Assembly (NCBI RefSeq): GCF_900100315.1 | Contig: NZ_FNFF01000014.1 | Coordinates: 1 to 64,000, forward strand | Direction of reading: 5' to 3' | Length of the DNA stretch: 64,000 nucleotides | From: Streptomyces indicus | Lineage (GTDB): Bacteria; Actinomycetota; Actinomycetes; Streptomycetales; Streptomycetaceae | Part shown: one piece after another, positions 1 through 64,000 of the stretch | How the letters are laid out: each line of letters opens with the position of its first letter | Numbering within the stretch: the first letter of the stretch is position 1 | Position numbers and translations under genes: made by a program | Notes under the pieces: generated by a model | Told to the model about the DNA's origin: nothing | The model's database searches: none | What the model saw: the letters and a program-made list of their open reading frames with translations, nothing else

Positions 1-283
1 GGGGCGACGGACGGGCGGGCCGGGGGCGGCGGATGCGGCTGGGTGGTGGCTGGGTGCGGCCTGGTGGCTGGGTGTGGCTGGGGCGGCCGAATGCAGCCAG
101 GCGGCCCGGGTGGGCGGGTGCCGGGTGCGCCTGGGTGGGTGGGTGGACCGGGCGTGTGGAGGGGGGCCTGCCGGGGCGTTGGCTGGGGCGGGAGGGGTGG
201 GTGGGGAGGGTGGGGGCCCCGGGGTGCAAGGGGGAGCCACTGGCGGAGCAGTTCCGGGCGCGGGGAAGGGCCCGCTCTGTTAG
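1..283. other. G-rich low-complexity intergenic DNA
   Basis: The plus strand is a run of GGCTGGGTG- and GGGTGGGTGG-like short repeats with no codon pattern that favours any one frame. I see no gene here. The G-runs could form G-quadruplex structure on the plus strand. The upstream neighbour lies outside the window. Confidence 0.5.
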
Positions 284-299
284 ATTGGTCTATACCACG
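284..299. promoter_or_regulatory. DasR operator (dre site) of nagB
   Basis: The 16-mer ATTGGTCTATACCACG matches the known dre consensus ACTGGTCTAGACCAGT at 12 of 16 positions and keeps the palindromic core TGGTC-TA-ACCA. It lies about 50 bp before the nagB start. DasR, the GntR-family GlcNAc regulator, is encoded in the same locus and is known to control nagB in S. coelicolor. Confidence 0.85.
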
Positions 300-349
300 A
301 GCTCTCGTGGTCCGCATTTCGCCCACCTATCCAGATCGGCAGGCCCAGC

Positions 350-1135
350 GTGGAAGTTGTCATCGTCAAGGACGCCAAGGCAGGCGGCGAGCTCATCGCG
401 GGGGCCATCGTGGACCTGCTGGCCCGCAAGCCCGACGCGCTGCTCGGCGTGGCCACCGGCTCCACCCCGCTGCCCATCTACGACGCGCTCGTCGCCCAGG
501 TGAACGCGGGCGCGGTGGACGCCTCGAAGGCCCGGATCTGCCAGCTCGACGAGTACGTCGGCCTGCCCGCCGGTCACCCCGAGTCGTACCGTGCGACCGT
601 GCTGCGCCAGGTCGTCGAGCCGCTCGGGCTGCCCGAGTCGCAGTTCATGGGCCCCGACGGCAGCGCCGAGGACGTCCAGGCCGCGTGCGACGCGTATGAC
701 GAGGCGCTGGCCGCGGCCGGCGGTGTGGATCTGCAGATCCTCGGCATCGGCACCGACGGGCACATCGGGTTCAACGAGCCGTGCTCGTCGCTCGCTTCGC
801 GTACCCGGATCAAGACGCTGATCGAGCAGACCCGGATCGACAATGCGCGGTTCTTCGACAACGACATCGACCAGGTCCCGCACCACGTGATCACCCAGGG
901 CATCGGCACCATCCTCGACGCGCGGCACCTGGTGCTGCTCGCGACGGGTGAGGGCAAGGCCGAGGCCGTGGCGCAGACGGTCGAGGGGCCGGTCTCCTCC
1001 CTGGTGCCGGCCTCCGCGCTGCAGCTGCACCGGCATGCGACGGTCGTGGTGGACGAGGCCGCGGCGTCCAAGCTGAAGCTGGCGGACTACTTCCGGCACG
1101 CCTTCGACAACAAGCCTGCTTGGCAGGGGATTTAG
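350..1135 (+). CDS. nagB: Glucosamine-6-phosphate deaminase NagB
   Basis: Cytoplasmic enzyme converting glucosamine-6-phosphate to fructose-6-phosphate and ammonia, the step that feeds amino sugars into glycolysis. The 261-residue length is typical. Visible family motifs are TGSTPLPIYD near the N-terminus and LGIGTDGHIGFNEP in the middle, the latter holding active-site residues. The start is a GTG at the point where family similarity begins. The gene faces the das operon tail to tail across a 21-bp-stem terminator, and a dre site sits in its promoter, so induction by GlcN-6-P/GlcNAc-6-P release of DasR is expected. Confidence 0.95.
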   Translation: MEVVIVKDAKAGGELIAGAIVDLLARKPDALLGVATGSTPLPIYDALVAQVNAGAVDASKARICQLDEYVGLPAGHPESYRATVLRQVVEPLGLPESQFMGPDGSAEDVQAACDAYDEALAAAGGVDLQILGIGTDGHIGFNEPCSSLASRTRIKTLIEQTRIDNARFFDNDIDQVPHHVITQGIGTILDARHLVLLATGEGKAEAVAQTVEGPVSSLVPASALQLHRHATVVVDEAAASKLKLADYFRHAFDNKPAWQGI

Positions 1136-1151
1136 GGGTCGGGCCGAGCCC

Positions 1152-1166
1152 GGGGGCTGCGCCCCC
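1152..1166. repeat. GC palindrome element copy
   Basis: GGGGGCTGCGCCCCC followed by TGGACCCCGG. It resembles the palindromes near 21460, 21546 and 34462, each also followed by a short xxxACCCCCG-like tail. It is intergenic, just after nagB. Confidence 0.5.
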
Positions 1167-1212
1167 TGGACCCCGGTTTCGGGGCTCGCCCCTGACCTCG
1201 CGCCGCTCACAG

Positions 1213-1261
1213 CACGACGAAGCGGGCGCTCTCCCCCCGTGAGAGCGCCCGCTTCGTCGTG
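1213..1261. terminator. Bidirectional terminator nagB/dasD
   Basis: Perfect 21-bp inverted repeat (1213-1233 with 1241-1261) and a 7-nt loop, placed between the convergent nagB and dasD genes. Confidence 0.9.
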
Positions 1262-1292
1262 TTGCGGATCAGGGCCGAGCAGCCGGACCGGG

Positions 1293-2768
1293 TCACTCCC
1301 CGGTGAGGACCTCCGCCGCGGCCACTCCGCAGACCCGCGCCGCGCCGTACGTCGCCACGTGCAGGGCGCCGCGAGGGGCCGACTGCGGGACGCCCATTTC
1401 GACGACGACCGTGTCCGGGCGGGCGGCGATCAGGGCGTCCAGGGTCGAGGCCATCCACGCGTGGCGGTGGGCGTCGCGGACCACGGCCACGATGCGGCGC
1501 GATCCCGCGGCGGCGAGCACGGCGTCGGGCGTGACGTCCTGCCCGTACGAGCCGGTCTCCGTGCCCGGGAGGCGACGGGTCAGTTCAGCTGCCACGCCCC
1601 ACGGTGTCTCGTCGCCGACGGCGATGTTGGCCATGGGCGTGAAGGCCGCCACGTACGCGGGAGAGGTGAGGGCCTCACGCGTGCCCGTCACCTTCAGGGC
1701 GCGGCGGGCCGCGACCAGGCCGATGTCCGACTGGGGCGCGCGTTCGGCCCGTACGGAAGCAGCCGTCCACTCCCCCAGCGCGCGGACGCGGGCGGCGGCG
1801 TCCGCGAGGCGTTCCTCGGGGAGTTCGCCGCTGCGGACCGCCGCGACGAGGGCGTCGCGCAGCGCCACCACCGTGTCGTCGTCCGCGAGTCCGCCGCCCA
1901 CGCAGATCGCGTCGGCGCCGGCGGCGATCGCGAGCACGCTGCCGCGCTCGATGCCGTACGTCGCGGAGATGGCCTGCATCTCCATGCCGTCCGTGACGAT
2001 CAGGCCGTCGAAGCCGAGCTCCTCGCGGAGCAGCCCGGTCAGGATGCGGTGCGAGAGGGTCGCGGGCCGGTCGGCGTCCAGGGCGGGCAGCAGGATGTGC
2101 GCGCTCATGACGGCCTTGGTGCCGGCCGCGATGGCGGCGCGGAACGGCGCCAACTCCCGTTCCCGCAGCACCTCGACGGACACGTCGATGCTGGGCAGCG
2201 CGTGGTGCGAGTCCACGCTGGTGTCGCCGTGGCCCGGGAAGTGCTTGGTGCAGGCCGCGACGCCCGAGGACTGAAGACCGCGGACGTACGCCGCGGTGTG
2301 CCGGGCCACGAGCGCCGGGTCGGCGCCGAAGGAGCGGACGCCGATGACCGGGTTGTCGGCGTTGGAGTTGACGTCGGCGGACGGCGCCCAGTTGAGGTTG
2401 ACGCCGCAGGCCGCGAGGCGGCGGCCGAGTTCGGCGGCGACCTCGTGGGTCAGCTCGGCGTCGTCCACGGCGCCGAGCGCGTGGTTGCCGGGGAAGGAGG
2501 AGCCGCTGCGCACCTCCAAGCGGGTGACGTCGCCGCCCTCCTCGTCGATGGCGACGAGGACGTCCTCGCATTCGGCCCGCAACTGGGCGGTGAGGGCGGC
2601 GAGTTGCTCAGGGGTGTGGATGTTGCGGCCGAACAGGCCGACCGAGTGGAGTCCTTCGCCGATCCGGCGCAGGAGCCAGTCGGGTGCGCTGGTCCCGACG
2701 AAGCCGGGCTGGAGTACGGCGAGCGCGTCACGGGTCAAGGTGTCCACGCCGCGGGCGAGTGTCGTCAT
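1293..2768 (-). CDS. dasD: GH3 beta-N-acetylhexosaminidase DasD
   Basis: Glycoside hydrolase family 3 enzyme of 491 residues, expected to split N,N'-diacetylchitobiose into GlcNAc. The NagZ-type signature KHFPGHGDT is at residues 175-183 and DSHHALP at 186-192. The candidate nucleophile is Asp260 in VTDGMEM. There is no signal peptide, so it should act inside the cell on imported sugar. It starts 9 bp after dasC ends and has a weak own ribosome site, which suggests translational coupling. It is the last gene of the das operon, as in S. coelicolor. Confidence 0.92.
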   Translation of the reverse strand: MTTLARGVDTLTRDALAVLQPGFVGTSAPDWLLRRIGEGLHSVGLFGRNIHTPEQLAALTAQLRAECEDVLVAIDEEGGDVTRLEVRSGSSFPGNHALGAVDDAELTHEVAAELGRRLAACGVNLNWAPSADVNSNADNPVIGVRSFGADPALVARHTAAYVRGLQSSGVAACTKHFPGHGDTSVDSHHALPSIDVSVEVLRERELAPFRAAIAAGTKAVMSAHILLPALDADRPATLSHRILTGLLREELGFDGLIVTDGMEMQAISATYGIERGSVLAIAAGADAICVGGGLADDDTVVALRDALVAAVRSGELPEERLADAAARVRALGEWTAASVRAERAPQSDIGLVAARRALKVTGTREALTSPAYVAAFTPMANIAVGDETPWGVAAELTRRLPGTETGSYGQDVTPDAVLAAAGSRRIVAVVRDAHRHAWMASTLDALIAARPDTVVVEMGVPQSAPRGALHVATYGAARVCGVAAAEVLTGE

Positions 2769-2777
2769 GTGTGGGTG

Positions 2778-3674
2778 TTATCCCTTCACGGCGCCTGAGG
2801 TGAGCCCCGTGGCCATCTTCTTCTGAATGATCATGAAGAAGACCACCACCGGCAGTGCGATCAAGGTGGAACCGGCCATGAGCGCCCCGTAGTCCGTGCC
2901 GCGTTCGGTGGTGAACGTCATCAGCCAGACATTGAGCGTGTACTTGTCGTTGTCGTTCATCAAGATGTACGCGAACAAGTACTCGTTCCACGCGTTGACC
3001 AGCGCGAAGATCGAGGCGGCGGCCAGGCCGGGGGCGAGCAGCGGGAAGACCACCCGCATGAAGGCGCCGAAGCGCGTGCAGCCGTCGACCATGGCGGACT
3101 CTTCCAGCTCCACCGGAATGTTGACCACGAAGCCGCGGATCATGACGACCGCGAAGGGCAGGGTGGTCACGAGGTAGAGGGCGATGAGGCCCCAGTACTC
3201 GTTGAGTCCGCCCATGGCGTTGAGCTGGGCGTAGATCGGGATGAGCATCGCCGTCGGCGGCAGCATCTGCACGAGGATCAGGACCACGAGCAGCGGCTTG
3301 CGGCCGAAGAACCGGAAGCGTCCGATGGCGAGGGCCGCGAGGGTCGCGATCACCATGCCGCCGATCACCGCGGTGAGCGAGACGATCAGCGTGGACTGGA
3401 CGGCGGTGTCGAAGTTGGGCTGGTTCAGGGCCCGCTTGAAGTTGTCGAAGGTGATCGACGACGGCCACAGCGTCTGGTCGTAGGAGCGGATCTCCTGGTT
3501 GGGGCGCAGGGCGCTGACGATCAGCCAGTACACCGGGAACGCCATGACCACGGCGATCAGCAGGCCGAGGATGTTGTAGTGCAGGCGGGACTTCTTGCGG
3601 TCCGGCCGCAGCACCTGCGGCTCGGCGGCCGGGCCGGCCTTGGTCACCGGGGTCGTCGGAGTCGAGGCGCTCAT
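2778..3674 (-). CDS. dasC: Chitobiose ABC transporter permease DasC
   Basis: Binding-protein-dependent sugar ABC permease, 298 residues, with about six hydrophobic segments. The cytoplasmic EAA-like loop (around EESAMVDGCTRFGAF) contacts the ATPase. The start overlaps the dasB stop by ATGA. No ATPase gene is present in the locus. In S. coelicolor the shared ATPase MsiK, encoded elsewhere, serves this transporter, and the same is inferred here. Confidence 0.92.
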   Translation of the reverse strand: MSASTPTTPVTKAGPAAEPQVLRPDRKKSRLHYNILGLLIAVVMAFPVYWLIVSALRPNQEIRSYDQTLWPSSITFDNFKRALNQPNFDTAVQSTLIVSLTAVIGGMVIATLAALAIGRFRFFGRKPLLVVLILVQMLPPTAMLIPIYAQLNAMGGLNEYWGLIALYLVTTLPFAVVMIRGFVVNIPVELEESAMVDGCTRFGAFMRVVFPLLAPGLAAASIFALVNAWNEYLFAYILMNDNDKYTLNVWLMTFTTERGTDYGALMAGSTLIALPVVVFFMIIQKKMATGLTSGAVKG

Positions 3675-4699
3675 TCGACCTCTCCCGTCTTGATCAGCTG
3701 ACGCACGTAGTACACGGCCACGCCGGAGAGCAGCAGCACGGTGATGAGGGCGATGGCCGAGCCCTGGCTGAACGAGGTGGACTCGAAGGCCTTGGAGTAG
3801 GAGTAGAGGCCGAGGGTCTCGTACTCGGGTTCGGGCTTGTTGCCGCGCAGCAGCCAGATCTGCCCGAAGACGTTGAAGTCCCAGATGACCGAGAGGGTGC
3901 CCACCATGATGAACACCGGCTTGATCACCGGCCAGGTGACGAAGCGGTAGACGCCGAAGGCGTTGGCGCCGTCGAGCTGGGCGGCTTCCTCGAGTTCGGC
4001 GGGGACCTGGGTCAGGGCCGCGTAGAGCGTGATGGCCACGAAGGGGATCGCGCCCCAGACCACCAGGGCGATGATGACGGCGAAGCCCTGCCAGGGGTTG
4101 AGGAACCAGTTGTGGCCGAGGAAGTCCTCACCGGCGAACTTGGCGATCAGGGTGTTGATCAGGCCGTAGTCGGAGTCGGCCAGCCAGCGGAAGATGGACG
4201 CGGCCACCATGAGCGGCATCGACCAGGCGGCGATCAGGGCCACGGTGAGGACGAGCCGCACCCAGGTGGTGAGCCGCTGCATCAGGAGCGCGACCATGAG
4301 GCCGATGGCCATGGTGAGGACGACGCAGACCGCCATGAACAGCACAGTGCGGCCGGTGACGTACCAGAACTCGGAGTCGCCCAGGATGTTGGTGAACTGC
4401 TCGAAGCCGACCCACGGCGGGTCGTCCCCGGTCCACAGCTCGCGCCGCCCGAGGTCCTGGAAGGACAGGATGACCGTCTTGACCAGGGGGTACGCGTAGA
4501 CAGCGGCGATGGCGACGATCGCCGGCAGGATCAGGAGGTAAGGGAGCAGGGCTCCCTTCTTGAAGGTGCGCCTGGGGCTGCCCTGCGCGGGACCACGGCG
4601 AGTGCCGTCCGGGGAGGACGGGCCGCGGTCGGTGACTGTCGTGGCCGTCTGTACGGGGATCTCGGCCCCCGCGGCCTTGGTGGTGTCGGCGGCACTCAC
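3671..4699 (-). CDS. dasB: Chitobiose ABC transporter permease DasB
   Basis: Inner-membrane permease partner of DasC, 342 residues. It has a charged N-terminal tail of about 60 residues and then roughly six transmembrane segments. The EAA loop is EEAAQLDGANAFG. The GTG at 4699 is chosen because GGAAGG lies about 9 nt upstream and similarity starts there; the frame stays open further upstream only because of high GC. The 155-bp gap to dasA holds strong hairpins that may lower dasBC expression relative to the binding protein. Confidence 0.9.
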   Translation of the reverse strand: MSAADTTKAAGAEIPVQTATTVTDRGPSSPDGTRRGPAQGSPRRTFKKGALLPYLLILPAIVAIAAVYAYPLVKTVILSFQDLGRRELWTGDDPPWVGFEQFTNILGDSEFWYVTGRTVLFMAVCVVLTMAIGLMVALLMQRLTTWVRLVLTVALIAAWSMPLMVAASIFRWLADSDYGLINTLIAKFAGEDFLGHNWFLNPWQGFAVIIALVVWGAIPFVAITLYAALTQVPAELEEAAQLDGANAFGVYRFVTWPVIKPVFIMVGTLSVIWDFNVFGQIWLLRGNKPEPEYETLGLYSYSKAFESTSFSQGSAIALITVLLLSGVAVYYVRQLIKTGEVE

Positions 4700-4730
4700 G
4701 TGGCTGACCTTCCGTTTGTCTCTCTGCACC

Positions 4731-4827
4731 CGGGAGGACCTCCCGGAGGAACCGGGGCGGAACCTGGGAGGACCTCCGTGCGGGTGCACCGAAAGGGGCG
4801 GTCGGCGAGGCCCGCGAGAGCCTCGCC
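4731..4827 (-). other. Hairpin-rich dasA-dasB spacer
   Basis: A CGGGAGG/CCTCCCG palindrome at 4731-4745 and a 7-bp stem GGCGAGG/CCTCGCC (4804-4810 with 4821-4827) lie between dasA and dasB. They could protect the dasA transcript end or partly terminate transcription. This is a common arrangement after binding-protein genes in sugar ABC operons. Confidence 0.55.
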
Positions 4828-4854
4828 GCCGCCTGGGAGCCTTCCGGCTCGGGA

Positions 4855-6153
4855 CTACTTGTTGATCAGCTCGTTGATCTTGTCGTCGGCCTTCTTCGTG
4901 GCCTCGTCGACCGAGGAGCCCTTGAGGATCTCGAGGAGCATGTTCTCCAGGACCTCCTCCTTCTCGATCGAGGTCCAGCCCGGGGCGATCGGGGTGAACC
5001 AGGCGTCCGGCACTGCGTTGGCGACCGGGGCCGTCTCGGGCTTGGCCTTCAGCGGCTCGAGCTGCTTGGTGTTGTTCGGCAGGATGTTCTTGCCGGCCAG
5101 CACCTCCATGGACTTCTCGCTGGTGAAGAGGGAGATCCACTCCTCACCGAGGTCCGCCACCTTGGACTTGCCGGTCACGGCGAGGTCCGAGCCGCCGATG
5201 AACGAGGGCAGCGCCTTGCCGTTCGGGCCGGGCATGCCCGCGACCTGGATCTTGCCTTCCAGCTTCGGGTTGCCGTTGTTCTTGCCGTCGATGACCGAGC
5301 CGGCCTCCCAGCCGTTGCCGTACAGGAGGGCGGCCTTCTCGTTGGCCATGACGTTGGCGTGGTCCTGCTCGTCCTTCGTCTGGTCGGCCTTGTTGTACTT
5401 CTTGACCAGGTCGATGAAGTGCTGGATGCCCTGCTTGGCCTCGGGGCTGGAGAGCGTGCCCTTCCACTCCTTGGAGCCCTCGTCGTACTCGGCGATCTTG
5501 CCGCCGTACGCGGCGACGTAGGACATCGCGGCGTACCAGTAACGGCCCGGCAGGTAGAGGGACGAGAAGCGCTTGTCCTTCTTGGTGTACTCCGCCTGGA
5601 CCTTGTCGAGGGCCTTGAGCAGGTCGGCCTCGGTCTCCGGGAGCTTGTCGCTGCCGGTGCCCTTCTTGAACATGTCGGTGTTGTAGATCGCGACGCGCGC
5701 ACCGGCGTAGTAGGGCACGCAGTACTGCTTGCCCTCGAACGAGCAGGTGTCCTTGAGACCCTGGATCCAGGTGTCGCTGTTGTCGTACTTCTTCGGGTCG
5801 ATCTCGGCGAGCGCCCCGTTGAGGATGTACTGCATGGTCTCGGTGTTGCCGAGCTCCACCACGTCGGGGAACTTGTCGCCGCCGAGCGCGGTGTCCAGCT
5901 TCTTGGCCTTGTCGGCCCACTGCTGGTACTGAACGTTGACCTTGACCTTCGGGTACTTCTTCTTGAACTGGGCGTTGACGTCGTCGACCAGCTCCGGCCA
6001 GGTGCTCTGCGCGTCCACCATCAGCCAGACGGTCAACGTCTCGTTGCGGTCCTTCGGGTCCTTGGCCGCATTCTTGCCGTCGTCCGAACCACAGGCTGCG
6101 ACACCGGACATCATCGCTGCGACGCCGACCGCCGCAATCAGCTTGCGCTTCAC
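4855..6153 (-). CDS. dasA: Chitobiose-binding lipoprotein DasA
   Basis: Extracellular solute-binding protein (family 1) of 432 residues, lipid-anchored. The N-terminus MKRK plus a hydrophobic stretch ends in lipobox VAAC with Cys21. In S. coelicolor DasA binds chitobiose and links chitin breakdown to development. It is the first gene of dasABCD and is divergent from dasR. Two dre-like sites lie in the shared promoter region. Confidence 0.94.
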   Translation of the reverse strand: MKRKLIAAVGVAAMMSGVAACGSDDGKNAAKDPKDRNETLTVWLMVDAQSTWPELVDDVNAQFKKKYPKVKVNVQYQQWADKAKKLDTALGGDKFPDVVELGNTETMQYILNGALAEIDPKKYDNSDTWIQGLKDTCSFEGKQYCVPYYAGARVAIYNTDMFKKGTGSDKLPETEADLLKALDKVQAEYTKKDKRFSSLYLPGRYWYAAMSYVAAYGGKIAEYDEGSKEWKGTLSSPEAKQGIQHFIDLVKKYNKADQTKDEQDHANVMANEKAALLYGNGWEAGSVIDGKNNGNPKLEGKIQVAGMPGPNGKALPSFIGGSDLAVTGKSKVADLGEEWISLFTSEKSMEVLAGKNILPNNTKQLEPLKAKPETAPVANAVPDAWFTPIAPGWTSIEKEEVLENMLLEILKGSSVDEATKKADDKINELINK

Positions 6154-6239
6154 GCCACCCTCCTCAGGGATCTGCCCACCCCCCTGCCCTCTGCGGTGAC
6201 ATACGCCAAGTACTCCCGTGGGGCTGGGACCTGGTCTTT

Positions 6240-6255
6240 AATGGTGTAGACCAGT
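6240..6255. promoter_or_regulatory. DasR operator (dre) 1 of dasA
   Basis: AATGGTGTAGACCAGT matches the dre consensus at 14 of 16 positions and lies in the dasA/dasR divergent region. A partial half-site CTGGTCTTTA (6231-6240) abuts it. Confidence 0.88.
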
Positions 6256-6263
6256 ACGGGGAG

Positions 6264-6279
6264 CTTGGCCTAGACCTTT
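6264..6279. promoter_or_regulatory. DasR operator (dre) 2 of dasA
   Basis: CTTGGCCTAGACCTTT matches the dre consensus at 11 of 16 positions and keeps the TGGCCTAGACC core. It lies 24 bp from the first site, as for a paired operator. Confidence 0.75.
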
Positions 6280-6337
6280 AGGGGTGTCAAGGGTGTATAA
6301 GAGGGGTCCCACATCCCGTTACCGGACCGACACCTGA

Positions 6338-7249
<912 letters not shown>

Positions 7250-7290
7250 GCCCTCCACCGCGACGCTCAACTCACCTACACAGCACGGGA

Positions 7291-7306
7291 GTTGGTCCGG
7301 ACCAAT
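7291..7306. promoter_or_regulatory. dre-like palindrome
   Basis: TTGGTCCGGACCAA (7292-7305) is a perfect palindrome that differs from the dre core TGGTCTAGACCA at two central bases. It lies about 90 bp before the secreted-protein gene and just after dasR. DasR control of that gene is inferred. Confidence 0.55.
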
Positions 7307-7396
7307 CCCTTGCCGCGGCCGCCTGGATCCCCTTACGGTCCTGAACGATCACATCGACCGAAGATCGAAGAACGTTCGACCGTAGGGGGATCACTC

Positions 7397-7705
7397 ATGC
7401 GCATCGGCAAGAAGCTGGCCACGGCAGGCCTGACCGGAGCACTGCTACTCGGCGGTGTCGCGCTGGCCGCGCCCGCCCAGGCCGCGGGCTGCACCACCGG
7501 CACCTCCGGCCACCTGGGCTGGGCCAAGTGCCCGGCGGGCGTGTCCAACAAGACCTTCCGCGCCCAGGTCGTCTGCACCAATGGCACGACGAAGAACACG
7601 GTGTACGGGCCCTGGCGGCGCGCCAACGCCGACTGGAACATGACCTCGACCGTCGACTGCGGTCCGACCCGCGGCGCGATCTCCGCCGTGATCGACTGGG
7701 CCTGA
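7397..7705 (+). CDS. Small secreted protein, 4 cysteines
   Basis: Protein of 102 residues. MRIGKK plus a hydrophobic core ends at APAQA-A, a Sec signal with cleavage near residue 29. The mature part of about 73 residues has four cysteines (32, 45, 60, 88), likely forming two disulfides, and a GPWRRANADWN patch. No enzyme motif is recognised. The start is ATG with GGGGGAT about 6 nt upstream. A dre-like palindrome lies upstream, so co-regulation with chitin use is possible. It is a plausible small exported effector or inhibitor, but its function is unknown. Confidence 0.75.
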   Translation: MRIGKKLATAGLTGALLLGGVALAAPAQAAGCTTGTSGHLGWAKCPAGVSNKTFRAQVVCTNGTTKNTVYGPWRRANADWNMTSTVDCGPTRGAISAVIDWA

Positions 7706-7775
7706 GGGCACTCGGGGCCCGCCCCGACTCCCTTGCACGCCCGGGCACTTGAGCCCGCACCGGTACCGCCCGCGG

Positions 7776-7791
7776 TGTAGCGCAGATCACA
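7776..7791. promoter_or_regulatory. Possible Crp-type site before cstA
   Basis: TGTAGCGCAGATCACA matches 8 of the 10 conserved bases of the classical TGTGA-N6-TCACA site. It lies about 50 bp before cstA. E. coli cstA is CRP-activated. No equivalent was found before the second copy. Confidence 0.35.
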
Positions 7792-7839
7792 TCCTTGCTC
7801 TACGGTCCTCCCGTCGCCGCATGAACGGGAGGACCACCC

Positions 7840-10028
<2,189 letters not shown>

Positions 10029-10032
<4 letters not shown>

Positions 10033-10226
10033 CGGCGGTGCGGACCGCGGCTTCCCGGATCTGGTGGTACGTACGGGAGTTGACGGGCGAGACGGCGTAC
10101 GAGCGGTATGTCGCTCACGTACGCAAAGACCACCCGGACGCTCCCGTGCAGTCCCGCCGGGAGTTCGAGCGGGAGCGGACCGACCGGCAGGCGGCGGATC
10201 CCCGGCAGGGGTTCCGCTGCTGCTGA
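10029..10226 (+). CDS. ybdD: YbdD/YjiX family small protein, copy 1
   Basis: Protein of 65 residues of the YbdD/YjiX family (DUF466), the usual small partner encoded right after cstA. In E. coli related pairs act together in pyruvate or peptide uptake. The family core is YERYVAHVRKDHPDAPVQSRREFERER, and it ends GFRCC. Translation is coupled to cstA by ATGA. The stop codon is duplicated in a 22/23-bp tandem repeat (10207-10251). Confidence 0.88.
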
Positions 10227-10312
10227 GGCAGGGGTCCGCTGCTGCTGAGGCCGGATGGGCCGCGCGGCCGCTCCTGCACATGGGACCGCGCGACCGTTCA
10301 CATACGTGAGCA

Positions 10313-10350
10313 AAGCCCCTGTCCACAGACCGATATGCGGACAGGGGCTT
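10313..10350. terminator. Terminator after first cstA-ybdD
   Basis: A 12-bp inverted repeat AAGCCCCTGTCC/GGACAGGGGCTT with a 14-nt loop, between the two cstA modules. They are therefore probably separate transcription units. Confidence 0.85.
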
Positions 10351-10368
10351 CCGTATCCCGGTCCGGCA

Positions 10369-10406
10369 CCCCTAGATTTCGGCCGAGTTACACGGTGATC
10401 TAGGGG
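10369..10406 (+). promoter_or_regulatory. Inverted repeat overlapping the cstA-2 ribosome site
   Basis: CCCCTAGAT (10369-10377) and ATCTAGGGG (10398-10406) are 9-bp inverted arms around 20 nt. The right arm runs into the ribosome site GGGGACGGAG before the ATG at 10418. It could be a repressor operator or an RNA hairpin that hides the ribosome site. Confidence 0.6.
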
Positions 10407-10417
10407 ACGGAGCCACC

Positions 10418-12670
10418 ATGCCGGAGCCGGCGACGACGGACACAGCAAGACCGGAACGGAAGATGACCCCCAAATCGATCGTCATCTGGACGCTCGTCGC
10501 CCTCGTCGGCGCCACCGGCTGGGGTGTGCTCGCGCTCTCGCGCGGCGAGGAGATCTCGGCCGCGTGGCTGCTCGCCGCGGCGCTCGGCTCGTATGCGATC
10601 GCGTACCGCTTCTACTCGAAGTTCATCGCGAACCGCGTCCTCAAGGTCGACAAGAAGCGGGCCACCCCCGCCGAGCGCCTCGACAACGGTGTCGACTTCC
10701 ACCCCACCGACCGCCGCGTGCTCTTCGGGCACCACTTCGCGGCCGTCGCGGGTGCGGGTCCGCTGGTCGGTCCGGTGCTCGCCGCGCAGATGGGCTATCT
10801 GCCGGGCACCATCTGGATCGTGGCCGGCGTGATCTTCGCCGGTGCCGTCCAGGACATGGTGGTGCTGTTCTTCTCCACCCGCCGTGACGGGCGCTCGCTC
10901 GGCCAGATGGCGCGGGACGAGATCGGCCCCTTCGGCGGTGCCGCCGCGCTGATCGCGGTTTTCGTCATCATGATCATCCTGCTCGCGGTGCTCGCGCTGG
11001 TGATCGTGAACGCCCTGGCGCACTCGCCGTGGGGTGTCTTCTCCATCGCGATGACCATCCCGATCGCCCTGTTCATGGGCGTCTACCTGCGCATCCTGCG
11101 GCCGGGACGGGTCACCGAGGTGTCCGTCATCGGTGTCGCGCTGCTGCTCTTCGCGATCGTCTCGGGCCGCTGGGTGGCCGAGTCCTCCTGGGCCGAGGCG
11201 TTCACGCTCGCGCCCTCGTCGCTGGTCATCTGGATGGTGGTGTACGGCTTCCTGGCCTCGGTGCTGCCGGTTTGGATGCTGCTCGCCCCGCGCGATTACC
11301 TGTCCACCTTCATGAAGGTCGGCACGATCGTGCTGCTCGCGCTCGGCGTGGTCGTCGCGCTGCCGACGCTGAAGATGGACTCGGTCACGGACTTCGCCAC
11401 GAACGGCCAGGGCCCGGTCTTCTCCGGCTCGATGTTCCCGTTCGTCTTCATCACCATCGCGTGCGGCGCCCTGTCCGGCTTCCACGCCCTGGTCTCCTCC
11501 GGTACGACGCCGAAGATGGTGCAGAAGGAGACGCAGGTCAGGCTGATCGGCTACGGCTCGATGCTCACCGAGTCCTTCGTCGCGATCATGGCCGTGATCT
11601 GCGCGTGCATCCTGGAGCCCGGCCTCTACTTCGCGATCAACTCGCCCGCGGGCGCGCTCGGTCCGACGCTGGAGTCGGCCTCCGAGTTCGTGAAGGGCAT
11701 CGGCTTCGCCATCACGCCGGAGCAGCTCGCCAAGGCCGCGGAAGAGGTCGGCGAGCAGACGGTCGTCGCCAAGACCGGCGGTGCGCCGACCTTCGCGTTC
11801 GGCATGTCGGAGATCTTCTCCGCGGTCGTGGGCGGCGCCGGGATGAAGGCCTTCTGGTACCACTTCGCGATCATGTTCGAGGCGCTGTTCATCCTCACCA
11901 CCGTCGACGCCGGTACGCGCGTGGGCCGGTTCATGCTCCAGGACACCCTGGGCAACGTGTGGAAGCCGCTGCGGGACGTGTCCTGGAAGCCGGGTGTCTG
12001 GCTGGCGAGTGCCGTGGTCGTCGGCGGCTGGGGCTACTTCCTGTGGGTGGGTGTGCACGACCCGCTGGGCGGCATCAACCAGCTGTTCCCGCTCTTCGGC
12101 ATCGCCAACCAGCTGCTCGCGGCCGTGGCGCTCGCCGTCTGCACGACGCTCCTGATCAAGTCCGGCCGCCTCAAGTGGGCCTGGGTGACCGGCATTCCGC
12201 TCCTGTGGGACGCCGCCGTGACCCTGACCGCCAGCTGGCAGAAGGTGTTCTCGGACGACCCGAAGGTGGGCTTCTTCGCCCAGCGCGACGTCTACCAGAA
12301 GGCCCTGGACTCAGGCGCCGAGTCCTTCGGCACGGCCAAGAACCGCGACGCCATGGAGACCATCGTCACCAACTCCACGGTGGACGGCGTCCTGTGCGCC
12401 ATCTTCGCGATCCTCATCCTCGTCGTGCTCGCCGATGCCACGCGCGTCTGCGTCAAGGCGATCCGCAACCCCGGTTCCGCGGAGATCAAGGAGGCCCCGT
12501 ACGTGGAGTCGAAGATCGTCGCACCGGCCGGTCTGTGGCCCACGGCCGAGGAGAAGGCCGAGCTGGCCGCGGCGGCAGCGGTCGCGGGCGGCGGCTCGTC
12601 CGGCGACGGCTCCTCCGGCGACGGTGACGGCACGTCCGGCGGTACGCCGGTGGCGGCCGGGAAGTCCTGA
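10418..12670 (+). CDS. cstA: CstA peptide/pyruvate transporter, copy 2
   Basis: Second CstA-family transporter, 750 residues, collinear with copy 1 and nearly identical in long blocks (RFYSKFIA, TPAERLDNG, FGHHFAA, GRFMLQDTLGNV). It differs mainly at the N-terminus, in the periplasmic or loop region around residues 400-450, and in a C-terminal tail with GSSGDG-type repeats. It is followed by its own ybdD-type gene with a TGATG overlap, so the whole module was duplicated. Its promoter and leader differ from copy 1, which suggests different control. Confidence 0.93.
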   Translation: MPEPATTDTARPERKMTPKSIVIWTLVALVGATGWGVLALSRGEEISAAWLLAAALGSYAIAYRFYSKFIANRVLKVDKKRATPAERLDNGVDFHPTDRRVLFGHHFAAVAGAGPLVGPVLAAQMGYLPGTIWIVAGVIFAGAVQDMVVLFFSTRRDGRSLGQMARDEIGPFGGAAALIAVFVIMIILLAVLALVIVNALAHSPWGVFSIAMTIPIALFMGVYLRILRPGRVTEVSVIGVALLLFAIVSGRWVAESSWAEAFTLAPSSLVIWMVVYGFLASVLPVWMLLAPRDYLSTFMKVGTIVLLALGVVVALPTLKMDSVTDFATNGQGPVFSGSMFPFVFITIACGALSGFHALVSSGTTPKMVQKETQVRLIGYGSMLTESFVAIMAVICACILEPGLYFAINSPAGALGPTLESASEFVKGIGFAITPEQLAKAAEEVGEQTVVAKTGGAPTFAFGMSEIFSAVVGGAGMKAFWYHFAIMFEALFILTTVDAGTRVGRFMLQDTLGNVWKPLRDVSWKPGVWLASAVVVGGWGYFLWVGVHDPLGGINQLFPLFGIANQLLAAVALAVCTTLLIKSGRLKWAWVTGIPLLWDAAVTLTASWQKVFSDDPKVGFFAQRDVYQKALDSGAESFGTAKNRDAMETIVTNSTVDGVLCAIFAILILVVLADATRVCVKAIRNPGSAEIKEAPYVESKIVAPAGLWPTAEEKAELAAAAAVAGGGSSGDGSSGDGDGTSGGTPVAAGKS

Positions 12671-12849
12671 TGGCACTCCTGCGGCAGGTGCGCCACTGGT
12701 GGCGTGAGCTCTCGGGCGAGGCGGTGTACGACCGGTACGCCGCCCACGCCCGGGCCCACGGCCAAGTGCCCAAGTCCCGGCGGGAGTTCGAGCGGGAGCG
12801 GATGGACGCCCGCGAGGCGGATCCCCGGGAGGGGTTCCGCTGCTGCTGA
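12670..12849 (+). CDS. ybdD: YbdD/YjiX family small protein, copy 2
   Basis: Protein of 59 residues starting at the ATG that overlaps the cstA-2 stop (TGATG). It begins MALLRQVRHWWRELSGEAVY, contains KSRREFERERMD, and ends EGFRCC like copy 1. It is a family-typical small partner of CstA. Confidence 0.88.
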   Translation: MALLRQVRHWWRELSGEAVYDRYAAHARAHGQVPKSRREFERERMDAREADPREGFRCC

Positions 12850-12891
12850 GCGGTACGGAGCAGCTGGTGCTCAGAAGTACGTGACGTGGGC

Positions 12892-12924
12892 GGCCCCGGT
12901 GCGAGAGGTCTTCGCACCGGGGCC
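12892..12924 (+). terminator. Terminator after second cstA-ybdD
   Basis: A 13-bp inverted repeat GGCCCCGGTGCGA/TCGCACCGGGGCC with a 7-nt loop. The following sequence is a 33-bp imperfect tandem copy of the loop and 3' arm (12900-12965). Confidence 0.8.
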
Positions 12925-13026
12925 ACTGTCGTGTGCGGGAGGTCCTTCGCACCCGGGCCACCGTCGTGCGCGGCGGCCCGTAAATCCGTCGACAGCCGCC
13001 CCTCTCGCGCGGCAAGGTGGTCCGCC

Positions 13027-13779
13027 GTGACGAGCAGTGAGCTGTGGACCGCGGAGACCGCCGAGCGCTACGACGCCGAGGAGAGCGAGTCCGGGACCGG
13101 GATGGGCTCGGCCGCCGTGCTCGGCCCGACCCTCGACTTCCTCGCCGAACTCGCCGGAGACGGCCGGGCGTTGGAGTTCGCCATCGGCACCGGACGCGTG
13201 GGCGTCCCGCTGCGCGCACGCGGCGTGCCGGTGGCGGGCATCGAGCTGTCCGAGGCCATGGCCGCAGTGCTGCGCCGCAAGGCCGACGCGGACACGCTCC
13301 CGGTGACCATCGGCGACATGGCCACCACCCGCGTCCCCGGCGACTTCTCGCTGGTCTACCTCGTCTACAACACGATCTCGAACCTGCTCACGCAGGCGGA
13401 GCAGGTCGAGTGCTTCCGCAACGCGGCGCGCCACCTCTCCCCCGGCGGCCGCTTCGTCATCGAACTCGGCCTGCCGCCGCTGCGGCGGCTGCCGCCCGGC
13501 CAGACCGCGGTGCCCTTCGACGTCTCCGAGCGCCACCTCGGCTTCGACACCTTCGACCTGGTCGAGCAGATCCTCGTCTCGCACCACTTCACGCGGGACG
13601 GCGAGGACGGCCGCTACCGCCGCGAGAACTCACGGCACCGCTACGCCTGGCCGGCCGAGCTCGACCTGATGGCCGAGCTGGCCGGCCTGGAGCTCGAACA
13701 GCGGGTCGCCGACTGGGACGGCACCCCGTTCGGCCAGGACTCCGAGAAGCACATCTCGGTGTGGCGCAAGCCGGAGTGA
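13027..13779 (+). CDS. Class I SAM-dependent methyltransferase
   Basis: Protein of 250 residues with a Rossmann-type methyltransferase fold. Motif I is LEFAIGTGRVGVPL near residue 50, with an acidic residue in GIELSEAMAAVL after the second strand. The substrate is unknown. The start is GTG with AAGGTGG upstream. It is convergent with nrdB with only 22 bp between stops, so it is not part of the nrd operon. Confidence 0.82.
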   Translation: MTSSELWTAETAERYDAEESESGTGMGSAAVLGPTLDFLAELAGDGRALEFAIGTGRVGVPLRARGVPVAGIELSEAMAAVLRRKADADTLPVTIGDMATTRVPGDFSLVYLVYNTISNLLTQAEQVECFRNAARHLSPGGRFVIELGLPPLRRLPPGQTAVPFDVSERHLGFDTFDLVEQILVSHHFTRDGEDGRYRRENSRHRYAWPAELDLMAELAGLELEQRVADWDGTPFGQDSEKHISVWRKPE

Positions 13780-13801
13780 GCCCGGCCCGGGGCCGCCTCG
13801 C

Positions 13802-14818
13802 TCAGAACTCGTCGTCGAACGACACCGAACCCTCGACCGCCACCTGGTAGGCCGAGGGCCGGCGCTCGAAGAAGTTCGTCAGCTCCTGGACGCCCTGGAG
13901 CTCCATGAACGAGAAGGGGTTCTCGGAGCCGTACACCGGGGCGAAGCCCAGGCGCTGGAGCCGCTGGTCGGCCACGCACTCCAGGTACTGGCGCATCGAC
14001 TCGGTGTTCATGCCGGGCAGCCCGTCGCCGCACAGGTCGCGGCCGAACTGCAACTCGGCCTCGACGGCCTCCCTGAGCATGGCGGTGACCTGCTCCTGGA
14101 GCTTGTCGTCGAAGAGCTCGGGCTCCTCCTTGCGGACCGTGTCCACGACCTCGAAGGCGAAGCTCATGTGCATGCTCTCGTCCCGGAACACCCAGTTGGT
14201 GCCGGTCGCGAGCCCGTGCAGCAGCCCGCGTGAGCGGAACCAGTACACGTACGCGAAGGCCCCGTAGAAGAAGAGCCCTTCGATGCACGCGGCGAAGCAG
14301 ATCAGGTTGAGCAGGAAGCGGCGGCGGTCGGCCTGCGTCTCCAGGCGGTCGATCTCCTCCACCGAGTCCATCCACTTGAAGCAGAACTGGGCCTTCTCGC
14401 GGATGGACGGGATGTTCTCGACGGCCGCGAAGGCGGCGGCGCGGTCCTCGGGGTCGGGCAGGTAGGTGTCCAGGAGGGTCAGATAGAACTGGACGTGCAC
14501 GGCCTCCTCGAAGAGCTGGCGCGACAGATACAGGCGCGCCTCGGGGGAGTTGATGTGCTTGTAGAGCGTCAGGACCAGGTTGTTCGCCACGATCGAGTCG
14601 CCCGTCGCGAAGAACGCGACCAGGCGGCCGATCAGGTGCTGCTCGGCCGGCGTGAGCTTCGCGAGGTCGGCCACGTCGGAGTGGAGGTCGACCTCCTCGA
14701 CGGTCCAGGTGTTCTTGATGGCGTCCCGGTAGCGCTCGTAGAAGTCGGGGTAGCGCATCGGGCGGAGCGTCAGCTCGAAGCCGGGGTCGAGCAGGTTCTT
14801 CTCGGTGGACGCGGTCAT
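13802..14818 (-). CDS. nrdB: Ribonucleotide reductase class Ia beta subunit
   Basis: Radical-generating small subunit, 338 residues. The di-iron ligand signature is present: Asp74 in ATGDSIVANN, then Glu105 and His108 in EEAVHVQFY, with Tyr112 at the radical-tyrosine position. The C-terminus GSVSFDDEF is the tail that docks into NrdA. The start ATG overlaps the nrdA stop by one base (TAATG), showing a coupled operon. Confidence 0.93.
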   Translation of the reverse strand: MTASTEKNLLDPGFELTLRPMRYPDFYERYRDAIKNTWTVEEVDLHSDVADLAKLTPAEQHLIGRLVAFFATGDSIVANNLVLTLYKHINSPEARLYLSRQLFEEAVHVQFYLTLLDTYLPDPEDRAAAFAAVENIPSIREKAQFCFKWMDSVEEIDRLETQADRRRFLLNLICFAACIEGLFFYGAFAYVYWFRSRGLLHGLATGTNWVFRDESMHMSFAFEVVDTVRKEEPELFDDKLQEQVTAMLREAVEAELQFGRDLCGDGLPGMNTESMRQYLECVADQRLQRLGFAPVYGSENPFSFMELQGVQELTNFFERRPSAYQVAVEGSVSFDDEF

Positions 14819-17211
14819 TACTGGCAGGCCTCGCAGGACTCGGGGTTTTCCAGGGAGCAGGCGATCGCTTCGGGGTCGGCCTGCTGGGCGGGTACGGGCG
14901 CGGCGGCTTCGGTGCGCACGCCGGACGCCGCGCGGGCGATGCGCGTCGCGGGGCGCGAGCGCAGGTAGTACGTGGTCTTCAGGCCCTGCTTCCAGGCGTA
15001 CGCGTACATCGAGCTCAACTTGCCGATGGTGGGCGTCTCCAGGAACAGGTTCAGGGACTGCGACTGGTCGAGGAACGGGGTGCGGGCGGCCGCCATGTCG
15101 ATCAGGCCGCGCTGCGGGATCTCCCAGGCGGTGCGGTAGAGGGCGCGGACCTCCTCGGGGATCCAACTCAGGCCCTGCACCGAGCCGTTGGACTCGCGCA
15201 GCGCCTCGCGGGTCTGTGCGTCCCAGACGCCGAGCTTCTTCAGGTCGTCGATGAGATAGGCGTTGACCTGGAGGAACTCACCGCTGAGCGTCTCGCGCTT
15301 GAAGAGGTTGGAGACCTGCGGCTCGATGCACTCGTACACGCCCGCGATCGAGGCGATGGTGGCGGTGGGCGCGATGGCGAGGAGCAGCGAGTTACGCATG
15401 CCGACCTCGGCGATCCGCTGCCGCAGCGCCGCCCACCGCTCAGGCCAGTGGAGCGTGACGTCGTAGTGGTCGGGGTGCAGGACGCCGCGGGCCGCACGGG
15501 TCTTGTCCCAGGCGGGCAGCGGTCCGTCCTTCTCGGCGAGGTCGCAGGAGGCCTCGTACGCCGCGAGCATGATGCGTTCGGCGATACGGGTGGACAGCTC
15601 GCGCGCCTCGGCCGAGTCGAAGGGCAGGCGCAGCTTGAAGAAGACGTCCTGGAGGCCCATCGCGCCCAGGCCCACCGGCCGCCAGCGGGCGTTGGAGCGG
15701 CCGGCCTGCTCGGTCGGGTAGAAGTTGATGTCGACCACGCGGTCCAGGAAAGTGACCGCGGTGCGGACGGCGGCGTCGAGCCGCTCCCAGTCGATGCCCG
15801 AACCGGTCACGAACGAGCCGAGGTTGACCGAGCCCAGGTTGCAGACGGCCGTCTCCCCGTCGTCCGTCACCTCCAGGATCTCGGTGCACAGGTTCGAGGA
15901 GTGGACGGTGTTGCCGGGTTCGGCGGTCTGGTTGGCGGTGCGGTTGGCGGCGTCCTTGAAGGTCATCCAGCCGTTGCCGGTCTGCGCGAGGGTGCGCATC
16001 ATGCGCCCGTAGAGGTCGCGGGCCGGAATGGTCTTGAGCGCCTTGCCGTCCGCTTCCGCCTGCCGGTACGCGGCGTCGAACTCCGCGCCCCACAGGTCGA
16101 CGAGCTCGGGCACGTCGGCCGGCGAGAACAGCGACCAGTCGGTGCCGGCCTCGACGCGGCGCATGAACTCGTCGGGGATCCAGTGCGCGAGGTTGAGGTT
16201 GTGGGTGCGCCGGGCGTCCTCGCCGGTGTTGTCGCGCAGCTCCAGGAACTCCTCGATGTCCGCGTGCCAGGTCTCCAGGTAGACGGCGGCGGCGCCCTTG
16301 CGCCGGCCGCCCTGGTTCACCGCGGCGACGGAGGCGTCGAGGGTCTTGAGGAACGGGACGATGCCGTTGGAGTGCCCGTTCGTGCCGCGGATCAGCGAAC
16401 CGCGGGCGCGGATACGGGAGTACGCGAGGCCGATGCCGCCGGCGTGCTTGGAGAGCCGGGCGACCTGGTGGTAGCGGTCGTAGATCGAGTCGAGCTCGTC
16501 GAGGGGCGAGTCGAGGAGGTAGCAGGAGGACATCTGCGGGTGGCGCGTACCGGAGTTGAAGAGCGTCGGCGAGGACGGCAGATAGTCCAGGCGGCTCATC
16601 AGACCGTACAGGGCGGCCACTTCGGCCACCGAGCCCGCGGACTCGTCGGCGGCGAGACCGGAGGCGACGCGCAGCAGGAAGTGCTGCGGGGTCTCGATGA
16701 CCTTGCGGGTGATCGGGTGGCGCAGGAGGTAGCGGGAGTAGACCGTGCGCAGGCCGAAGTAGCCGAAGCGGTCGTCGGCGCCCGCGTCCACGAGCGCGTC
16801 GAGCTGCTCGTGGTGCACCCACACGAACTCGGCGGTGCGGTCGGCGATCAGGCCCTCGCGGTGCCCGGTCGAGACGGACTGGGTGAAGGTCCGCACGCCC
16901 TGCGAGGCGGCCTCGTCGGCGATGGTGCGCGTGAGCAGGCGGGCGGCGAGCCGGGAGTACGCGGGGTCCTCGGCGATCAGTCCGGCGGCGGCCTCCGTGG
17001 CCAGCTCCCGCAGTTCGGCCTCGTCGGCGCGGGCGCTGCGGCCGCGCAGCGCGGCGGCGGCCACCCGGCCGGGGTCGGCGTCGGGCAGGTCGGCGGTCAG
17101 CTCCGTGAGGGTCCGCAGGAGGGCGGTGCCGGGCTGGTCCGCCGCTTCCGCGGCGCTCGCCTCTCCGGCCTGCGCGACTGCCGTCTGCGGATCCGCTGGC
17201 GCGATGGTCAC
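14818..17211 (-). CDS. nrdA: Ribonucleotide reductase class Ia alpha subunit
   Basis: Catalytic large subunit, 797 residues, reducing ribonucleoside diphosphates to deoxy forms. Active-site cysteines are in SSNLCTEI and TAVCNLGSVN, and the redox-shuttle pair is at the C-terminus, CEACQ. The GTG at 17211 is chosen because of GAGGGAG upstream and the start of similarity. The long leader carries a cobalamin riboswitch and the promoter has NrdR boxes, so expression should fall when B12 is available for the class II enzyme, as known in S. coelicolor. Confidence 0.93.
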   Translation of the reverse strand: MTIAPADPQTAVAQAGEASAAEAADQPGTALLRTLTELTADLPDADPGRVAAAALRGRSARADEAELRELATEAAAGLIAEDPAYSRLAARLLTRTIADEAASQGVRTFTQSVSTGHREGLIADRTAEFVWVHHEQLDALVDAGADDRFGYFGLRTVYSRYLLRHPITRKVIETPQHFLLRVASGLAADESAGSVAEVAALYGLMSRLDYLPSSPTLFNSGTRHPQMSSCYLLDSPLDELDSIYDRYHQVARLSKHAGGIGLAYSRIRARGSLIRGTNGHSNGIVPFLKTLDASVAAVNQGGRRKGAAAVYLETWHADIEEFLELRDNTGEDARRTHNLNLAHWIPDEFMRRVEAGTDWSLFSPADVPELVDLWGAEFDAAYRQAEADGKALKTIPARDLYGRMMRTLAQTGNGWMTFKDAANRTANQTAEPGNTVHSSNLCTEILEVTDDGETAVCNLGSVNLGSFVTGSGIDWERLDAAVRTAVTFLDRVVDINFYPTEQAGRSNARWRPVGLGAMGLQDVFFKLRLPFDSAEARELSTRIAERIMLAAYEASCDLAEKDGPLPAWDKTRAARGVLHPDHYDVTLHWPERWAALRQRIAEVGMRNSLLLAIAPTATIASIAGVYECIEPQVSNLFKRETLSGEFLQVNAYLIDDLKKLGVWDAQTREALRESNGSVQGLSWIPEEVRALYRTAWEIPQRGLIDMAAARTPFLDQSQSLNLFLETPTIGKLSSMYAYAWKQGLKTTYYLRSRPATRIARAASGVRTEAAAPVPAQQADPEAIACSLENPESCEACQ

Positions 17212-17354
17212 GGGGTGCACTCCCTCGCTCGGCTCCGGGCCGTGCGGGAGGGGTGCGTGTACGGGAGCGCGCGGCGGGGCGTGACGCTCCACGTCCACCG
17301 GCCCATTCCGCGAGGCCCGGACGTCTTCGGCACCCGGGCCGGTCGGCGCGGGCG

Positions 17355-17465
17355 CACCGTCGGCAGGTCATCGGACTCGACGCGGCCCGGGAGAGGGCCA
17401 TGTCATACCGTTGCGGGACAGTTCCGGATTCGCACCGGATTCCCCTGCGGCGACAGCGAGGTTGA
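17355..17465 (-). ncRNA. Cobalamin riboswitch of nrdAB
   Basis: Reading the minus strand, the conserved core GGGGAATCCGGTGCGAATCC is followed by CTGTCCCGCAACGGTATG. After a GC-rich stem comes the B12-box-like AGTCCGATGACCTGCC (17362-17377). These are the hallmarks of the AdoCbl riboswitch. It lies 150-250 nt before nrdA. A B12 riboswitch on nrdABS is established in S. coelicolor. Confidence 0.9.
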
Positions 17466-17469
17466 GCAT

Positions 17470-17511
17470 ACATGTTGTGGGTGGCCGCCGACGCCAGGCC
17501 CACATGTTGTG
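17470..17511 (-). promoter_or_regulatory. Paired NrdR boxes in the nrdA promoter
   Basis: Two copies of ACATGTTGTG (17470-17479 and 17502-17511) are 32 bp apart, about three helical turns. On the coding strand each reads CACAACATGT, which fits the NrdR-box pattern. The spacing is that expected for cooperative NrdR binding over the promoter. Confidence 0.78.
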
Positions 17512-17520
17512 TCCCGCGTC

Positions 17521-17598
17521 GGCGTGGCGCACGCCGGTGAGGCTCAGAATGTCGGCATGGTGCACGCCGGTGGGGCTCAGAACGTCAGCGTGTACGCC
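17521..17598. repeat. 33-bp tandem duplication at the GNAT gene 3' end
   Basis: Two imperfect 33-bp copies (17521-17553 and 17554-17586) and a short third partial copy. The unit contains the GNAT stop codon in the CTGAGC context. Confidence 0.8.
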
Positions 17599-18080
17599 CA
17601 CAGCATCAGGTCGTCGCGGTCCGCGAGCGGGTTCCAGTCCCGCTCCGGGGTCCGTACGAAACCCAGGCGCTCGTAGATGCGGTGGGCGCTGTGCATCATG
17701 TGCTGGGTGGAGAGGGCGACGCCCGTGCAGCCGGCTTCGCGGGCCCGGTCGACGCAGGCCCGCACCAGGGCCTCCCCCGCGCCGCGGCCGCGGCCCGCGT
17801 GGGCCACGGCGAGGGCGCGGAACTCGGCCTCGCCGGGCCGGGCGATCTGCGCCTGCGGCGTGCCGTACAGCGCGAACGTGACGCCGCCGAGCAGCTGGTC
17901 GCCGTCCACCGCCACCAGGACCTCGGAGGTGGCGGCGCGGCCTTCGACATCGCGCAGGACCGGGATGTACGGGTCCTCCTCGCCGTAGTCGAGCAGGCCG
18001 TCGGCCAGGTAGACCTGGACGGTGAGCTCGCCGAGCGGGGCGTACTCCTCGGGCAGTGCGGCTCTGATGCGGAAGTCCAT
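17577..18080 (-). CDS. GNAT family N-acetyltransferase
   Basis: Protein of 167 residues. The acetyl-CoA binding motif is around VAHAGRGRGAGEALV (R/Q-x-x-G-x-G/A type), followed by GFVRTPERDWNPL. The acceptor is unknown. The ATG at 18080 starts at MDFRIRAALPEEY, where family similarity begins; a GTG ten codons upstream is an alternative. It is adjacent to but independent of nrdA, with NrdR boxes and a tandem repeat between. Confidence 0.82.
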   Translation of the reverse strand: MDFRIRAALPEEYAPLGELTVQVYLADGLLDYGEEDPYIPVLRDVEGRAATSEVLVAVDGDQLLGGVTFALYGTPQAQIARPGEAEFRALAVAHAGRGRGAGEALVRACVDRAREAGCTGVALSTQHMMHSAHRIYERLGFVRTPERDWNPLADRDDLMLWAYTLTF

Positions 18081-18166
18081 GCCCGCATTCTGCCGCCGGG
18101 CTCCCCGCACGGATCAAACGGTTTACCTGGCTCAGGCGACGTAGGCGGTTGCCCGGCTCAGGCGGC

Positions 18167-18373
18167 TTACGCGGCCCGGGAGTGCGCCGAGCGGTCCGGG
18201 GCGCGGCGGCCGGCGAGCAGGTGGACCCGGGCGGATCCGGCCGGGCGCCGTGCGGCGCGCGCCAACTGGCGGTCGATACGGCGCTCTTGGCGGTGGCCGG
18301 CGAGCGCGGGCGCCGCGAGCAGGGCGAGGACGAGGAGGACGGTGAACCAGTCGAGGACGGTCTGTGTGTTCAT
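18167..18373 (-). CDS. Small membrane protein
   Basis: Putative 68-residue protein starting MNTQTVLDWFTVLLVLALLA, so one N-terminal transmembrane helix, followed by an Arg-rich cytoplasmic tail ending RAPDRSAHSRAA. GGAGG lies very close before the ATG. It is divergent from the GlxA-type regulator gene and could be its target. No family is recognised. The downstream DNA (18129-18175) is a 26-bp tandem duplication. Confidence 0.55.
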   Translation of the reverse strand: MNTQTVLDWFTVLLVLALLAAPALAGHRQERRIDRQLARAARRPAGSARVHLLAGRRAPDRSAHSRAA

Positions 18374-18466
18374 GCCTCCACGGTCGCGCCTGCGGCCCGC
18401 CGGGAGCAGTGGCAGGACTGTCATGAACCCTCGATTTCCTGCCAGTTGCGCGGCAGACTGGAGAGC

Positions 18467-19432
18467 ATGCTGAAGAACGTGGCCGCAGTGCTGCTCGACG
18501 GTGTGCACCCCTTCGAACTCGGCGTCGTCTGCGAGGTGTTCGGCCTCGACCGCAGCGACGAGGGGCTGCCGGTCTACGACTTCGCGGTGGCCTCCGCCGA
18601 GGGGTCCGAACTCTCCACGCACGCGGGCTTCTCGCTGCGTACGGAGCACGGGCTCGACCGGCTCGAGGAGGCCGACCTGATCGCCGTACCGGCCGGGCAG
18701 TCCTATGTGGACCGCAGCTACCCGCCGGAGCTGCTCGACGCGCTGCGCCGGGCGGTCGACCGCGGGGCACGGGTGCTCTCCGTCTGCTCCGGGGTGTTCG
18801 TCCTCGGGGCTGCGGGCCTGCTCGACGGGCGGGAGTGCGCGGTGCACTGGAAGCACGCCCGGGAGCTGGCGGTGCGGCATCCGCGGGCGAAGGTGCAGCC
18901 GGATGTGCTGTACGTGGACGACGGCCCGGTGATCACCTCGGCGGGCACGGCGGCCGGCATCGACGCATGCCTGCACATCGTGCGCCGGGAGCACGGCACG
19001 GAGGTGGCCAACGCGATAGCCCGGCGCATGGTTGTACCGCCCCATCGGGACGGTGGCCAGGCGCAGTTCGTGGAGCGTCCGCTGCCGCGCACGGCCTGCG
19101 ACACGGTGGGCGGCGTGCTCGCGTGGATGGAGCGGCACCTCGACGAGGAGATCACCGTCGAGCGGCTGGCGGAGCGGGCGCTGATGTCGCCGCGGACGTT
19201 CGCGCGGCGCTTCAAGGAGGAGACCGGCACGACCCCGTACCGCTGGCTGCTCCGCCAACGGCTTTTGCTCGCCCAGGAGTTGCTGGAGGCGGGCGACGAG
19301 ACGGTGGACGCGATCGCGGGCCGCGCGGGCTTCGGCAACGCGGCGGCGCTGCGGCACCAGTTCCTGCGGGCGCTGGGGACGACGCCGAACGCGTACCGGC
19401 GGACCTTCCAGGGGCCGGCGCGCGCGGCCTGA
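18467..19432 (+). CDS. GlxA-type AraC-family regulator
   Basis: Protein of 321 residues with two domains. The N-terminal DJ-1/PfpI-like fold carries the nucleophile-elbow sequence SVCSGVFVLG. The C-terminal AraC double helix-turn-helix includes ALMSPRTFARRFKEETG and FGNAAALRHQFLRALG. The start is ATG with GGAGAGC upstream. The ligand is unknown. It is divergent from the small membrane protein. Confidence 0.88.
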   Translation: MLKNVAAVLLDGVHPFELGVVCEVFGLDRSDEGLPVYDFAVASAEGSELSTHAGFSLRTEHGLDRLEEADLIAVPAGQSYVDRSYPPELLDALRRAVDRGARVLSVCSGVFVLGAAGLLDGRECAVHWKHARELAVRHPRAKVQPDVLYVDDGPVITSAGTAAGIDACLHIVRREHGTEVANAIARRMVVPPHRDGGQAQFVERPLPRTACDTVGGVLAWMERHLDEEITVERLAERALMSPRTFARRFKEETGTTPYRWLLRQRLLLAQELLEAGDETVDAIAGRAGFGNAAALRHQFLRALGTTPNAYRRTFQGPARAA

Positions 19433-19469
19433 GCCCCGGGGTGTCCGGGTGACGGGCCCGGACAGGCGT

Positions 19470-19502
19470 GAGGCACCCGGACCTCGCGGCCGCGGGTGCC
19501 TC
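19470..19502. terminator. Bidirectional terminator regulator/def
   Basis: A 10-bp inverted repeat GAGGCACCCG/CGGGTGCCTC with a 13-nt loop between the convergent regulator and def genes. Confidence 0.8.
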
Positions 19503-19518
19503 GACTCCCTTCGGGGAC

Positions 19519-20160
19519 CTACTCGTTGGGGACGACCGGGTAGCGCGGCGTGCCCTCTTCCATCTGGCGCAGCGCGTCCTTGCGGTCGCGCTTGGAGAGC
19601 TTGTCGATGTACAGGAAGCCGTACAGGTGGTCCGTCTCGTGCTGGAGGCAGCGCGCGAAGTAGCCGGTGCCGCGGACCTTGATCGGGTTGCCCTTCTCGT
19701 CCTGGCCGGTGACCTCGGCGTAGTCGGGACGCGGCACGGAGATGTACGCGGTCGGCACGGACAGGCAGCCCTCGTTGGAGTCGTCGAGGACGCGGCTGGC
19801 GGCGGGGAGCTCGACGAGCTTCGGGTTGCACACCACGCCGACGTGGCGGACGCCCTGGTCGTCGGGGCAGTCGTAGACGAAGACCTTCTTGTCCACGCCG
19901 ATCTGGTTCGCGGCCAGGCCCACACCCTCGGCGGTGCGCTGGCTGGCGAACATGTCGTCGACGAGCTTGGCGAGCTCGTCGTCGAACTCGGTGACGTCCT
20001 TGCACTCCCTGTGCAGGACGGGGTTGCCGACGACCGTGATCGGGCGGGACTCGCCGCGCTCGCGGTAGGCGGTCTCGCGCTCCTCGCAGTCCTCCGAGTC
20101 GATGACGTATCCCTCGTCGTCGACGGGGAGGACTCCAGCCGTCTGCTGCTGTTCGGTCAT
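19519..20160 (-). CDS. def: Peptide deformylase
   Basis: Removes the N-formyl group from nascent proteins. All three metal and active-site motifs are present in the 213 residues: GVGLAANQ (79-86), EGCLS (130-134, Cys132 metal ligand) and QHETDHLYG (173-181, His174 and His178 ligands, Glu catalytic). An unusual acidic N-terminal extension of about 35 residues precedes the catalytic core. The ATG at 20160 begins MTEQQQTAG. Confidence 0.94.
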
Positions 20161-20257
20161 GGGGTCGTACGCCTTCCTCGACTCTCCACCTGGTGACCCG
20201 ACAAGCCTACGGGCACCGCGGGCCGCCCGATGCGCCGGTGGCTTTTTGCACCGCGGC

Positions 20258-21238
20258 TCAGCAGACCTCTTCGAGGTCGCGCCAGTCGCGGGAGTCCGGG
20301 CTGTCCGCGACCCAGCCGTCCAGGAGGCCCCGGACGAGTCCGGGCGGGGCCGCGATCCCGCACTCGCGCTCGGGCACCCACAGGGCGCCGGCGGTGCGGT
20401 GGCCGAGGGGCCCGGGGTGGCCGGGCTCGCTGTGGTCGTGCGGGTCCAGGTGCTCGCCGTCGCCCTCGTCGGAGGGCATACGGGACTCCGAGCACATCCG
20501 GCACAGGAGCCGGACGGAGGAGGACCAGTCCTCGGCGGCGAAGCCGGCGTCCGAGGCCAGCTTCTCCAGGGCGTCGCGGTCGGCCTCGGTGGCGGCTTCG
20601 AGCAGCACGACCCAGGTGGGTACGGGGGAGGGCGCCCAGAGCTCGATCTCGTCGAACACGGGGTAGGACTGGCCGGCCGCGGTGGTGCGCTCGCCGTGCG
20701 GTACGCCGTCGTGCAGGACGACCTCGCCCCAGCGGCGGCCCGAGCTGGGCAGCGGGATGGAGAGCACCTCGATACGGGCCGGGTCGAGGCGGCGGCCCCA
20801 CACGACCTCGGCCTCGCCCTCGGGCGAGAGCCGCACGGCCGCGCTGCCGAGCTCCATGCCGGCCGGCTCACCGGCGGCGACCGCGCCGCCCGGGACCTTC
20901 AGGCCGTACGCCTGCCAGGCGCGGCGGGCCAGGGGCCAGTCCTGAAGTGCGGTGGCGGCGATGCCGACGTTCCACCAGTCGGGCGCGCCCGTCTCGCGGT
21001 CGAGCAGGGCCACGGCGCGCAGGCCGGCGGCCCGTGCCTGCTCCCAGTCGTGCCGGAACTTGTGCAGCAGCGCCAGGTTGAACCAGGACTCGGAGAGCCA
21101 GGGCTCGAGGTCGGCGGCGCGTGTGAGCAGCGCGCCGGCGTCCTCGTACCGGCCGTCGCCGATGAGCGTGAACGCACGGTCGGTGGCCTGCCGCCATGAG
21201 GCGGAGGGCCGGTGCCGTCCCTTGCCGAAGATCCTCAC
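20258..21238 (-). CDS. Tetratricopeptide-repeat protein
   Basis: Soluble protein of 326 residues. Helical TPR-like pairs occupy about residues 15-100 ([55 protein letters not shown]). The remaining two thirds are a conserved but unassigned region with two cysteines at LLCRMCSE. The GTG at 21238 has GCGGGA upstream. No catalytic motif is seen. Its upstream region is a GC-palindrome-rich spacer. Confidence 0.8.
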
Positions 21239-21667
21239 GATTCCCGCCTGCGGTCGGTTCCTTTGGCCGCTGTTGCTGTGCCGTCTTGCGTACATTCGCA
21301 TCCAACCATGCCGGGTTGGGGCCCCGCTCATTACCCATGGGTTACCCGGGCTTCGGTGCTCGCACCCTCTATGACGCGGCAGTCCTCCCGCAGGGTGCTC
21401 CACCGCTCCGCGGCGGTGGGCCGGTGTGCGGGGCTGACGCCCCACCGCCCGCCCTCCGCAGGGGCTCCGCCCCTGCACCGCGGGCGCTGCTCCGCCGCTC
21501 CGCGGCGGGGAGGGGTTGCGGAGCTGACGCCCCACACCCCCACGCGGGGGCTCCGCCCCCTGCACCCCCGAGGCGCTCCGCCGCTCCGCGGCGGAAGGGG
21601 TTTGTACCAGGACCCATCCCGTACCCCGGGCATCCCCCGGCACACATCCCCGCCCGCACACACCCCC
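21239..21667. repeat. Palindrome-rich intergenic spacer
   Basis: This 429-bp gap has no credible gene. It holds three copies of CGCTCCGCGGCGG-like palindromes and two copies of a GGGGCTCCGCCCC element (21460-21474, 21546-21560), each followed by TGCACC. Open frames through it come from base composition only. Confidence 0.6.
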
Positions 21668-22918
21668 TCACACCCCCCGCCCCACCACCCGGGACAAGGA
21701 CTCCACCACCTCGGGGTGGTAGTCGTGGGCTGTGCCGAGGCGGAGGCGTTCCAGGGCGGTGAGCATGCCGCTCGGGCCCGCGGAGCGGGAGAGTTCGTCG
21801 TAGGCGTTGGCCGTGCGGACGATGCGGGCCGTCAGGGGCTGGTCGCGGTACGGGTCCGCCTGGCGTTCGACGACCACCGCCACGTCCGAAGGCACCCCGG
21901 TCTGGCGGACCACGGCCCCGCCAAGGAGCGCGATCCGCCGCTGGTCGGCCGGGGGCAGCAGCGCCGTCGCCCCGGCCGGTATCGGGTCCACCAGGGACAG
22001 CTGTCCGATGTCGTGCATCAGGGCCGCGTATTCGAGGACGGTCAGATCCGCCTCCGAGAGCCCGAGGTCGCGGCCGACCGCGCAGCTCAGGGCGGCCACC
22101 CGGCGGGCGTGCCCCGAGGGGGTGTACCCGGCGATCTCCGTGGCCCGCGCGAGCGAGGTGATCGTCTGGCGGTAGGTCGTGCGGACGGCCGCGTACCGGC
22201 GGAAGGCCAGCTGGGTGAGGAGCAGCGGCGCGCTGAACACCGGCAGCGCCCACAGCCCCGCGACCGCCACGGCGAGCGACATCACCGCGCCCGTCGCACC
22301 GACCGCCGAGCCGATGCCGACCAGCGCGCGCAGCTCGTCGCGCAGCAGCGGACCGTACGGCCAGTGCGTGCGGGCGCGGGTCAGGACCGCGGAGAGCACC
22401 GCGTCGCACAGGGCCGTGAAGACGAGGACCGCGACCAGCCACAGCGCGTACCAGGGCCCGAGGCCCACGAGCTCCTGCAACTCCCCCGAGTTGTACAGGG
22501 GTTGGAAGCAGACGGCGGCGAAGGAGACGGTGAGGATGCGCCGGATCAGATGGTCGAGCGAGGGGCCGCGGCCGAGCGCCACGTGCGGTACGGCGCCCGC
22601 GAGCGTGGCCGCCGCGACCACCGCGATGATCTGGAGCACGCCGTGGTGCGTGGGCGCGCCCCCGCTCTCGCCGAGCAGCGCGTACGCGAGGGCTCCGGCG
22701 GCCCCGAGCGGCGCGGGCTCGCGAGCCACGGCACCCGGGGCCCCGCGCCCGCCCCAGCGGGCGAGCTCGCCGACGGCGATGAGGATGCCGAAGGCCAGCG
22801 CGATCCCGCGCTCCTCCAGGCCGTACCAGAGCGTGTGCCCTAGGGCGTACAGCGTGAGGCCCCCTGCCGCTCCCGCCGCCGCCACGATCACGGGCGAGGC
22901 CGCCGCGCGCCGCGTCAC
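21668..22918 (-). CDS. Membrane HD-domain protein, degenerate HD-GYP
   Basis: Protein of 416 residues with an N-terminal hydrophobic region to about residue 235, then an HD-type domain with His270 and HDIG at 302-305. Where HD-GYP enzymes have the GYP motif this protein has DPYRDQP (355-361), so the defining motif is lost. It starts with GTG overlapping the stop of the intact HD-GYP gene (GTGA), so the two are co-translated. It may be a non-catalytic partner or may use another nucleotide. Confidence 0.8.
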   Translation of the reverse strand: MTRRAAASPVIVAAAGAAGGLTLYALGHTLWYGLEERGIALAFGILIAVGELARWGGRGAPGAVAREPAPLGAAGALAYALLGESGGAPTHHGVLQIIAVVAAATLAGAVPHVALGRGPSLDHLIRRILTVSFAAVCFQPLYNSGELQELVGLGPWYALWLVAVLVFTALCDAVLSAVLTRARTHWPYGPLLRDELRALVGIGSAVGATGAVMSLAVAVAGLWALPVFSAPLLLTQLAFRRYAAVRTTYRQTITSLARATEIAGYTPSGHARRVAALSCAVGRDLGLSEADLTVLEYAALMHDIGQLSLVDPIPAGATALLPPADQRRIALLGGAVVRQTGVPSDVAVVVERQADPYRDQPLTARIVRTANAYDELSRSAGPSGMLTALERLRLGTAHDYHPEVVESLSRVVGRGV

Positions 22919-24285
22919 GGAGCCTTGCCCGTGGCCGTCGGGCGGGACAACTGCTCTTCCTGGAGCGGGAGTCGAGGGGGTGCGGGCTCGTCCGCGGTGA
23001 CGGTCGGGTGCCAGCCGTGCCGGTCGAGGGCGCGGACCAGCGCCCGGACCATCTGGGGGTCGAACTGCTTACCGGCGCACCGTTTCAGCTCGGCGAGCGC
23101 CTGCTCCACGGGCCGCGCCCGCCGGTACGAGCGCGTGGAGGTCATCGCGTCGAAGGCGTCCGCGACCGCCACGACCCGGGCGAACTCGGGGATCTGCCGG
23201 CCCACGAGCCCGTACGGGTAGCCGCTGCCGTCCAGCCGTTCGTGGTGGTGCAGGATCGCGGTGCGCGCCTCGCCGAGGAAGCCGATGCCGCGCACCATCT
23301 CGTGCCCGTACTCGGGGTGCAGCTCGATGATCCGCCGCTCCTCCGGTGTGAGCGGGCCGTCCTTGCGCAACAGCCGTGTGGGGACGCCGAGTTTGCCCAC
23401 ATCGTGCAGGATGCCGGCGAAGCGGAGCACTTCCACGCGGTCGTCCGGCATGCCGAGTTCACGGGCGATGAGCACCGAGGCCTTGCCGACCCGTTCGCTG
23501 TGTCCGCGGGTGTACTCGTCCTTGATGTCCACGGCCTGCACGAGCGCGCGGATGGTGGCCTGGTGGGCGGTGCGCTCGCGGTGGTACTGCTCGAAGACCC
23601 AGTACGAGATGTACATGGGCAGCAGGACGAGGAGGGCGGCGAAGGGGCCGTACGGGCTGACCCAGAGCACCGCCATCATCAGACCCGCGAGCCCGTGCAC
23701 GAGCGTGGGCGCGAGGGAGCCCGCGAAGCCGCCGCCCGCGCCGCGCGCGAAGGTGGCGAGGCGCCGGCCCGGCCCGCCGACGGCCGCCAGGATCACCCCG
23801 TCGAGCACCGCCATGACCAGGCAGAACGCGGCGGCGGCCGCGGCGGCGGGCAGCAGCGCGTACGGGAAGTCGGGGGCGCCGCCCGCGCCGAGCGAGGCGC
23901 GCCCGCCGAGCGCGTGGTGGGTCTGTCCGGCAGTCCAGCAGGCGAGCGCGAGCTGGCCGCCGCGCCAGATCCGCCGGGGCGCCACGGGCCGCTGGTCGAC
24001 CCGGCCGAGCAGCGCGCCCGGCACGGCGGCGAGGGCGGCGGCCTGGGCCGGGAGCAGGAAGATCGCGGCGAGCAGCACGGGGAAGAACGCGCCCATCGAG
24101 CGCGGCGCCCGCTCACCGAGGAACGGGCAGCGCGTGAGCCACTCGCACATCGCGTAGAGCGCGGCGAGCAGCGCGACGGCGCCCCAGCGGATGCCGGGCG
24201 TGTGGACGACGGGGAGCACGCAGGCCGCTCCCCCGAGCGCGGTCACGGCGATCAGGAGACGCGCCGGGACAGGAACCGGCCGCAT
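22915..24285 (-). CDS. Membrane HD-GYP domain protein
   Basis: Protein of 456 residues with about six to eight membrane segments up to residue 230, then a canonical HD-GYP domain: His262, HDVGKLG at 294-300, HHHERLDGSGYPYGL with GYP at 355-357, then VADAFDAMTS. The family commonly degrades cyclic di-GMP. The start ATG at 24285 is preceded by GGGGAGGAG. S. coelicolor has an HD-GYP gene beside rsrA, consistent with this location. Confidence 0.9.
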   Translation of the reverse strand: MRPVPVPARLLIAVTALGGAACVLPVVHTPGIRWGAVALLAALYAMCEWLTRCPFLGERAPRSMGAFFPVLLAAIFLLPAQAAALAAVPGALLGRVDQRPVAPRRIWRGGQLALACWTAGQTHHALGGRASLGAGGAPDFPYALLPAAAAAAAFCLVMAVLDGVILAAVGGPGRRLATFARGAGGGFAGSLAPTLVHGLAGLMMAVLWVSPYGPFAALLVLLPMYISYWVFEQYHRERTAHQATIRALVQAVDIKDEYTRGHSERVGKASVLIARELGMPDDRVEVLRFAGILHDVGKLGVPTRLLRKDGPLTPEERRIIELHPEYGHEMVRGIGFLGEARTAILHHHERLDGSGYPYGLVGRQIPEFARVVAVADAFDAMTSTRSYRRARPVEQALAELKRCAGKQFDPQMVRALVRALDRHGWHPTVTADEPAPPRLPLQEEQLSRPTATGKAP

Positions 24286-24468
24286 GACGTCTCCTCCCCG
24301 TGACACGGCCGCGTCGTGCACCCCGTAGCCGTTCAAGTCGCGTACGGGTCACGGCCGTTCACACCCGTACAGCACCCGGAGAATAAGGCGGCGGGTGTGC
24401 ACGACGGGGCGGGAACGAAGGATTCAACCGGTCACAGGGGCGCGGATTAGCGCCAACGGGTGACAGAA

Positions 24469-24501
24469 GGCCGCGGCTTCCCGGGAAGGGCAGCCGCGGC
24501 C
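24469..24501. terminator. Terminator after rsrA
   Basis: A 10-bp inverted repeat GGCCGCGGCT/AGCCGCGGCC with a 13-nt loop in the 340-bp gap between rsrA and the HD-GYP gene. The rest of that gap (24286-24625) shows no gene; it should hold the HD-GYP promoter. Confidence 0.7.
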
Positions 24502-24625
24502 GGTCAACTGTGTGGTATTGGACGCGAGTTCGCACCGCGAGCAGGTCGCGTCCGGTGAGGGATGCACCCCGGCCGGCCGGCGAGAGGACCAGGCCTCGGC
24601 CGACCGTCGAGAGATCCAGGCAGAT

Positions 24626-24937
24626 CTAGGCCTCGGCCGGCCGGTCCGCCGACACCGGCAGATCGTGCTCGGGCACGGCCTGGCCCGAGCGGATCAGGTC
24701 GATCCGGCCCATGACCTTGGCCCGCAGGTCGGCGGGCACGTCATCGCTCCCGCAGCACCGCTTGACCAGCTTCTTCACGGCCTGCTCGAGCCCGTACTTC
24801 TCCAGGCACGGGGAGCACTCCTCGAAGTGCACCTCGAACTTGGTGCAGTCGCTGTCGGGCATCTCGTGGTCCAGGAACTCATAGAGATGGTCCAGGACTT
24901 CGGAGCATTCCGTCTCGTGCGGCTCTCCGCAGCTCAT
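24626..24937 (-). CDS. rsrA: Zinc anti-sigma factor RsrA
   Basis: Redox-sensing anti-sigma factor of 103 residues that holds SigR inactive until disulfide stress expels zinc. All residues known from S. coelicolor RsrA are at the same numbers: Cys11, His37, Cys41, Cys44, and the CC pair at 61-62. The ZAS motif reads VHFEECSPC. The start overlaps the sigR stop by ATGA, so both proteins are made in coupled amounts. Confidence 0.96.
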
Positions 24938-25605
24938 GAGCCCGAGCCTTTCGTTCCGTTCGTCGCGTCCGACGCACCCGCGGGGACGAGGCCGCGCTCG
25001 CGCGCGTAGTCCTCGAGCATGCCCCGCAGCTGCCGCCGTCCCCGGTGCAGGCGGGACATCACCGTACCGATGGGTGTTCCCATGATGTCCGCGATCTCCT
25101 TGTAGGCAAAGCCCTCTACATCCGCGAGATACACCGCGATGCGGAACTCCTCGGGGATCGCCTGGAGCGCTTCCTTCACGTCGGAGTCCGGCAGGTGGTC
25201 GAGCGCCTGCGACTCGGCGGAGCGCAGGCCCGTGGACATGTGGGACTCGGCGCGCGCGAGCTGCCAGTCCTCGATCTCCTCGGCGGCGCTGCGCTGGGGT
25301 TCGCGCTGCTTCTTGCGGTACGAGTTGATGAACGTGTTCGTGAGGATGCGGTACAGCCACGCCTTGAGGTTGGTGCCCTCGCGGAACTGGTGGAAGGACG
25401 CGTACGCCTTGGCATACGTCTCCTGCACCAGGTCCTCGGCATCCGCGGGATTGCGGGTCATCCGCAGCGCGGCGGAGTACATCTGGTCGAGGAACTCCAG
25501 CGCGTCTCGCTCGAAGCGGGCGTTCCGCTGGGCCGTCGACTCCGCCGCCTGTGCCTCGGCGGGTTCCTCCGTGTGGCCCTCGTCGGTCCCAGTGACCGGA
25601 CCCAC
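24934..25605 (-). CDS. sigR: ECF sigma factor SigR (short stable form)
   Basis: Thiol-oxidative-stress sigma factor, group ECF, 223 residues from the GTG at 25605. Region 2 is [17 protein letters not shown] and region 4 is [44 protein letters not shown]. An in-frame upstream ATG at 25770, preceded by its own sigma-R promoter, gives a form with exactly 55 extra residues, the same as the unstable SigR' isoform known in S. coelicolor. RsrA is the coupled antagonist. Confidence 0.95.
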
Positions 25606-25770
25606 CTCCTCAAGCGTCGTCGCAGAACCGAACGCGGCCCTGCTCGAATCGGAGGATAGACGACCAACCGGTCCGCCCGCCGCCCGGATAGGGGCGGTCT
25701 TGGCCGCGGCCAGCATCTCCCGCTCCATGTCGGATGCGCTGATGCGGCTGGGGCAGGCGACAGAACCCAT
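25606..25770 (-). other. sigR: N-terminal extension of the SigR' isoform
   Basis: In-frame coding extension from ATG 25770 ([18 protein letters not shown]) to the short GTG start, 55 codons. In S. coelicolor the longer SigR' is made from the stress-induced promoter and is degraded by Clp proteases, which limits the response. The same layout is seen here. Confidence 0.8.
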
Positions 25771-25814
25771 TACGGCGAACACCTTCCACTTCGTCTTGTA
25801 CCGACGTTCGCCAC

Positions 25815-25841
25815 AACCGTCATCAAAGGCTCAACATTCCC
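25815..25841 (-). promoter_or_regulatory. SigR-dependent promoter sigRp2
   Basis: On the minus strand GGGAAT (25836-25841) is followed by 18 nt and GTT (25815-25817), a perfect match to the SigR consensus GGGAAT-N18-GTT. It drives the SigR' start at 25770 and lies over the end of the upstream hydrolase gene. Confidence 0.9.
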
Positions 25842-26475
25842 GCAGCCGCTTGATCCACTCGACGATCCCCTGCGTGATCCGGGCCACTGCCTCGTCCTGG
25901 GTGATCCCGGCCCGCTTGGGGACGGCGAACCCGTGGTCCCCGTACGGGATCTCGGTGAGGTCGTACGGGCCTTCGGGGAACTCGGCGGGCCTGCCGAACG
26001 GGTCGTTGCCGCCCTGGACGACGAGTGTGGGGACGCCCGCGCCGAGCAGCTCCTCGGCGCGGGACTTCTCGGGCTTGCCCGGCGGGTGCAGCGGGAAGCT
26101 GAGCGCGAGCACGGCGGCGGCGCCGAGCTCCTGAGCCGTACGGCAGGCGACCCGCGCACCGGCACTGCGCCCACCGGAGACGACCGGCAGCTTCCTCTTC
26201 TCGAGGACCGGCCAGATCCCCCGCCACCCGACGTCGAGGGTCTTCGGCGCGGGCGCCACCTTCTTCCCGGCCACGCGCCAGGGCTGCTCGACGAGAGCGA
26301 CGGTCACGTGGTGCCGCGGCAGCTCGGCGGCGATCGCCTGCAGGTCACGGGCCTCGATCCCGCCCCCGGCGCCGTGGCTGACGGCGAGGAGGAGGTCGGC
26401 CTTCTTGGCGGGGTGCCAGGTGATGCGCGCCTGGCCGGCGTCGGTGTCGACGGTCTCGGTCTTCGTCTGGGTCAC
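25831..26475 (-). CDS. Alpha/beta-hydrolase family protein
   Basis: Protein of 214 residues with an alpha/beta-hydrolase fold. The nucleophile elbow is GGRSAGA with Ser as candidate nucleophile, and late motifs VVQGGNDPFG (acidic residue) and GDHGF (catalytic His) complete a triad. Substrate unknown. The GTG at 26475 is chosen; the ribosome site is weak. Its last bases overlap the sigRp2 -35 element. Confidence 0.82.
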   Translation of the reverse strand: MTQTKTETVDTDAGQARITWHPAKKADLLLAVSHGAGGGIEARDLQAIAAELPRHHVTVALVEQPWRVAGKKVAPAPKTLDVGWRGIWPVLEKRKLPVVSGGRSAGARVACRTAQELGAAAVLALSFPLHPPGKPEKSRAEELLGAGVPTLVVQGGNDPFGRPAEFPEGPYDLTEIPYGDHGFAVPKRAGITQDEAVARITQGIVEWIKRLREC

Positions 26476-26540
26476 CGGGCCATCTTCGTACGGGCGCCCC
26501 CCGAACAGTGGCACCGGCTGGACGCCGCTGCTCCGTCACG

Positions 26541-27281
26541 TCACCAGCCGAGCAGCCACCGCCCCCCGCCCAGCAGCGACGCGATCGACACCGCGTGGAA
26601 GAGGAAGAACCACAGCGCGGCCGGGACGTGTGTGAGGCGGGACAGTTGGTCCGCGTCCGAGTCGGGGGCTCCGCCGCGCCGCCGCTTGGCCTGGAGTTCG
26701 AAGGCCGGGCGGACCCCGCCGAGGAGCAGGAACCAGACCACGACGTACGCGAAGGCGGCCTGCACGTCCGGGTTCGCGAGCCAGGAGATCAGCAGGAACG
26801 CGCCACCCGTGATGATCATGGTGACGGCCCCGTACGCGTTGCGGATCATCACCAGCATCACGAGCAGCAGCGCCGTCGCCAGCCAGAGCAGGGCGGTGAT
26901 GTGGTGGGCGGCGAGCAGCCAGGCGCCGCCGAGGCCGAGCAGCGGCGGCGCGGTGTAGCCGGCGGCCGCGGTGAGGATCATGCCGATGCCGTGCGGCTTG
27001 CCGCGGCTGACGGTCAGGCCGCTGGTGTCGCTGTGCAGCCGGATCCCTTCGAGCTTGCGGCCGCTGAGCAGGGCCACGAGCCCGTGGCCGCCCTCGTGCG
27101 CGATGGTGATCGCGTTGCGGGATATCACCCACAGCCGGTGCGGCAGGATCACCGCGAGCGCCACCACACCCGTGACCACGACGAGCCACTGCTCGGGGGC
27201 GGGCTGGGTGCCGAAGACGCGGTCCCACAGGTCGGTCAGGGACGAGGCGGCGACGGACGCCGGGGCGCTGAGGCTCTGCAT
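26541..27281 (-). CDS. M50-type membrane metalloprotease-like protein
   Basis: Protein of 246 residues with about six hydrophobic segments. The zinc motif HEGGH (HExxH) sits at the end of the first membrane helix in AITIAHEGGHGLVALLSG, as in M50B-like proteins. A possible third ligand region is in later helices. Substrate unknown. It is divergent from the SRAP gene with only 49 bp between starts. Confidence 0.83.
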   Translation of the reverse strand: MQSLSAPASVAASSLTDLWDRVFGTQPAPEQWLVVVTGVVALAVILPHRLWVISRNAITIAHEGGHGLVALLSGRKLEGIRLHSDTSGLTVSRGKPHGIGMILTAAAGYTAPPLLGLGGAWLLAAHHITALLWLATALLLVMLVMIRNAYGAVTMIITGGAFLLISWLANPDVQAAFAYVVVWFLLLGGVRPAFELQAKRRRGGAPDSDADQLSRLTHVPAALWFFLFHAVSIASLLGGGRWLLGW

Positions 27282-27330
27282 ATCCGGAGTGGGCTCCTCT
27301 GGGCTGGACAGATCTGGCAGTGTGGCACGT

Positions 27331-28146
27331 ATGTGCGGACGGTATGCATCGAGTCGTAAGCCCGAGGACCTGGCGACGATCTTCGAGGTCGAGCAGTGGG
27401 ACCCGGCGGAGGCGCTGGAGCCCGACTACAACGTGGCCCCCACCAAAGAGGTCTACGTCGTACTCGACCGTGCCGTGAAAGACGCCGAATCCCCGCGTCC
27501 GGTTCGCCAGCTGCGGAAGCTCAAGTGGGGACTCGTCCCGTCCTGGGCGAAATCCCCCGAGGGCGCGGCCCGCATGATCAACGCGCGCGCGGAGACCGTC
27601 CACGAGAAGCCCTCGTACCGCAAGGCCTTCACCTCGCGCCGCTGCATCATCCCGGCCGACGGCTATTACGAGTGGGTGACCGCCGCGGCCGAGCGCGAGC
27701 TGGAGGTCGAGGGCAAGAAGAAGCGGCCGCGCAAGCAGCCGTACTTCGTGACGCCCGCGGACGGTTCGGTGTTCGCGATGGCGGGTCTGTACGAGTTCTG
27801 GCGCGACCGCACGCTCGCCGACGACCACCCGCTCGCCTGGTGGGTGACGTGCTCAGTCATCACCACGGAGGCCGAGACCGGCCCGCTGGGCGTCGCCCCG
27901 GCCGAGGGCCCGCAGTCCCTCGCGGACATCCACCCGCGCATGCCGCTGATGCTGACCCCGGACCGCTGGGACGCCTGGCTCGACCCGTCCCGTACGGACA
28001 CGGACGACCTCCAGTCGCTGCTCGCCCCGCCGCCGGAGGGCCTGATGCGGGCGTACCCGGTCTCGACCGCGGTCAGCAACGTACGGAACAACGGGCCGGA
28101 GCTGCTGACGGAGCTGGAGGGGCCGGAGGAGGGCACGCTCTTCTGA
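27331..28146 (+). CDS. SRAP (SOS response-associated) peptidase
   Basis: YedK/HMCES family, 271 residues. Cys2 after the removed Met (MCGRYA) forms a thiazolidine link with abasic sites in single-stranded DNA. Conserved stretches YNVAPTKEVYVV, LKWGLVPSWA, INARAETV and CIIPADGYYEW follow in family order. The start is ATG 27331. The 3' flank contains a 17-bp-period duplication (28155-28186). Confidence 0.92.
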   Translation: MCGRYASSRKPEDLATIFEVEQWDPAEALEPDYNVAPTKEVYVVLDRAVKDAESPRPVRQLRKLKWGLVPSWAKSPEGAARMINARAETVHEKPSYRKAFTSRRCIIPADGYYEWVTAAAERELEVEGKKKRPRKQPYFVTPADGSVFAMAGLYEFWRDRTLADDHPLAWWVTCSVITTEAETGPLGVAPAEGPQSLADIHPRMPLMLTPDRWDAWLDPSRTDTDDLQSLLAPPPEGLMRAYPVSTAVSNVRNNGPELLTELEGPEEGTLF

Positions 28147-28235
28147 GCCCCCTCGTGACCCTGCTCCGGTGGTGACCCCGCTCCGGAGCCCGCACGGAAC
28201 GACCCACCCCACGCGGCCCCACTAAAGTGGGCCGC

Positions 28236-29552
28236 ATGACCGAAACCCCCGCGCACAGCACCCTCTGGCCCGCTCCTCACGCGAGCGGAGGCATCGACGC
28301 CACGGTCCATGTGCCCGGATCCAAGTCGGTCACCAACCGTGCCCTCGTGCTCGCGGCCCTCGCCGCCGAGCCCGGCTGGATCCGGCGCCCGCTGCGCAGC
28401 CGCGACACCCTTCTGATGGCCGCCGCGCTGCGCGCCCTCGGCGTCGGGATCGAGGAGGGCGTGGGCCCGGACGGCTCGGGCGAGGCCTGGCGCGTGATCC
28501 CGGCGGGTCTCGCGGGTCCGGCCACGGTCGACGTGGGCAACGCCGGCACGGTCATGCGCTTCCTGCCCCCGGTCGCCACCCTCGCCGACGGCGACATCCG
28601 CTTCGACGGCGACCCGCGGTCGTACGAGCGCCCGCTGCACGGCGTGATCGACGCCCTGCGCGCCCTCGGCGCCCGCATCGACGACGACGGCCGGGGCGCG
28701 CTGCCCCTGACCGTGCACGGCGGCGGTGCGCTCGACGGCGGCACGGTCGAGATCGACGCCTCGTCCTCCTCGCAGTTCGTCTCCGCGCTGCTGCTGTCCG
28801 GCGCCCGGTTCAACCAGGGCGTCGAGGTGCGGCACACCGGTGAGCGGCTGCCGTCGATGCCGCACATCCGGATGACCGTCGACATGCTGCGCGCCGTGGG
28901 CGTGCAGGTCGACGAGCCCGAGACCGGCGGCGAGCCCAATGTCTGGCGGGTCACGCCGGGCGCGCTGCTCGGCCGCGACCTGGTGGTCGAGCCCGATCTG
29001 TCCAACGCCCAGCCGTTCCTCGCCGCGGCCCTGGTCACGGGCGGCCGCGTGGTGATCCCGGACTGGCCGGCGCACACCACGCAGCCCGGCGACGCGCTGC
29101 GCGAGATCTTCACGGAGATGGGCGGCAGCTGCGAACTGACCGATCAGGGCCTGGTGTTCACCGGCTCGGGCCGGATCCACGGCATCGACATCGACCTGGG
29201 CGAGGTCGGCGAGCTCACCCCCGGCATCGCCGCCGTCGCCGCACTGGCCGACTCCCCCTCCACCCTCCGCGGCGTCGCCCACCTGCGGCTGCACGAGACG
29301 GACCGCCTGGCCGCGCTCACCAAGGAGATCAACGAGCTGGGCGGCGATGTCACCGAGACCGCCGACGGTCTGCACATCCGCCCGCGCCGGCTGCACGGCG
29401 GCATCTTCCACACGTACGACGACCACCGCATGGCCACGGCCGGCGCGGTGATCGGCCTCGCCGTGGAGGGCGTGGAGATCGAGAACGTGGCGACCACCGC
29501 CAAGACCCTGCCCGACTTCCCGGCTCTGTGGACAGGGATGCTCGGGGCGTAA
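28236..29552 (+). CDS. aroA: 5-enolpyruvylshikimate-3-phosphate synthase
   Basis: Sixth step of the shikimate pathway. In the 438 residues the substrate loop [17 protein letters not shown] (residues 26-42), NAGTVMRF, and DDHRMATAG are the conserved phosphate and PEP binding elements. The ATG at 28236 follows GTGGGCCGC. It is followed 12 bp later by rsgA on the same strand. Confidence 0.95.
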
Positions 29553-29564
29553 GGGACCACCGCG

Positions 29565-30575
29565 ATGCGCCGCTACGGCAAGCACACCGACGAGGACGAC
29601 ATCCGCCAGCGTCCGGGCCGCAAGGGCACCCGGCCGCGGACGAACATCCGGCCCAAGCACGAGGACGCCGCCGAGGGCATGGTCCTCACCGTGGACCGCG
29701 GCCGGCTCACCTGTCTGGTCGAGGACCGCACGATCGTCGCGATGAAGGCCCGCGAGCTGGGCCGCAAGGCGGCCGTGGTCGGCGACCGCGTCGCGCTTGT
29801 CGGCGACCTGTCCGGCAAGAAGGACACCCTTGCGCGCATCGTCCGGATCGAGGAGCGCTCCTCGGTCCTGCGGCGCACGGCCGACGACGACGATCCGTAC
29901 GAGCGCGTGGTCGTGGCCAACGCCGACCAGCTCGCCATCGTCACCGCCCTCGCCGACCCCGAGCCGCGCCCGCGCCTGATCGACCGCTGCCTGGTGGCCG
30001 CGTTCGACGCGGGGCTCGAACCGCTCCTCGTCCTCACCAAGTCGGACCTCGCCCCGCCGGACAAGATCCTGGAGTCGTACGGGGCCCTCGACTTCCCGCA
30101 TGTCGTCACCAGCCGCGAGGAGCTGGAGAACGGCGGTGCGGCCGATCGCGTACGGGAGTTCCTGGCCGGGCGTACGACCGCGTTCGTCGGCCACTCCGGC
30201 GTGGGCAAGACCACCCTGGTCAACGCCCTCGTCCCCGAGGACCGCAAGCGCACCACCGGCCATGTCAACGCGGTCACGGGCCGCGGCCGGCACACCACCA
30301 CCTCCGCCCTCGCGCTGCCGCTCGCGGGCGCCGAGGGCTGGGTCATCGACACTCCGGGCGTACGGTCCTTCGGTCTGCACCACGTCGACCCGTCCCGGGT
30401 CATCCACGCATTCCCCGACCTGGAGCCCGGCACCGAGGGCTGCCCGCGCGCGTGCAGCCACGACGAGCCGGACTGCGCCCTGGACGCCTGGGTCGAGGAG
30501 GGCCACGCGGACCCGGCCCGGCTCTACTCGCTGCGCCGGCTGCTCGCCACGCGCGAGCGCCGCGAGGGCGACTGA
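29565..30575 (+). CDS. rsgA: Ribosome biogenesis GTPase RsgA
   Basis: Circularly permuted GTPase assisting late 30S maturation, 336 residues. An N-terminal OB fold is followed by G4 TKSD (158-161), then G1 GHSGVGKTT (209-217), then G3 DTPG (262-265), the permuted order. The C-terminal zinc site has Cys293, Cys297, His299 and Cys304. It is probably co-transcribed with aroA. Confidence 0.94.
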   Translation: MRRYGKHTDEDDIRQRPGRKGTRPRTNIRPKHEDAAEGMVLTVDRGRLTCLVEDRTIVAMKARELGRKAAVVGDRVALVGDLSGKKDTLARIVRIEERSSVLRRTADDDDPYERVVVANADQLAIVTALADPEPRPRLIDRCLVAAFDAGLEPLLVLTKSDLAPPDKILESYGALDFPHVVTSREELENGGAADRVREFLAGRTTAFVGHSGVGKTTLVNALVPEDRKRTTGHVNAVTGRGRHTTTSALALPLAGAEGWVIDTPGVRSFGLHHVDPSRVIHAFPDLEPGTEGCPRACSHDEPDCALDAWVEEGHADPARLYSLRRLLATRERREGD

Positions 30576-30741
30576 CGGCCGCGGCGGCCCCGCACCGCAC
30601 GGCCCCGGGGTCCGTGACACAGCGCTTCGCCTCAACTTTGTTTGCGCGCCCTGCGTCCCGGTAAGTGCATAATCGCACCGAGCCGGAGCAGTGCTGAGCA
30701 AGGCCGACGAAGCGGTCACGGAGTTACTGGAGGCGTACACC

Positions 30742-31065
30742 ATGGCGTGGCTGCTGGTCATCGTCGCCGGACTGCTGGAAACCGGTTTCGCGGTGTGTCT
30801 CAAGCTCTCGCACGGCTTCACCCGCCTGTGGCCCACGATCTCCTTCGCGATCTTCGCGCTGAGCAGCTTCGGTCTGCTGACCCTCGCGCTCAAGCGCCTG
30901 GACGTGGGTCCGGCGTACGCGGTGTGGACGGGCATCGGCGCGGCGGGCACCGCCATCTACGGGATGATCTTCCTCGGCGACGTGGTCTCCACGCTGAAGC
31001 TGGTCTCGATCTCGTTCGTGATCATCGGCGTGATCGGACTCCAGCTGTCGGGCAGCGCGCACTGA
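30742..31065 (+). CDS. sugE: SMR-family exporter, SugE/Gdx type
   Basis: Small multidrug-resistance family protein, 107 residues, four transmembrane helices, with the essential Glu13 in VAGLLETGFAV. SugE/Gdx members export guanidinium. GGAGG lies 8 nt before the ATG. I looked for a guanidine riboswitch in the 166-bp leader and saw no convincing core. The stop lies in a 23-bp tandem duplication (31061-31106). Confidence 0.9.
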   Translation: MAWLLVIVAGLLETGFAVCLKLSHGFTRLWPTISFAIFALSSFGLLTLALKRLDVGPAYAVWTGIGAAGTAIYGMIFLGDVVSTLKLVSISFVIIGVIGLQLSGSAH

Positions 31066-31145
31066 GCCGTCGGCGCCGCGTCCATTGAGCTGCCGGCGCC
31101 GCATCCACTGAGCGGCCCTGGCACCGGTGACCGACCCGCGCGCGG

Positions 31146-31739
31146 TCACGGGCGCGCCGTCGCCTCCAGCGTCTCGCGCACCAGCTGCCCCACTCCGCCC
31201 TCGCCCGCCGGGGCGATCACACACGAGAGCGCGAGCCGCAGGGCGAGTTCGCACTCCCGGTGGGCCCGCAGCGTCTCGCCCTTGACGGCGCCCGGTACCA
31301 GCCGGGTGGCGGCCGCCCGGTCCCGTACGAGCGCCACCAGGTCGGCGGGCGAGGGCAGCGGACCGTCGGCGCGGCGCTGCGCGGGGACGGCCGCGGTCGA
31401 GGGGACCGCCGTCAGCGGGGGCGCGGGCAGGCGCGGGCTCCAGCAGCCGGTGAGCACGGCCCGTATCAGCGCGTTCGTACGGGCGGACGTCACCGTCCAC
31501 TCCGCGAGCGAGGGCAGTCCGCCCTCGGCGAGCGCGCGGTCCGCACCGGCCAGATAGGCGTCGGTCTCGCGCCGGACCAGGGCGCGGGCCAGACCGTCCT
31601 TGGAGCCGAACTCGTTGTAGAGGGTCTGCCGCGAGACCCCGGCGACGGCGGCCACATCGACCATACGGACCGTCGGCCAGGGCTTGCGCTGGAGCGCGGT
31701 GTAGGCCGCGTCGAGCAAGGACTCCCGTGCTGCGGGCAT
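31146..31739 (-). CDS. TetR-family transcriptional regulator
   Basis: Protein of 197 residues. The N-terminal helix-turn-helix is VRMVDVAAVAGVSRQTLYNEFGSKDGLARAL. The ligand domain is Ala/Pro-rich. The ATG at 31739 has GGGGAGG upstream. It is convergent with the SMR exporter (80 bp between stops) and divergent from hisN. Target unknown. Confidence 0.87.
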   Translation of the reverse strand: MPAARESLLDAAYTALQRKPWPTVRMVDVAAVAGVSRQTLYNEFGSKDGLARALVRRETDAYLAGADRALAEGGLPSLAEWTVTSARTNALIRAVLTGCWSPRLPAPPLTAVPSTAAVPAQRRADGPLPSPADLVALVRDRAAATRLVPGAVKGETLRAHRECELALRLALSCVIAPAGEGGVGQLVRETLEATARP

Positions 31740-31867
31740 GGCTGCCTCCCCTGCCGGGCCGATACCCGGAGAGTTGACTCGCCGGAGGGGGCTGTCAAGG
31801 GGTCCGGAGGCAACGGGGTCCAAGGGGCCGTGTGGTCCCCGGCGTACGCGATCGATACTGTTCGCCC

Positions 31868-32668
31868 ATGCCCGACTACCACGATGATCTGCGTCTCGCC
31901 CACGTCCTCGCCGACGCCGCCGACCGCGCCACCATGGACCGGTTCAAGGCGCTCGACCTCAAGGTCGAGACGAAGCCGGACATGACGCCGGTCAGCGAGG
32001 CGGACAAGGCTGCCGAGGAGCTGATCCGCGGGCAGTTGCAGCGGGCGCGGCCGCGCGACGCGATCCTCGGTGAGGAGTACGGAGTCGAGGGCACGGGCCC
32101 GCGCCGCTGGGTGATCGACCCGATCGACGGCACGAAGAACTACGTGCGCGGCGTGCCCGTGTGGGCCACGCTGATCTCTTTGATGGAGGCGGGCGAGGGC
32201 GGCTACCAGCCGGTCGTCGGCGTGGTCTCGGCGCCCGCGCTCGGCCGCCGCTGGTGGGCCGCGAAGGGCGCGGGCGCGTACACCGGCCGCAGCCTCTCCT
32301 CGGCCACCCGGCTCCAGGTCTCGAAGGTGGGCCGGATCGAGGACGCCTCCTTCGCCTACTCCTCGCTGAGCGGCTGGGAGGAGCGGGGGCAGCTCGACGG
32401 CTTCCTCGACCTCACGCGCTCGGTGTGGCGCACGCGCGGATACGGCGACTTCTGGCCGTACATGATGGTCGCGGAGGGCTCCGTGGACATCTGCGCCGAG
32501 CCCGAACTGTCACTGTGGGACATGGCGGCGAACGCGATCGTGGTGACGGAGGCGGGCGGCACCTTCACGGGTCTCGACGGGCGGCCCGGACCGCACAGCG
32601 GCAACGCGGCGGCGTCCAACGGGCTGCTCCACGACGAGCTGCTCGGCTTCCTGAACCAGCAGTACTGA
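31868..32668 (+). CDS. hisN: Histidinol-phosphatase (IMPase family)
   Basis: Inositol-monophosphatase-type phosphatase of 266 residues. The metal motifs are LGEEYG and [15 protein letters not shown], and a C-terminal [15 protein letters not shown] holds the third metal ligand. In actinobacteria this subgroup supplies histidinol-phosphatase activity. The stop codon lies in a 32-bp-period duplication (CTGATCCCCCGCGTGC at 32664 and 32696). Confidence 0.88.
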
Positions 32669-32802
32669 TCCCCCGCGTGCCTCGGCACGGGCTGCGCTGA
32701 TCCCCCGCGTGCTCCTCGCGCGCCCTCAACTGGCCGCGCGCTCCCCCTTGTTGACCATCTCTTGACCTGCCACGCTGAGCCTACCCCCACATTGTGAACT
32801 TG

Positions 32803-32832
32803 TGAATCCTTTCTCTAAGAGCCGGGATTCAC
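32803..32832 (+). promoter_or_regulatory. Inverted repeat before the CBS gene
   Basis: GTGAATCC (32803-32810) and GGATTCAC (32825-32832) form an 8-bp stem with a 14-nt loop just before the AGGAGG ribosome site of the CBS gene. It is either an operator or a leader hairpin. Confidence 0.5.
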
Positions 32833-32854
32833 CACTAGGAGGTGGCTTCAGCCC

Positions 32855-33259
32855 ATGCTCGTCCGTGACGCCATGAGCACGATGGTCCTCACCATCGGAC
32901 CCGACCACACCCTCCGCCAGGCCGCCCGCCTGATGTCCGCCCGCCACGTCGGCGCGGCGGTCGTCCTCGACGTGGACGCCGACGGCATCGGCATCCTGAC
33001 CGAACGCGACATCCTCAACTCGCTCGGCGCGGGCCAGAACCCCGACTACGAGACCGCCGGCACCCACACCACCACCGATGTCGTCTACGCCGCACCGGCC
33101 TGGACCCTCCAGGACGCCGCCGAGGCCATGGCGCACGGCGGCTTCCGCCATCTGATCGTGCTCGACGACCGCGAGCCCGTGGGCATCGTCTCGGTCCGTG
33201 ACATCATCCGCTGCTGGGCGCCGAGCAGGCGCCACCCGACATCGCTCGCCGCCGGCTGA
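32855..33259 (+). CDS. Stand-alone CBS-pair protein
   Basis: Protein of 134 residues made of two CBS motifs: MLVRDAMSTMVLTIGPDHTLRQAARLM with VGAAVVLD, and TTDVVYAAPAWTLQDAAEAM with FRHLIVLDDREPVGIVSVRDI. CBS pairs usually bind adenosyl nucleotides. AGGAGG lies 12 nt before the ATG. A strong palindrome follows it and precedes the Fur-type regulator gene. Confidence 0.9.
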   Translation: MLVRDAMSTMVLTIGPDHTLRQAARLMSARHVGAAVVLDVDADGIGILTERDILNSLGAGQNPDYETAGTHTTTDVVYAAPAWTLQDAAEAMAHGGFRHLIVLDDREPVGIVSVRDIIRCWAPSRRHPTSLAAG

Positions 33260-33289
33260 CCCCTGTCGGCCGACGCCGCCGACCGACCG

Positions 33290-33316
33290 CCCACCTTGGA
33301 CCGGGTCCAAGGTGGG
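33290..33316. promoter_or_regulatory. 13-1-13 palindrome between CBS and Fur genes
   Basis: CCCACCTTGGACC and GGTCCAAGGTGGG flank a single G. The core TTGGACC-G-GGTCCAA has the 7-1-7 odd-centred symmetry of Fur-family boxes and lies 62 bp before the Fur-type gene start. It could also act as the terminator of the CBS gene. Confidence 0.6.
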
Positions 33317-33377
33317 CAACGTTCCAAAGTCACACCCAATCGGGACCAAGGACCCTTGAGCTGTTAGGGTTCTGGCC

Positions 33378-33794
33378 ATGAGTGACCTTCTGGAACGACT
33401 GCGCGGACGCGGCTGGCGGATGACCGCGCAGCGACGCGTCGTGGCCGAGGTCCTCGACGGGGACCACATGCATCTGACGGCCGACGAGGTGCACGCGCGC
33501 GCCGCCGCCCGGCTGCCGGAGATCTCCCGGGCCACCGTCTACAACACGCTCGGCGAACTGGTCTCGCTCGGCGAGGTGCTCGAGGTCGCGACGGACCGCC
33601 GCGCGAAGCGGTACGACCCCAACGCCCACCGCCCCCACCAGCACCTGGTGTGCGCGCAGTGCGGCGCGATCCGCGACGTCCACCCCACGGGCAACCCCCT
33701 GTCGGACCTCCCCGACTCGGAGCGCTTCGGCTTCACGATCTCGAACGTCGAGGTCACGTACCGCGGCATCTGCCCGGACTGCGCCGCCGCCTGA
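33378..33794 (+). CDS. Fur-family metal/peroxide regulator
   Basis: Protein of 138 residues. The winged helix contains RMTAQRRVVAEVL and ISRATVYNTLGEL. The regulatory site has HRPHQHLVCAQCG, and the structural zinc cysteines are CAQC and CPDC. The HHxH-like region and both CxxC pairs are intact. It cannot be assigned to peroxide, zinc or nickel sensing from sequence alone. Confidence 0.9.
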   Translation: MSDLLERLRGRGWRMTAQRRVVAEVLDGDHMHLTADEVHARAAARLPEISRATVYNTLGELVSLGEVLEVATDRRAKRYDPNAHRPHQHLVCAQCGAIRDVHPTGNPLSDLPDSERFGFTISNVEVTYRGICPDCAAA

Positions 33795-33812
33795 CCCTCA
33801 CGATCCACGCCC

Positions 33813-33840
33813 AGGCCCCCGCATCCGTTACGCGGGGCCT
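33813..33840 (+). terminator. Terminator after the Fur-family gene
   Basis: AGGCCCCCGC / GCGGGGCCT inverted arms (one bulged C) with a short loop, directly after the gene. Confidence 0.7.
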
Positions 33841-33859
33841 TCGCATGTCCTGACGGACC

Positions 33860-34613
33860 GCGCTCAGGAACCACTGGGGAGCCCTCGCCAGGGCGCGCGC
33901 CGGGAGCATCCGGGAGAGCGCCCGCATCGGGGATACGGGGGCTTCGCATCCCGGCGGGGGCGCATGCCGGGGGTACCGGGGGCGGAGCCCGCGCGATCCG
34001 GCCACCCACCCCGCCACGGGGCCGCGCATCACGGCCGAAGCCCTGGCCAGCCGCCCCGCGCGCCCGGCCGCGGGGCCTCGGGCCGCGGGCGAAACCCCGG
34101 CCAGCCGCCCGACCACGGGGCCGCGGATCGCGGCCGGAGCCCTGGCCGGCCGCCCCGCGCGCCCGGCCGCGGGGCCTCGGGCCGCGGGCGAAACCCCGGC
34201 CAGCCGCCCGACCGCGGGGCTTCGGGTCGCGGGCGAAACCCCGGCCAGCTGCCCGGCCGCGGGGGCCGTGGATCGCGGCCGGCGCGGGCCTGGCTGACGA
34301 CTTCCAGGGGGGGCAGAGGTAGAGCCCCCGGGATCCGACCGCACGCGCCCAGCCGCGGGCCGTGAATCCCGGCCGGAGCACCCCCGACCGCCCGACGGCA
34401 GGGGCCATGGCTCGCGGTCGCCGCTCAAGCTCCGGCCGGCCGCCGCCACGCGCCCGGCCACGGGGGCTCCGCCCCCGATACCCCCGCCACCTGATCCACG
34501 CGGGTACGCCGCACTCCCACCACCCGCCCCACCCCTCGGCCACCCGCACACCGCGAACACCCCTCGAGCGCATGCCCCGTACAACCACCAACCCCCCACC
34601 CCCTTCCCGAATC
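33860..34613. repeat. Repeat-rich non-coding region
   Basis: An 893-bp gap between the Fur gene and the ABC operon. It contains an imperfect tandem repeat with a 99-bp period (AGCCCTGGCC recurs at 34039 and 34138) made of roughly 50-bp sub-units ending GAAACCCCGGCCAGC, plus a GGGGGCTCCGCCCCC palindrome at 34462-34476. Several frames are open on both strands, but they follow the repeats and show no protein family, so I call no gene. Confidence 0.65.
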
Positions 34614-34626
34614 TGACGGGCCGTCA
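34614..34626 (+). promoter_or_regulatory. Palindrome upstream of the ABC operon
   Basis: TGACGG-G-CCGTCA is a perfect 6-1-6 palindrome 61 bp before the ABC ATPase start, similar in form to many streptomycete TetR-type operators. The binding protein is unknown. Confidence 0.5.
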
Positions 34627-34687
34627 TATCGTCGTCCGCGGCCGAAACCCATCGCTCCACCGCAAGGAGCTTGCGCAAGGAGATCCC

Positions 34688-35614
34688 GTGGGAGACCCGC
34701 ACCCGACCCCACCGCACGCCCCCAGCCCGCCGAAGCCGCACGCCACCGACCCGCAGGACCTGCCCGCCCCCAGCCGGACCGACCCCCACACCCCCAGCCG
34801 CCCGGACCCGCACACCTCCACCCCACCGGTCCCCCACACCCCCACCCCACCCAAACTCCACGCCACCGGCCTCACCCGGACCTTCGGGCGTGGGACGAAG
34901 CAGGTGGAGGCGCTCGGGCCGGTCGATCTGGCCATCGCGCCGGGGGAGTTCACCTGCATCGTCGGGCCGTCCGGGTGTGGGAAGTCCACGTTGCTGCGGA
35001 TTGCCGCCGGGCTGCTCAGGCCCAGCGCGGGGACCCTGGAGATACGGACGTCGAGCCCGCGCCCGGCCGCGATGATCTTCCAGGACTACGGCATCTACGA
35101 CTGGAAGACCGTGCTGGCCAACGTCCGCTTCGGCCTGGACATCCAGCGCGTCCCGCGCAAGGAGGCCGACGCCCGCGCCCGCGACTGGCTGCTGCGGATG
35201 GGCCTCGCGGACTTCGCCGACGCCTACCCGGCCGCCCTGTCCGGCGGCATGCGCCAGCGCGTCGCCATCGCGCGGGCCCTCGCCGTGGAGCCCGAGATCC
35301 TGCTGATGGACGAGCCCTTCGCCGCGCTCGACGCCCAGTTGCGCACGATCCTCCAGGACGAGCTCCTGGAGCTCACCCAGTCCACCCGCACCACCACCCT
35401 CTTCATCACGCACAGTCTGGAGGAGGCGATCGTGCTCGGCGACCGCGTGCTCGTGATGTCCGCGCGGCCAGGGCGCGTGATCGCCGAGCGGCGCCCGCCG
35501 TTCGAGCGGCCGCGCTCCGGCGCCGTCCGCGACACCCCTGAATTCACCGCCCTGAAGAGCGAGTTGTGGGAGCTCCTGCGCGGCGAGGTGCGGACGGAGA
35601 CGGTGCCCGCATGA
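34688..35614 (+). CDS. ABC importer ATPase, SsuB/TauB type
   Basis: Protein of 308 residues. Walker A GPSGCGKST is at 93-101, followed by Q-loop FQDYGIYDW, signature LSGGMRQR, Walker B ILLMDEPF and the switch His in FITHS. Similarity is to nitrate/sulfonate/taurine importers. The GTG at 34688 has AAGGAG upstream, so an unusual 55-residue Pro/His/Thr-rich N-terminal extension is probably translated. It is the first gene of a three-gene operon. Confidence 0.88.
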   Translation: MGDPHPTPPHAPSPPKPHATDPQDLPAPSRTDPHTPSRPDPHTSTPPVPHTPTPPKLHATGLTRTFGRGTKQVEALGPVDLAIAPGEFTCIVGPSGCGKSTLLRIAAGLLRPSAGTLEIRTSSPRPAAMIFQDYGIYDWKTVLANVRFGLDIQRVPRKEADARARDWLLRMGLADFADAYPAALSGGMRQRVAIARALAVEPEILLMDEPFAALDAQLRTILQDELLELTQSTRTTTLFITHSLEEAIVLGDRVLVMSARPGRVIAERRPPFERPRSGAVRDTPEFTALKSELWELLRGEVRTETVPA

Positions 35615-36480
35615 GCCTCACCAAGACTCCGCAGCAGGGCACCGAGGGCCTCCTCGTCCGCAAGCCCGGCCCGCAGGAACTCCAGCCCGTACGCACCCAC
35701 CGCCGCCGGCGCGCCCTGGAGATCTCCCTGGCCATCGCCGTCCCGGTGGTGCTCGTCCTGCTGTGGCAACTGGCCGCCGTCCAGGGCTGGATCGACGACC
35801 GCATCTATCCGGCCCCGCAGACGATCATCGAGGACGGCTGGGAGCGCGCGGCCGACGGCGATCTGTGGCCGGACGTCTGGGCCACCCTCAAGCGCGTGCT
35901 CGCGGGCTACGCGATCGGCACCGTCGCGGGCTACGTCCTCGGCCTCCTCATGGGCTCGCTCTCCCTCGTACGCGCGGCACTCGAGCCCCTGCTCGACGCG
36001 CTCTACGTCGTCCCGAAGCTGGCCCTGCTCCCGATCTTCCTCAACATGTTCGGGCTCGGTGAGGGCCCGCAGATCGCCCTGGTCGCCGCGACCGTGTTCT
36101 TCTTCGTCTGGATCTCCACGATGGCCGCCGTGCTCGCCGTGCCGGCCGGGCACCGCGACGCGGGCCAGGTGTTCGGCGCCTCGCCCTGGCAGATGTTCCG
36201 GCATGTGCTCCTGCCCGCCTCGCTGCCCGCCGTCCTCGTCGGCGCGCGGATCGCGGCCGGTGTCGCGGTCCTGGTGATCGTCGCCTCGGAGTCCATCGCC
36301 GCGAGCGACGGCCTCGGCAAGCTGATCTTCGAGTCGCGCGCGCTCTTCCAGAACGACGTGATGTTCGTCGGCATCGTCTGCGTCGCCGTGCTCGGCGTCG
36401 TCTTCTCCGAACTGGTCCGGATCGCCGGGCGGTTCCTCACCCCCTGGGCGCCGCGCGACCGCGGCCGCGGCCAGTCCTGA
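35611..36480 (+). CDS. ABC importer permease, SsuC/TauC type
   Basis: Protein of 289 residues with about six membrane segments. The EAA-type loop is GHRDAGQVFGASPWQMFRHVLLPASLPAVL. The start overlaps the ATPase stop by ATGA. It forms the channel of the importer with the lipoprotein encoded next. Confidence 0.9.
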   Translation: MSLTKTPQQGTEGLLVRKPGPQELQPVRTHRRRRALEISLAIAVPVVLVLLWQLAAVQGWIDDRIYPAPQTIIEDGWERAADGDLWPDVWATLKRVLAGYAIGTVAGYVLGLLMGSLSLVRAALEPLLDALYVVPKLALLPIFLNMFGLGEGPQIALVAATVFFFVWISTMAAVLAVPAGHRDAGQVFGASPWQMFRHVLLPASLPAVLVGARIAAGVAVLVIVASESIAASDGLGKLIFESRALFQNDVMFVGIVCVAVLGVVFSELVRIAGRFLTPWAPRDRGRGQS

Positions 36481-36532
36481 TCGTCGAGTACACACGCGAA
36501 CTCCGCGTACACACGCGCGTACGGAGGCACTG

Positions 36533-37666
36533 ATGCTCACCCGCAAAACGCTCCCTGTCCTGCTGCTCGCCGGAACCCTGCTCGCCTCGGCGGGCTGCGC
36601 CAAGGAGGACGACGCACCCGCGGCCTCCTCGAAGCCGCGGGAGATCAAGGCGGTGGAGGGCTGCGGCGCCGGCAGCTGGACCGACCCCGCCGACCTCTCC
36701 CCCGACCGCAAACCGGCCCGCTGCGACAAGGGCGCGCCCGCGCCGCAGCCCCTGAAGAAGACACGCAAGCTGACCGTGGCGACCGGCACCTTGAGCGCCG
36801 AGTACGTGGCGCCCCTTCACATGGCGGTCCAGAAGGGCGAGTTCAAGAAGGAGGGCCTGGACGTCGAGCTGAAGGTGCTGCCGACGCCGGACGCCCTGCC
36901 GCTGCTCGCCAAGGGCGACATCGACGCCCAGTGGGCCGCCCCCGAGGCGGCCGTGATGAACGGCATCAACGGCGGCTTCGACATCAAGTGGGTGGCCTCC
37001 AACTACGGCCCCGACCCGAAGTCCAAGAGCGGCCTGTGGGTCCGCCTGAAGAAGGGCGAGACGGCCGAGAAGGTGCCGATGGCCGGCCGCAAGCTGGGCA
37101 CGATGATCGGCAAGGGCTCCGTCATCGCGTATCCGATGAGCAAGGCCCTCACGCAGCACGGCGGCGGGCTCGACAAGGTGGAGTTCCTCCAGCTCGGCTC
37201 GGCGGACGTGCTGACCGCGTTGCAGAACGGCGGGGTGGACTCGGCCTGGCTGCTCGACCCGGTGTGGCGGAAGATCGACGGGGACGGCAAGTTCGCCTTC
37301 CTGGGCGGGCAGCCCGTGGGCGAGCCGCTGGGCGGACTGCTCTTCGGCCCGAACCTGCTCGCGAAGGACCGGGACGCGGGCGTGGCCTTCCTGCGCGCGT
37401 ACACCCGGACGGTGAACACCTATTTCGCCGGTGACTACAAGTCCGATCCGGCCTTCGTGAGCGAGCTGGCGCAGGTCATGAAGATCGACGAGTCCATCCT
37501 GAAGGAGACCCCGTCGCTGCGGATGGACTGGGAGATCCGCAAGGGCACGACGGACCGGCTCCAGGACGCGTACGAGGAGGCCGGGGTGGCCGAGGGCGAC
37601 CGGGTGCCGGAGGACAAGGCCGTGGACCGGTCCTTCTACGCGGAGGCGGTGGGGCACAAGCTCTGA
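36533..37666 (+). CDS. ABC importer substrate-binding lipoprotein
   Basis: SsuA/THI5-like (NMT1) binding protein, 377 residues, lipid-anchored at Cys22 of ASAGC. The mature part begins with a short insert containing a Cys pair (EGCGAGSW, ARCDKGA) before the conserved fold. The cargo is likely an organosulfur, nitrate-like or pyrimidine compound, which I cannot decide. GGAGG is 6 nt before the ATG. The 3' end lies in a 23-bp duplication (37663-37708). Confidence 0.87.
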   Translation: MLTRKTLPVLLLAGTLLASAGCAKEDDAPAASSKPREIKAVEGCGAGSWTDPADLSPDRKPARCDKGAPAPQPLKKTRKLTVATGTLSAEYVAPLHMAVQKGEFKKEGLDVELKVLPTPDALPLLAKGDIDAQWAAPEAAVMNGINGGFDIKWVASNYGPDPKSKSGLWVRLKKGETAEKVPMAGRKLGTMIGKGSVIAYPMSKALTQHGGGLDKVEFLQLGSADVLTALQNGGVDSAWLLDPVWRKIDGDGKFAFLGGQPVGEPLGGLLFGPNLLAKDRDAGVAFLRAYTRTVNTYFAGDYKSDPAFVSELAQVMKIDESILKETPSLRMDWEIRKGTTDRLQDAYEEAGVAEGDRVPEDKAVDRSFYAEAVGHKL

Positions 37667-37710
37667 GCACGGCCGGCACGCACGACGGAGCACGGTCGGC
37701 ACACACGACT

Positions 37711-37741
37711 GAGGCCCGGATCTCTGGGAGATCCGGGCCTC
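37711..37741. terminator. Terminator between ABC operon and tRNA
   Basis: A 13-bp perfect stem GAGGCCCGGATCT/AGATCCGGGCCTC with a 5-nt loop, serving both the ABC operon (+) and tRNA-iMet 1 (-). Confidence 0.88.
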
Positions 37742-37751
37742 GGTCCTTCAG

Positions 37752-37825
37752 TAGCGGGGACAGGATTTGAACCTGCGACCTCTGGGTTATGAGCCCAGCG
37801 AGCTACCGAGCTGCTCCACCCCGCG
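37752..37825 (-). tRNA. tRNA-iMet (CAT), copy 1
   Basis: Cloverleaf of 74 nt without encoded CCA. The anticodon loop is CTCATAA. The unpaired position 1-72 (C1-U72) and three consecutive G-C pairs (GGG/CCC) in the anticodon stem mark it as initiator. It is identical to the copy at 40291-40364. Confidence 0.96.
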
Positions 37826-38012
37826 TCGGTGAACACCACCATACGGGAGGCCGACGACCAGCGCAAATCGGTTGCCGGGGGCCGGGCGGGGCCTTGATTT
37901 CCGCCCGCGCCGCGGCAGGCGCGGCCGTCTGTCCGGCGTGCGGGCCGGTGGCCGCTTCTCGCGCAGTTCCCCGCGCCCCTGAGGTGCCCGGCTTCGCCGG
38001 CACCCAGGGGCG

Positions 38013-40016
38013 TCACGCCGACAGTTCCTGCCGCAGCGCCTCGCTGAGCCGCGCCGCCCGCTCGCTCACCTCCGCAGGGCCGTACGACACCGCCTTGTCG
38101 CACCACGTCTGCGCCTCGGGAAGATCGCCACGACGCGCGTAGAGCAGGGCGAGCCGCAGGGCCGCCCGGCCGTGGCCGGCGTCGGCCGCGCGCTGCCACC
38201 ACACGAGCGCCTCCGGCTCGCTGCCCTCGCGGGCCAGGAGCAGCCCGAGGTTGAAGGCGCCGCCGAGGCTGCCCGCCTCGGCCGCCGCGCGGTACCAGCG
38301 CGCCGCCTCGACCACGTCGTCCCGGGCCGCGGCGAAGGTGCCCATCCGCACCTGCGCCCGCCGGTGCCCGAGCTCGGCCGCCCGCTCGTACCACTCCTCG
38401 CACTCGGTCTTGCCGCCCGCGGCCTCGCCGAGCACCACGTCCTCGCGCCGCGTGCCCTGGTCGAGCACGGTGGCGAGCCGGTACGCGGCCTCCGCGCTGC
38501 CGCCGCCCGCCGCGCACCGCAGATGCTTCTCGGCACCCTGCCGGTCGCCCTCGCGCAGGAGCGCGATGCCGACCTGGAGCGCGGCCTCGGTGTGCCCGGC
38601 TGCCGCGGCCCGCTCGTACCACTCGAAGGCCAGCGGCTCCTCGTCGCGACCCGCATGGAGGATGCCGAGGTTGAACGCGGCGTCCACGCTGCCCGCCTCG
38701 GCCGCCTTGGAGAACCACGGCTCGGCCCCCGAGGTGTCGCCGGCCTGCATGAGCAGCACGGCGAGCGCGTTGGCCGCCTCGCGGTGTCCGGCGTAGGCGG
38801 CGCGGCGGTACCACTGCTCGGCCTGCCGCATGCGCTTCTGCTCCGCGCAGAGCAGCCCGAGGTTGTACGCGCCGTTCACATCGCCCGCGTCCATGGCCGC
38901 CCGGTACCAGCGCTCGGCGGTCTGGGTCTCGCCGCGCTCGGCGTGCAGGGCGCCGAGCGCGTTGGCCGCGTTGCCGTCGCCGTCCTGGGCGGCTTTCAGC
39001 CACCACACGGCGGCGCTGTCCTCGTCGCCCGCGTCGCGCAGCAGGAAGCCGAGCGCGCAGGCCGCGCGGGCCTCGCCGTCCTTGGCGGACGTGAGGTACC
39101 AGCGGCCCGCCTCCTTGAGGTCGCCGCGGCGCTCCAGGATCGCGCCGAGCTGCAGCGCGGCCCGGCGGTGCCCGCGCGCGGCGGCCTGCCGGTAGAACTG
39201 CTCGGCCTCGGCGAGCAGGCTGCCGCCGAGGATGCGGCTGCCGGTGTCCGGTTCGGCCGCCTCCTTGCCGTACGGCTGCGAACTGCCGGTGTCGTACGGG
39301 GTGTTGGTGCCCGTGTCGTACCGGGTGCCGGTTCCGGTGTCGTACGCGGCTCGGCTGCCCGTGTCGCACGAGGGACGGCCCTCCGCGTCGTGCGCGGATC
39401 CCGCGGCCTGCCCGAGGGGGCGCGCGAGCGGGGCCGTGCCGGTCAGGGCGCCGCGGGCCTCGGCGGCGCGGCGCTCCAGGGCGCGCGCGAGCCGGTAGGC
39501 GGCCTCGCGGTGGCCGCGCTCGGCGGCGGCGCGCATCCAGCGCTCGGCGCCGACGTCGCTGCGGTGCTCCAGGAGGTCGGCGAGTGCGTAGGCGCCGAGG
39601 GTGTGGCCCTGCTCGGCGGACTGGCGCAGCCAGTACTCGGCGGCCGGCTCGTCGCCGCGCTCGCGGTGGTGGCGGCCGAGGGCGTGCGCGGCCGCGGCGG
39701 AGCCCGCGACGGCGGCGATCCGCCACCAGCCGGCGGCCTCGTCCGCGTATCCGCGCTGGTGGAGGAGGACACCGAGGTTGTTGGCTGCGGCGCGGTCGCC
39801 GTCGGCCGTGGCCTTGCGCAGGTAGGGCTCGGCGCCGTCGAGGTCGCCGCGGCGCAGCAGCAGGGAGCCGAGCACGCTCATCGAGGCGATGTCGCCGCAC
39901 TCGGCCGCATGGCGATGGCGCGCTTCATCGACGGCCGTGGCCGGATCCTCCCGGTCGGCCGACTGCGGAAGTCGCCCTGTCTCCAACAGAGTTGCCCTGT
40001 CCCCCATAGTTTCCAT
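38013..40016 (-). CDS. Sel1/TPR-repeat protein
   Basis: Protein of 667 residues built from about 15 Sel1-like repeats of 36 residues (pattern A-xx-WYRxAAxxGxxxAAxxLGxLL). The array is interrupted at residues 218-259 by a low-complexity insert of YDTGT/DTGS repeats. Such proteins are scaffolds. No membrane segment or signal is seen. The start ATG 40016 has AGGTGG upstream; an ATG three codons later is an alternative. It lies between two identical initiator tRNAs. Confidence 0.85.
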   Translation of the reverse strand: METMGDRATLLETGRLPQSADREDPATAVDEARHRHAAECGDIASMSVLGSLLLRRGDLDGAEPYLRKATADGDRAAANNLGVLLHQRGYADEAAGWWRIAAVAGSAAAAHALGRHHRERGDEPAAEYWLRQSAEQGHTLGAYALADLLEHRSDVGAERWMRAAAERGHREAAYRLARALERRAAEARGALTGTAPLARPLGQAAGSAHDAEGRPSCDTGSRAAYDTGTGTRYDTGTNTPYDTGSSQPYGKEAAEPDTGSRILGGSLLAEAEQFYRQAAARGHRRAALQLGAILERRGDLKEAGRWYLTSAKDGEARAACALGFLLRDAGDEDSAAVWWLKAAQDGDGNAANALGALHAERGETQTAERWYRAAMDAGDVNGAYNLGLLCAEQKRMRQAEQWYRRAAYAGHREAANALAVLLMQAGDTSGAEPWFSKAAEAGSVDAAFNLGILHAGRDEEPLAFEWYERAAAAGHTEAALQVGIALLREGDRQGAEKHLRCAAGGGSAEAAYRLATVLDQGTRREDVVLGEAAGGKTECEEWYERAAELGHRRAQVRMGTFAAARDDVVEAARWYRAAAEAGSLGGAFNLGLLLAREGSEPEALVWWQRAADAGHGRAALRLALLYARRGDLPEAQTWCDKAVSYGPAEVSERAARLSEALRQELSA

Positions 40017-40245
40017 CGTCGCACCACCTGCAACCCGGGTACACCTGGTATACCCCGACCCGTGAGGTCACTTCAGCGTTTTGTCGACATGCCCACAGGG
40101 AGACAAGTCAAACACAGATCTGCCAACTCCCCCCGCTCGGCGCAGTAGTCACATCCGCGGCTCTCAACTGCCCCTGCGTTCAAGGGACATGAGTACGAGC
40201 CGTACGAGCGCTACGGACGGGGCGCGTGACATGCCCCGGACATGA

Positions 40246-40282
40246 CTGAGGCCCGGATTCCTTTACGGAATCCGGGCCTCAG
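40246..40282. terminator. Terminator after tRNA-iMet 2
   Basis: A 16-bp perfect stem (40246-40261 with 40267-40282) and a 5-nt loop. Much of its sequence is shared with the terminator after copy 1. Confidence 0.88.
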
Positions 40283-40290
40283 TCGTTCAG

Positions 40291-40364
40291 TAGCGGGGAC
40301 AGGATTTGAACCTGCGACCTCTGGGTTATGAGCCCAGCGAGCTACCGAGCTGCTCCACCCCGCG
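40291..40364 (-). tRNA. tRNA-iMet (CAT), copy 2
   Basis: 74-nt initiator tRNA identical to copy 1, again followed by a GAGGCCCGGAT-type terminator. Confidence 0.96.
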
Positions 40365-40445
40365 TCGTTGTGCCGAAACCGTACCACGACGCGAGGTGGT
40401 GCTCCGACCGGCTCAGTCCTGCTCCGGTCCGCTCACTGCTGCTGC

Positions 40446-43364
40446 TCAGTCCTCCTTGCGGGCCTTGCCCTCGGCCTCGACGGCCCGCTGCACGGCCTCC
40501 TCGGCCTTCTTCATGGCCTCGTCGTAGCCCGACAGGTCGCCCGCCTTCAGCGCCTTGTCGGCCTCGTCGAAGGCCTTCTGCGCCTCGTCGAGCGCCTCCT
40601 TGACCGTCGGGTCACTGGAGGGCGGCGGCGTGGGCTTGTCCGGGTCCTCCTTGGGCGGATCGGCCGGGTCCTGGCCCTGCGCCCCGAAGACCGCGTCGAA
40701 GCTCTCCGCCAAGGTGTCCTTGAAGACCGGGTCGCGGGCGCCGGTGTACGAGACGCCGACCTTCTTCAGGAGCGGATAGTTCGCATTGCCGCCCTTGACG
40801 TAGACGGGCTCCACGTAGAGGAAGCCGTCGTCCATCGGGATCGTCAGGAGATTTCCGTAGACGATGTCCGAGTCGGTGCCTCTGAGGTCACGGACGAACG
40901 TCGCGACCTCGTTGTTGCCGTTGAGCTCCGACTGGACCTGCTGCGGTCCCGGCACTTCCGACTTCACGTTCAGGACTCTTATGGTCCCGTACTCGCTGCT
41001 GTTGGCATCGGCGTCCACCGCCATGAACGCCTGGAGGTTCGGCCGGCCGTTGGGCGTGAACGTGGTCGTCAGCGAGAACTTCTGCTGCAACTGGTCCTGC
41101 GTCTTGCCCTTCTCCGGCATCTTCAGGCTCTGGTAGTACGGCGGGACCGCGTTCTTCTCCTTGTTGGTCGGGTCGTCCGGCACCTGCCAGACGTCCGAAC
41201 CGGAGTAGAACTGCCGCGCGTCCTCGACGTGGTACCGGGTGAGCAGCTCGCGCTGGACCTTGAACAGGTCCTGCGGGTAGCGCATGTGCTCCTTGAGCTC
41301 GGGCGAGATGGCGCTCTTCTTCTCGACCGTGCCCGGGAACGCGTTCATCCACGTCTTGAGGACCGGGTCCTTCTCGTCCCACTGGTAGAGCTTCACCGTG
41401 CCGTCGTACGCGTCGACGGTGGCCTTCACCGAGTTGCGGATGTAGTTGACCTGGTTCTGCTGGGCCACCACCGCGCGCTGGTTGTTGGCCGCCGTGAGCG
41501 AGTCGGCCGTGGTGTCGCCGAGCGTGGTGCGCGAGGCGTACGGATAGCCGTTCGTCGTCGTGTAGGCGTCGACGATCCACTGGATCCGGCCGTCGACCAC
41601 CGCCGGGTAGGCGTCGCCGTCGATGGTCAGCCAGGGGGCTACGGCCTCGACGCGCTCCTTCGGGGTGCGGTTGTAGAGGATCTTCGAACCCTCGCCGATC
41701 GCGCCCGAGTAGAGGATCTGCGGCTCGCTGAACGCGACCGCGTAGGCGGCCCTGTTGATCGGGTTCGAGAGGTTGACCCCGCTCTTGCCTTGGTAGCTGG
41801 TGGTCTGCTCGCCGTCCTTCTCGTAGTCGAGCTCCTTCTGCGGACCGCCGACGATCGAGTACTGCTCGGTCTTCTCGCCGTAGTAGATCCGCTGCTGGTA
41901 GCCCTTGGGCAGCTGACCGGTGGTCGGCAGGCCCTTCTCCGTGAACTCCGGGGAGCCGGCCGGGTCGGCGTTCGGGTCGGTGCCCGTGCCCTTGGCCGTG
42001 ATGGCGCCGTAGCCGTGGGTGTAGGTGAAGTGGTCGTTGATCCAGTTCCGCTTCGGGATGCCGTCGAGGTCGAGCTCGCGCAGACCGATGACGGTGTCCT
42101 GCTCCTTGCCCGAGGCGTCCTTGTAGCGGTCGACGTCGAGCGTGGTCGGGAACTGGTAGTACTTGCGCAGCCGCTGGAGGGTGTCGAAGGTCGGGCCCAC
42201 CACGTTGGGGTCGATCAGGCGGTAACTGGCCTGGGCGTCCGCCTGCTTGCGCTGCTCGGACTTGGCGGCGTCGTCGGTGCCGATCTTGCCCTTGCCGTCG
42301 TAGTCCTGGATCTTGACGCCGTCGATGTCGTACGCCTTGCGCGTGGCCTCGATGTTCTTCTCGATGTACTCCTGCTCCTTGGCCTGCTCGTTCGGCTCGA
42401 CCTGGAACTTCTGGACGATGGCCGGGTAGAGGCCGCCGATCAGGATCGCCGAGAGCACCATCAGGCCGAAGCCGATGACCGGGAGCTGCCAGGTGCGGCG
42501 CCACAGCGTCGCGAAGAACAGCACGGCGCAGATGGCCGCGATGCAGAACAGGATGGTCTTCGCCGGCAGGTACGCATTCGCGTCGACGTAGCGCAGACCC
42601 GTCCAGTTGCCCGTGGCCTTGAAGTCACTGGACTTGACCGCGAGTCCGTACCGGTCGAGCCAGTACGCGACGGCCTTGAGCGCCACGAACAGGCCGAGCA
42701 GCACGGAGAGATGACCGGTCGCGGCCGAGGTGGCGCGGGCGCCGCCGGTGACGCGCAGGCCCCCGTACAGGTAGTGCGTGAGCGCGGCGGCGATCAGCGA
42801 GAGCACGGCGGCCGCGAAGCCGAAGCCGAGCAGGAAGCGGTACCAGGGCAGGTCGAAGGCGTAGAACGCCACGTCCAGGCCGAACTGGGGGTCCTTCTGG
42901 TTGAACGGGACCCCGTTGACCCACATGAGCCACGTGCGCCACTGGCCCGCCGCGGACGCGCCGGCGATCAGGCCCACCAGGGCGGTGATCGCGAGCAGGA
43001 TCCACTTCTTGTACGGGGCGATGCCCATGCGGTAGCGGTCGAGGCTCTGCTGCTCGAGCGACATCGCGCTGAGCGGCGGGCGCAGGCGGTGCGCCAGCCA
43101 GATGTTGACGCCGACTGCCGCGGCCATGAGCAGGCCGAAGACGGCGAACAGGCCGATCTTGGTCCACAGGGTCGTGGTGAACACCGAGGAGTAGTTGACC
43201 GACCGGTACCACAGCCAGTCCGTCCAGAACCCGGCGAACATCACGAACAGCATGGCGAGCACGGCGAGCACGCCGAGCGTCATCAGCAGGGTGCGGACAC
43301 GCCGGGACGGACGGCCCACTCTGATCCGTGGCCCCGACGGGGGGCCTGAGCCGCGGTCCGGCAT
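40446..43364 (-). CDS. UPF0182 family large membrane protein
   Basis: Protein of 972 residues (COG1615/UPF0182). About seven transmembrane helices occupy residues 25-330, followed by a large extracytoplasmic domain of about 570 residues ([15 protein letters not shown] is the family motif). The end is a Pro-rich linker and a charged helical tail ([18 protein letters not shown]). Function is unknown across actinobacteria. The ATG at 43364 begins MPDRGSGPP; the ribosome site is weak and upstream starts are possible. It is divergent from the PPA1309-type gene. Confidence 0.9.
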
Positions 43365-43565
43365 CTGGAAAGCCAAGGTGCGCACCTCGAAGTTCGGCGG
43401 TCGGTGGTCGGCTCCGCGATCGTAGAGCCCACTCGTGCAACTTACTGAAGCTTTACTCAGTTCCCGTACCGGGGTTGGCGTTTCCGATCCGTGATCTGGA
43501 CCGGGCGGCCCCCTCGGCGGAAGCGGATTCCTGTTCCGGGGTCTGAACCAGGCAGGATATGGCGC

Positions 43566-44120
43566 ATGTCGAATGTTTCCCCCTCCGGCCCCCCGATGGC
43601 CGCGAGCCCGCTGACCCGCGCCGTGCTCGAGATCGACGAGTACGTCGGCGGTCTCGGCTGGGACCAGCCCGCCCGTCTGTTCGCCCTGGTGGACACCGCC
43701 AAGCTGCGCGCGCAGGAACCGGGCCTGGCCGGCCGGCTCGGCCTGACCGGCGACGAGGCGGCGGACGCGTTCACCCCCATCGAGCAGGACGAACTGCCCG
43801 CGGGCGCACCGCTCGACGAGTTCCTCGGCACGATCGCGTGGCCCGACGCGGTGGCGGGCTGTGCGCTGTCGGTGGAGCGTCTGATGCTGCCGCCGTCGGC
43901 GGAGGCCTCCGTTCCGGAGGGCCTGAACGAGGCCCAGCTCGCGAAGTGGGTGGCCAAGCACCCGGACCGCCAGGACGTGCGCATGACGGTGGCGGTGCTG
44001 CGGGACGGCTCGCGCGAGTCGGCGCTGCGGCTGCGCGAGAAGGACTCGCCGACGGACGTGCTGACCGGCTCGGACCTGGTGCCGGGGCTTGCGGAGGCGC
44101 TGGCGGCGACGTTCGCCTGA
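43566..44120 (+). CDS. PPA1309-family conserved protein
   Basis: Protein of 184 residues, acidic and soluble, of a conserved actinobacterial family with no known function ([63 protein letters not shown]). The gene is divergent from UPF0182, as is often seen. The stop codon lies in a 21-bp tandem duplication (44117-44158). Confidence 0.83.
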
Positions 44121-44158
44121 GCTGTTTCTGCTCGGACCTGAGCCGTTTCCACTCGGAT

Positions 44159-44201
44159 ACGAGGAGGGGGCGCCGCATCGGATGCGGCGCCCCCTCCTCG
44201 T
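44159..44201. terminator. Bidirectional terminator
   Basis: A 21-bp perfect palindromic stem (44159-44179 with 44181-44201, single central base) between two convergent genes. Confidence 0.9.
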
Positions 44202-44210
44202 TCGCTCAGG

Positions 44211-45299
44211 TCACTTGGCGGAGCAGGACGGCAGGTCCGAGGTCTTGCCCGCGCGGATCTTGTCCAGGGAGTCCATCGCGTCGTCGATGGTCTTCACCTT
44301 GACGAGGGTGAGGCCGTCGGGGATGTCCTTGGCGGCGGAGGCGCAGTTGTCCTCGGGCGTGAGGAAGTACTCCGCGCCCTTGTTGCGGGCGCCGACCGTC
44401 TTCATCTCGATGCCGCCGATCGGGCCGACCTTGCCGTCGTCGTCGATGGTGCCGGTGCCCGCGACGAACTTGCCGCCGGTGAGGTCCTCGGGGGTCAGCT
44501 TGTCGACGATGCCGAGCGCGAACATGAGGCCGGCGCTGGGGCCGCCGACGTCGGCGAGCTTGATGTCGATGGTGAACGGGAACGTGTGGTCGGTCCCGGC
44601 CTGGATGCCGACGATCGCCCGGTCGTCCTCGGGGGCCTTCTCCGTGGTCACGGTGACCTTCTCGGTGGCCGTGGGCTCCTCGCCGGCCTTCTCGGCGGCG
44701 GCCGCGTCCTGGGCGGGCACGATCGTGAACACCACGTCCTCGCCCGGCTTGTGCTTCGTGACCAGCTTGGCCACGTCCTCGGGCTGCTCCACCGCCGTAC
44801 CGTCGACGTCCTTGATCACATCGCCGGCGTGCAGCTTGTCCTCGGCGGGGCTGTCCTTGAGGACGCTGCCGACGATGACGCGGGACTTCACCGGGATGTC
44901 CAGCTCCTTGAGCGCGGCGACCTTGGCGCTCTCCTGGGACTGGCTGAACTCCTCGGCGTTCTCCTGCGTCGACTGCTCCTCCGTCTTGCCGTCGGGGTAG
45001 AGGGTGTCGTGCGGCACCACGACGTTGTCGTGCGCGAGCCAGCCGTAGACGGCCTCGAAGAGGTTCATCTTGTAGTCGGCGCTGGTGACGCGGACCGTCG
45101 TCATGTTGAGGTTGCCGGTCGTCGGGTACGTCTTGTGGCCCGAGATCTGAAGGACCGGCTCGCCGTCGTGCTCGCCCAGGGTGTTCACCGTGGGGCCCGG
45201 GGTCATCTCCGAGTACGGGACCTTGATCAGCACACCCGCGCACAGCAGCGCGATCAGCAGCAGAGTGGAGGCGAGCATGGTCGCGGTGCGGCGAGGCAT
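44211..45299 (-). CDS. PDZ and Lon-like serine protease (YlbL family)
   Basis: Protein of 362 residues. An N-terminal membrane anchor occupies about residues 8-26. A PDZ domain is near 135-195 (SVLKDSPAEDKLHAGDVIKDVDG). The Lon-type catalytic domain has Ser255 in GGPSAGLMFAL and Lys300 in GGIEMKTVGA, the Ser-Lys dyad. In B. subtilis the related YlbL acts in checkpoint-regulator degradation; the target here is unknown. The ATG at 45299 has a weak ribosome site. Confidence 0.9.
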   Translation of the reverse strand: MPRRTATMLASTLLLIALLCAGVLIKVPYSEMTPGPTVNTLGEHDGEPVLQISGHKTYPTTGNLNMTTVRVTSADYKMNLFEAVYGWLAHDNVVVPHDTLYPDGKTEEQSTQENAEEFSQSQESAKVAALKELDIPVKSRVIVGSVLKDSPAEDKLHAGDVIKDVDGTAVEQPEDVAKLVTKHKPGEDVVFTIVPAQDAAAAEKAGEEPTATEKVTVTTEKAPEDDRAIVGIQAGTDHTFPFTIDIKLADVGGPSAGLMFALGIVDKLTPEDLTGGKFVAGTGTIDDDGKVGPIGGIEMKTVGARNKGAEYFLTPEDNCASAAKDIPDGLTLVKVKTIDDAMDSLDKIRAGKTSDLPSCSAK

Positions 45300-45432
45300 G
45301 GAACGACAGTACGGGACGCGTCTGTGAGTGCACCCCTGGGGCCGGTCCGTCCGTGGCCCTGCTCGGTGCCGCGGCGGGCGTGCCGTGATCAGGTGGCGTC
45401 CGCGCCGCGGTGGGGCGGCGTCCCTGCCGGGA

Positions 45433-45624
45433 TCAGGCGGCGTCCGTGCCGGTGTCCCGGTCGGCTCCGCTGCTCTCCATGGCGGCGCGGAACTTCGCGT
45501 ATCCCGCGAGCTCGGTGACATCGCCCATACGTCCGGACTTGCGGGCGCGCGTGGCCCAACTTCCCCACAGGGCCGCGCCGATCGCGGCGAAAAGCGGAAT
45601 GAGCAGCCATGCGAGCGATGCCAT
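45433..45624 (-). CDS. Small membrane protein
   Basis: Protein of 63 residues: MASLAWLLIPLFAAIGAALW forms one membrane helix, followed by a cytoplasmic tail (GDVTELAGYAKFRAAMESS). GGGAGG is 6 nt before the ATG. The conserved-looking tail and strong start support a real gene. It lies 5' of the YlbL-type gene on the same strand. The stop region is duplicated with a 44-bp period (45381-45407 and 45425-45451). Confidence 0.72.
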   Translation of the reverse strand: MASLAWLLIPLFAAIGAALWGSWATRARKSGRMGDVTELAGYAKFRAAMESSGADRDTGTDAA

Positions 45625-45758
45625 ACCGACCTCCCGACCCCAACTGCCCGATCACTACTGAGTGATCAGCAGATTAGCCATCCGTACGGACAACGCTCGG
45701 GGCGGGGTCCGGGTTACGCAACCGGAGGGGCGGATGCGTCCTCCTGTTGCTCACGGGG

Positions 45759-46220
45759 TCAGCAGGCGCCGACCCACTCCTCGGTCCCGTCCGAGAACTT
45801 CTGGTGCTTCCAGATCGGGACCTCGTGCTTCAGGGTGTCGATCAGCTGCCGGCACGCCTCGAAGGCCTCGCCGCGGTGCGGACAGGACACGGCGACGACC
45901 ACCGCGATGTCACCCACCTCGAGGTCCCCCACGCGGTGGACGGCCGCGAGCGCCCGGACCGGATAGTCGGCACAGACCTTCTCGGCGACGCGGCGCAGCT
46001 CGGCCTCGGCGGTGGGGTGGCAGGAGTAGCCGAGCGAGTCGACGTCCGCGCCCCCGTCGTGGTTGCGCACGGTACCCACGAAGAGCGTGGTCCCGCCGGC
46101 CGCGCTGTCGCCGACGGCCGCGAAGACCTCGTCGACGGAGAGCGGGGTCTCGCGGATCGCGAGCAGCCGGATCGGATCCTGCGCCGCCTGCTCGCCTGGG
46201 TGGTCATACCGTGCAGCCAT
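45759..46220 (-). CDS. moaE: Molybdopterin synthase catalytic subunit
   Basis: Inserts sulfur into precursor Z during molybdenum cofactor synthesis. In the 153 residues the conserved elements are FVGTVRNHDGG, LGYSCHPTAEAELRRV, VHRVGDLEVGD and the catalytic Lys in VPIWKHQ. The ATG at 46220 is preferred over an ATG three codons upstream because of GGAC upstream. No moaD is adjacent. Confidence 0.92.
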   Translation of the reverse strand: MAARYDHPGEQAAQDPIRLLAIRETPLSVDEVFAAVGDSAAGGTTLFVGTVRNHDGGADVDSLGYSCHPTAEAELRRVAEKVCADYPVRALAAVHRVGDLEVGDIAVVVAVSCPHRGEAFEACRQLIDTLKHEVPIWKHQKFSDGTEEWVGAC

Positions 46221-46391
46221 GCGGTCCATCGTGCCGTATGGGTGCGGTGTCGCGGTATAGCGGTTTCGACCGGGGGTGGGGCGGTGGAATCGGAGGGTCC
46301 TACAGGGGCCGGGTGATGGTCCCCTCCCGCCCGGGGGCCGAAGCCCTTTCCAGGCTATCGGCGACCACTGACACCGAAGCAGGCGCGCGGG

Positions 46392-47498
46392 TCAGACCCC
46401 GCGCCGCTTGCGTGCCCTGCGTACCACCGCCGCCGCGCCCAGCAATGCCACCGTCGCGCCCGCCGCTCCCGCGGCCGTGGCGTCCTTGCGGCCCAGGCGG
46501 CGGCCCGCGACCGTGTGGCGGCCCTGGACCTCTTCCAGGAGTTCCGCGAGGACTTCCTCGTTGGTCCACTGCGGGCGCCAGCCCGCGTCGTGGAGGCGGC
46601 TGACGCTGACCACCCAGGGGTGCATCGTGTACGCGAGGTCGCCGGCCGGGGACGGGGTGAGGCCGATGCGGTGGAGACGGGCCGCGGCGCCCAGCGCGAC
46701 CGTCGAGGGCAGCTCCATGCGGCGGATTCCGCTGAGCTCCTCGACCTCCTCCTGCTCCAGCCAGCCGTCGCAGCCCACGGCCACTTCGCCGTCGACCTTT
46801 TCGAGTACGGCGTATTCGAGCGCGCTGCACAGGTCGTCGACGTGGCAGAACTGCCAGGTGGGGCGGGAGCCCGCGACGACCAGGAGGCGGGGCGACTCGA
46901 AGTAGCGGGTGAGGGCCGTGTCGGTGCCGCCCACCAGGACGGCCGGGCGCAGGACCGTGACGTTCAGGCCGGGGTGCGCGCGAGGGGCGCGGCGGGCCAG
47001 GCGCTCGATTTCGAGGAGGTCGCCGACGCCCGTGGCCTCCGCAGTGGCCTTGAGTTCGGAGTCCTCCGAGAGCGGGAGTTCGTTTTCCGGGAGTGCGCCA
47101 TAGACCATCGCCGAGGTGCACAGGACGACACGGTGGACGCCTGCCGCGGCGGCCGCCGTGAGGACCGTCTGCGTGCCGCGCACGTTGTACGCCGTGCGCG
47201 CGGCCGCGTCCGTCTCCAGGTCGAGGTCGAGCGCCAGATGCACCACGGCGTCCGCGCCGCGCAGCTTCTCGGCGATCGCCGGGTCCCGTACGTCCAGGAT
47301 GTGCCACTGCGCGGCCGCGCACTCACCGCGCCGCTCGTCGATGGCGATGACCTGCTTGATCTCTTCGGATGCGGCCAGGCGCTCGACGAGCTTCGCGCCC
47401 ACGCCGGTGGCCGCGCCGGTCACGGCGACCACAGGGCCCCGCACTGGCAGGGTTGAGTCGTTTCGCGCTGCGCGAACCTTCGGATCCGGGGAACTCAC
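46392..47498 (-). CDS. NAD-dependent epimerase/dehydratase (SDR)
   Basis: Extended short-chain dehydrogenase, 368 residues. The Rossmann motif is VAVTGAATGVGAKLV, with DVRDP and VVHLA following. The family YxxxK catalytic Tyr/Lys is not clearly preserved: the region reads SAMVYGALPENELP with no Lys three residues after Tyr, so catalysis is uncertain. The C-terminus has a hydrophobic segment and RRARKRRGV, a possible membrane tail. The GTG at 47498 has GGAGA upstream. Confidence 0.82.
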   Translation of the reverse strand: MSSPDPKVRAARNDSTLPVRGPVVAVTGAATGVGAKLVERLAASEEIKQVIAIDERRGECAAAQWHILDVRDPAIAEKLRGADAVVHLALDLDLETDAAARTAYNVRGTQTVLTAAAAAGVHRVVLCTSAMVYGALPENELPLSEDSELKATAEATGVGDLLEIERLARRAPRAHPGLNVTVLRPAVLVGGTDTALTRYFESPRLLVVAGSRPTWQFCHVDDLCSALEYAVLEKVDGEVAVGCDGWLEQEEVEELSGIRRMELPSTVALGAAARLHRIGLTPSPAGDLAYTMHPWVVSVSRLHDAGWRPQWTNEEVLAELLEEVQGRHTVAGRRLGRKDATAAGAAGATVALLGAAAVVRRARKRRGV

Positions 47499-47523
47499 CA
47501 GGCGTCTCCAGCGGTTGTCTTCA

Positions 47524-47550
47524 GTACGTACGTGAATGACGCGTACGTAC
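47524..47550. promoter_or_regulatory. Inverted repeat in the SDR/DUF2342 promoter
   Basis: GTACGTACG (47524-47532) and CGTACGTAC (47542-47550) form a 9-bp inverted repeat with a 9-bp spacer, one of the few A/T-containing palindromes here, 26 bp before the SDR start. Probably an operator. Confidence 0.55.
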
Positions 47551-47691
47551 CAGGTGGCGTCCATCCTGCCGCAGCCCTTGCGGTGACGGAGCACCGAGGC
47601 CCGAAGCGGGCCGGGTGTCTAGGCTGGGTGGTGTTGTCGGGCAGTCGCCGCCGGCTTGAGATGCCGGCGGCCCTACGAGCCGAGGATTCCC

Positions 47692-49173
47692 GTGAGTGAC
47701 ACCCCATTCGGATTCGGCCTTCCGCCGGAGGAGCCGGAAGACGGCGACGAGGGCAAGAAGAAGGATCAGCAGGGCGGTGGCCAGGGCGGACCGGCTAATC
47801 CGTTCGGTTTCGGGTTCCCCGGAATGGGCGGCCCGGGCGGTCCCGGCGGTGCCGGGGGCGACAACCCCTTCGCCGCCATGTTCGGGTCGATGAACCCCAA
47901 TGACCTGGGCGCCGCCTTCCAGCAGCTCGACCAGATGCTCTCGTACGAGGGCGGCCCGGTGAACTGGGACATGGCCAAGCAGATCGCCCGCCAGACCGTC
48001 TCGCAGGGCACCTCGGACGGTACGAAGGATGCGAGCGTGGGTACGGCGGAGCGCGCCGCGGTCGAGGAGGCCGTGCGCCTGGCCGACCTCTGGCTGGACG
48101 GCGTGACCTCGCTGCCCTCGGGCGCGAACACGGCCGTGGCCTGGTCGCGCGCCGAGTGGGTCGAGGCCACCATCCCGGTCTGGCAGGAGCTGGTGGACCC
48201 GGTCGCCGAGCGCGTCGGTAACGCGATGGGTGACGTGCTGCCCGAGGAGATGCAGGCCATGGCCGGCCCGCTCATCGGGATGATGAAGTCCATGGGCGGC
48301 GCCATGTTCGGCCAGCAGATCGGCCAGGCCGTGGGCGTGCTCGCGGGCGAGGTCGTCGGTTCGACGGATATCGGTCTGCCGCTGGGCCCGGCCGGCAAGG
48401 CCGCGCTGCTCCCGGTGAACATCCAGGCCTTCGGCAAGGACCTGGGCATCGACCAGAACGAGGTGCGGCTCTACCTCGCCCTGCGCGAGGCCGCCCACCA
48501 GCGCCTCTTCGCCCACGTGCCGTGGCTGCGCTCGCACCTGTTCGGTGCGGTCGAGGGCTATGCGCGGGGCATCAAGGTGGACACCACCAAGCTGGAGGAC
48601 GTGGTCGGCCAGTTCGACCCGTCGAACCCGGAGGAGCTGCAGAATGCGCTCCAGCAGGGCATGTTCCAGCCCGAGGACACCCCCGAGCAGAAGGCCGCGC
48701 TCGCCCGTCTCGAGACGGCGCTCGCGCTGGTCGAGGGCTGGGTGGACGCGGTGGTGCACGAGGCCGCGAAGGACCGTCTGACCTCGTCGAACGCGCTGCG
48801 TGAGACGCTGCGCCGGCGCCGCGCGAGCGGTGGTCCCGCCGAGCAGACCTTCGCGACCCTGATCGGTCTCGAGCTGCGCCCGCGCCGCCTGCGCGACGCC
48901 GCGCGTCTGTGGGCCTCGCTCACCGACGCCCGCGGTCTCGACGGCCGCGACGGCCTGTGGGCGCACCCCGACATGCTGCCCACCGCCAAGGACCTGGACG
49001 ACCCGGACGGCTTCGTGCACCGCGGCGACCAGGGCCCGGAGGGCTCCGGCGACGACGAGCCGAAGCTGGACTTCGACGCGATCGACAAGATGCTGGGCGA
49101 GGCGGCAGGCTCGGGTCCGGACCTTCGCAAGAAGGACGACGCTTCCAAGGACGAGGACGACGACAGCAAGTGA
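47692..49173 (+). CDS. DUF2342 zinc-dependent metalloprotease-like protein
   Basis: Protein of 493 residues of the actinobacterial DUF2342 family. A Gly-rich N-terminal region of about 65 residues (GGPGGPGGAGG) precedes the domain. The helix expected to carry the zinc motif reads ALREAAHQRLFAHVPWLRSH, so the first His of an HExxH motif is Arg here. VDAVVHEAAKDRL follows later. The GTG at 47692 has GAGG upstream. The stop overlaps the Nudix start by GTGA. Confidence 0.82.
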   Translation: MSDTPFGFGLPPEEPEDGDEGKKKDQQGGGQGGPANPFGFGFPGMGGPGGPGGAGGDNPFAAMFGSMNPNDLGAAFQQLDQMLSYEGGPVNWDMAKQIARQTVSQGTSDGTKDASVGTAERAAVEEAVRLADLWLDGVTSLPSGANTAVAWSRAEWVEATIPVWQELVDPVAERVGNAMGDVLPEEMQAMAGPLIGMMKSMGGAMFGQQIGQAVGVLAGEVVGSTDIGLPLGPAGKAALLPVNIQAFGKDLGIDQNEVRLYLALREAAHQRLFAHVPWLRSHLFGAVEGYARGIKVDTTKLEDVVGQFDPSNPEELQNALQQGMFQPEDTPEQKAALARLETALALVEGWVDAVVHEAAKDRLTSSNALRETLRRRRASGGPAEQTFATLIGLELRPRRLRDAARLWASLTDARGLDGRDGLWAHPDMLPTAKDLDDPDGFVHRGDQGPEGSGDDEPKLDFDAIDKMLGEAAGSGPDLRKKDDASKDEDDDSK

Positions 49174-49691
49174 GCCTGCACGAGAACGCCACCCTCGTAC
49201 TGAAGAAGTACGAGGACCAGCCCGAGCTGCGTCAGCAGTATCTGGATCACCTGGCCGCGCATGACGACGGCATGTGGAAGGCCTGCGAGGCCGGGCATCT
49301 GACGGCCTCCGCGCTCGTCGTCGACCCGTCGCGCGGCAAGGTGCTGCTCACGCTGCACAAGAAGCTCAACATGTGGCTGCAGATGGGCGGCCACTGCGAG
49401 CCGGGCGACGCGACCATGGAGGCGGCCGCGCTGCGCGAGGCCACCGAGGAGTCCGGCATCGAGGGGCTCACGCTGCTCGGCGGCGGCCCGGTGCGCCTGG
49501 ACCGGCACCCGATCCCGGCGCCCTGCAACTGGCACCTGGACATCCAGTACGTGGCGCTCGCGCCGGCCGGCGCGCCGGAGGCGATCAGCGACGAGTCCCT
49601 CGACCTGCGCTGGTTCGCGTACGACGAGGTGGCGAATGTGGCCGACGAGTCGGTCGTACGGCTGACGGAGCGGGCGCGCGCCCGGCTCTGA
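49170..49691 (+). CDS. Nudix hydrolase
   Basis: Protein of 173 residues. The Nudix box is MGGHCEPGDATMEAAALREA followed by TEESG, one residue longer than the standard spacing between Gly and REx2EE. Substrate not predictable. Translation is coupled to the DUF2342 gene (GTGA). A terminator follows. Confidence 0.88.
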   Translation: MSLHENATLVLKKYEDQPELRQQYLDHLAAHDDGMWKACEAGHLTASALVVDPSRGKVLLTLHKKLNMWLQMGGHCEPGDATMEAAALREATEESGIEGLTLLGGGPVRLDRHPIPAPCNWHLDIQYVALAPAGAPEAISDESLDLRWFAYDEVANVADESVVRLTERARARL

Positions 49692-49705
49692 GTCACGGAA
49701 CATGC

Positions 49706-49740
49706 GTAAGGGGCGGGCGCCATCGGCACCCGCCCCTTAC
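49706..49740. terminator. Bidirectional terminator Nudix/AIM24
   Basis: 15-bp arms (49706-49720 with 49726-49740, one mismatch) and a 5-nt loop, between convergent genes. Confidence 0.85.
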
Positions 49741-49760
49741 ATCTGCCTGCAACTGCCCTG

Positions 49761-50516
49761 CTACGACCAGGCGTTGCCCTGGTTCTGACCGCGGGCGCCC
49801 TGCTGGCCGGCGCCGTACTGGGCGGCGATGCCCGAGCCGATCACGGCGTTCTGCGGCGGCATGACCTCGCTGGGCTGGACCAGGACGACGCCCTGGCCGA
49901 GGAAGCTGAGCTCCCAGCCCTCGCCGGTGTTGCCGCGGCGGCGGCGCACGCTGGAGTTGGTCGTCTGGGCCTGCATCTGCACGCGCAGCGAGGTGGACCA
50001 GGCGACGATCGCGTCGGCGTCGACGCTCACGTACTTCTCCGGCGTGACCTGCATCATCAGCGGCTGGCCCGAGGTCATGAGGGCGACCTTGCCGGTGCCG
50101 GTGATGTTCAGCTGGTACTTGCCGGATCCGGAGATCCCGTACTGGCTGTCCACCGCGATGACTTCGTGGTTGAGCTGGGTGTCCAGGGCGAGCACGTACT
50201 GGCTGTCCACCGTGAGGCCCTCGCGCTCGACGTCCACGAGGTGGATGTACTGCGCGAGGTTCGCGAGGTAGACGGTGCCCTGCCCGGAGCAGCGCATCAG
50301 GTCGAGGCCCTCGCCGGTGCGGTTGCGGGCGCGGCGCTGTCCCGCGGACTGGTACTCGCCGTCGAACTCGACCAGGCCCTGGTAGGCGACCATCGCGCCC
50401 TTGCGGGCGAGCAGGTCGTCATGGCCTTGCAGGTTGACCCGCAGGAGCTGCGGGTTCTGCAGGGCGTAGCGCTCCTGGGTCTGGTTCTCGGTCTGGCTGA
50501 AAAGCGCACTCTGCAT
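49761..50516 (-). CDS. AIM24 family protein, third gene
   Basis: Protein of 251 residues of the AIM24/TIGR00266 beta-rich family (LLARKGAMVAYQGLVEFDG, GTVYLANLAQYIHLVDVEREGLTVDSQYVLAL, GLVLVQPSE-like end VVLVQPSEVMPP). Ends in a Gln/Gly-rich tail. No signal or membrane segment. It is the last of three AIM24 genes spaced by fewer than 20 bp. Confidence 0.88.
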   Translation of the reverse strand: MQSALFSQTENQTQERYALQNPQLLRVNLQGHDDLLARKGAMVAYQGLVEFDGEYQSAGQRRARNRTGEGLDLMRCSGQGTVYLANLAQYIHLVDVEREGLTVDSQYVLALDTQLNHEVIAVDSQYGISGSGKYQLNITGTGKVALMTSGQPLMMQVTPEKYVSVDADAIVAWSTSLRVQMQAQTTNSSVRRRRGNTGEGWELSFLGQGVVLVQPSEVMPPQNAVIGSGIAAQYGAGQQGARGQNQGNAWS

Positions 50517-50533
50517 GGTTGGTTCGCTCCCCC

Positions 50534-51214
50534 TCAGCCCCGGACCCGCAGGCGGTCGGAGCTGTCCTCGCTCGGCTGTACGACGACGATGCCCTGGCCG
50601 GAGAAGGCCATCTGGTAGGCCTCTCCGCTGCCCCGTCCGACGAGGGAGGAGGCCTTGAAGCTGCGCTTGCCCTTCACCTTCAGGTTCGGGGACCAGGCGA
50701 GCAGGGCGTCCGGGTCGACGTACGTCTCGTCCTCGCCCCGGCCGCAGTCCACGACCAGCGGCGTGCCGCGCGAGGTGATGGCCACCCAGCCGGTGCCGGC
50801 GATCTCCACGTTCCACAGGCCCTGGCCCGCGAACTTGGCCATGCCCTTGACCTTCTCGACGCCCCACTGGAGGTGCGCGTCGAACGCGAGGACGTTGGTG
50901 CCGTTGACCGAGATCGAGTCGTTGTTGAGGTTGATGACGACCACGTCGGCGCCGTAGTCGGCCAGGTAGAGCAGGCCGTCGCCGGAGCACTTCATGATCG
51001 GGGCGCCTTCGCCGGTCACCCACTGCGAGGCGATCTGGCGGACGGCCGGCGGGTTGGGCTCGTACTGGATGAATCCCTCGTACGACACCATCGAGCCGGT
51101 GCGCGCGTAAAGGTCCTGGCCACTGGCCATGGCGACCTTGAGCATCGTGCGGCCGTGGTTCTCCATACGGGCCTGCATCGGGGTCGGGGCGTAGCCCGCG
51201 AGCTGCTGCATCAT
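50534..51214 (-). CDS. AIM24 family protein, second gene
   Basis: Protein of 226 residues, AIM24 fold (LYARTGSMVSYEGFIQYEP, DGLLYLADYGADVVVINLNND, ISVNGTNVLAFDAHLQW, IVVVQPSED). GGGAG precedes the ATG. The middle member of the operon. Family members are conserved from bacteria to mitochondria, but the biochemical role is not established. Confidence 0.88.
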   Translation of the reverse strand: MMQQLAGYAPTPMQARMENHGRTMLKVAMASGQDLYARTGSMVSYEGFIQYEPNPPAVRQIASQWVTGEGAPIMKCSGDGLLYLADYGADVVVINLNNDSISVNGTNVLAFDAHLQWGVEKVKGMAKFAGQGLWNVEIAGTGWVAITSRGTPLVVDCGRGEDETYVDPDALLAWSPNLKVKGKRSFKASSLVGRGSGEAYQMAFSGQGIVVVQPSEDSSDRLRVRG

Positions 51215-51228
51215 TTCTTCGGGCTCCC

Positions 51229-52863
51229 TCAGACCTCGTAGGGCTGGACGACGATGAAGTTGCCGGGTGCGCCCCGGAATTGGAGATTGACGGTCTCCCC
51301 GCTGTGACCCGGGAAAGAATTCCGGCGCAGGCGGACCTGGCTGGAAATGATCACCTGGGCCGCGGAGGACCACGCGACGATCGCATTGCTGTCGGCGTAC
51401 GTGGTGGGCGTGACCGGAAGGACCACGGGAATGCCGTGGGTCTTCACGACGACCGTGCCGGTGCCCTGGAACTGCATGGTGAACAGCGCGCCACCGGGAA
51501 TTCCGTGGCCCTCGATCCGCCGCACCTCGTGCTGGAGCGACTCGTCGAAGGCGAGCACGTTCTCCGCGGAGACGCAGATGCCGTCGCCCTGGAGCTCGAT
51601 GGAGTGCAGATGCGCACCGTTCTCGGCGAGGAAGACCTGGCCGCGGCCGGTGCAGCGCATCAGCTGCATCTCCTGGCCGGTGGCGTTGCCGATGATCCGG
51701 CCGGCGAAACCGGCGCTCTTGTACGAGAAGTCGACCTTGCCCTGGTACATCACCATGCTGCCCTGGCGGGCCAGGACCGGGGTGCCGCCCATGTTGAGGT
51801 CGACCCGCATCATCTGCTGGTTCTGCGGGGTCCAGCGGGCGCCGGTGGCGGTCTCCTTGTACGGCTGGAGCGCGGCCTGGAGGCCGGGTCCCGCGGCGGG
51901 CTGCGGCTGGGGCATCCCGTATCCCGCGGGCGCACCGGGCTGTTGGGGCATGCCGGGCGGCTGGCCGAAGCCCTGCGGGGCGCCGGGCTGGCCCGGGACC
52001 TGCCCGAACTGCGGCTGCTGCGGAGGCTGCTGGCCGAAACCGGGCTGCGGTGCGTGCTGGCCGGGGGCCGGGGCCGGCGGCGGGACGGTGCCCGCGGGCG
52101 GGGTCATCGGGGCGACGACGGTGGGGGCCGTGTGCACGCTGGGCTGCTGCGGCTGAGGCGGGGTCTGCTGCGGGGCCGGGGCGGCCGGGGCACCGAAGTT
52201 CGGGGCGGGCGCGGGGGCCGGGGCGGGCGCGGGGGCCGGGCCGCCTGCCGGAGCACCGAAGGCCGGGGGCGCGGCAGGGGTCGCGGGGGCGCCGAAGGAC
52301 GGCGCGGCCTGCGGCTGCTGGGCCTGGGGCTGCTCCTCGGCGACCTCGCCGCCGAAGTTCTTGAGCAGCGCCTCGAGTCCGCCGTCGAAGCCCTGGCCGA
52401 TGGCCGCGAAGCGCCAGACGTCCTTCAGGTAGAAGTCGCCCAGCATGACGGCGCGCTCGGTGGTGAACTCCGAACCGTCGAAGGAGTACCGGCACACCTC
52501 CTCGCCGCCCGCCACGATCCGGATGTAGCCCGGACCGATCTGCGACATCTGTCCGTTTCCGTCGATGGTCGCGGTGAAGGACAGCCGCTGGATCTGCGGC
52601 GGAATGCGGTCGAGCGTGACCCGGAACGACTCGGTGTCGCCGGCCTGCGCGCCGAGCAGCTGCAACGACTCCTCGGGCGACTTGGGCTGGTTGAAGAAGA
52701 TGAAATACCGGTCGTCGGAGAGCTGTTCATTGGCGTCGAGCCCGAAGCAGCTGATGTCGAACGTCAGCCCCGGAGCGGAGATCTGCACGCCTACGTACAG
52801 ATCGGTCCCCGCGGTGAGGTCACTGATCTTGGCCTTGTGGCCGCGTTGGAATTCCCTGGCCAT
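51229..52863 (-). CDS. TerD-AIM24 fusion protein
   Basis: Protein of 544 residues with three parts. Residues 1-173 are a TerD-like calcium-binding domain (FDISCFGLDANEQLSDDRYFIF and LGDFYLKDVWRFAAIGQGFDGGL). A linker of about 160 residues is rich in Pro, Ala, Gln and Gly. Residues from about 345 are an AIM24 domain (PVLARQGSMVMYQGKVDFSY, VSAENVLAFDESLQHEVRRI, FIVVQPYEV). First gene of the operon, ATG 52863 with GGGGGA upstream. It links tellurite/stress-type TerD with AIM24. Confidence 0.9.
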   Translation of the reverse strand: MAREFQRGHKAKISDLTAGTDLYVGVQISAPGLTFDISCFGLDANEQLSDDRYFIFFNQPKSPEESLQLLGAQAGDTESFRVTLDRIPPQIQRLSFTATIDGNGQMSQIGPGYIRIVAGGEEVCRYSFDGSEFTTERAVMLGDFYLKDVWRFAAIGQGFDGGLEALLKNFGGEVAEEQPQAQQPQAAPSFGAPATPAAPPAFGAPAGGPAPAPAPAPAPAPNFGAPAAPAPQQTPPQPQQPSVHTAPTVVAPMTPPAGTVPPPAPAPGQHAPQPGFGQQPPQQPQFGQVPGQPGAPQGFGQPPGMPQQPGAPAGYGMPQPQPAAGPGLQAALQPYKETATGARWTPQNQQMMRVDLNMGGTPVLARQGSMVMYQGKVDFSYKSAGFAGRIIGNATGQEMQLMRCTGRGQVFLAENGAHLHSIELQGDGICVSAENVLAFDESLQHEVRRIEGHGIPGGALFTMQFQGTGTVVVKTHGIPVVLPVTPTTYADSNAIVAWSSAAQVIISSQVRLRRNSFPGHSGETVNLQFRGAPGNFIVVQPYEV

Positions 52864-52998
52864 ACGTAACGACCGTCCCCCATCCCGATGGTGTGTGCGT
52901 CGCGCGTCAGGCTAACCGCAAATCCTGGGAGTGGGCCAAGCCGGGACAGAGTCGGTACACAGCGGTTTCCCTGTGACGGGCGGGGGCGGAGGCGATGG

Positions 52999-53637
52999 CT
53001 ATTCGGTGCGCGCCGCCGGAAGGTGCGGCAGCCGTTCGGCCGCGACCACTCCTTCGAGGTAGCCGCGGGCCCTTTCCGTACGGGGATACGACTCCAACAG
53101 CCGCCAGAAACGGGGCCCGTGGCCGGGGACGAGGAGATGGGCCAGCTCGTGCAGGAGCACGTAGTCGACCACGTATTCCGGCATGCCCTGCAAGCGGTGC
53201 GAGAGGCGGATGCTGCCCTCGGCGGGGGTGCACGAGCCCCAGCGGGTGTTCTGGTTCGTGACCCACCGCACAGAGGTGGGGCGGGCCCGGCCCTCGAAAT
53301 ACTGGCCGGACAGGAGCTCGGCGCGCTCGGCCAGCTCCGCGTCGCCGAGGAGGCGCTTGCTCTCCTGCGCGGCGAGCTTGTCGAGCATGACGCCGACCCA
53401 GCGCTGCTCCTCGGCCTCGGACATCCGCGCGGGGATGAGCACGATGGTGCGGTCGCCCTCGCGGTACGCGGAGACGGTGCGGCGTCTGCGGGTGCTGCGG
53501 CGGACCTCGACGCGGCCCTGGTCCGTACTCCTGAGGTCCGCGCCCGCCTGGTCCGCGCTCGCCGCCGAGCCGCGTGGCGGCTGGTGCTTCGTGCTGCGCT
53601 GTGGACTTCCGGCGCGGTGCAGTGGGTCGGCGGGCAC
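52999..53637 (-). CDS. YgjP-like (M48-type) metallopeptidase
   Basis: Protein of 212 residues. The zinc motif HELAH is in YVLLHELAHLLVPGHGPRFW, with WGSCTPAEGSIRLSHRL upstream, the YgjP/DUF45 pattern. No membrane anchor. The N-terminal 50 residues are poorly conserved in character and the start could be further inside. Divergent from the ThiF-like gene. Confidence 0.84.
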   Translation of the reverse strand: MPADPLHRAGSPQRSTKHQPPRGSAASADQAGADLRSTDQGRVEVRRSTRRRRTVSAYREGDRTIVLIPARMSEAEEQRWVGVMLDKLAAQESKRLLGDAELAERAELLSGQYFEGRARPTSVRWVTNQNTRWGSCTPAEGSIRLSHRLQGMPEYVVDYVLLHELAHLLVPGHGPRFWRLLESYPRTERARGYLEGVVAAERLPHLPAARTE

Positions 53638-53801
53638 GCCCCGACGTTACCGGCTGGGGGTGGCGGAAGTCCCGTGTCCGGGACGGTTCGGAGTGGGGTG
53701 AGCTGTGGACGGAGCACGGACGGGTCTCGCTTGTACGACTTATCAACCTGCCTGTGGACAACTTTCTGCACGGCGGGCGGGGTGTGGTCCACGGTGGGCG
53801 C

Positions 53802-54983
53802 ATGCACCCGCGATTCCCGACCTCGCTCCGCCGCGCCTGGCGTGATCTCACGACCATGCAGCTCGGCGTGACGCCCGCCCATGCCCAGACCCTCGGCCCT
53901 GTCTCTGCCGGCACAGCCGCCCTGCTCCGCAAGCTCGACGGGACGCGCGGGCTTGCGTTGTTACGGAAGGAGGCGCGGGAGTCCGGGCTCGGCGAAGGGC
54001 AGGTGGACGAGCTCCTCACGCGGCTCACCGAGGCCGGGCTGCTCGACGACGCGACCGCCGGCGCGGGCGATCCGGAGGTCGCGCGGCTGCGGAGCCGGCC
54101 CGGGGCCCTCGCCCGGATGGCACCCGAGCTGGCGGCGCTCGGCCTCGTCCGGGGCGGCCGGGGCGAGCCCGGCGCGGGACTGCGCGGGCTGGCCGCGCGC
54201 GGGCGGATGCGGGTGCAGGTGCGCGGGGCCGGACGGGTCGGTGCGCAGGTGGCCGCGCTGCTCTCGGCGGCCGGGGTCGGGCAGGTCGACGTGGCCGACA
54301 CCGGACTGGTGGAGCCGGCCGACAGCTCGCCCGGCGGGCTGCCGCCCACCGCCGCAGGGGAGCGCAGAGCGGTGGCCGCGCGACGGCTCGTGCGCCAGTG
54401 CGCCACCGGCTGCTCCCCTCGTACGGAGGACGCGTACGCCCTCGTCGTGCTCACCCCGCGCGACGGGCTCGACGCCTACGCACCCGATCCCGCCGAGGCC
54501 GAACCGCTCGTGGCGCGCGGCATCCCCCATCTCTATGCCGGGGTCCTGGAGGCCACCGGAAGCACCGGGCCGCTCGTCCTGCCCGGGCGTTCCCCCTGTG
54601 CCGGCTGCATGGAGCGCCACCGGATCGCGCGGGACCCCGCCTGGCCGCTGCTGCTCACGCAGTGGCGCTCGGGAGGCACCGCGCGCGCCGCACCGGCGCC
54701 GTCCGGCGAGCTCACGCTCTCGGCCGCCGTGGCCGGTCTCACCGCAGCTCATGCGCTGGCCTTCCTGGACGGCGAGGCACCGGAGAGCGCCGGGTGGCGC
54801 TGGCTGCTCACGCTGCCCCGGCTCGCCTGGCGGCCCGAGGCGCTGGGCCCGCATTCCGCCTGTCCCTGCGGGGCACATCTGGACCGTACGGACCCGCACA
54901 CCGCGGCCGAGGGACGCAAGGGCGATACCCCCTCGGAAGATCAGGCGGCGCAAGGGACAATGGCGGAGCAACCCTTCGCGTGA
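53802..54983 (+). CDS. Orphan ThiF/E1-like protein
   Basis: Protein of 393 residues. A Rossmann-like glycine motif occurs in VRGAGRVGAQVAALLSAAGVGQVDVADTG (residues about 140-168), as in E1/ThiF adenylating proteins. Two zinc-type Cys pairs are CAGCMERH and CPCGAH. The N-terminal 100 residues are helical and unassigned. No ubiquitin-like partner, YcaO or peptide precursor gene was found nearby. The ATG at 53802 is followed by MHPRFPTSLRR. Role unknown. Confidence 0.7.
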   Translation: MHPRFPTSLRRAWRDLTTMQLGVTPAHAQTLGPVSAGTAALLRKLDGTRGLALLRKEARESGLGEGQVDELLTRLTEAGLLDDATAGAGDPEVARLRSRPGALARMAPELAALGLVRGGRGEPGAGLRGLAARGRMRVQVRGAGRVGAQVAALLSAAGVGQVDVADTGLVEPADSSPGGLPPTAAGERRAVAARRLVRQCATGCSPRTEDAYALVVLTPRDGLDAYAPDPAEAEPLVARGIPHLYAGVLEATGSTGPLVLPGRSPCAGCMERHRIARDPAWPLLLTQWRSGGTARAAPAPSGELTLSAAVAGLTAAHALAFLDGEAPESAGWRWLLTLPRLAWRPEALGPHSACPCGAHLDRTDPHTAAEGRKGDTPSEDQAAQGTMAEQPFA

Positions 54984-55069
54984 CAGGACGCGGCGGGTCC
55001 CAACCGCCCTACAAGGCGCGGCAGTCCGGTCCCCGGACTGGAAGTCCGGTACCCGGAGCAGGAGGGCGC

Positions 55070-56464
55070 ATGTCCGATCTTCCTCGCAAGGCGGTCACCC
55101 GTACCGCCAAACTCGCCGCGCTGCCACTCGGCTTCGCCGGACGCTCCGCCTGGGGGCTCGGCAAGCGGATCGGCGGCAAGTCGGCGGAGCTCGTCGGCAA
55201 GGAGCTGCAGCAGCGCACGGCCGAGCAGCTGTTCAAGGTGCTCGGTGAACTCAAGGGCGGGGCCATGAAGTTCGGGCAGGCGTTGTCCGTCTTCGAGTCG
55301 GCGCTGCCCGAGGAGATAGCGGGTCCGTACCGTGCGGCGCTGACCAAGCTCCAGGAGGCCGCTCCCCCGATGCCGACGCGCACCGTGCACCAGGTGCTCG
55401 CCGAGCGGCTCGGGGAGGACTGGCGGGAGTTCTTCGAGGAGTTCGAGGACAAGCCATCGGCCGCCGCGTCCATCGGCCAGGTGCACCGGGCCGTCTGGCA
55501 CGACGGCCGGCCGGTGGCCGTGAAGGTCCAGTACCCGGGCGCGGGCGAGGCGCTGCTGTCGGATCTCAACCAGCTGAGCCGTTTCGCGCGGCTGCTCGGT
55601 CCGCTCATCCCGGGCCTGGACATCAAGCCGCTGATCGCGGAGCTGCGCGACCGGGTCTCCGAGGAGCTGGACTACGGTCTGGAGGCCGCCGCCCAGCGGA
55701 CCACGGCCGAGGAGTTCGCCGGCGACCCCGATGTCCTGGTGCCGCAGGTGGTGCACCAGGCCGAGCAGATCCTGGTGACCGAGTGGATGGAGGGCATCCC
55801 GCTCTCCGAGGTGATCGCGGAGGGCACCGAGGAGCAGCGCGACCGGGCCGGCCAGCTCCTGACCCGCTTCCTCTTCTCCGGTCCGGCCCGCACCGGCCTG
55901 CTGCACGCCGACCCGCACCCGGGCAATTTCCGCCTGGTGCCGGACGAGGCGAACGACGGCTCGGACAGCGATACGTGGCGCCTGGGCGTGCTGGACTTCG
56001 GCACCGTCGACCGGCTGCCCGGCGGGCTGCCGGAGACCATCGGGCTCGCGCTGCGGATGGCGCTGGAGGGCGAGGCCGACGAGGTCTACGGGATGCTCTG
56101 CGAGGAGGGCTTCGTCAAGGAGTCCATCGACCTCGAACCGGACGCGGTGCTCGACTATCTGCTGCCGATCATCGAGCCGGCGCTGGCCGACGAGTTCACG
56201 TTCACGCGCGGCTGGATGCGCAGTCAGGCCGCGCGGATCGGTGATCCCCGCTCTCCCGCCTACCAGTTGGGCAAGCAGCTCAATCTGCCGCCCGCGTATC
56301 TGCTGATCCACCGGGTCACGCTGAGCACCATCGGGGTGCTGTGCCAGCTGGGGGCGACGGTGCGGATGCGGGACGAACTGGAGGAGTGGCTGCCGGGGTT
56401 CGTACCGGAGGAGGAGTACACGCCGGAGGACGAGGGACCGCAGGAGGCGGCTGCGGAGGCCTGA
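55070..56464 (+). CDS. ABC1/UbiB-family atypical kinase
   Basis: Protein of 464 residues. The family KxGQ motif is in GGAMKFGQALSVFES, the Ala-rich nucleotide loop is SAAASIGQVHRA, the VAVKVQYPG Lys follows, and the catalytic loop is LLHADPHPGNF with metal Asp in VLDFGTVDR. Members act as ATPases/kinases in prenyl-lipid or quinone metabolism. GGAGG is 4 nt before the ATG. The 3' end lies in a 21-bp repeat (56456-56514). Confidence 0.92.
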   Translation: MSDLPRKAVTRTAKLAALPLGFAGRSAWGLGKRIGGKSAELVGKELQQRTAEQLFKVLGELKGGAMKFGQALSVFESALPEEIAGPYRAALTKLQEAAPPMPTRTVHQVLAERLGEDWREFFEEFEDKPSAAASIGQVHRAVWHDGRPVAVKVQYPGAGEALLSDLNQLSRFARLLGPLIPGLDIKPLIAELRDRVSEELDYGLEAAAQRTTAEEFAGDPDVLVPQVVHQAEQILVTEWMEGIPLSEVIAEGTEEQRDRAGQLLTRFLFSGPARTGLLHADPHPGNFRLVPDEANDGSDSDTWRLGVLDFGTVDRLPGGLPETIGLALRMALEGEADEVYGMLCEEGFVKESIDLEPDAVLDYLLPIIEPALADEFTFTRGWMRSQAARIGDPRSPAYQLGKQLNLPPAYLLIHRVTLSTIGVLCQLGATVRMRDELEEWLPGFVPEEEYTPEDEGPQEAAAEA

Positions 56465-56600
56465 GCGGACGTCGCCGAGGCCCGAGCGGACGTCGCCGAG
56501 GCCCGAGCCGACGGACCGAAGGAACCGCGCCTCGGCGGGGGCGCACCCCGTCGGGACGCGCCCCGGCCTACCGCCCTGCGCGACCGGGGGCGGGCGCAGC

Positions 56601-56801
56601 TCACCACCAGGAGGAGTCGAGGCGGCCTTCGATGGCGCGCAGATGCTCGCGGGAGCAGCTGTCGCAGAAGTAGCGGCGGCGGCCGTCCTCCATGGAGAAG
56701 GTCCAGGTGGGCCGGGGCCCGTCGGCCGTGGCGCCGCAGCGGGCGCACACGAGTCGCTCGTCGTCGGGTGTGCGGCCGGTGGCCTCCGCGTGCTGGTCCA
56801 C
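56601..56801 (-). CDS. Small zinc-ribbon protein
   Basis: About 66 residues from a GTG at 56801 (VDQHAEATGRTPDDERL); a longer form from a GTG 14 codons upstream is possible. Two Cys pairs, CARC and CDSC, form a zinc ribbon around PTWTFSMEDGRRRYFC. Ends in SSWW. The gene follows the wblC unit but is separated from it by a strong terminator. Role unknown. Confidence 0.72.
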   Translation of the reverse strand: MDQHAEATGRTPDDERLVCARCGATADGPRPTWTFSMEDGRRRYFCDSCSREHLRAIEGRLDSSWW

Positions 56802-56846
56802 ACGCCGACGATACGCCCGTCGCCGTAACCGCTCCGGGCACAACGC

Positions 56847-56883
56847 ACCGCGGGGGCCGCCCGGTTCGGGCGGCCCCCGCGGT
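56847..56883 (-). terminator. Terminator of the wblC unit
   Basis: A 17-bp perfect stem ACCGCGGGGGCCGCCCG with its complement and a 3-nt loop, after the wblC-coupled gene. Confidence 0.85.
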
Positions 56884-56945
56884 TCACGGAAGGGTCGTGC
56901 TCACTGCCGCGGCCTGCTCGGCCGCGGCGGCGCCGGCGATGGCGG

Positions 56946-57284
56946 TCAGTGCATGACCGCCATCGCGAGGGCGCGGCGGGCGCGGAGCGAGGCACGCTCC
57001 GCGCGGCGCTGCATCCGGCGCGCGGCCACGAGGCGCACGGCCTCGCGCTCGGCGTCGGCCTCGCGCAGTCGCTCGTGCATGTGTGCACGGGCCAGGGCTT
57101 CAGGTTGGAGTTGCATTTCGCGGGTCCTGTTCTGGCGTGACTCGATCACGCCGGTGTGGGAGAAGTCGGTGGTGGCTGCGGAGCCGGACATCGGCTCGGT
57201 GGTGGACGGCTTCATGGGGGCCTGCTTCATGGGGTCGTGCGTCAGAGGGCGGTCGATGGTTCCGAGGATTCCGGCGGTGCTCAT
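56946..57284 (-). CDS. Unknown protein translationally coupled to wblC
   Basis: Protein of 112 residues whose ATG overlaps the wblC stop (ATGA). The N-terminal half is polar with Met-Lys-Pro repeats. The C-terminal half is a long Arg/Ala-rich helix (LARAHMHERLREADAERE, RRMQRRAERASLRARRALA) likely to bind nucleic acid, ribosome or membrane. No family recognised. Coupling implies expression together with WblC under antibiotic stress. Confidence 0.7.
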   Translation of the reverse strand: MSTAGILGTIDRPLTHDPMKQAPMKPSTTEPMSGSAATTDFSHTGVIESRQNRTREMQLQPEALARAHMHERLREADAEREAVRLVAARRMQRRAERASLRARRALAMAVMH

Positions 57285-57646
57285 GCGACGACCGGGTTCT
57301 TGCGCGGGCGGCCACGGGGCCGCTTGCGGGCGACGACCACACCCTGGACGAACAGCTCGCCACCCCAGACGCCCCAGGGCTCGCGCCGCTCCTTGGCGCC
57401 GGCGAGGCAGGCCTCGACCAGCGGGCAGGTACGGCAGAGGGACTTGGCGTACTCGACGTCCGCCGGCGACTCGGCGAAGAAGACCTCCGGGTCGTACGAA
57501 CGGCAGGGGACGGGCACGCCGAGGTTCTCGATGGCGTCGTCGAGCGCGGTGAGCGCGGTGAGGGGAGTCAAGGTGTTCTCCTGAAGGCCGGGCGGGGGGT
57601 ACGTCTCTGAAGTGGGCACTGACGGTGCGTGCGTTTCGATGGGCAC
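57281..57646 (-). CDS. wblC: WhiB7-type regulator WblC
   Basis: Iron-sulfur transcription factor that induces intrinsic resistance to ribosome-targeting antibiotics. In the 121 residues the cluster cysteines are 48, 71, 74 and 80, followed by GVWGG at 92-96 and the AT-hook RGRP at 111-114 that separates WhiB7/WblC from other Wbl proteins. The GTG at 57646 has GAGG 12 nt upstream. A leader hairpin at 57762-57796 could attenuate transcription. Confidence 0.93.
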   Translation of the reverse strand: MPIETHAPSVPTSETYPPPGLQENTLTPLTALTALDDAIENLGVPVPCRSYDPEVFFAESPADVEYAKSLCRTCPLVEACLAGAKERREPWGVWGGELFVQGVVVARKRPRGRPRKNPVVA

Positions 57647-57761
57647 GGTGTCTGTTGTCCTCGTCTGGTTGTTCCGGCCTGTTGGCCGGGTGGCGGCTGC
57701 TACCAGTTACTGCTGTCCGGTGGCCCCTTCGGCTTCGTCCGTCCTGTCGGGGACAAACGAA

Positions 57762-57796
57762 AGGGCCGCGGATCCCGGTTGGGGTTCCGCGGCCCT
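57762..57796 (-). terminator. Intrinsic terminator/attenuator in the wblC leader
   Basis: An 11-bp stem AGGGCCGCGGA/TCCGCGGCCCT with a 13-nt loop. On the minus strand it is followed by TTTCGTTTGT, so it is a true U-rich intrinsic terminator, rare in this genome. It lies 115 nt before wblC and after the 119-codon ORF. Attenuation is known for whiB7/wblC leaders. Confidence 0.75.
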
Positions 57797-57819
57797 GAAG
57801 GCGCCGGCCTGATCGCTGA

Positions 57820-58179
57820 TCAGGCTGGATCACTCCAGGGTTCGAGCCCGCGGAAGGCCCACATGTGCTGCGTCGTCGTCTGCTTCCGGAATCCGGCACC
57901 GGCCGCCGCAAAGGCATAGGCCTGCGCCTGTGCCACTACTGCTGCTTCCAGTGCCTTGGTCGGTCGCTCATTGCCGCCATTGCTGCCGAGGAGACGCTCA
58001 CCGGAAAGCAGCGAGACGGAATCCACGGAGGCAATCGGGGCAATGGAGGCAGGGGCGGCCAGCAGACCGGCGCGAACGCCGGACACACCGGTGCCCTGGA
58101 CCGAGATACCGAGCGGGCAGGTGGCGACGACCGAGCGGTCAACGTCGGTCATTTTGGTGCGGTTGATGATGCTGATCAC
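57820..58179 (-). CDS. Unknown ORF in the wblC leader
   Basis: 119 codons from a GTG at 58179 with AGGAGG 9 nt upstream; the frame is open to a GTG at 58266 (148 codons). Contains MTDVDRSVVATCPLGISVQG and AAVVAQAQAYAFAAAGAGF; no family recognised. Codon third positions are less GC-rich than in neighbouring genes. It lies between a WhiB7-like promoter and the wblC attenuator. It could be an independent gene or a regulatory leader ORF. Confidence 0.6.
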   Translation of the reverse strand: MISIINRTKMTDVDRSVVATCPLGISVQGTGVSGVRAGLLAAPASIAPIASVDSVSLLSGERLLGSNGGNERPTKALEAAVVAQAQAYAFAAAGAGFRKQTTTQHMWAFRGLEPWSDPA

Positions 58180-58317
58180 TGGACTCGCCTCCTCTCGGCG
58201 TCTCGGGACCGATTGTGTGGTGACACACAGCCGGTCGCTGATGTTCAAGGTCTTCAAGTACAACACGGAATCAGGAGCTCCAGGAAGAGCCCGCAGCGCC
58301 CGTCTCCGTGCTTGAAG

Positions 58318-58357
58318 AACCTATGGGTCTTCGTCGGGCGCGCGCAAACTATTTTTT
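58318..58357 (-). promoter_or_regulatory. WhiB7-like promoter
   Basis: On the minus strand an AT tract AAAAAATAG lies directly upstream of -35 TTGCGC (58342-58347). After 18 nt comes -10 TAGGTT (58318-58323). An AT-rich tract abutting the -35 is the known signature of WhiB7/WblC-bound promoters. Confidence 0.6.
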
Positions 58358-58370
58358 CGACGAGTTTCCG

Positions 58371-60566
58371 TCAGCTGCTCTCGTCTTCCTCCACAACTTC
58401 CGTCACAGGCGTCTCACCTGCGCAAAGAGCGAGGACGTCGGCGCCGAAGCGCTCAAGTTTTCTTCTGCCGACGCCGGGGATGCGCGCGAGCGCGTGCGCG
58501 TCCTCCGGAACGTTCTCCGCGATCGCTATGAGCGTCTTGTCCGTGAACACGCAGTATGCGGGCTGGCCGATCCCGCGGGCGGCCTCGGCCCGCCACTCGC
58601 GCAGCCGCTCGTAGAGCCCTTCGTCCATGTCGGACGGGCAGTCCTCGCAGCGCATCAGCTTCAGCTCGCCCGCGTCGGTGAGCGTGCGGCCGCAGACGCG
58701 GCAGTGCACCGGGCCGCGGGGCTTGCGGGCGGGACCGCGGACACCGCCGCGCTCCACCGAGGAGCCGCCGGAGGACCCGATCCTGCGCACTCCGCCGCCC
58801 GAGCCGGGCCGCAGCCCGTCGAGGAAGCTGCTGGGCCGCCGGTTCGCGCGGCCGCCCGGCGAGCGCGAGAGCGCCCACGACAGGGACAGGTGGCGGCGGG
58901 CGCGCGTGACGCCGACATAGAGCAGCCGGCGCTCCTCCTCGATCTGCTCGTCGGTGGTCGCGTACGCGATGGGGAGCATGCCCTCGGTCAGGCCGACCAG
59001 GAACACCGCGTCCCACTCCAGGCCCTTGGCCGCGTGCAGCGAGGCGAGGGTGACGCCCTGGACGGTGGGGGCGTGCTGGGCGGCGGCCCGCTCGTCGAGC
59101 TCGGCGACCAGGTCGGAGAGGGTGGCCTCGGGCTTGGCGGCGGCGAAGTCCTCGGCGAGGCGGACGAGCGCGGCGAGGGATTCCCAGCGGTCGCGGACGG
59201 CGCCGGAGCCCGCCGGCGCCTGGGTGGTCCAGCCCTTCGTGGACAGCACCGCGCGCACCTGCGAGGGCAGGTCCACGGCGTCGTCGAGCAGCGCGTCATT
59301 GCCCCCGAAGCGGGCCGCTCCGCGCAGGGCGGCGCCCGCCTCGCGCACTTCCTGGCGCTCGAAGAAGCGCTCGGCGCCGCGCAGCTGGTAGGGGATGGCG
59401 GCGTCCGCGAGCGCCTGTTCGTAGAGCTCGGACTGCCCGTTCGTACGGAACAGGACGGCGATCTCGCTCGCCGGGACGCCCTCGTCGAGCAGGCCGCGGA
59501 TCCTGCGGGCGGTGCGCTCGGCCTCGGTGGGCTCGTCGCCGTACTCGGTGTAGACCGGCTCGGGTCCGGGCTCGCGCTGCGAGACCAGTTCGAGGCGGTG
59601 CTCGGCGGCGCGGCCCTTCGCGGCGGCGAGCAGCCCGTTGGCGAGATGGACCACCTGGGGGGTCGAGCGGTAGTCGCGGATGAGCTTGACGACGGTGGCG
59701 TGCGGATGGCGCGTACGGAAGTTGAGCAGGTGGTCGGGGGTCGCGCCGGTGAACGAGTAGATCGTCTGGCTCGCGTCGCCCACCACGCACAGGCTGTCGC
59801 GCTCGCCCAGCCACAGGTCGAGCAGGCGCTGCTGGAGCGGGCTGACGTCCTGGTACTCGTCCACGACGAAGTGCTGGTACTGGGAGCGGACCTGCTCGGC
59901 GATGTCGTAGCGGTCCTGGAGGATCGCGACCGTGAGCAGCAGCACGTCCTCGAAGTCGATGACGCCGCGCTCCTGCTTGAGCTGCTCGTAGTGCGTGTAG
60001 ATGCGGGAGATCTCGGCCGGGTCGCGCGGGGCGTCGCGGCCCGCCTTCACCACGGCCGCCGGGTAGTCCTCGGAGACGGTCTGGGTGACCTTGCACCACT
60101 CGATCTCGCCGGTCACGTCCCGCAGTTCGCCCCGGTCGAGGCGGATACGGCAGCGGGCTGCGGCCTCGGCGACCAGCTGGGCCTTGCGCTCGACGAGCCG
60201 GGGCATGGCGCCGCCGACGGCTTTCGGCCAGAAGTACTGGAGCTGGCGCAGAGCCGCGGAGTGGAAGGTGCGGGCCTGGACTCCGGTCGCGCCGAGCTGC
60301 CTGAGCCGCCCGCGCATCTCGCCCGCCGCGCGGTTGGTGAACGTGACGGCGAGGACGCTGGCCGGCTGGAGGATCCCGGCCCTGACCCCGTACGCGATCC
60401 GGTGCGTGATGGCGCGCGTCTTGCCCGTGCCGGCGCCCGCGAGGACGCACACCGGCCCGTGCAGGGCGGTGGCGACCGCGCGCTGCTCGGGGTCGAGCCC
60501 GTCGAGCACGGCGTCGGCGGTTCCTGGGACGTCCGGGAACAGCGGGGAAGGCGATGCAGCTGTCAC
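58371..60566 (-). CDS. uvrD2: ATP-dependent DNA helicase UvrD2
   Basis: Superfamily 1 3'-5' helicase, 731 residues. Walker A is GAGTGKT (44-50), with motif II VVDEYQDVSPLQ, motif III VGDASQTIYSFTGA and motif VI YVGVTRARRHL. Near the C-terminus lies a tetracysteine zinc site (CRVCGRTL, CEDC) and then an HRDC domain (IPGVGRRKLERFG), the actinobacterial UvrD2 layout. The GTG at 60566 is chosen by similarity; the ribosome site is weak. Divergent from mycoredoxin. Confidence 0.93.
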   Translation of the reverse strand: MTAASPSPLFPDVPGTADAVLDGLDPEQRAVATALHGPVCVLAGAGTGKTRAITHRIAYGVRAGILQPASVLAVTFTNRAAGEMRGRLRQLGATGVQARTFHSAALRQLQYFWPKAVGGAMPRLVERKAQLVAEAAARCRIRLDRGELRDVTGEIEWCKVTQTVSEDYPAAVVKAGRDAPRDPAEISRIYTHYEQLKQERGVIDFEDVLLLTVAILQDRYDIAEQVRSQYQHFVVDEYQDVSPLQQRLLDLWLGERDSLCVVGDASQTIYSFTGATPDHLLNFRTRHPHATVVKLIRDYRSTPQVVHLANGLLAAAKGRAAEHRLELVSQREPGPEPVYTEYGDEPTEAERTARRIRGLLDEGVPASEIAVLFRTNGQSELYEQALADAAIPYQLRGAERFFERQEVREAGAALRGAARFGGNDALLDDAVDLPSQVRAVLSTKGWTTQAPAGSGAVRDRWESLAALVRLAEDFAAAKPEATLSDLVAELDERAAAQHAPTVQGVTLASLHAAKGLEWDAVFLVGLTEGMLPIAYATTDEQIEEERRLLYVGVTRARRHLSLSWALSRSPGGRANRRPSSFLDGLRPGSGGGVRRIGSSGGSSVERGGVRGPARKPRGPVHCRVCGRTLTDAGELKLMRCEDCPSDMDEGLYERLREWRAEAARGIGQPAYCVFTDKTLIAIAENVPEDAHALARIPGVGRRKLERFGADVLALCAGETPVTEVVEEDESS

Positions 60567-60605
60567 CCCGCCATGCTGCCAGGTCGTACGGGCTGCCCGT
60601 GCCGG

Positions 60606-60614
60606 TTGTCCACA
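60606..60614. promoter_or_regulatory. DnaA-box match
   Basis: TTGTCCACA, a perfect match to the Streptomyces DnaA box, in the uvrD2/mycoredoxin promoter region. A second perfect match (reverse) is at 53753-53761 in the YgjP/ThiF promoter region. Confidence 0.4.
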
Positions 60615-60653
60615 GGGGTCACGTATTGGTCGCACAAATGCGCGAACCTTTGC

Positions 60654-60680
60654 GGGAATGGCCGCCGCCTGACGTACGTT
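60654..60680 (+). promoter_or_regulatory. SigR-dependent promoter of mycoredoxin
   Basis: GGGAAT (60654-60659), 18 nt, GTT (60678-60680): a perfect SigR consensus 52 bp before the mycoredoxin start. Confidence 0.88.
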
Positions 60681-60732
60681 CTCCACAGGTGCGAGCACAC
60701 ACGCACTGGGACTGCTAAGGAGCGCGAGAGAC

Positions 60733-60975
60733 ATGCCGGGCACTGTGACGATGTACAGCACCACGTGGTGCGGCTACTGCCAGCGGCTGAAGAAGCAGCT
60801 GGAGCGCGAGGGCATCGCGTACAAGGAGATCAACATCGAGCAGGACCCGGAGTCCGCGGCGTTCGTCGAGAAGGCGAACGGGGGCAACCAGACGGTGCCG
60901 ACCGTGCTCTTCGAGGACGGCTCTACGCTGACGAACCCGTCGCTGGCCCAGGTCAAGCAGAAGATCGGCGCCTGA
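60733..60975 (+). CDS. Mycoredoxin (glutaredoxin-like, CGYC)
   Basis: Protein of 80 residues with the redox pair Cys13 and Cys16 in WCGYC and the cis-Pro region QTVPTV. In actinobacteria it reduces mycothiol mixed disulfides. It has a perfect SigR promoter, so it belongs to the thiol-stress regulon whose regulators sit 35 kb away in this window. AAGGAGCG lies 10 nt before the ATG. Confidence 0.93.
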   Translation: MPGTVTMYSTTWCGYCQRLKKQLEREGIAYKEINIEQDPESAAFVEKANGGNQTVPTVLFEDGSTLTNPSLAQVKQKIGA

Positions 60976-61001
60976 GCGGCCGCTTTTTGACGAACGGTCC
61001 T

Positions 61002-61035
61002 GAGGGGCCCCGCTGTTCGCGCAGCGGGGCCCCTC
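61002..61035. terminator. Bidirectional terminator between redoxins
   Basis: A 14-bp perfect stem GAGGGGCCCCGCTG/CAGCGGGGCCCCTC with a 6-nt loop between convergent genes. Confidence 0.9.
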
Positions 61036-61043
61036 CGCGTTCG

Positions 61044-61349
61044 TCAGGTCAGCGCGTCGGGCGCGTGCAGCCGGACGGCTTCCAGGAGGGCCTTGCGCGA
61101 GGGGTTCACCAGGGGGTGGCCCGCCACGTTCACCGTCGGGACGGTCTCGTTGCCGTCGGCCACGGAGCGGACGTATGCGGCGGCTTCGGGGTCCTGCCAG
61201 ATGTTGACCTCGGTGTACCGGAGCTTGGTGAGCCGCAGGCCGAGGCGGAGCTTCATGCAGAACGGGCAGCCGGGGCGCCAGTAGACGGTGACGCCTGCGC
61301 CTGAGTCTGCGCCCGAGTCGGTCGGCGTCGCGCCGTGGTCGGTCGGCAT
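61044..61349 (-). CDS. Glutaredoxin-like protein (CPFC)
   Basis: Protein of 101 residues. After an 18-residue polar N-terminal tail comes VTVYWRPGCPFCMKLRLGL with the redox pair CPFC, then ETVPTVNVAGH with the cis-Pro. It is convergent with mycoredoxin, so the locus encodes two related thiol oxidoreductases with different active sites (CGYC and CPFC). GGGGGA is 5 nt before the ATG. Confidence 0.88.
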   Translation of the reverse strand: MPTDHGATPTDSGADSGAGVTVYWRPGCPFCMKLRLGLRLTKLRYTEVNIWQDPEAAAYVRSVADGNETVPTVNVAGHPLVNPSRKALLEAVRLHAPDALT

Positions 61350-61446
61350 GGGGTCCCCCTTCGGTGGCGTGCGGCGAGCGTAGCCCCCGGACCGGGGCCC
61401 GGAATCCCGGTGGCGGCGGGTGGGGCCCGCGGGACACGATGCGTCC

Positions 61447-62010
61447 ATGGGCAAGGAGATACGGCGCCGGCTGCGGGTGGCCGCCGAGGAGCATCAGTAC
61501 GCGGTCGTCGAGCGCTCGGCTCTCGTCGGGGCCGATGAGTTGCAGGGGTTCGTCGTCGGGACGGACCGGGAGTGGACCCTGCTCGCGGTCGCGGACACGA
61601 TGGCGCTCGACGGGTTCGCGGCGCTCAGGACCCGCGACATCAGCGCGGTCCGGCGGCGCTCCGCCGCACGCGATCTCATGGGGCGCTGGCTGCGGCGGCA
61701 CGGGCCCTGGCCACCGCCCGGGCCCGTCGGCGGCGCGTTCCCGCTCGGTGCGGCGCGCACGGTCGTCGAGGCCGCGGCCCAGCGGTACGGCCTGGTGTCC
61801 CTGTTCGGCGAGGACATGGACCCCGACGTGGTCACCATCGGGGTGCCCAGGTCGTACGGGAAGCGGAAGCTTGGCCTGCTCGAAGTGGACAGCCGAGCGC
61901 GCTGGGAGCGCGAGGTCACCAAGGTGCCCTACGAGGAGATCACGCGAGTCGACTTCGGCGACCGCTACAACAGCGTGCTCGCCGGACTGGCCGGGCCCTG
62001 CCCCTCCTGA
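61447..62010 (+). CDS. Conserved hypothetical protein
   Basis: Protein of 187 residues with GKEIRRRLRVAAEEHQYAVVERSAL at the start and EVTKVPYEEITRVDFGDRYNSVLAGLAG at the end. The C-terminal strand pattern resembles small beta-barrel families, but I cannot assign it. No signal peptide or membrane segment. The start ATG is at MGKEIRRRL. Coding pattern is strong. Confidence 0.75.
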   Translation: MGKEIRRRLRVAAEEHQYAVVERSALVGADELQGFVVGTDREWTLLAVADTMALDGFAALRTRDISAVRRRSAARDLMGRWLRRHGPWPPPGPVGGAFPLGAARTVVEAAAQRYGLVSLFGEDMDPDVVTIGVPRSYGKRKLGLLEVDSRARWEREVTKVPYEEITRVDFGDRYNSVLAGLAGPCPS

Positions 62011-62054
62011 CCGGGCAGGCGCTCCGGGCCCGCGGTGCGGTCACGTGGGGCAGC

Positions 62055-62498
62055 TCAGCCCTCGAAGCCCACCGACCCGTCCGGCAGGATCGCCTCCACG
62101 CGTGCCCCGTGTTCCACCGTGCGGCTGACCGTGCAGAACTGTTCGTGGGTGAGGCGGACGCCGCGGGCGAAGACCTCGGCGGCCTTGCCGTTGTTGGCGT
62201 CCGCCGGGATGTCGAGCTCGTACGTGACGCGGATCCTGCCGATGCGGCCCTCGTCCTCGGGGGTCGAGACCGACTCGATCGTGATCGCCAGGTCGTCGTG
62301 GTCGACCGCGCGGGCCGTGCGGTCGAGGACCATGCCGCTGCACCCGCCCATCGCCGCGAGCAGCAGCTCGACCGGCGTGAAGGACGGCTGGGCGGACTCG
62401 TCGTCGGCCGCGGCCATGCGGACCTCGGCGCCCCGTTCGTTGCGCGCGATCCAGTCGCGGTAGCCGTTGCGGGTGGTTTCGACGCGGTAGTCGGCCAT
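62055..62498 (-). CDS. OsmC-family peroxiredoxin-like protein
   Basis: Protein of 147 residues. The two family cysteines are in MGGCSGMVLD and EQFCTVSRTV, the pair used to reduce organic peroxides in OsmC/Ohr proteins. TPVELLLAAMGGCS is the family signature. The ATG at 62498 begins MADYRVETTRNGY. Confidence 0.9.
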   Translation of the reverse strand: MADYRVETTRNGYRDWIARNERGAEVRMAAADDESAQPSFTPVELLLAAMGGCSGMVLDRTARAVDHDDLAITIESVSTPEDEGRIGRIRVTYELDIPADANNGKAAEVFARGVRLTHEQFCTVSRTVEHGARVEAILPDGSVGFEG

Positions 62499-62572
62499 CT
62501 CTCGACCAGCCCTTTCGTACGGTTCGCCCCACATGGCAGGCATCTCGCCCCGTATGGGGGCCTTATGGCAGG

Positions 62573-63526
62573 TTACGACCCCATGACCGGCAGCGGCTTG
62601 GGGAGCGGCTTGCCGTACCAGAGCTCGATGAGGCGCGCGGCGATCGAGATGCCGTACGGCGGGATGACCTCGCCCGACTCGAAGGCGGCACGCAGCTCGT
62701 CGCGCGAGAACCAGCGGGCCTCCTCGATCTCGTCCCCGTCCACGTTGATCTCGGAGGAGGTGGCGCGGGCCATGAAGCCGAGCATCAAGGAGGAGGGGAA
62801 GGGCCAGGGCTGGGAGGCCACGTACTCGACCTCGCCGACCGTCACACCCGCCTCCTCGAAGACCTCGCGGCGCACCGACTGCTCGATGGACTCCCCCGGC
62901 TCGACGAAGCCCGCGAGCGTGGAGAAGCGGCCCTCGGGCCAGTGCACCTGGCGGCCGAGGAGCAGCCGGTCCTCCTCGTCCGTGACGGCCATGATCACGG
63001 CCGGGTCCGTGCGCGGGTAGTGCTCGGCCCCGCAGGCCGGGCAGCGGCGGATGTGGCCGGCCGCGGCGATCTGGGTGCGCTCGGCGCAGCGCGAGCAGAA
63101 GCGGTGCATGCGCTGCCAGTTCTCCAGGGCGACCGCGTGCACCATCAGGCCGGCGTCGCGCGGGGACAGGAGCAGGCCCGCCTCGCGCAGCCCGGCCGGG
63201 CGCGCGGACTGGTCCATGCGGCCGGGCAGGCTGTCCTTCTGGAGGGCGAAGTACCGTACGCCGTCCTCGTCCGTGCCGAGGAAGTAGCGGTGGGTCTCGG
63301 TGACCGGGGCCTCGAACGACGGGGTCATGACGAGCTCGGTGCCGCCGTCCGCCGTGTCGTCGATCAGGGCCTGGCCGCCGGAGACGACGAACACGCGCGT
63401 GGTGGGGTGGCTCCAGGCCGCGGCGAGCCAGGCCTCGTCGAGACGGTGGTGGGCCTCGCGGTCGATCCCGCTCGGGGCGGTGAGCGGGATCGGCCGGTCA
63501 GCGGTGCGGTCGGTCCAGGTGGTCAC
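62573..63526 (-). CDS. nudC: NAD(+)/NADH diphosphatase NudC
   Basis: Protein of 317 residues. Zinc ribbon CSRC and CPAC occupy the middle, followed by the Nudix box GFVEPGESIEQSVRREVFEE and the NADH-pyrophosphatase motif SQPWPFPSSLM. It hydrolyses NAD(H) and, in E. coli, removes NAD caps from RNA. The GTG at 63526 has GGAAG upstream. Confidence 0.94.
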   Translation of the reverse strand: MTTWTDRTADRPIPLTAPSGIDREAHHRLDEAWLAAAWSHPTTRVFVVSGGQALIDDTADGGTELVMTPSFEAPVTETHRYFLGTDEDGVRYFALQKDSLPGRMDQSARPAGLREAGLLLSPRDAGLMVHAVALENWQRMHRFCSRCAERTQIAAAGHIRRCPACGAEHYPRTDPAVIMAVTDEEDRLLLGRQVHWPEGRFSTLAGFVEPGESIEQSVRREVFEEAGVTVGEVEYVASQPWPFPSSLMLGFMARATSSEINVDGDEIEEARWFSRDELRAAFESGEVIPPYGISIAARLIELWYGKPLPKPLPVMGS

Positions 63527-63661
63527 AGGAACTTCCAACTCCCCCGGTGGTTCGGGCACTTCGGCCCTTGGGCGGCATGCGGCGGCAGGTACGGCGGGTG
63601 GTGTGCGGTGGTGCGGCGTCGGGCGCGGCGCGCCGACGGCGCCGGCGGCGGTCGTACGGCG

Positions 63662-64000
63662 TCAGGTGCGCAGCGCCTGGGCGAGGTCCGTCCAGAGGTA
63701 CGCGGCCGTCTCGACGCCCTTCATGAGCAGGTCGAGCTCGACCTTCTCGTTGGGGGCGTGCCAGCCGTCCGACGGTACGGAGATGCCCAGGAACAGGACC
63801 GGGGATTCCAGGACGTCCTGGAGGTCCGCGGCCGGACCCGAGCCGCCTTCGCGCGTGAAGCGGACCGGCTGCTCGAAGGCGCGGCCCATGGAGCGGGCGA
63901 CGGCCTGGAGGGCCGGGTGGTCCAGCGGGGTCAGGCAGGGTCGGGTGGCGCCGTTGAACGTGAGGGTGTGGCGGATGCCGGCGGGCACCTGCGCCTCCAC
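63662..64000 (-). CDS. M20-family metallopeptidase, C-terminal part
   Basis: C-terminal 112 residues of an M20-type dipeptidase; the rest lies beyond the window edge. Visible family elements are REGGSGPAADLQ, VLFLGISVPSDGWHAPNEKVELDLL, with the metal-ligand His in DGWHAPNE. The stop is at 63662. Confidence 0.85.
   Translation of the reverse strand: MEAQVPAGIRHTLTFNGATRPCLTPLDHPALQAVARSMGRAFEQPVRFTREGGSGPAADLQDVLESPVLFLGISVPSDGWHAPNEKVELDLLMKGVETAAYLWTDLAQALRT

Follow-up and report, generated by a model that had tools for sequence, protein, structure and literature searches.

What is the 119-codon open reading frame (ORF) that lies between uvrD2 and wblC in Streptomyces indicus? An earlier note on this DNA had described an AT-tract/TTGCGC/TAGGTT promoter after uvrD2, an ORF of unknown family with an AGGAGG site, and an intrinsic terminator with a U tail before wblC. 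It had proposed that the regulator is controlled by ribosomes that stall on a genuine protein gene, in a design different from attenuation by a short leader ORF. We examined the locus in the window, i.e. the whole analysed stretch of 64,000 nucleotides, and compared it with related genomes.

Identity and layout of the leader

We are highly confident that the leader is the wblC (whiB7) upstream ORF (uORF) attenuator in its Streptomyces form. Attenuation of this gene by a uORF is stated in PMC11550727, PMC12421871, PMC7157823 and PMC13393426. As reported from Lee, Lee & Roe 2022 in PMC11550727, PMC12421871 and PMC13393426, translation of the uORF favours the terminator and its disruption the antiterminator, with antibiotics and amino-acid starvation as inducers; induction of read-through into the orthologue by translation inhibitors or starvation is described in PMC11550727 and PMC12421871. 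A 2018 review mentions, citing Yoo et al. 2016, an extremely long wblC 5' UTR containing a small-protein ORF (PMC6282962). Due to these attenuation papers and this review, both the way in which the attenuator works and the length of its uORF in Streptomyces have to be regarded as already known. The leader shares with the attenuator of Lee, Lee & Roe (2022, Mol Microbiol 117:179), as summarised in PMC11550727, the gene, the WblC-type promoter, the uORF, the Rho-independent terminator and the antiterminator logic, and no difference of kind from that summary was found. Those of its defining features that can be read from sequence were all located: the orthologue, the promoter motif, a translatable uORF preceded by a Shine-Dalgarno (SD) sequence, the Rho-independent terminator and a mutually exclusive antiterminator.

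On the minus strand, uvrD2 (which ends at 58371) is followed by the promoter, the 119-codon uORF, the terminator and wblC, and the last four were all present in 80/80 sampled Streptomyces species. The leader sits directly upstream of the wblC/whiB7 orthologue, which was found in 60/60 genomes of the order; the Whib domain of its product was detected with an E value of 1.7e-14. The features are as follows:

58371..60764, minus strand: uvrD2 helicase gene, the upstream neighbour (ORF list; gene name from sequence)
58351..58356, minus strand: WblC/WhiB7-type AT-rich box AAAAAT (motif match, 80/80 species)
58342..58347, minus strand: -35 element TTGCGC (conserved in 80 Streptomyces)
58318..58323, minus strand: -10 element TAGGTT, 18-nt spacer to the -35 (motif match, conserved)
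58264..58310, minus strand: 5' UTR stem with strong covariation (RNAalifold and shuffle test)
58188..58193, minus strand: SD sequence of the uORF, AGGAGG, with predicted pairing to codons 17-19
57820..58179, minus strand: uORF of 119 codons, GTG start at 58179, TGA stop (80/80 Streptomyces)
57895..57955, minus strand: hairpin within the uORF at about codons 75-95, base GGCACTGG/CCGGTGCC (RNAalifold and shuffle test)
57833..57861, minus strand: 5' half of the antiterminator, TGGG, TTCCGCGG and CCCTGGAG (codons WAFRGLEPWS; pairing analysis)
57807..57825, minus strand: stop-codon hairpin GCCTGATC-AGC-GATCAGGC, nested within the antiterminator (compensatory changes in 4/8 pairs)
57780..57800, minus strand: 3' half of the antiterminator, CTTCAGGGCCGCGGAACCCCA, overlapping the 5' arm of the terminator (pairing analysis)
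57754..57796, minus strand: intrinsic terminator (57796-57762) with T-rich tail TTCGTTTG (80/80 species)
57281..57646, minus strand: wblC, WhiB7 orthologue (Whib domain and weak AT-hook match)

wblC might alternatively start at the TTG at 57571, which is preceded by AGGAG at a distance of six bases; the 25 codons ahead of this TTG are nevertheless conserved. Elsewhere, the window contains a cobalamin riboswitch (17345-17507, minus strand; Rfam RF00174, 45.9 bits) and two tRNA genes of equal Rfam score about 2.5 kb apart (37752-37825 and 40291-40364, minus strand).

Promoter and 5' UTR

The promoter described in the earlier note could be confirmed on the minus strand at 58356-58318, where the box AAAAAT is followed by AGT (N3), TTGCGC, 18 nt and TAGGTT. 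The published WblC consensus is GAAAWY-N3-TKGMNN (-35) and TANNNT (-10) (PMC7157823), and the box of Streptomyces indicus has one mismatch to its GAAAWY part. Upstream regions of the uORF were searched for RAAAWY-N3-TKGMNN-N16-19-TANNNT, in which A or G is allowed at the first box position; the pattern was present in 80/80 Streptomyces vs 0/1,600 base-shuffled upstream regions. AAAAAT or GAAAAT followed by AGT-TTGCGC was found in 25/25 Streptomyces promoters inspected. As a motif match, this fits autoregulation by WblC, which is already published. The transcript is expected to start at about 58311-58310, i.e. 7-8 bp below the -10 element (PMC7157823).

The stem in the 5' UTR has 47 double-change cells vs a shuffled mean of 13.9, and 0/300 shuffles were as high; here and below, RNAalifold was run on the whole leader, and the covariation shuffles ignore kinship among species.

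The uORF in Streptomyces

The GTG at 58179 begins eight bases after AGGAGG, and AGGAGGCG at this SD site is nearly invariant among Streptomyces. By sequence, the uORF was recovered in 36/36 same-genus relatives of a first set; translated searches found it upstream of wblC in 80/80 distinct Streptomyces genomes, and it is also present in 80 named Streptomyces records. Its length across the 80 Streptomyces ranges from 90 to 126 codons (median 108), with a middle part that varies in both sequence and length. Recognisable amino-acid motifs are KMTDRSVVS, GTGLSG and ERPTKALEA, and almost no variation is seen in the C-terminal fifteen codons (MWAFRGxEPWSDPA-stop). Several families with otherwise unrelated uORFs share a GTG[LMV]S-like motif, located at 58091-58079 in the middle of the uORF. 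Searches for a similar leader on plasmids yielded none, and a search of the leader against Rfam at gathering and permissive thresholds gave no relevant family.

Terminator and antiterminator

The terminator noted earlier was likewise found, with arms AGGGCCGCGGAACCCC and GGGATCCGCGGCCCT at 57796-57762 followed by TTCGTTTG, in 80/80 Streptomyces. It was missed by a simple terminator scan, probably because its stem has an internal mismatch.

The 5' arm of this terminator can pair with the last codons of the uORF instead, so that antiterminator and terminator are mutually exclusive. The partner of TGGG plus TTCCGCGG, in the W A F R G codons, is CCGCGGAACCCCA, and that of CCCTGGAG, in the P W S codons, is CTTCAGGG; together they enclose the stop-codon hairpin. 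The register is constant at 42-44 nt before the stop in 75/80 Streptomyces, and pairing falls to about half or less when the partner is slid out of register. On the 80-species alignment, 97.2% of the antiterminator is paired, with 13 double-change cells vs 1.7 in shuffles (0/500 as high). Within the genus this covariation comes mainly from the stop-codon hairpin, in which both sides change in 4/8 pairs (CG to UA, GC to AU); most other pairs never vary in Streptomyces. In one species (L016), compensating changes are found in both arms of the terminator and at the matching base of the uORF, at the cost of an F to S exchange. With these data, promoter, uORF, terminator and mutually exclusive pairing, together with their conservation, are established at the level of sequence.

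Comparison across the class

Above whiB7 orthologues, the order SD, uORF, stop, 14-41 nt and terminator recurs across 32 family groups of the class. The median uORF length is 85 codons, ahead of the same kind of terminator, whose commonest type is AGGCCGCGGAACCC..GGGATCCGCGGCCT. In sister families, the uORF sequence is unrelated to that of Streptomyces. A different, Streptomyces-specific long-ORF design was rejected, as almost all of the sampled family groups have long uORFs. The different design proposed in the earlier note, with ribosomes stalling on a real gene for a protein, is not supported: Streptomyces uORFs regularly have 90-126 codons, and because this is the standard arrangement there, the long uORF is no new design. 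Attenuation by a leader ORF as such is well supported by the anatomy, but is already published.

A diverged terminator arm in other families is accompanied by a diverged uORF end. The arm CACGGATTC of L154 is matched by GAATCCGTG in the uORF and the arm GGGCCTCAAATCCAC of L166, from a small-genome lineage, by GTGGTTGAGGCC; L144 and L130/133/134 have likewise diverged in both parts together. Pairing of the uORF end with its own arm was better than that of codon-shuffled uORF ends in 42/63 loci (p <=0.05), with a Fisher p of 2e-16 on group medians that treats the 32 family groups as independent, and stronger than with foreign arms (median -28.5 vs -23.7 kcal/mol). Family groups f6, f18 and f28 were mostly no better than shuffles; we infer that f6 is mycobacterial. 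In the automatic search, a few loci were without terminator or without ORF (e.g. L081, L082, L152, L153, L167, L168, L175), although some of these elements can be seen in the other leader comparisons. In L166, L167 and L168, from actinobacteria of 1.2-2.2 Mb, the whiB7 leader is seemingly kept with an entirely different terminator sequence.

Two known systems resemble the leader. In the mycobacterial whiB7 leader (PMC4128351, PMC13236596), an SD sequence and a uORF are also followed by a terminator, and ribosome stalling induces the gene; the likely mycobacterial relatives in our sample differ in the length of the uORF, which has only about 50-70 codons, and in their terminators, which are of the GGCCACGG type. 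In the ARE ABCF attenuators of Streptomyces, a drug-stalled ribosome on a uORF also switches the terminator to an antiterminator, but these uORFs have 3-9 codons and stalling is sensed at the start codon (PMC12421871), whereas the wblC uORF has 119 codons.

The near-invariant C-terminal peptide might suggest that drugs are sensed by a nascent-peptide arrest sequence in the uORF instead of by general ribosome slowing. Proline pairs can slow ribosomes, and the endings WSPPV or xxPPV recur in other families. However, the C-terminal motif is accounted for by base pairing. The codon after the C-terminal TGG in other families is AGN in 19/23 cases while the amino acid changes (S, R), and the serines are 15/15 AGY and never TCN; by sequence, this fits pairing of GGAG with CTCC before the terminator rather than a choice of amino acid. 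General slowing also fits the published observation that drugs of many classes, as well as amino-acid starvation, act as inducers, and we consider an arrest peptide improbable.

Behaviour of the proposed switch

According to the attenuator model, the WblC-responsive promoter would give rise to a leader RNA of about 660 nt. Under free translation, a ribosome on the last dozen codons would cover the 5' half of the antiterminator while RNA polymerase passes; the terminator would then form and transcription would end before wblC. If translation is slowed or blocked upstream, or never started, the last codons could pair with the 5' arm of the terminator around the stop-codon hairpin, and with the antiterminator formed, the polymerase would read into wblC, whose product would then boost its own promoter. 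That the switch responds to antibiotics and to starvation for amino acids, and how ribosome and polymerase are timed, is taken from published work or inferred.

Static folding was used to model this switch. In prefix transcripts that end before the 3' arm of the terminator, the antiterminator is part of the minimum-energy fold in 71/80 species. With a ribosome placed 25 codons before the stop it is still found in 60/80 prefix folds, and with a ribosome over the FRG codons in 0/80. The simple footprint model is not clean at the stop codon, since with a ribosome there, a portion of the arm remains paired to the uORF in 52/80 prefix folds. For the full-length leader, two folds of -109.5 and -108.4 were obtained, a gap of 1.1 kcal/mol. 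The near-equal folds and the modelled ribosome effects are consistent with a kinetic switch.

The uORF as a probable structured RNA

Conserved positions of the uORF often use a single codon, including CGA (79/79), GTA (54/56), TAT (67/71) and GAT (69/71), which count as rare because the genome is GC-rich. The majority codon at conserved positions accounts for 97% in the C-terminal and 94% in the N-terminal block vs 87% in wblC. Codons ending in A or T make up 24.8% of the uORF vs 8.6% in wblC, with the uORF higher in 80/80 species, and reach 34% in its last 50 codons. Amino-acid constraint with freer synonymous sites, as expected of a functional protein gene, was not seen in this comparison of codon usage. 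The ORF that had looked conserved in the earlier note is indeed conserved in 80/80, but the constraint on its conserved ends acts at synonymous sites and through RNA pairing.

The base of the hairpin within the uORF has 7 double-change cells vs 0.6 in shuffles (0/300 as high), although it is weaker by the tool count, and the start-codon helix has 5 vs 1.6. On the 80-species alignment, the SD helix, the ERP-closing helix and a local FRG/PWS hairpin are well conserved without covariation and are thus given as predictions. The helix predicted at 58199-58108 is conserved and would hide the SD sequence and start region of the uORF in its early codons, the start-codon part covarying and the SD part being invariant; it may represent a possible second control layer at uORF initiation.

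Since it lacks a known family, is predicted to be unfolded, conserves rare codons and contains covarying hairpins, the uORF looks like a translated structured RNA and not like a working protein, and RNA structure inside the coding sequence is the best explanation of its length and conservation. Going further, we tentatively raise the possibility that the uORF is long as a coding sequence because it is a structured RNA of several hundred nucleotides, made up of the covarying 5' stem, the helix hiding SD and start, the rare-codon hairpin and the antiterminator.

A true gene for a small protein that shares a transcript with wblC, with a product of its own function while its translation also controls wblC, would account for the presence of the uORF in all sampled Streptomyces, its strong SD sequence and its recognisable amino-acid motifs. 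SCO5189, which adjoins wblC in S. coelicolor and is up-regulated together with it in a dasR mutant (PMC4398421), may be the counterpart. We nevertheless think such a gene very unlikely: Pfam and NCBIfam contain no family match to the ORF (58179-57820), in agreement with the earlier note; AlphaFold with 40 homologues gave no fold (pLDDT 52.6, pTM 0.14; predicted unstructured); the length of 90-126 codons with a variable middle gives way to unrelated sequence in sister families; and the conserved blocks are constrained at synonymous sites, rare codons included.

A separate promoter below the terminator as the main driver of wblC, with the leader in a minor role, is hardly credible. No supporting point was found. 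A weak scan, which also misses the WblC-type promoter, detected no sigma-70-type site in 57400-58900, a range that includes the stretch between hairpin and wblC considered in the earlier note. In 80/80 Streptomyces, the WblC-type promoter is located upstream of the uORF.

Implications

The attenuator governs the master regulator through which actinobacteria are intrinsically resistant to antibiotics that target the ribosome. Our additions are a base-level map of the antiterminator, the class-wide co-variation and the evidence for constraint on the RNA, parts of which may already be contained in Lee, Lee & Roe 2022. What is gained is a testable map of the uORF bases that form the antiterminator and of the covarying stop-codon hairpin. 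The uORF should not be annotated as a functional protein. Some 30 actinobacterial family groups retain the three-part design, while their uORF and terminator sequences change together. If the uORF is indeed a structured RNA of several hundred nucleotides, the flow of ribosomes would be sensed when translation starts and over the full length of the ORF, not just by a stall near its end, and this could account for the response to many unrelated drugs.
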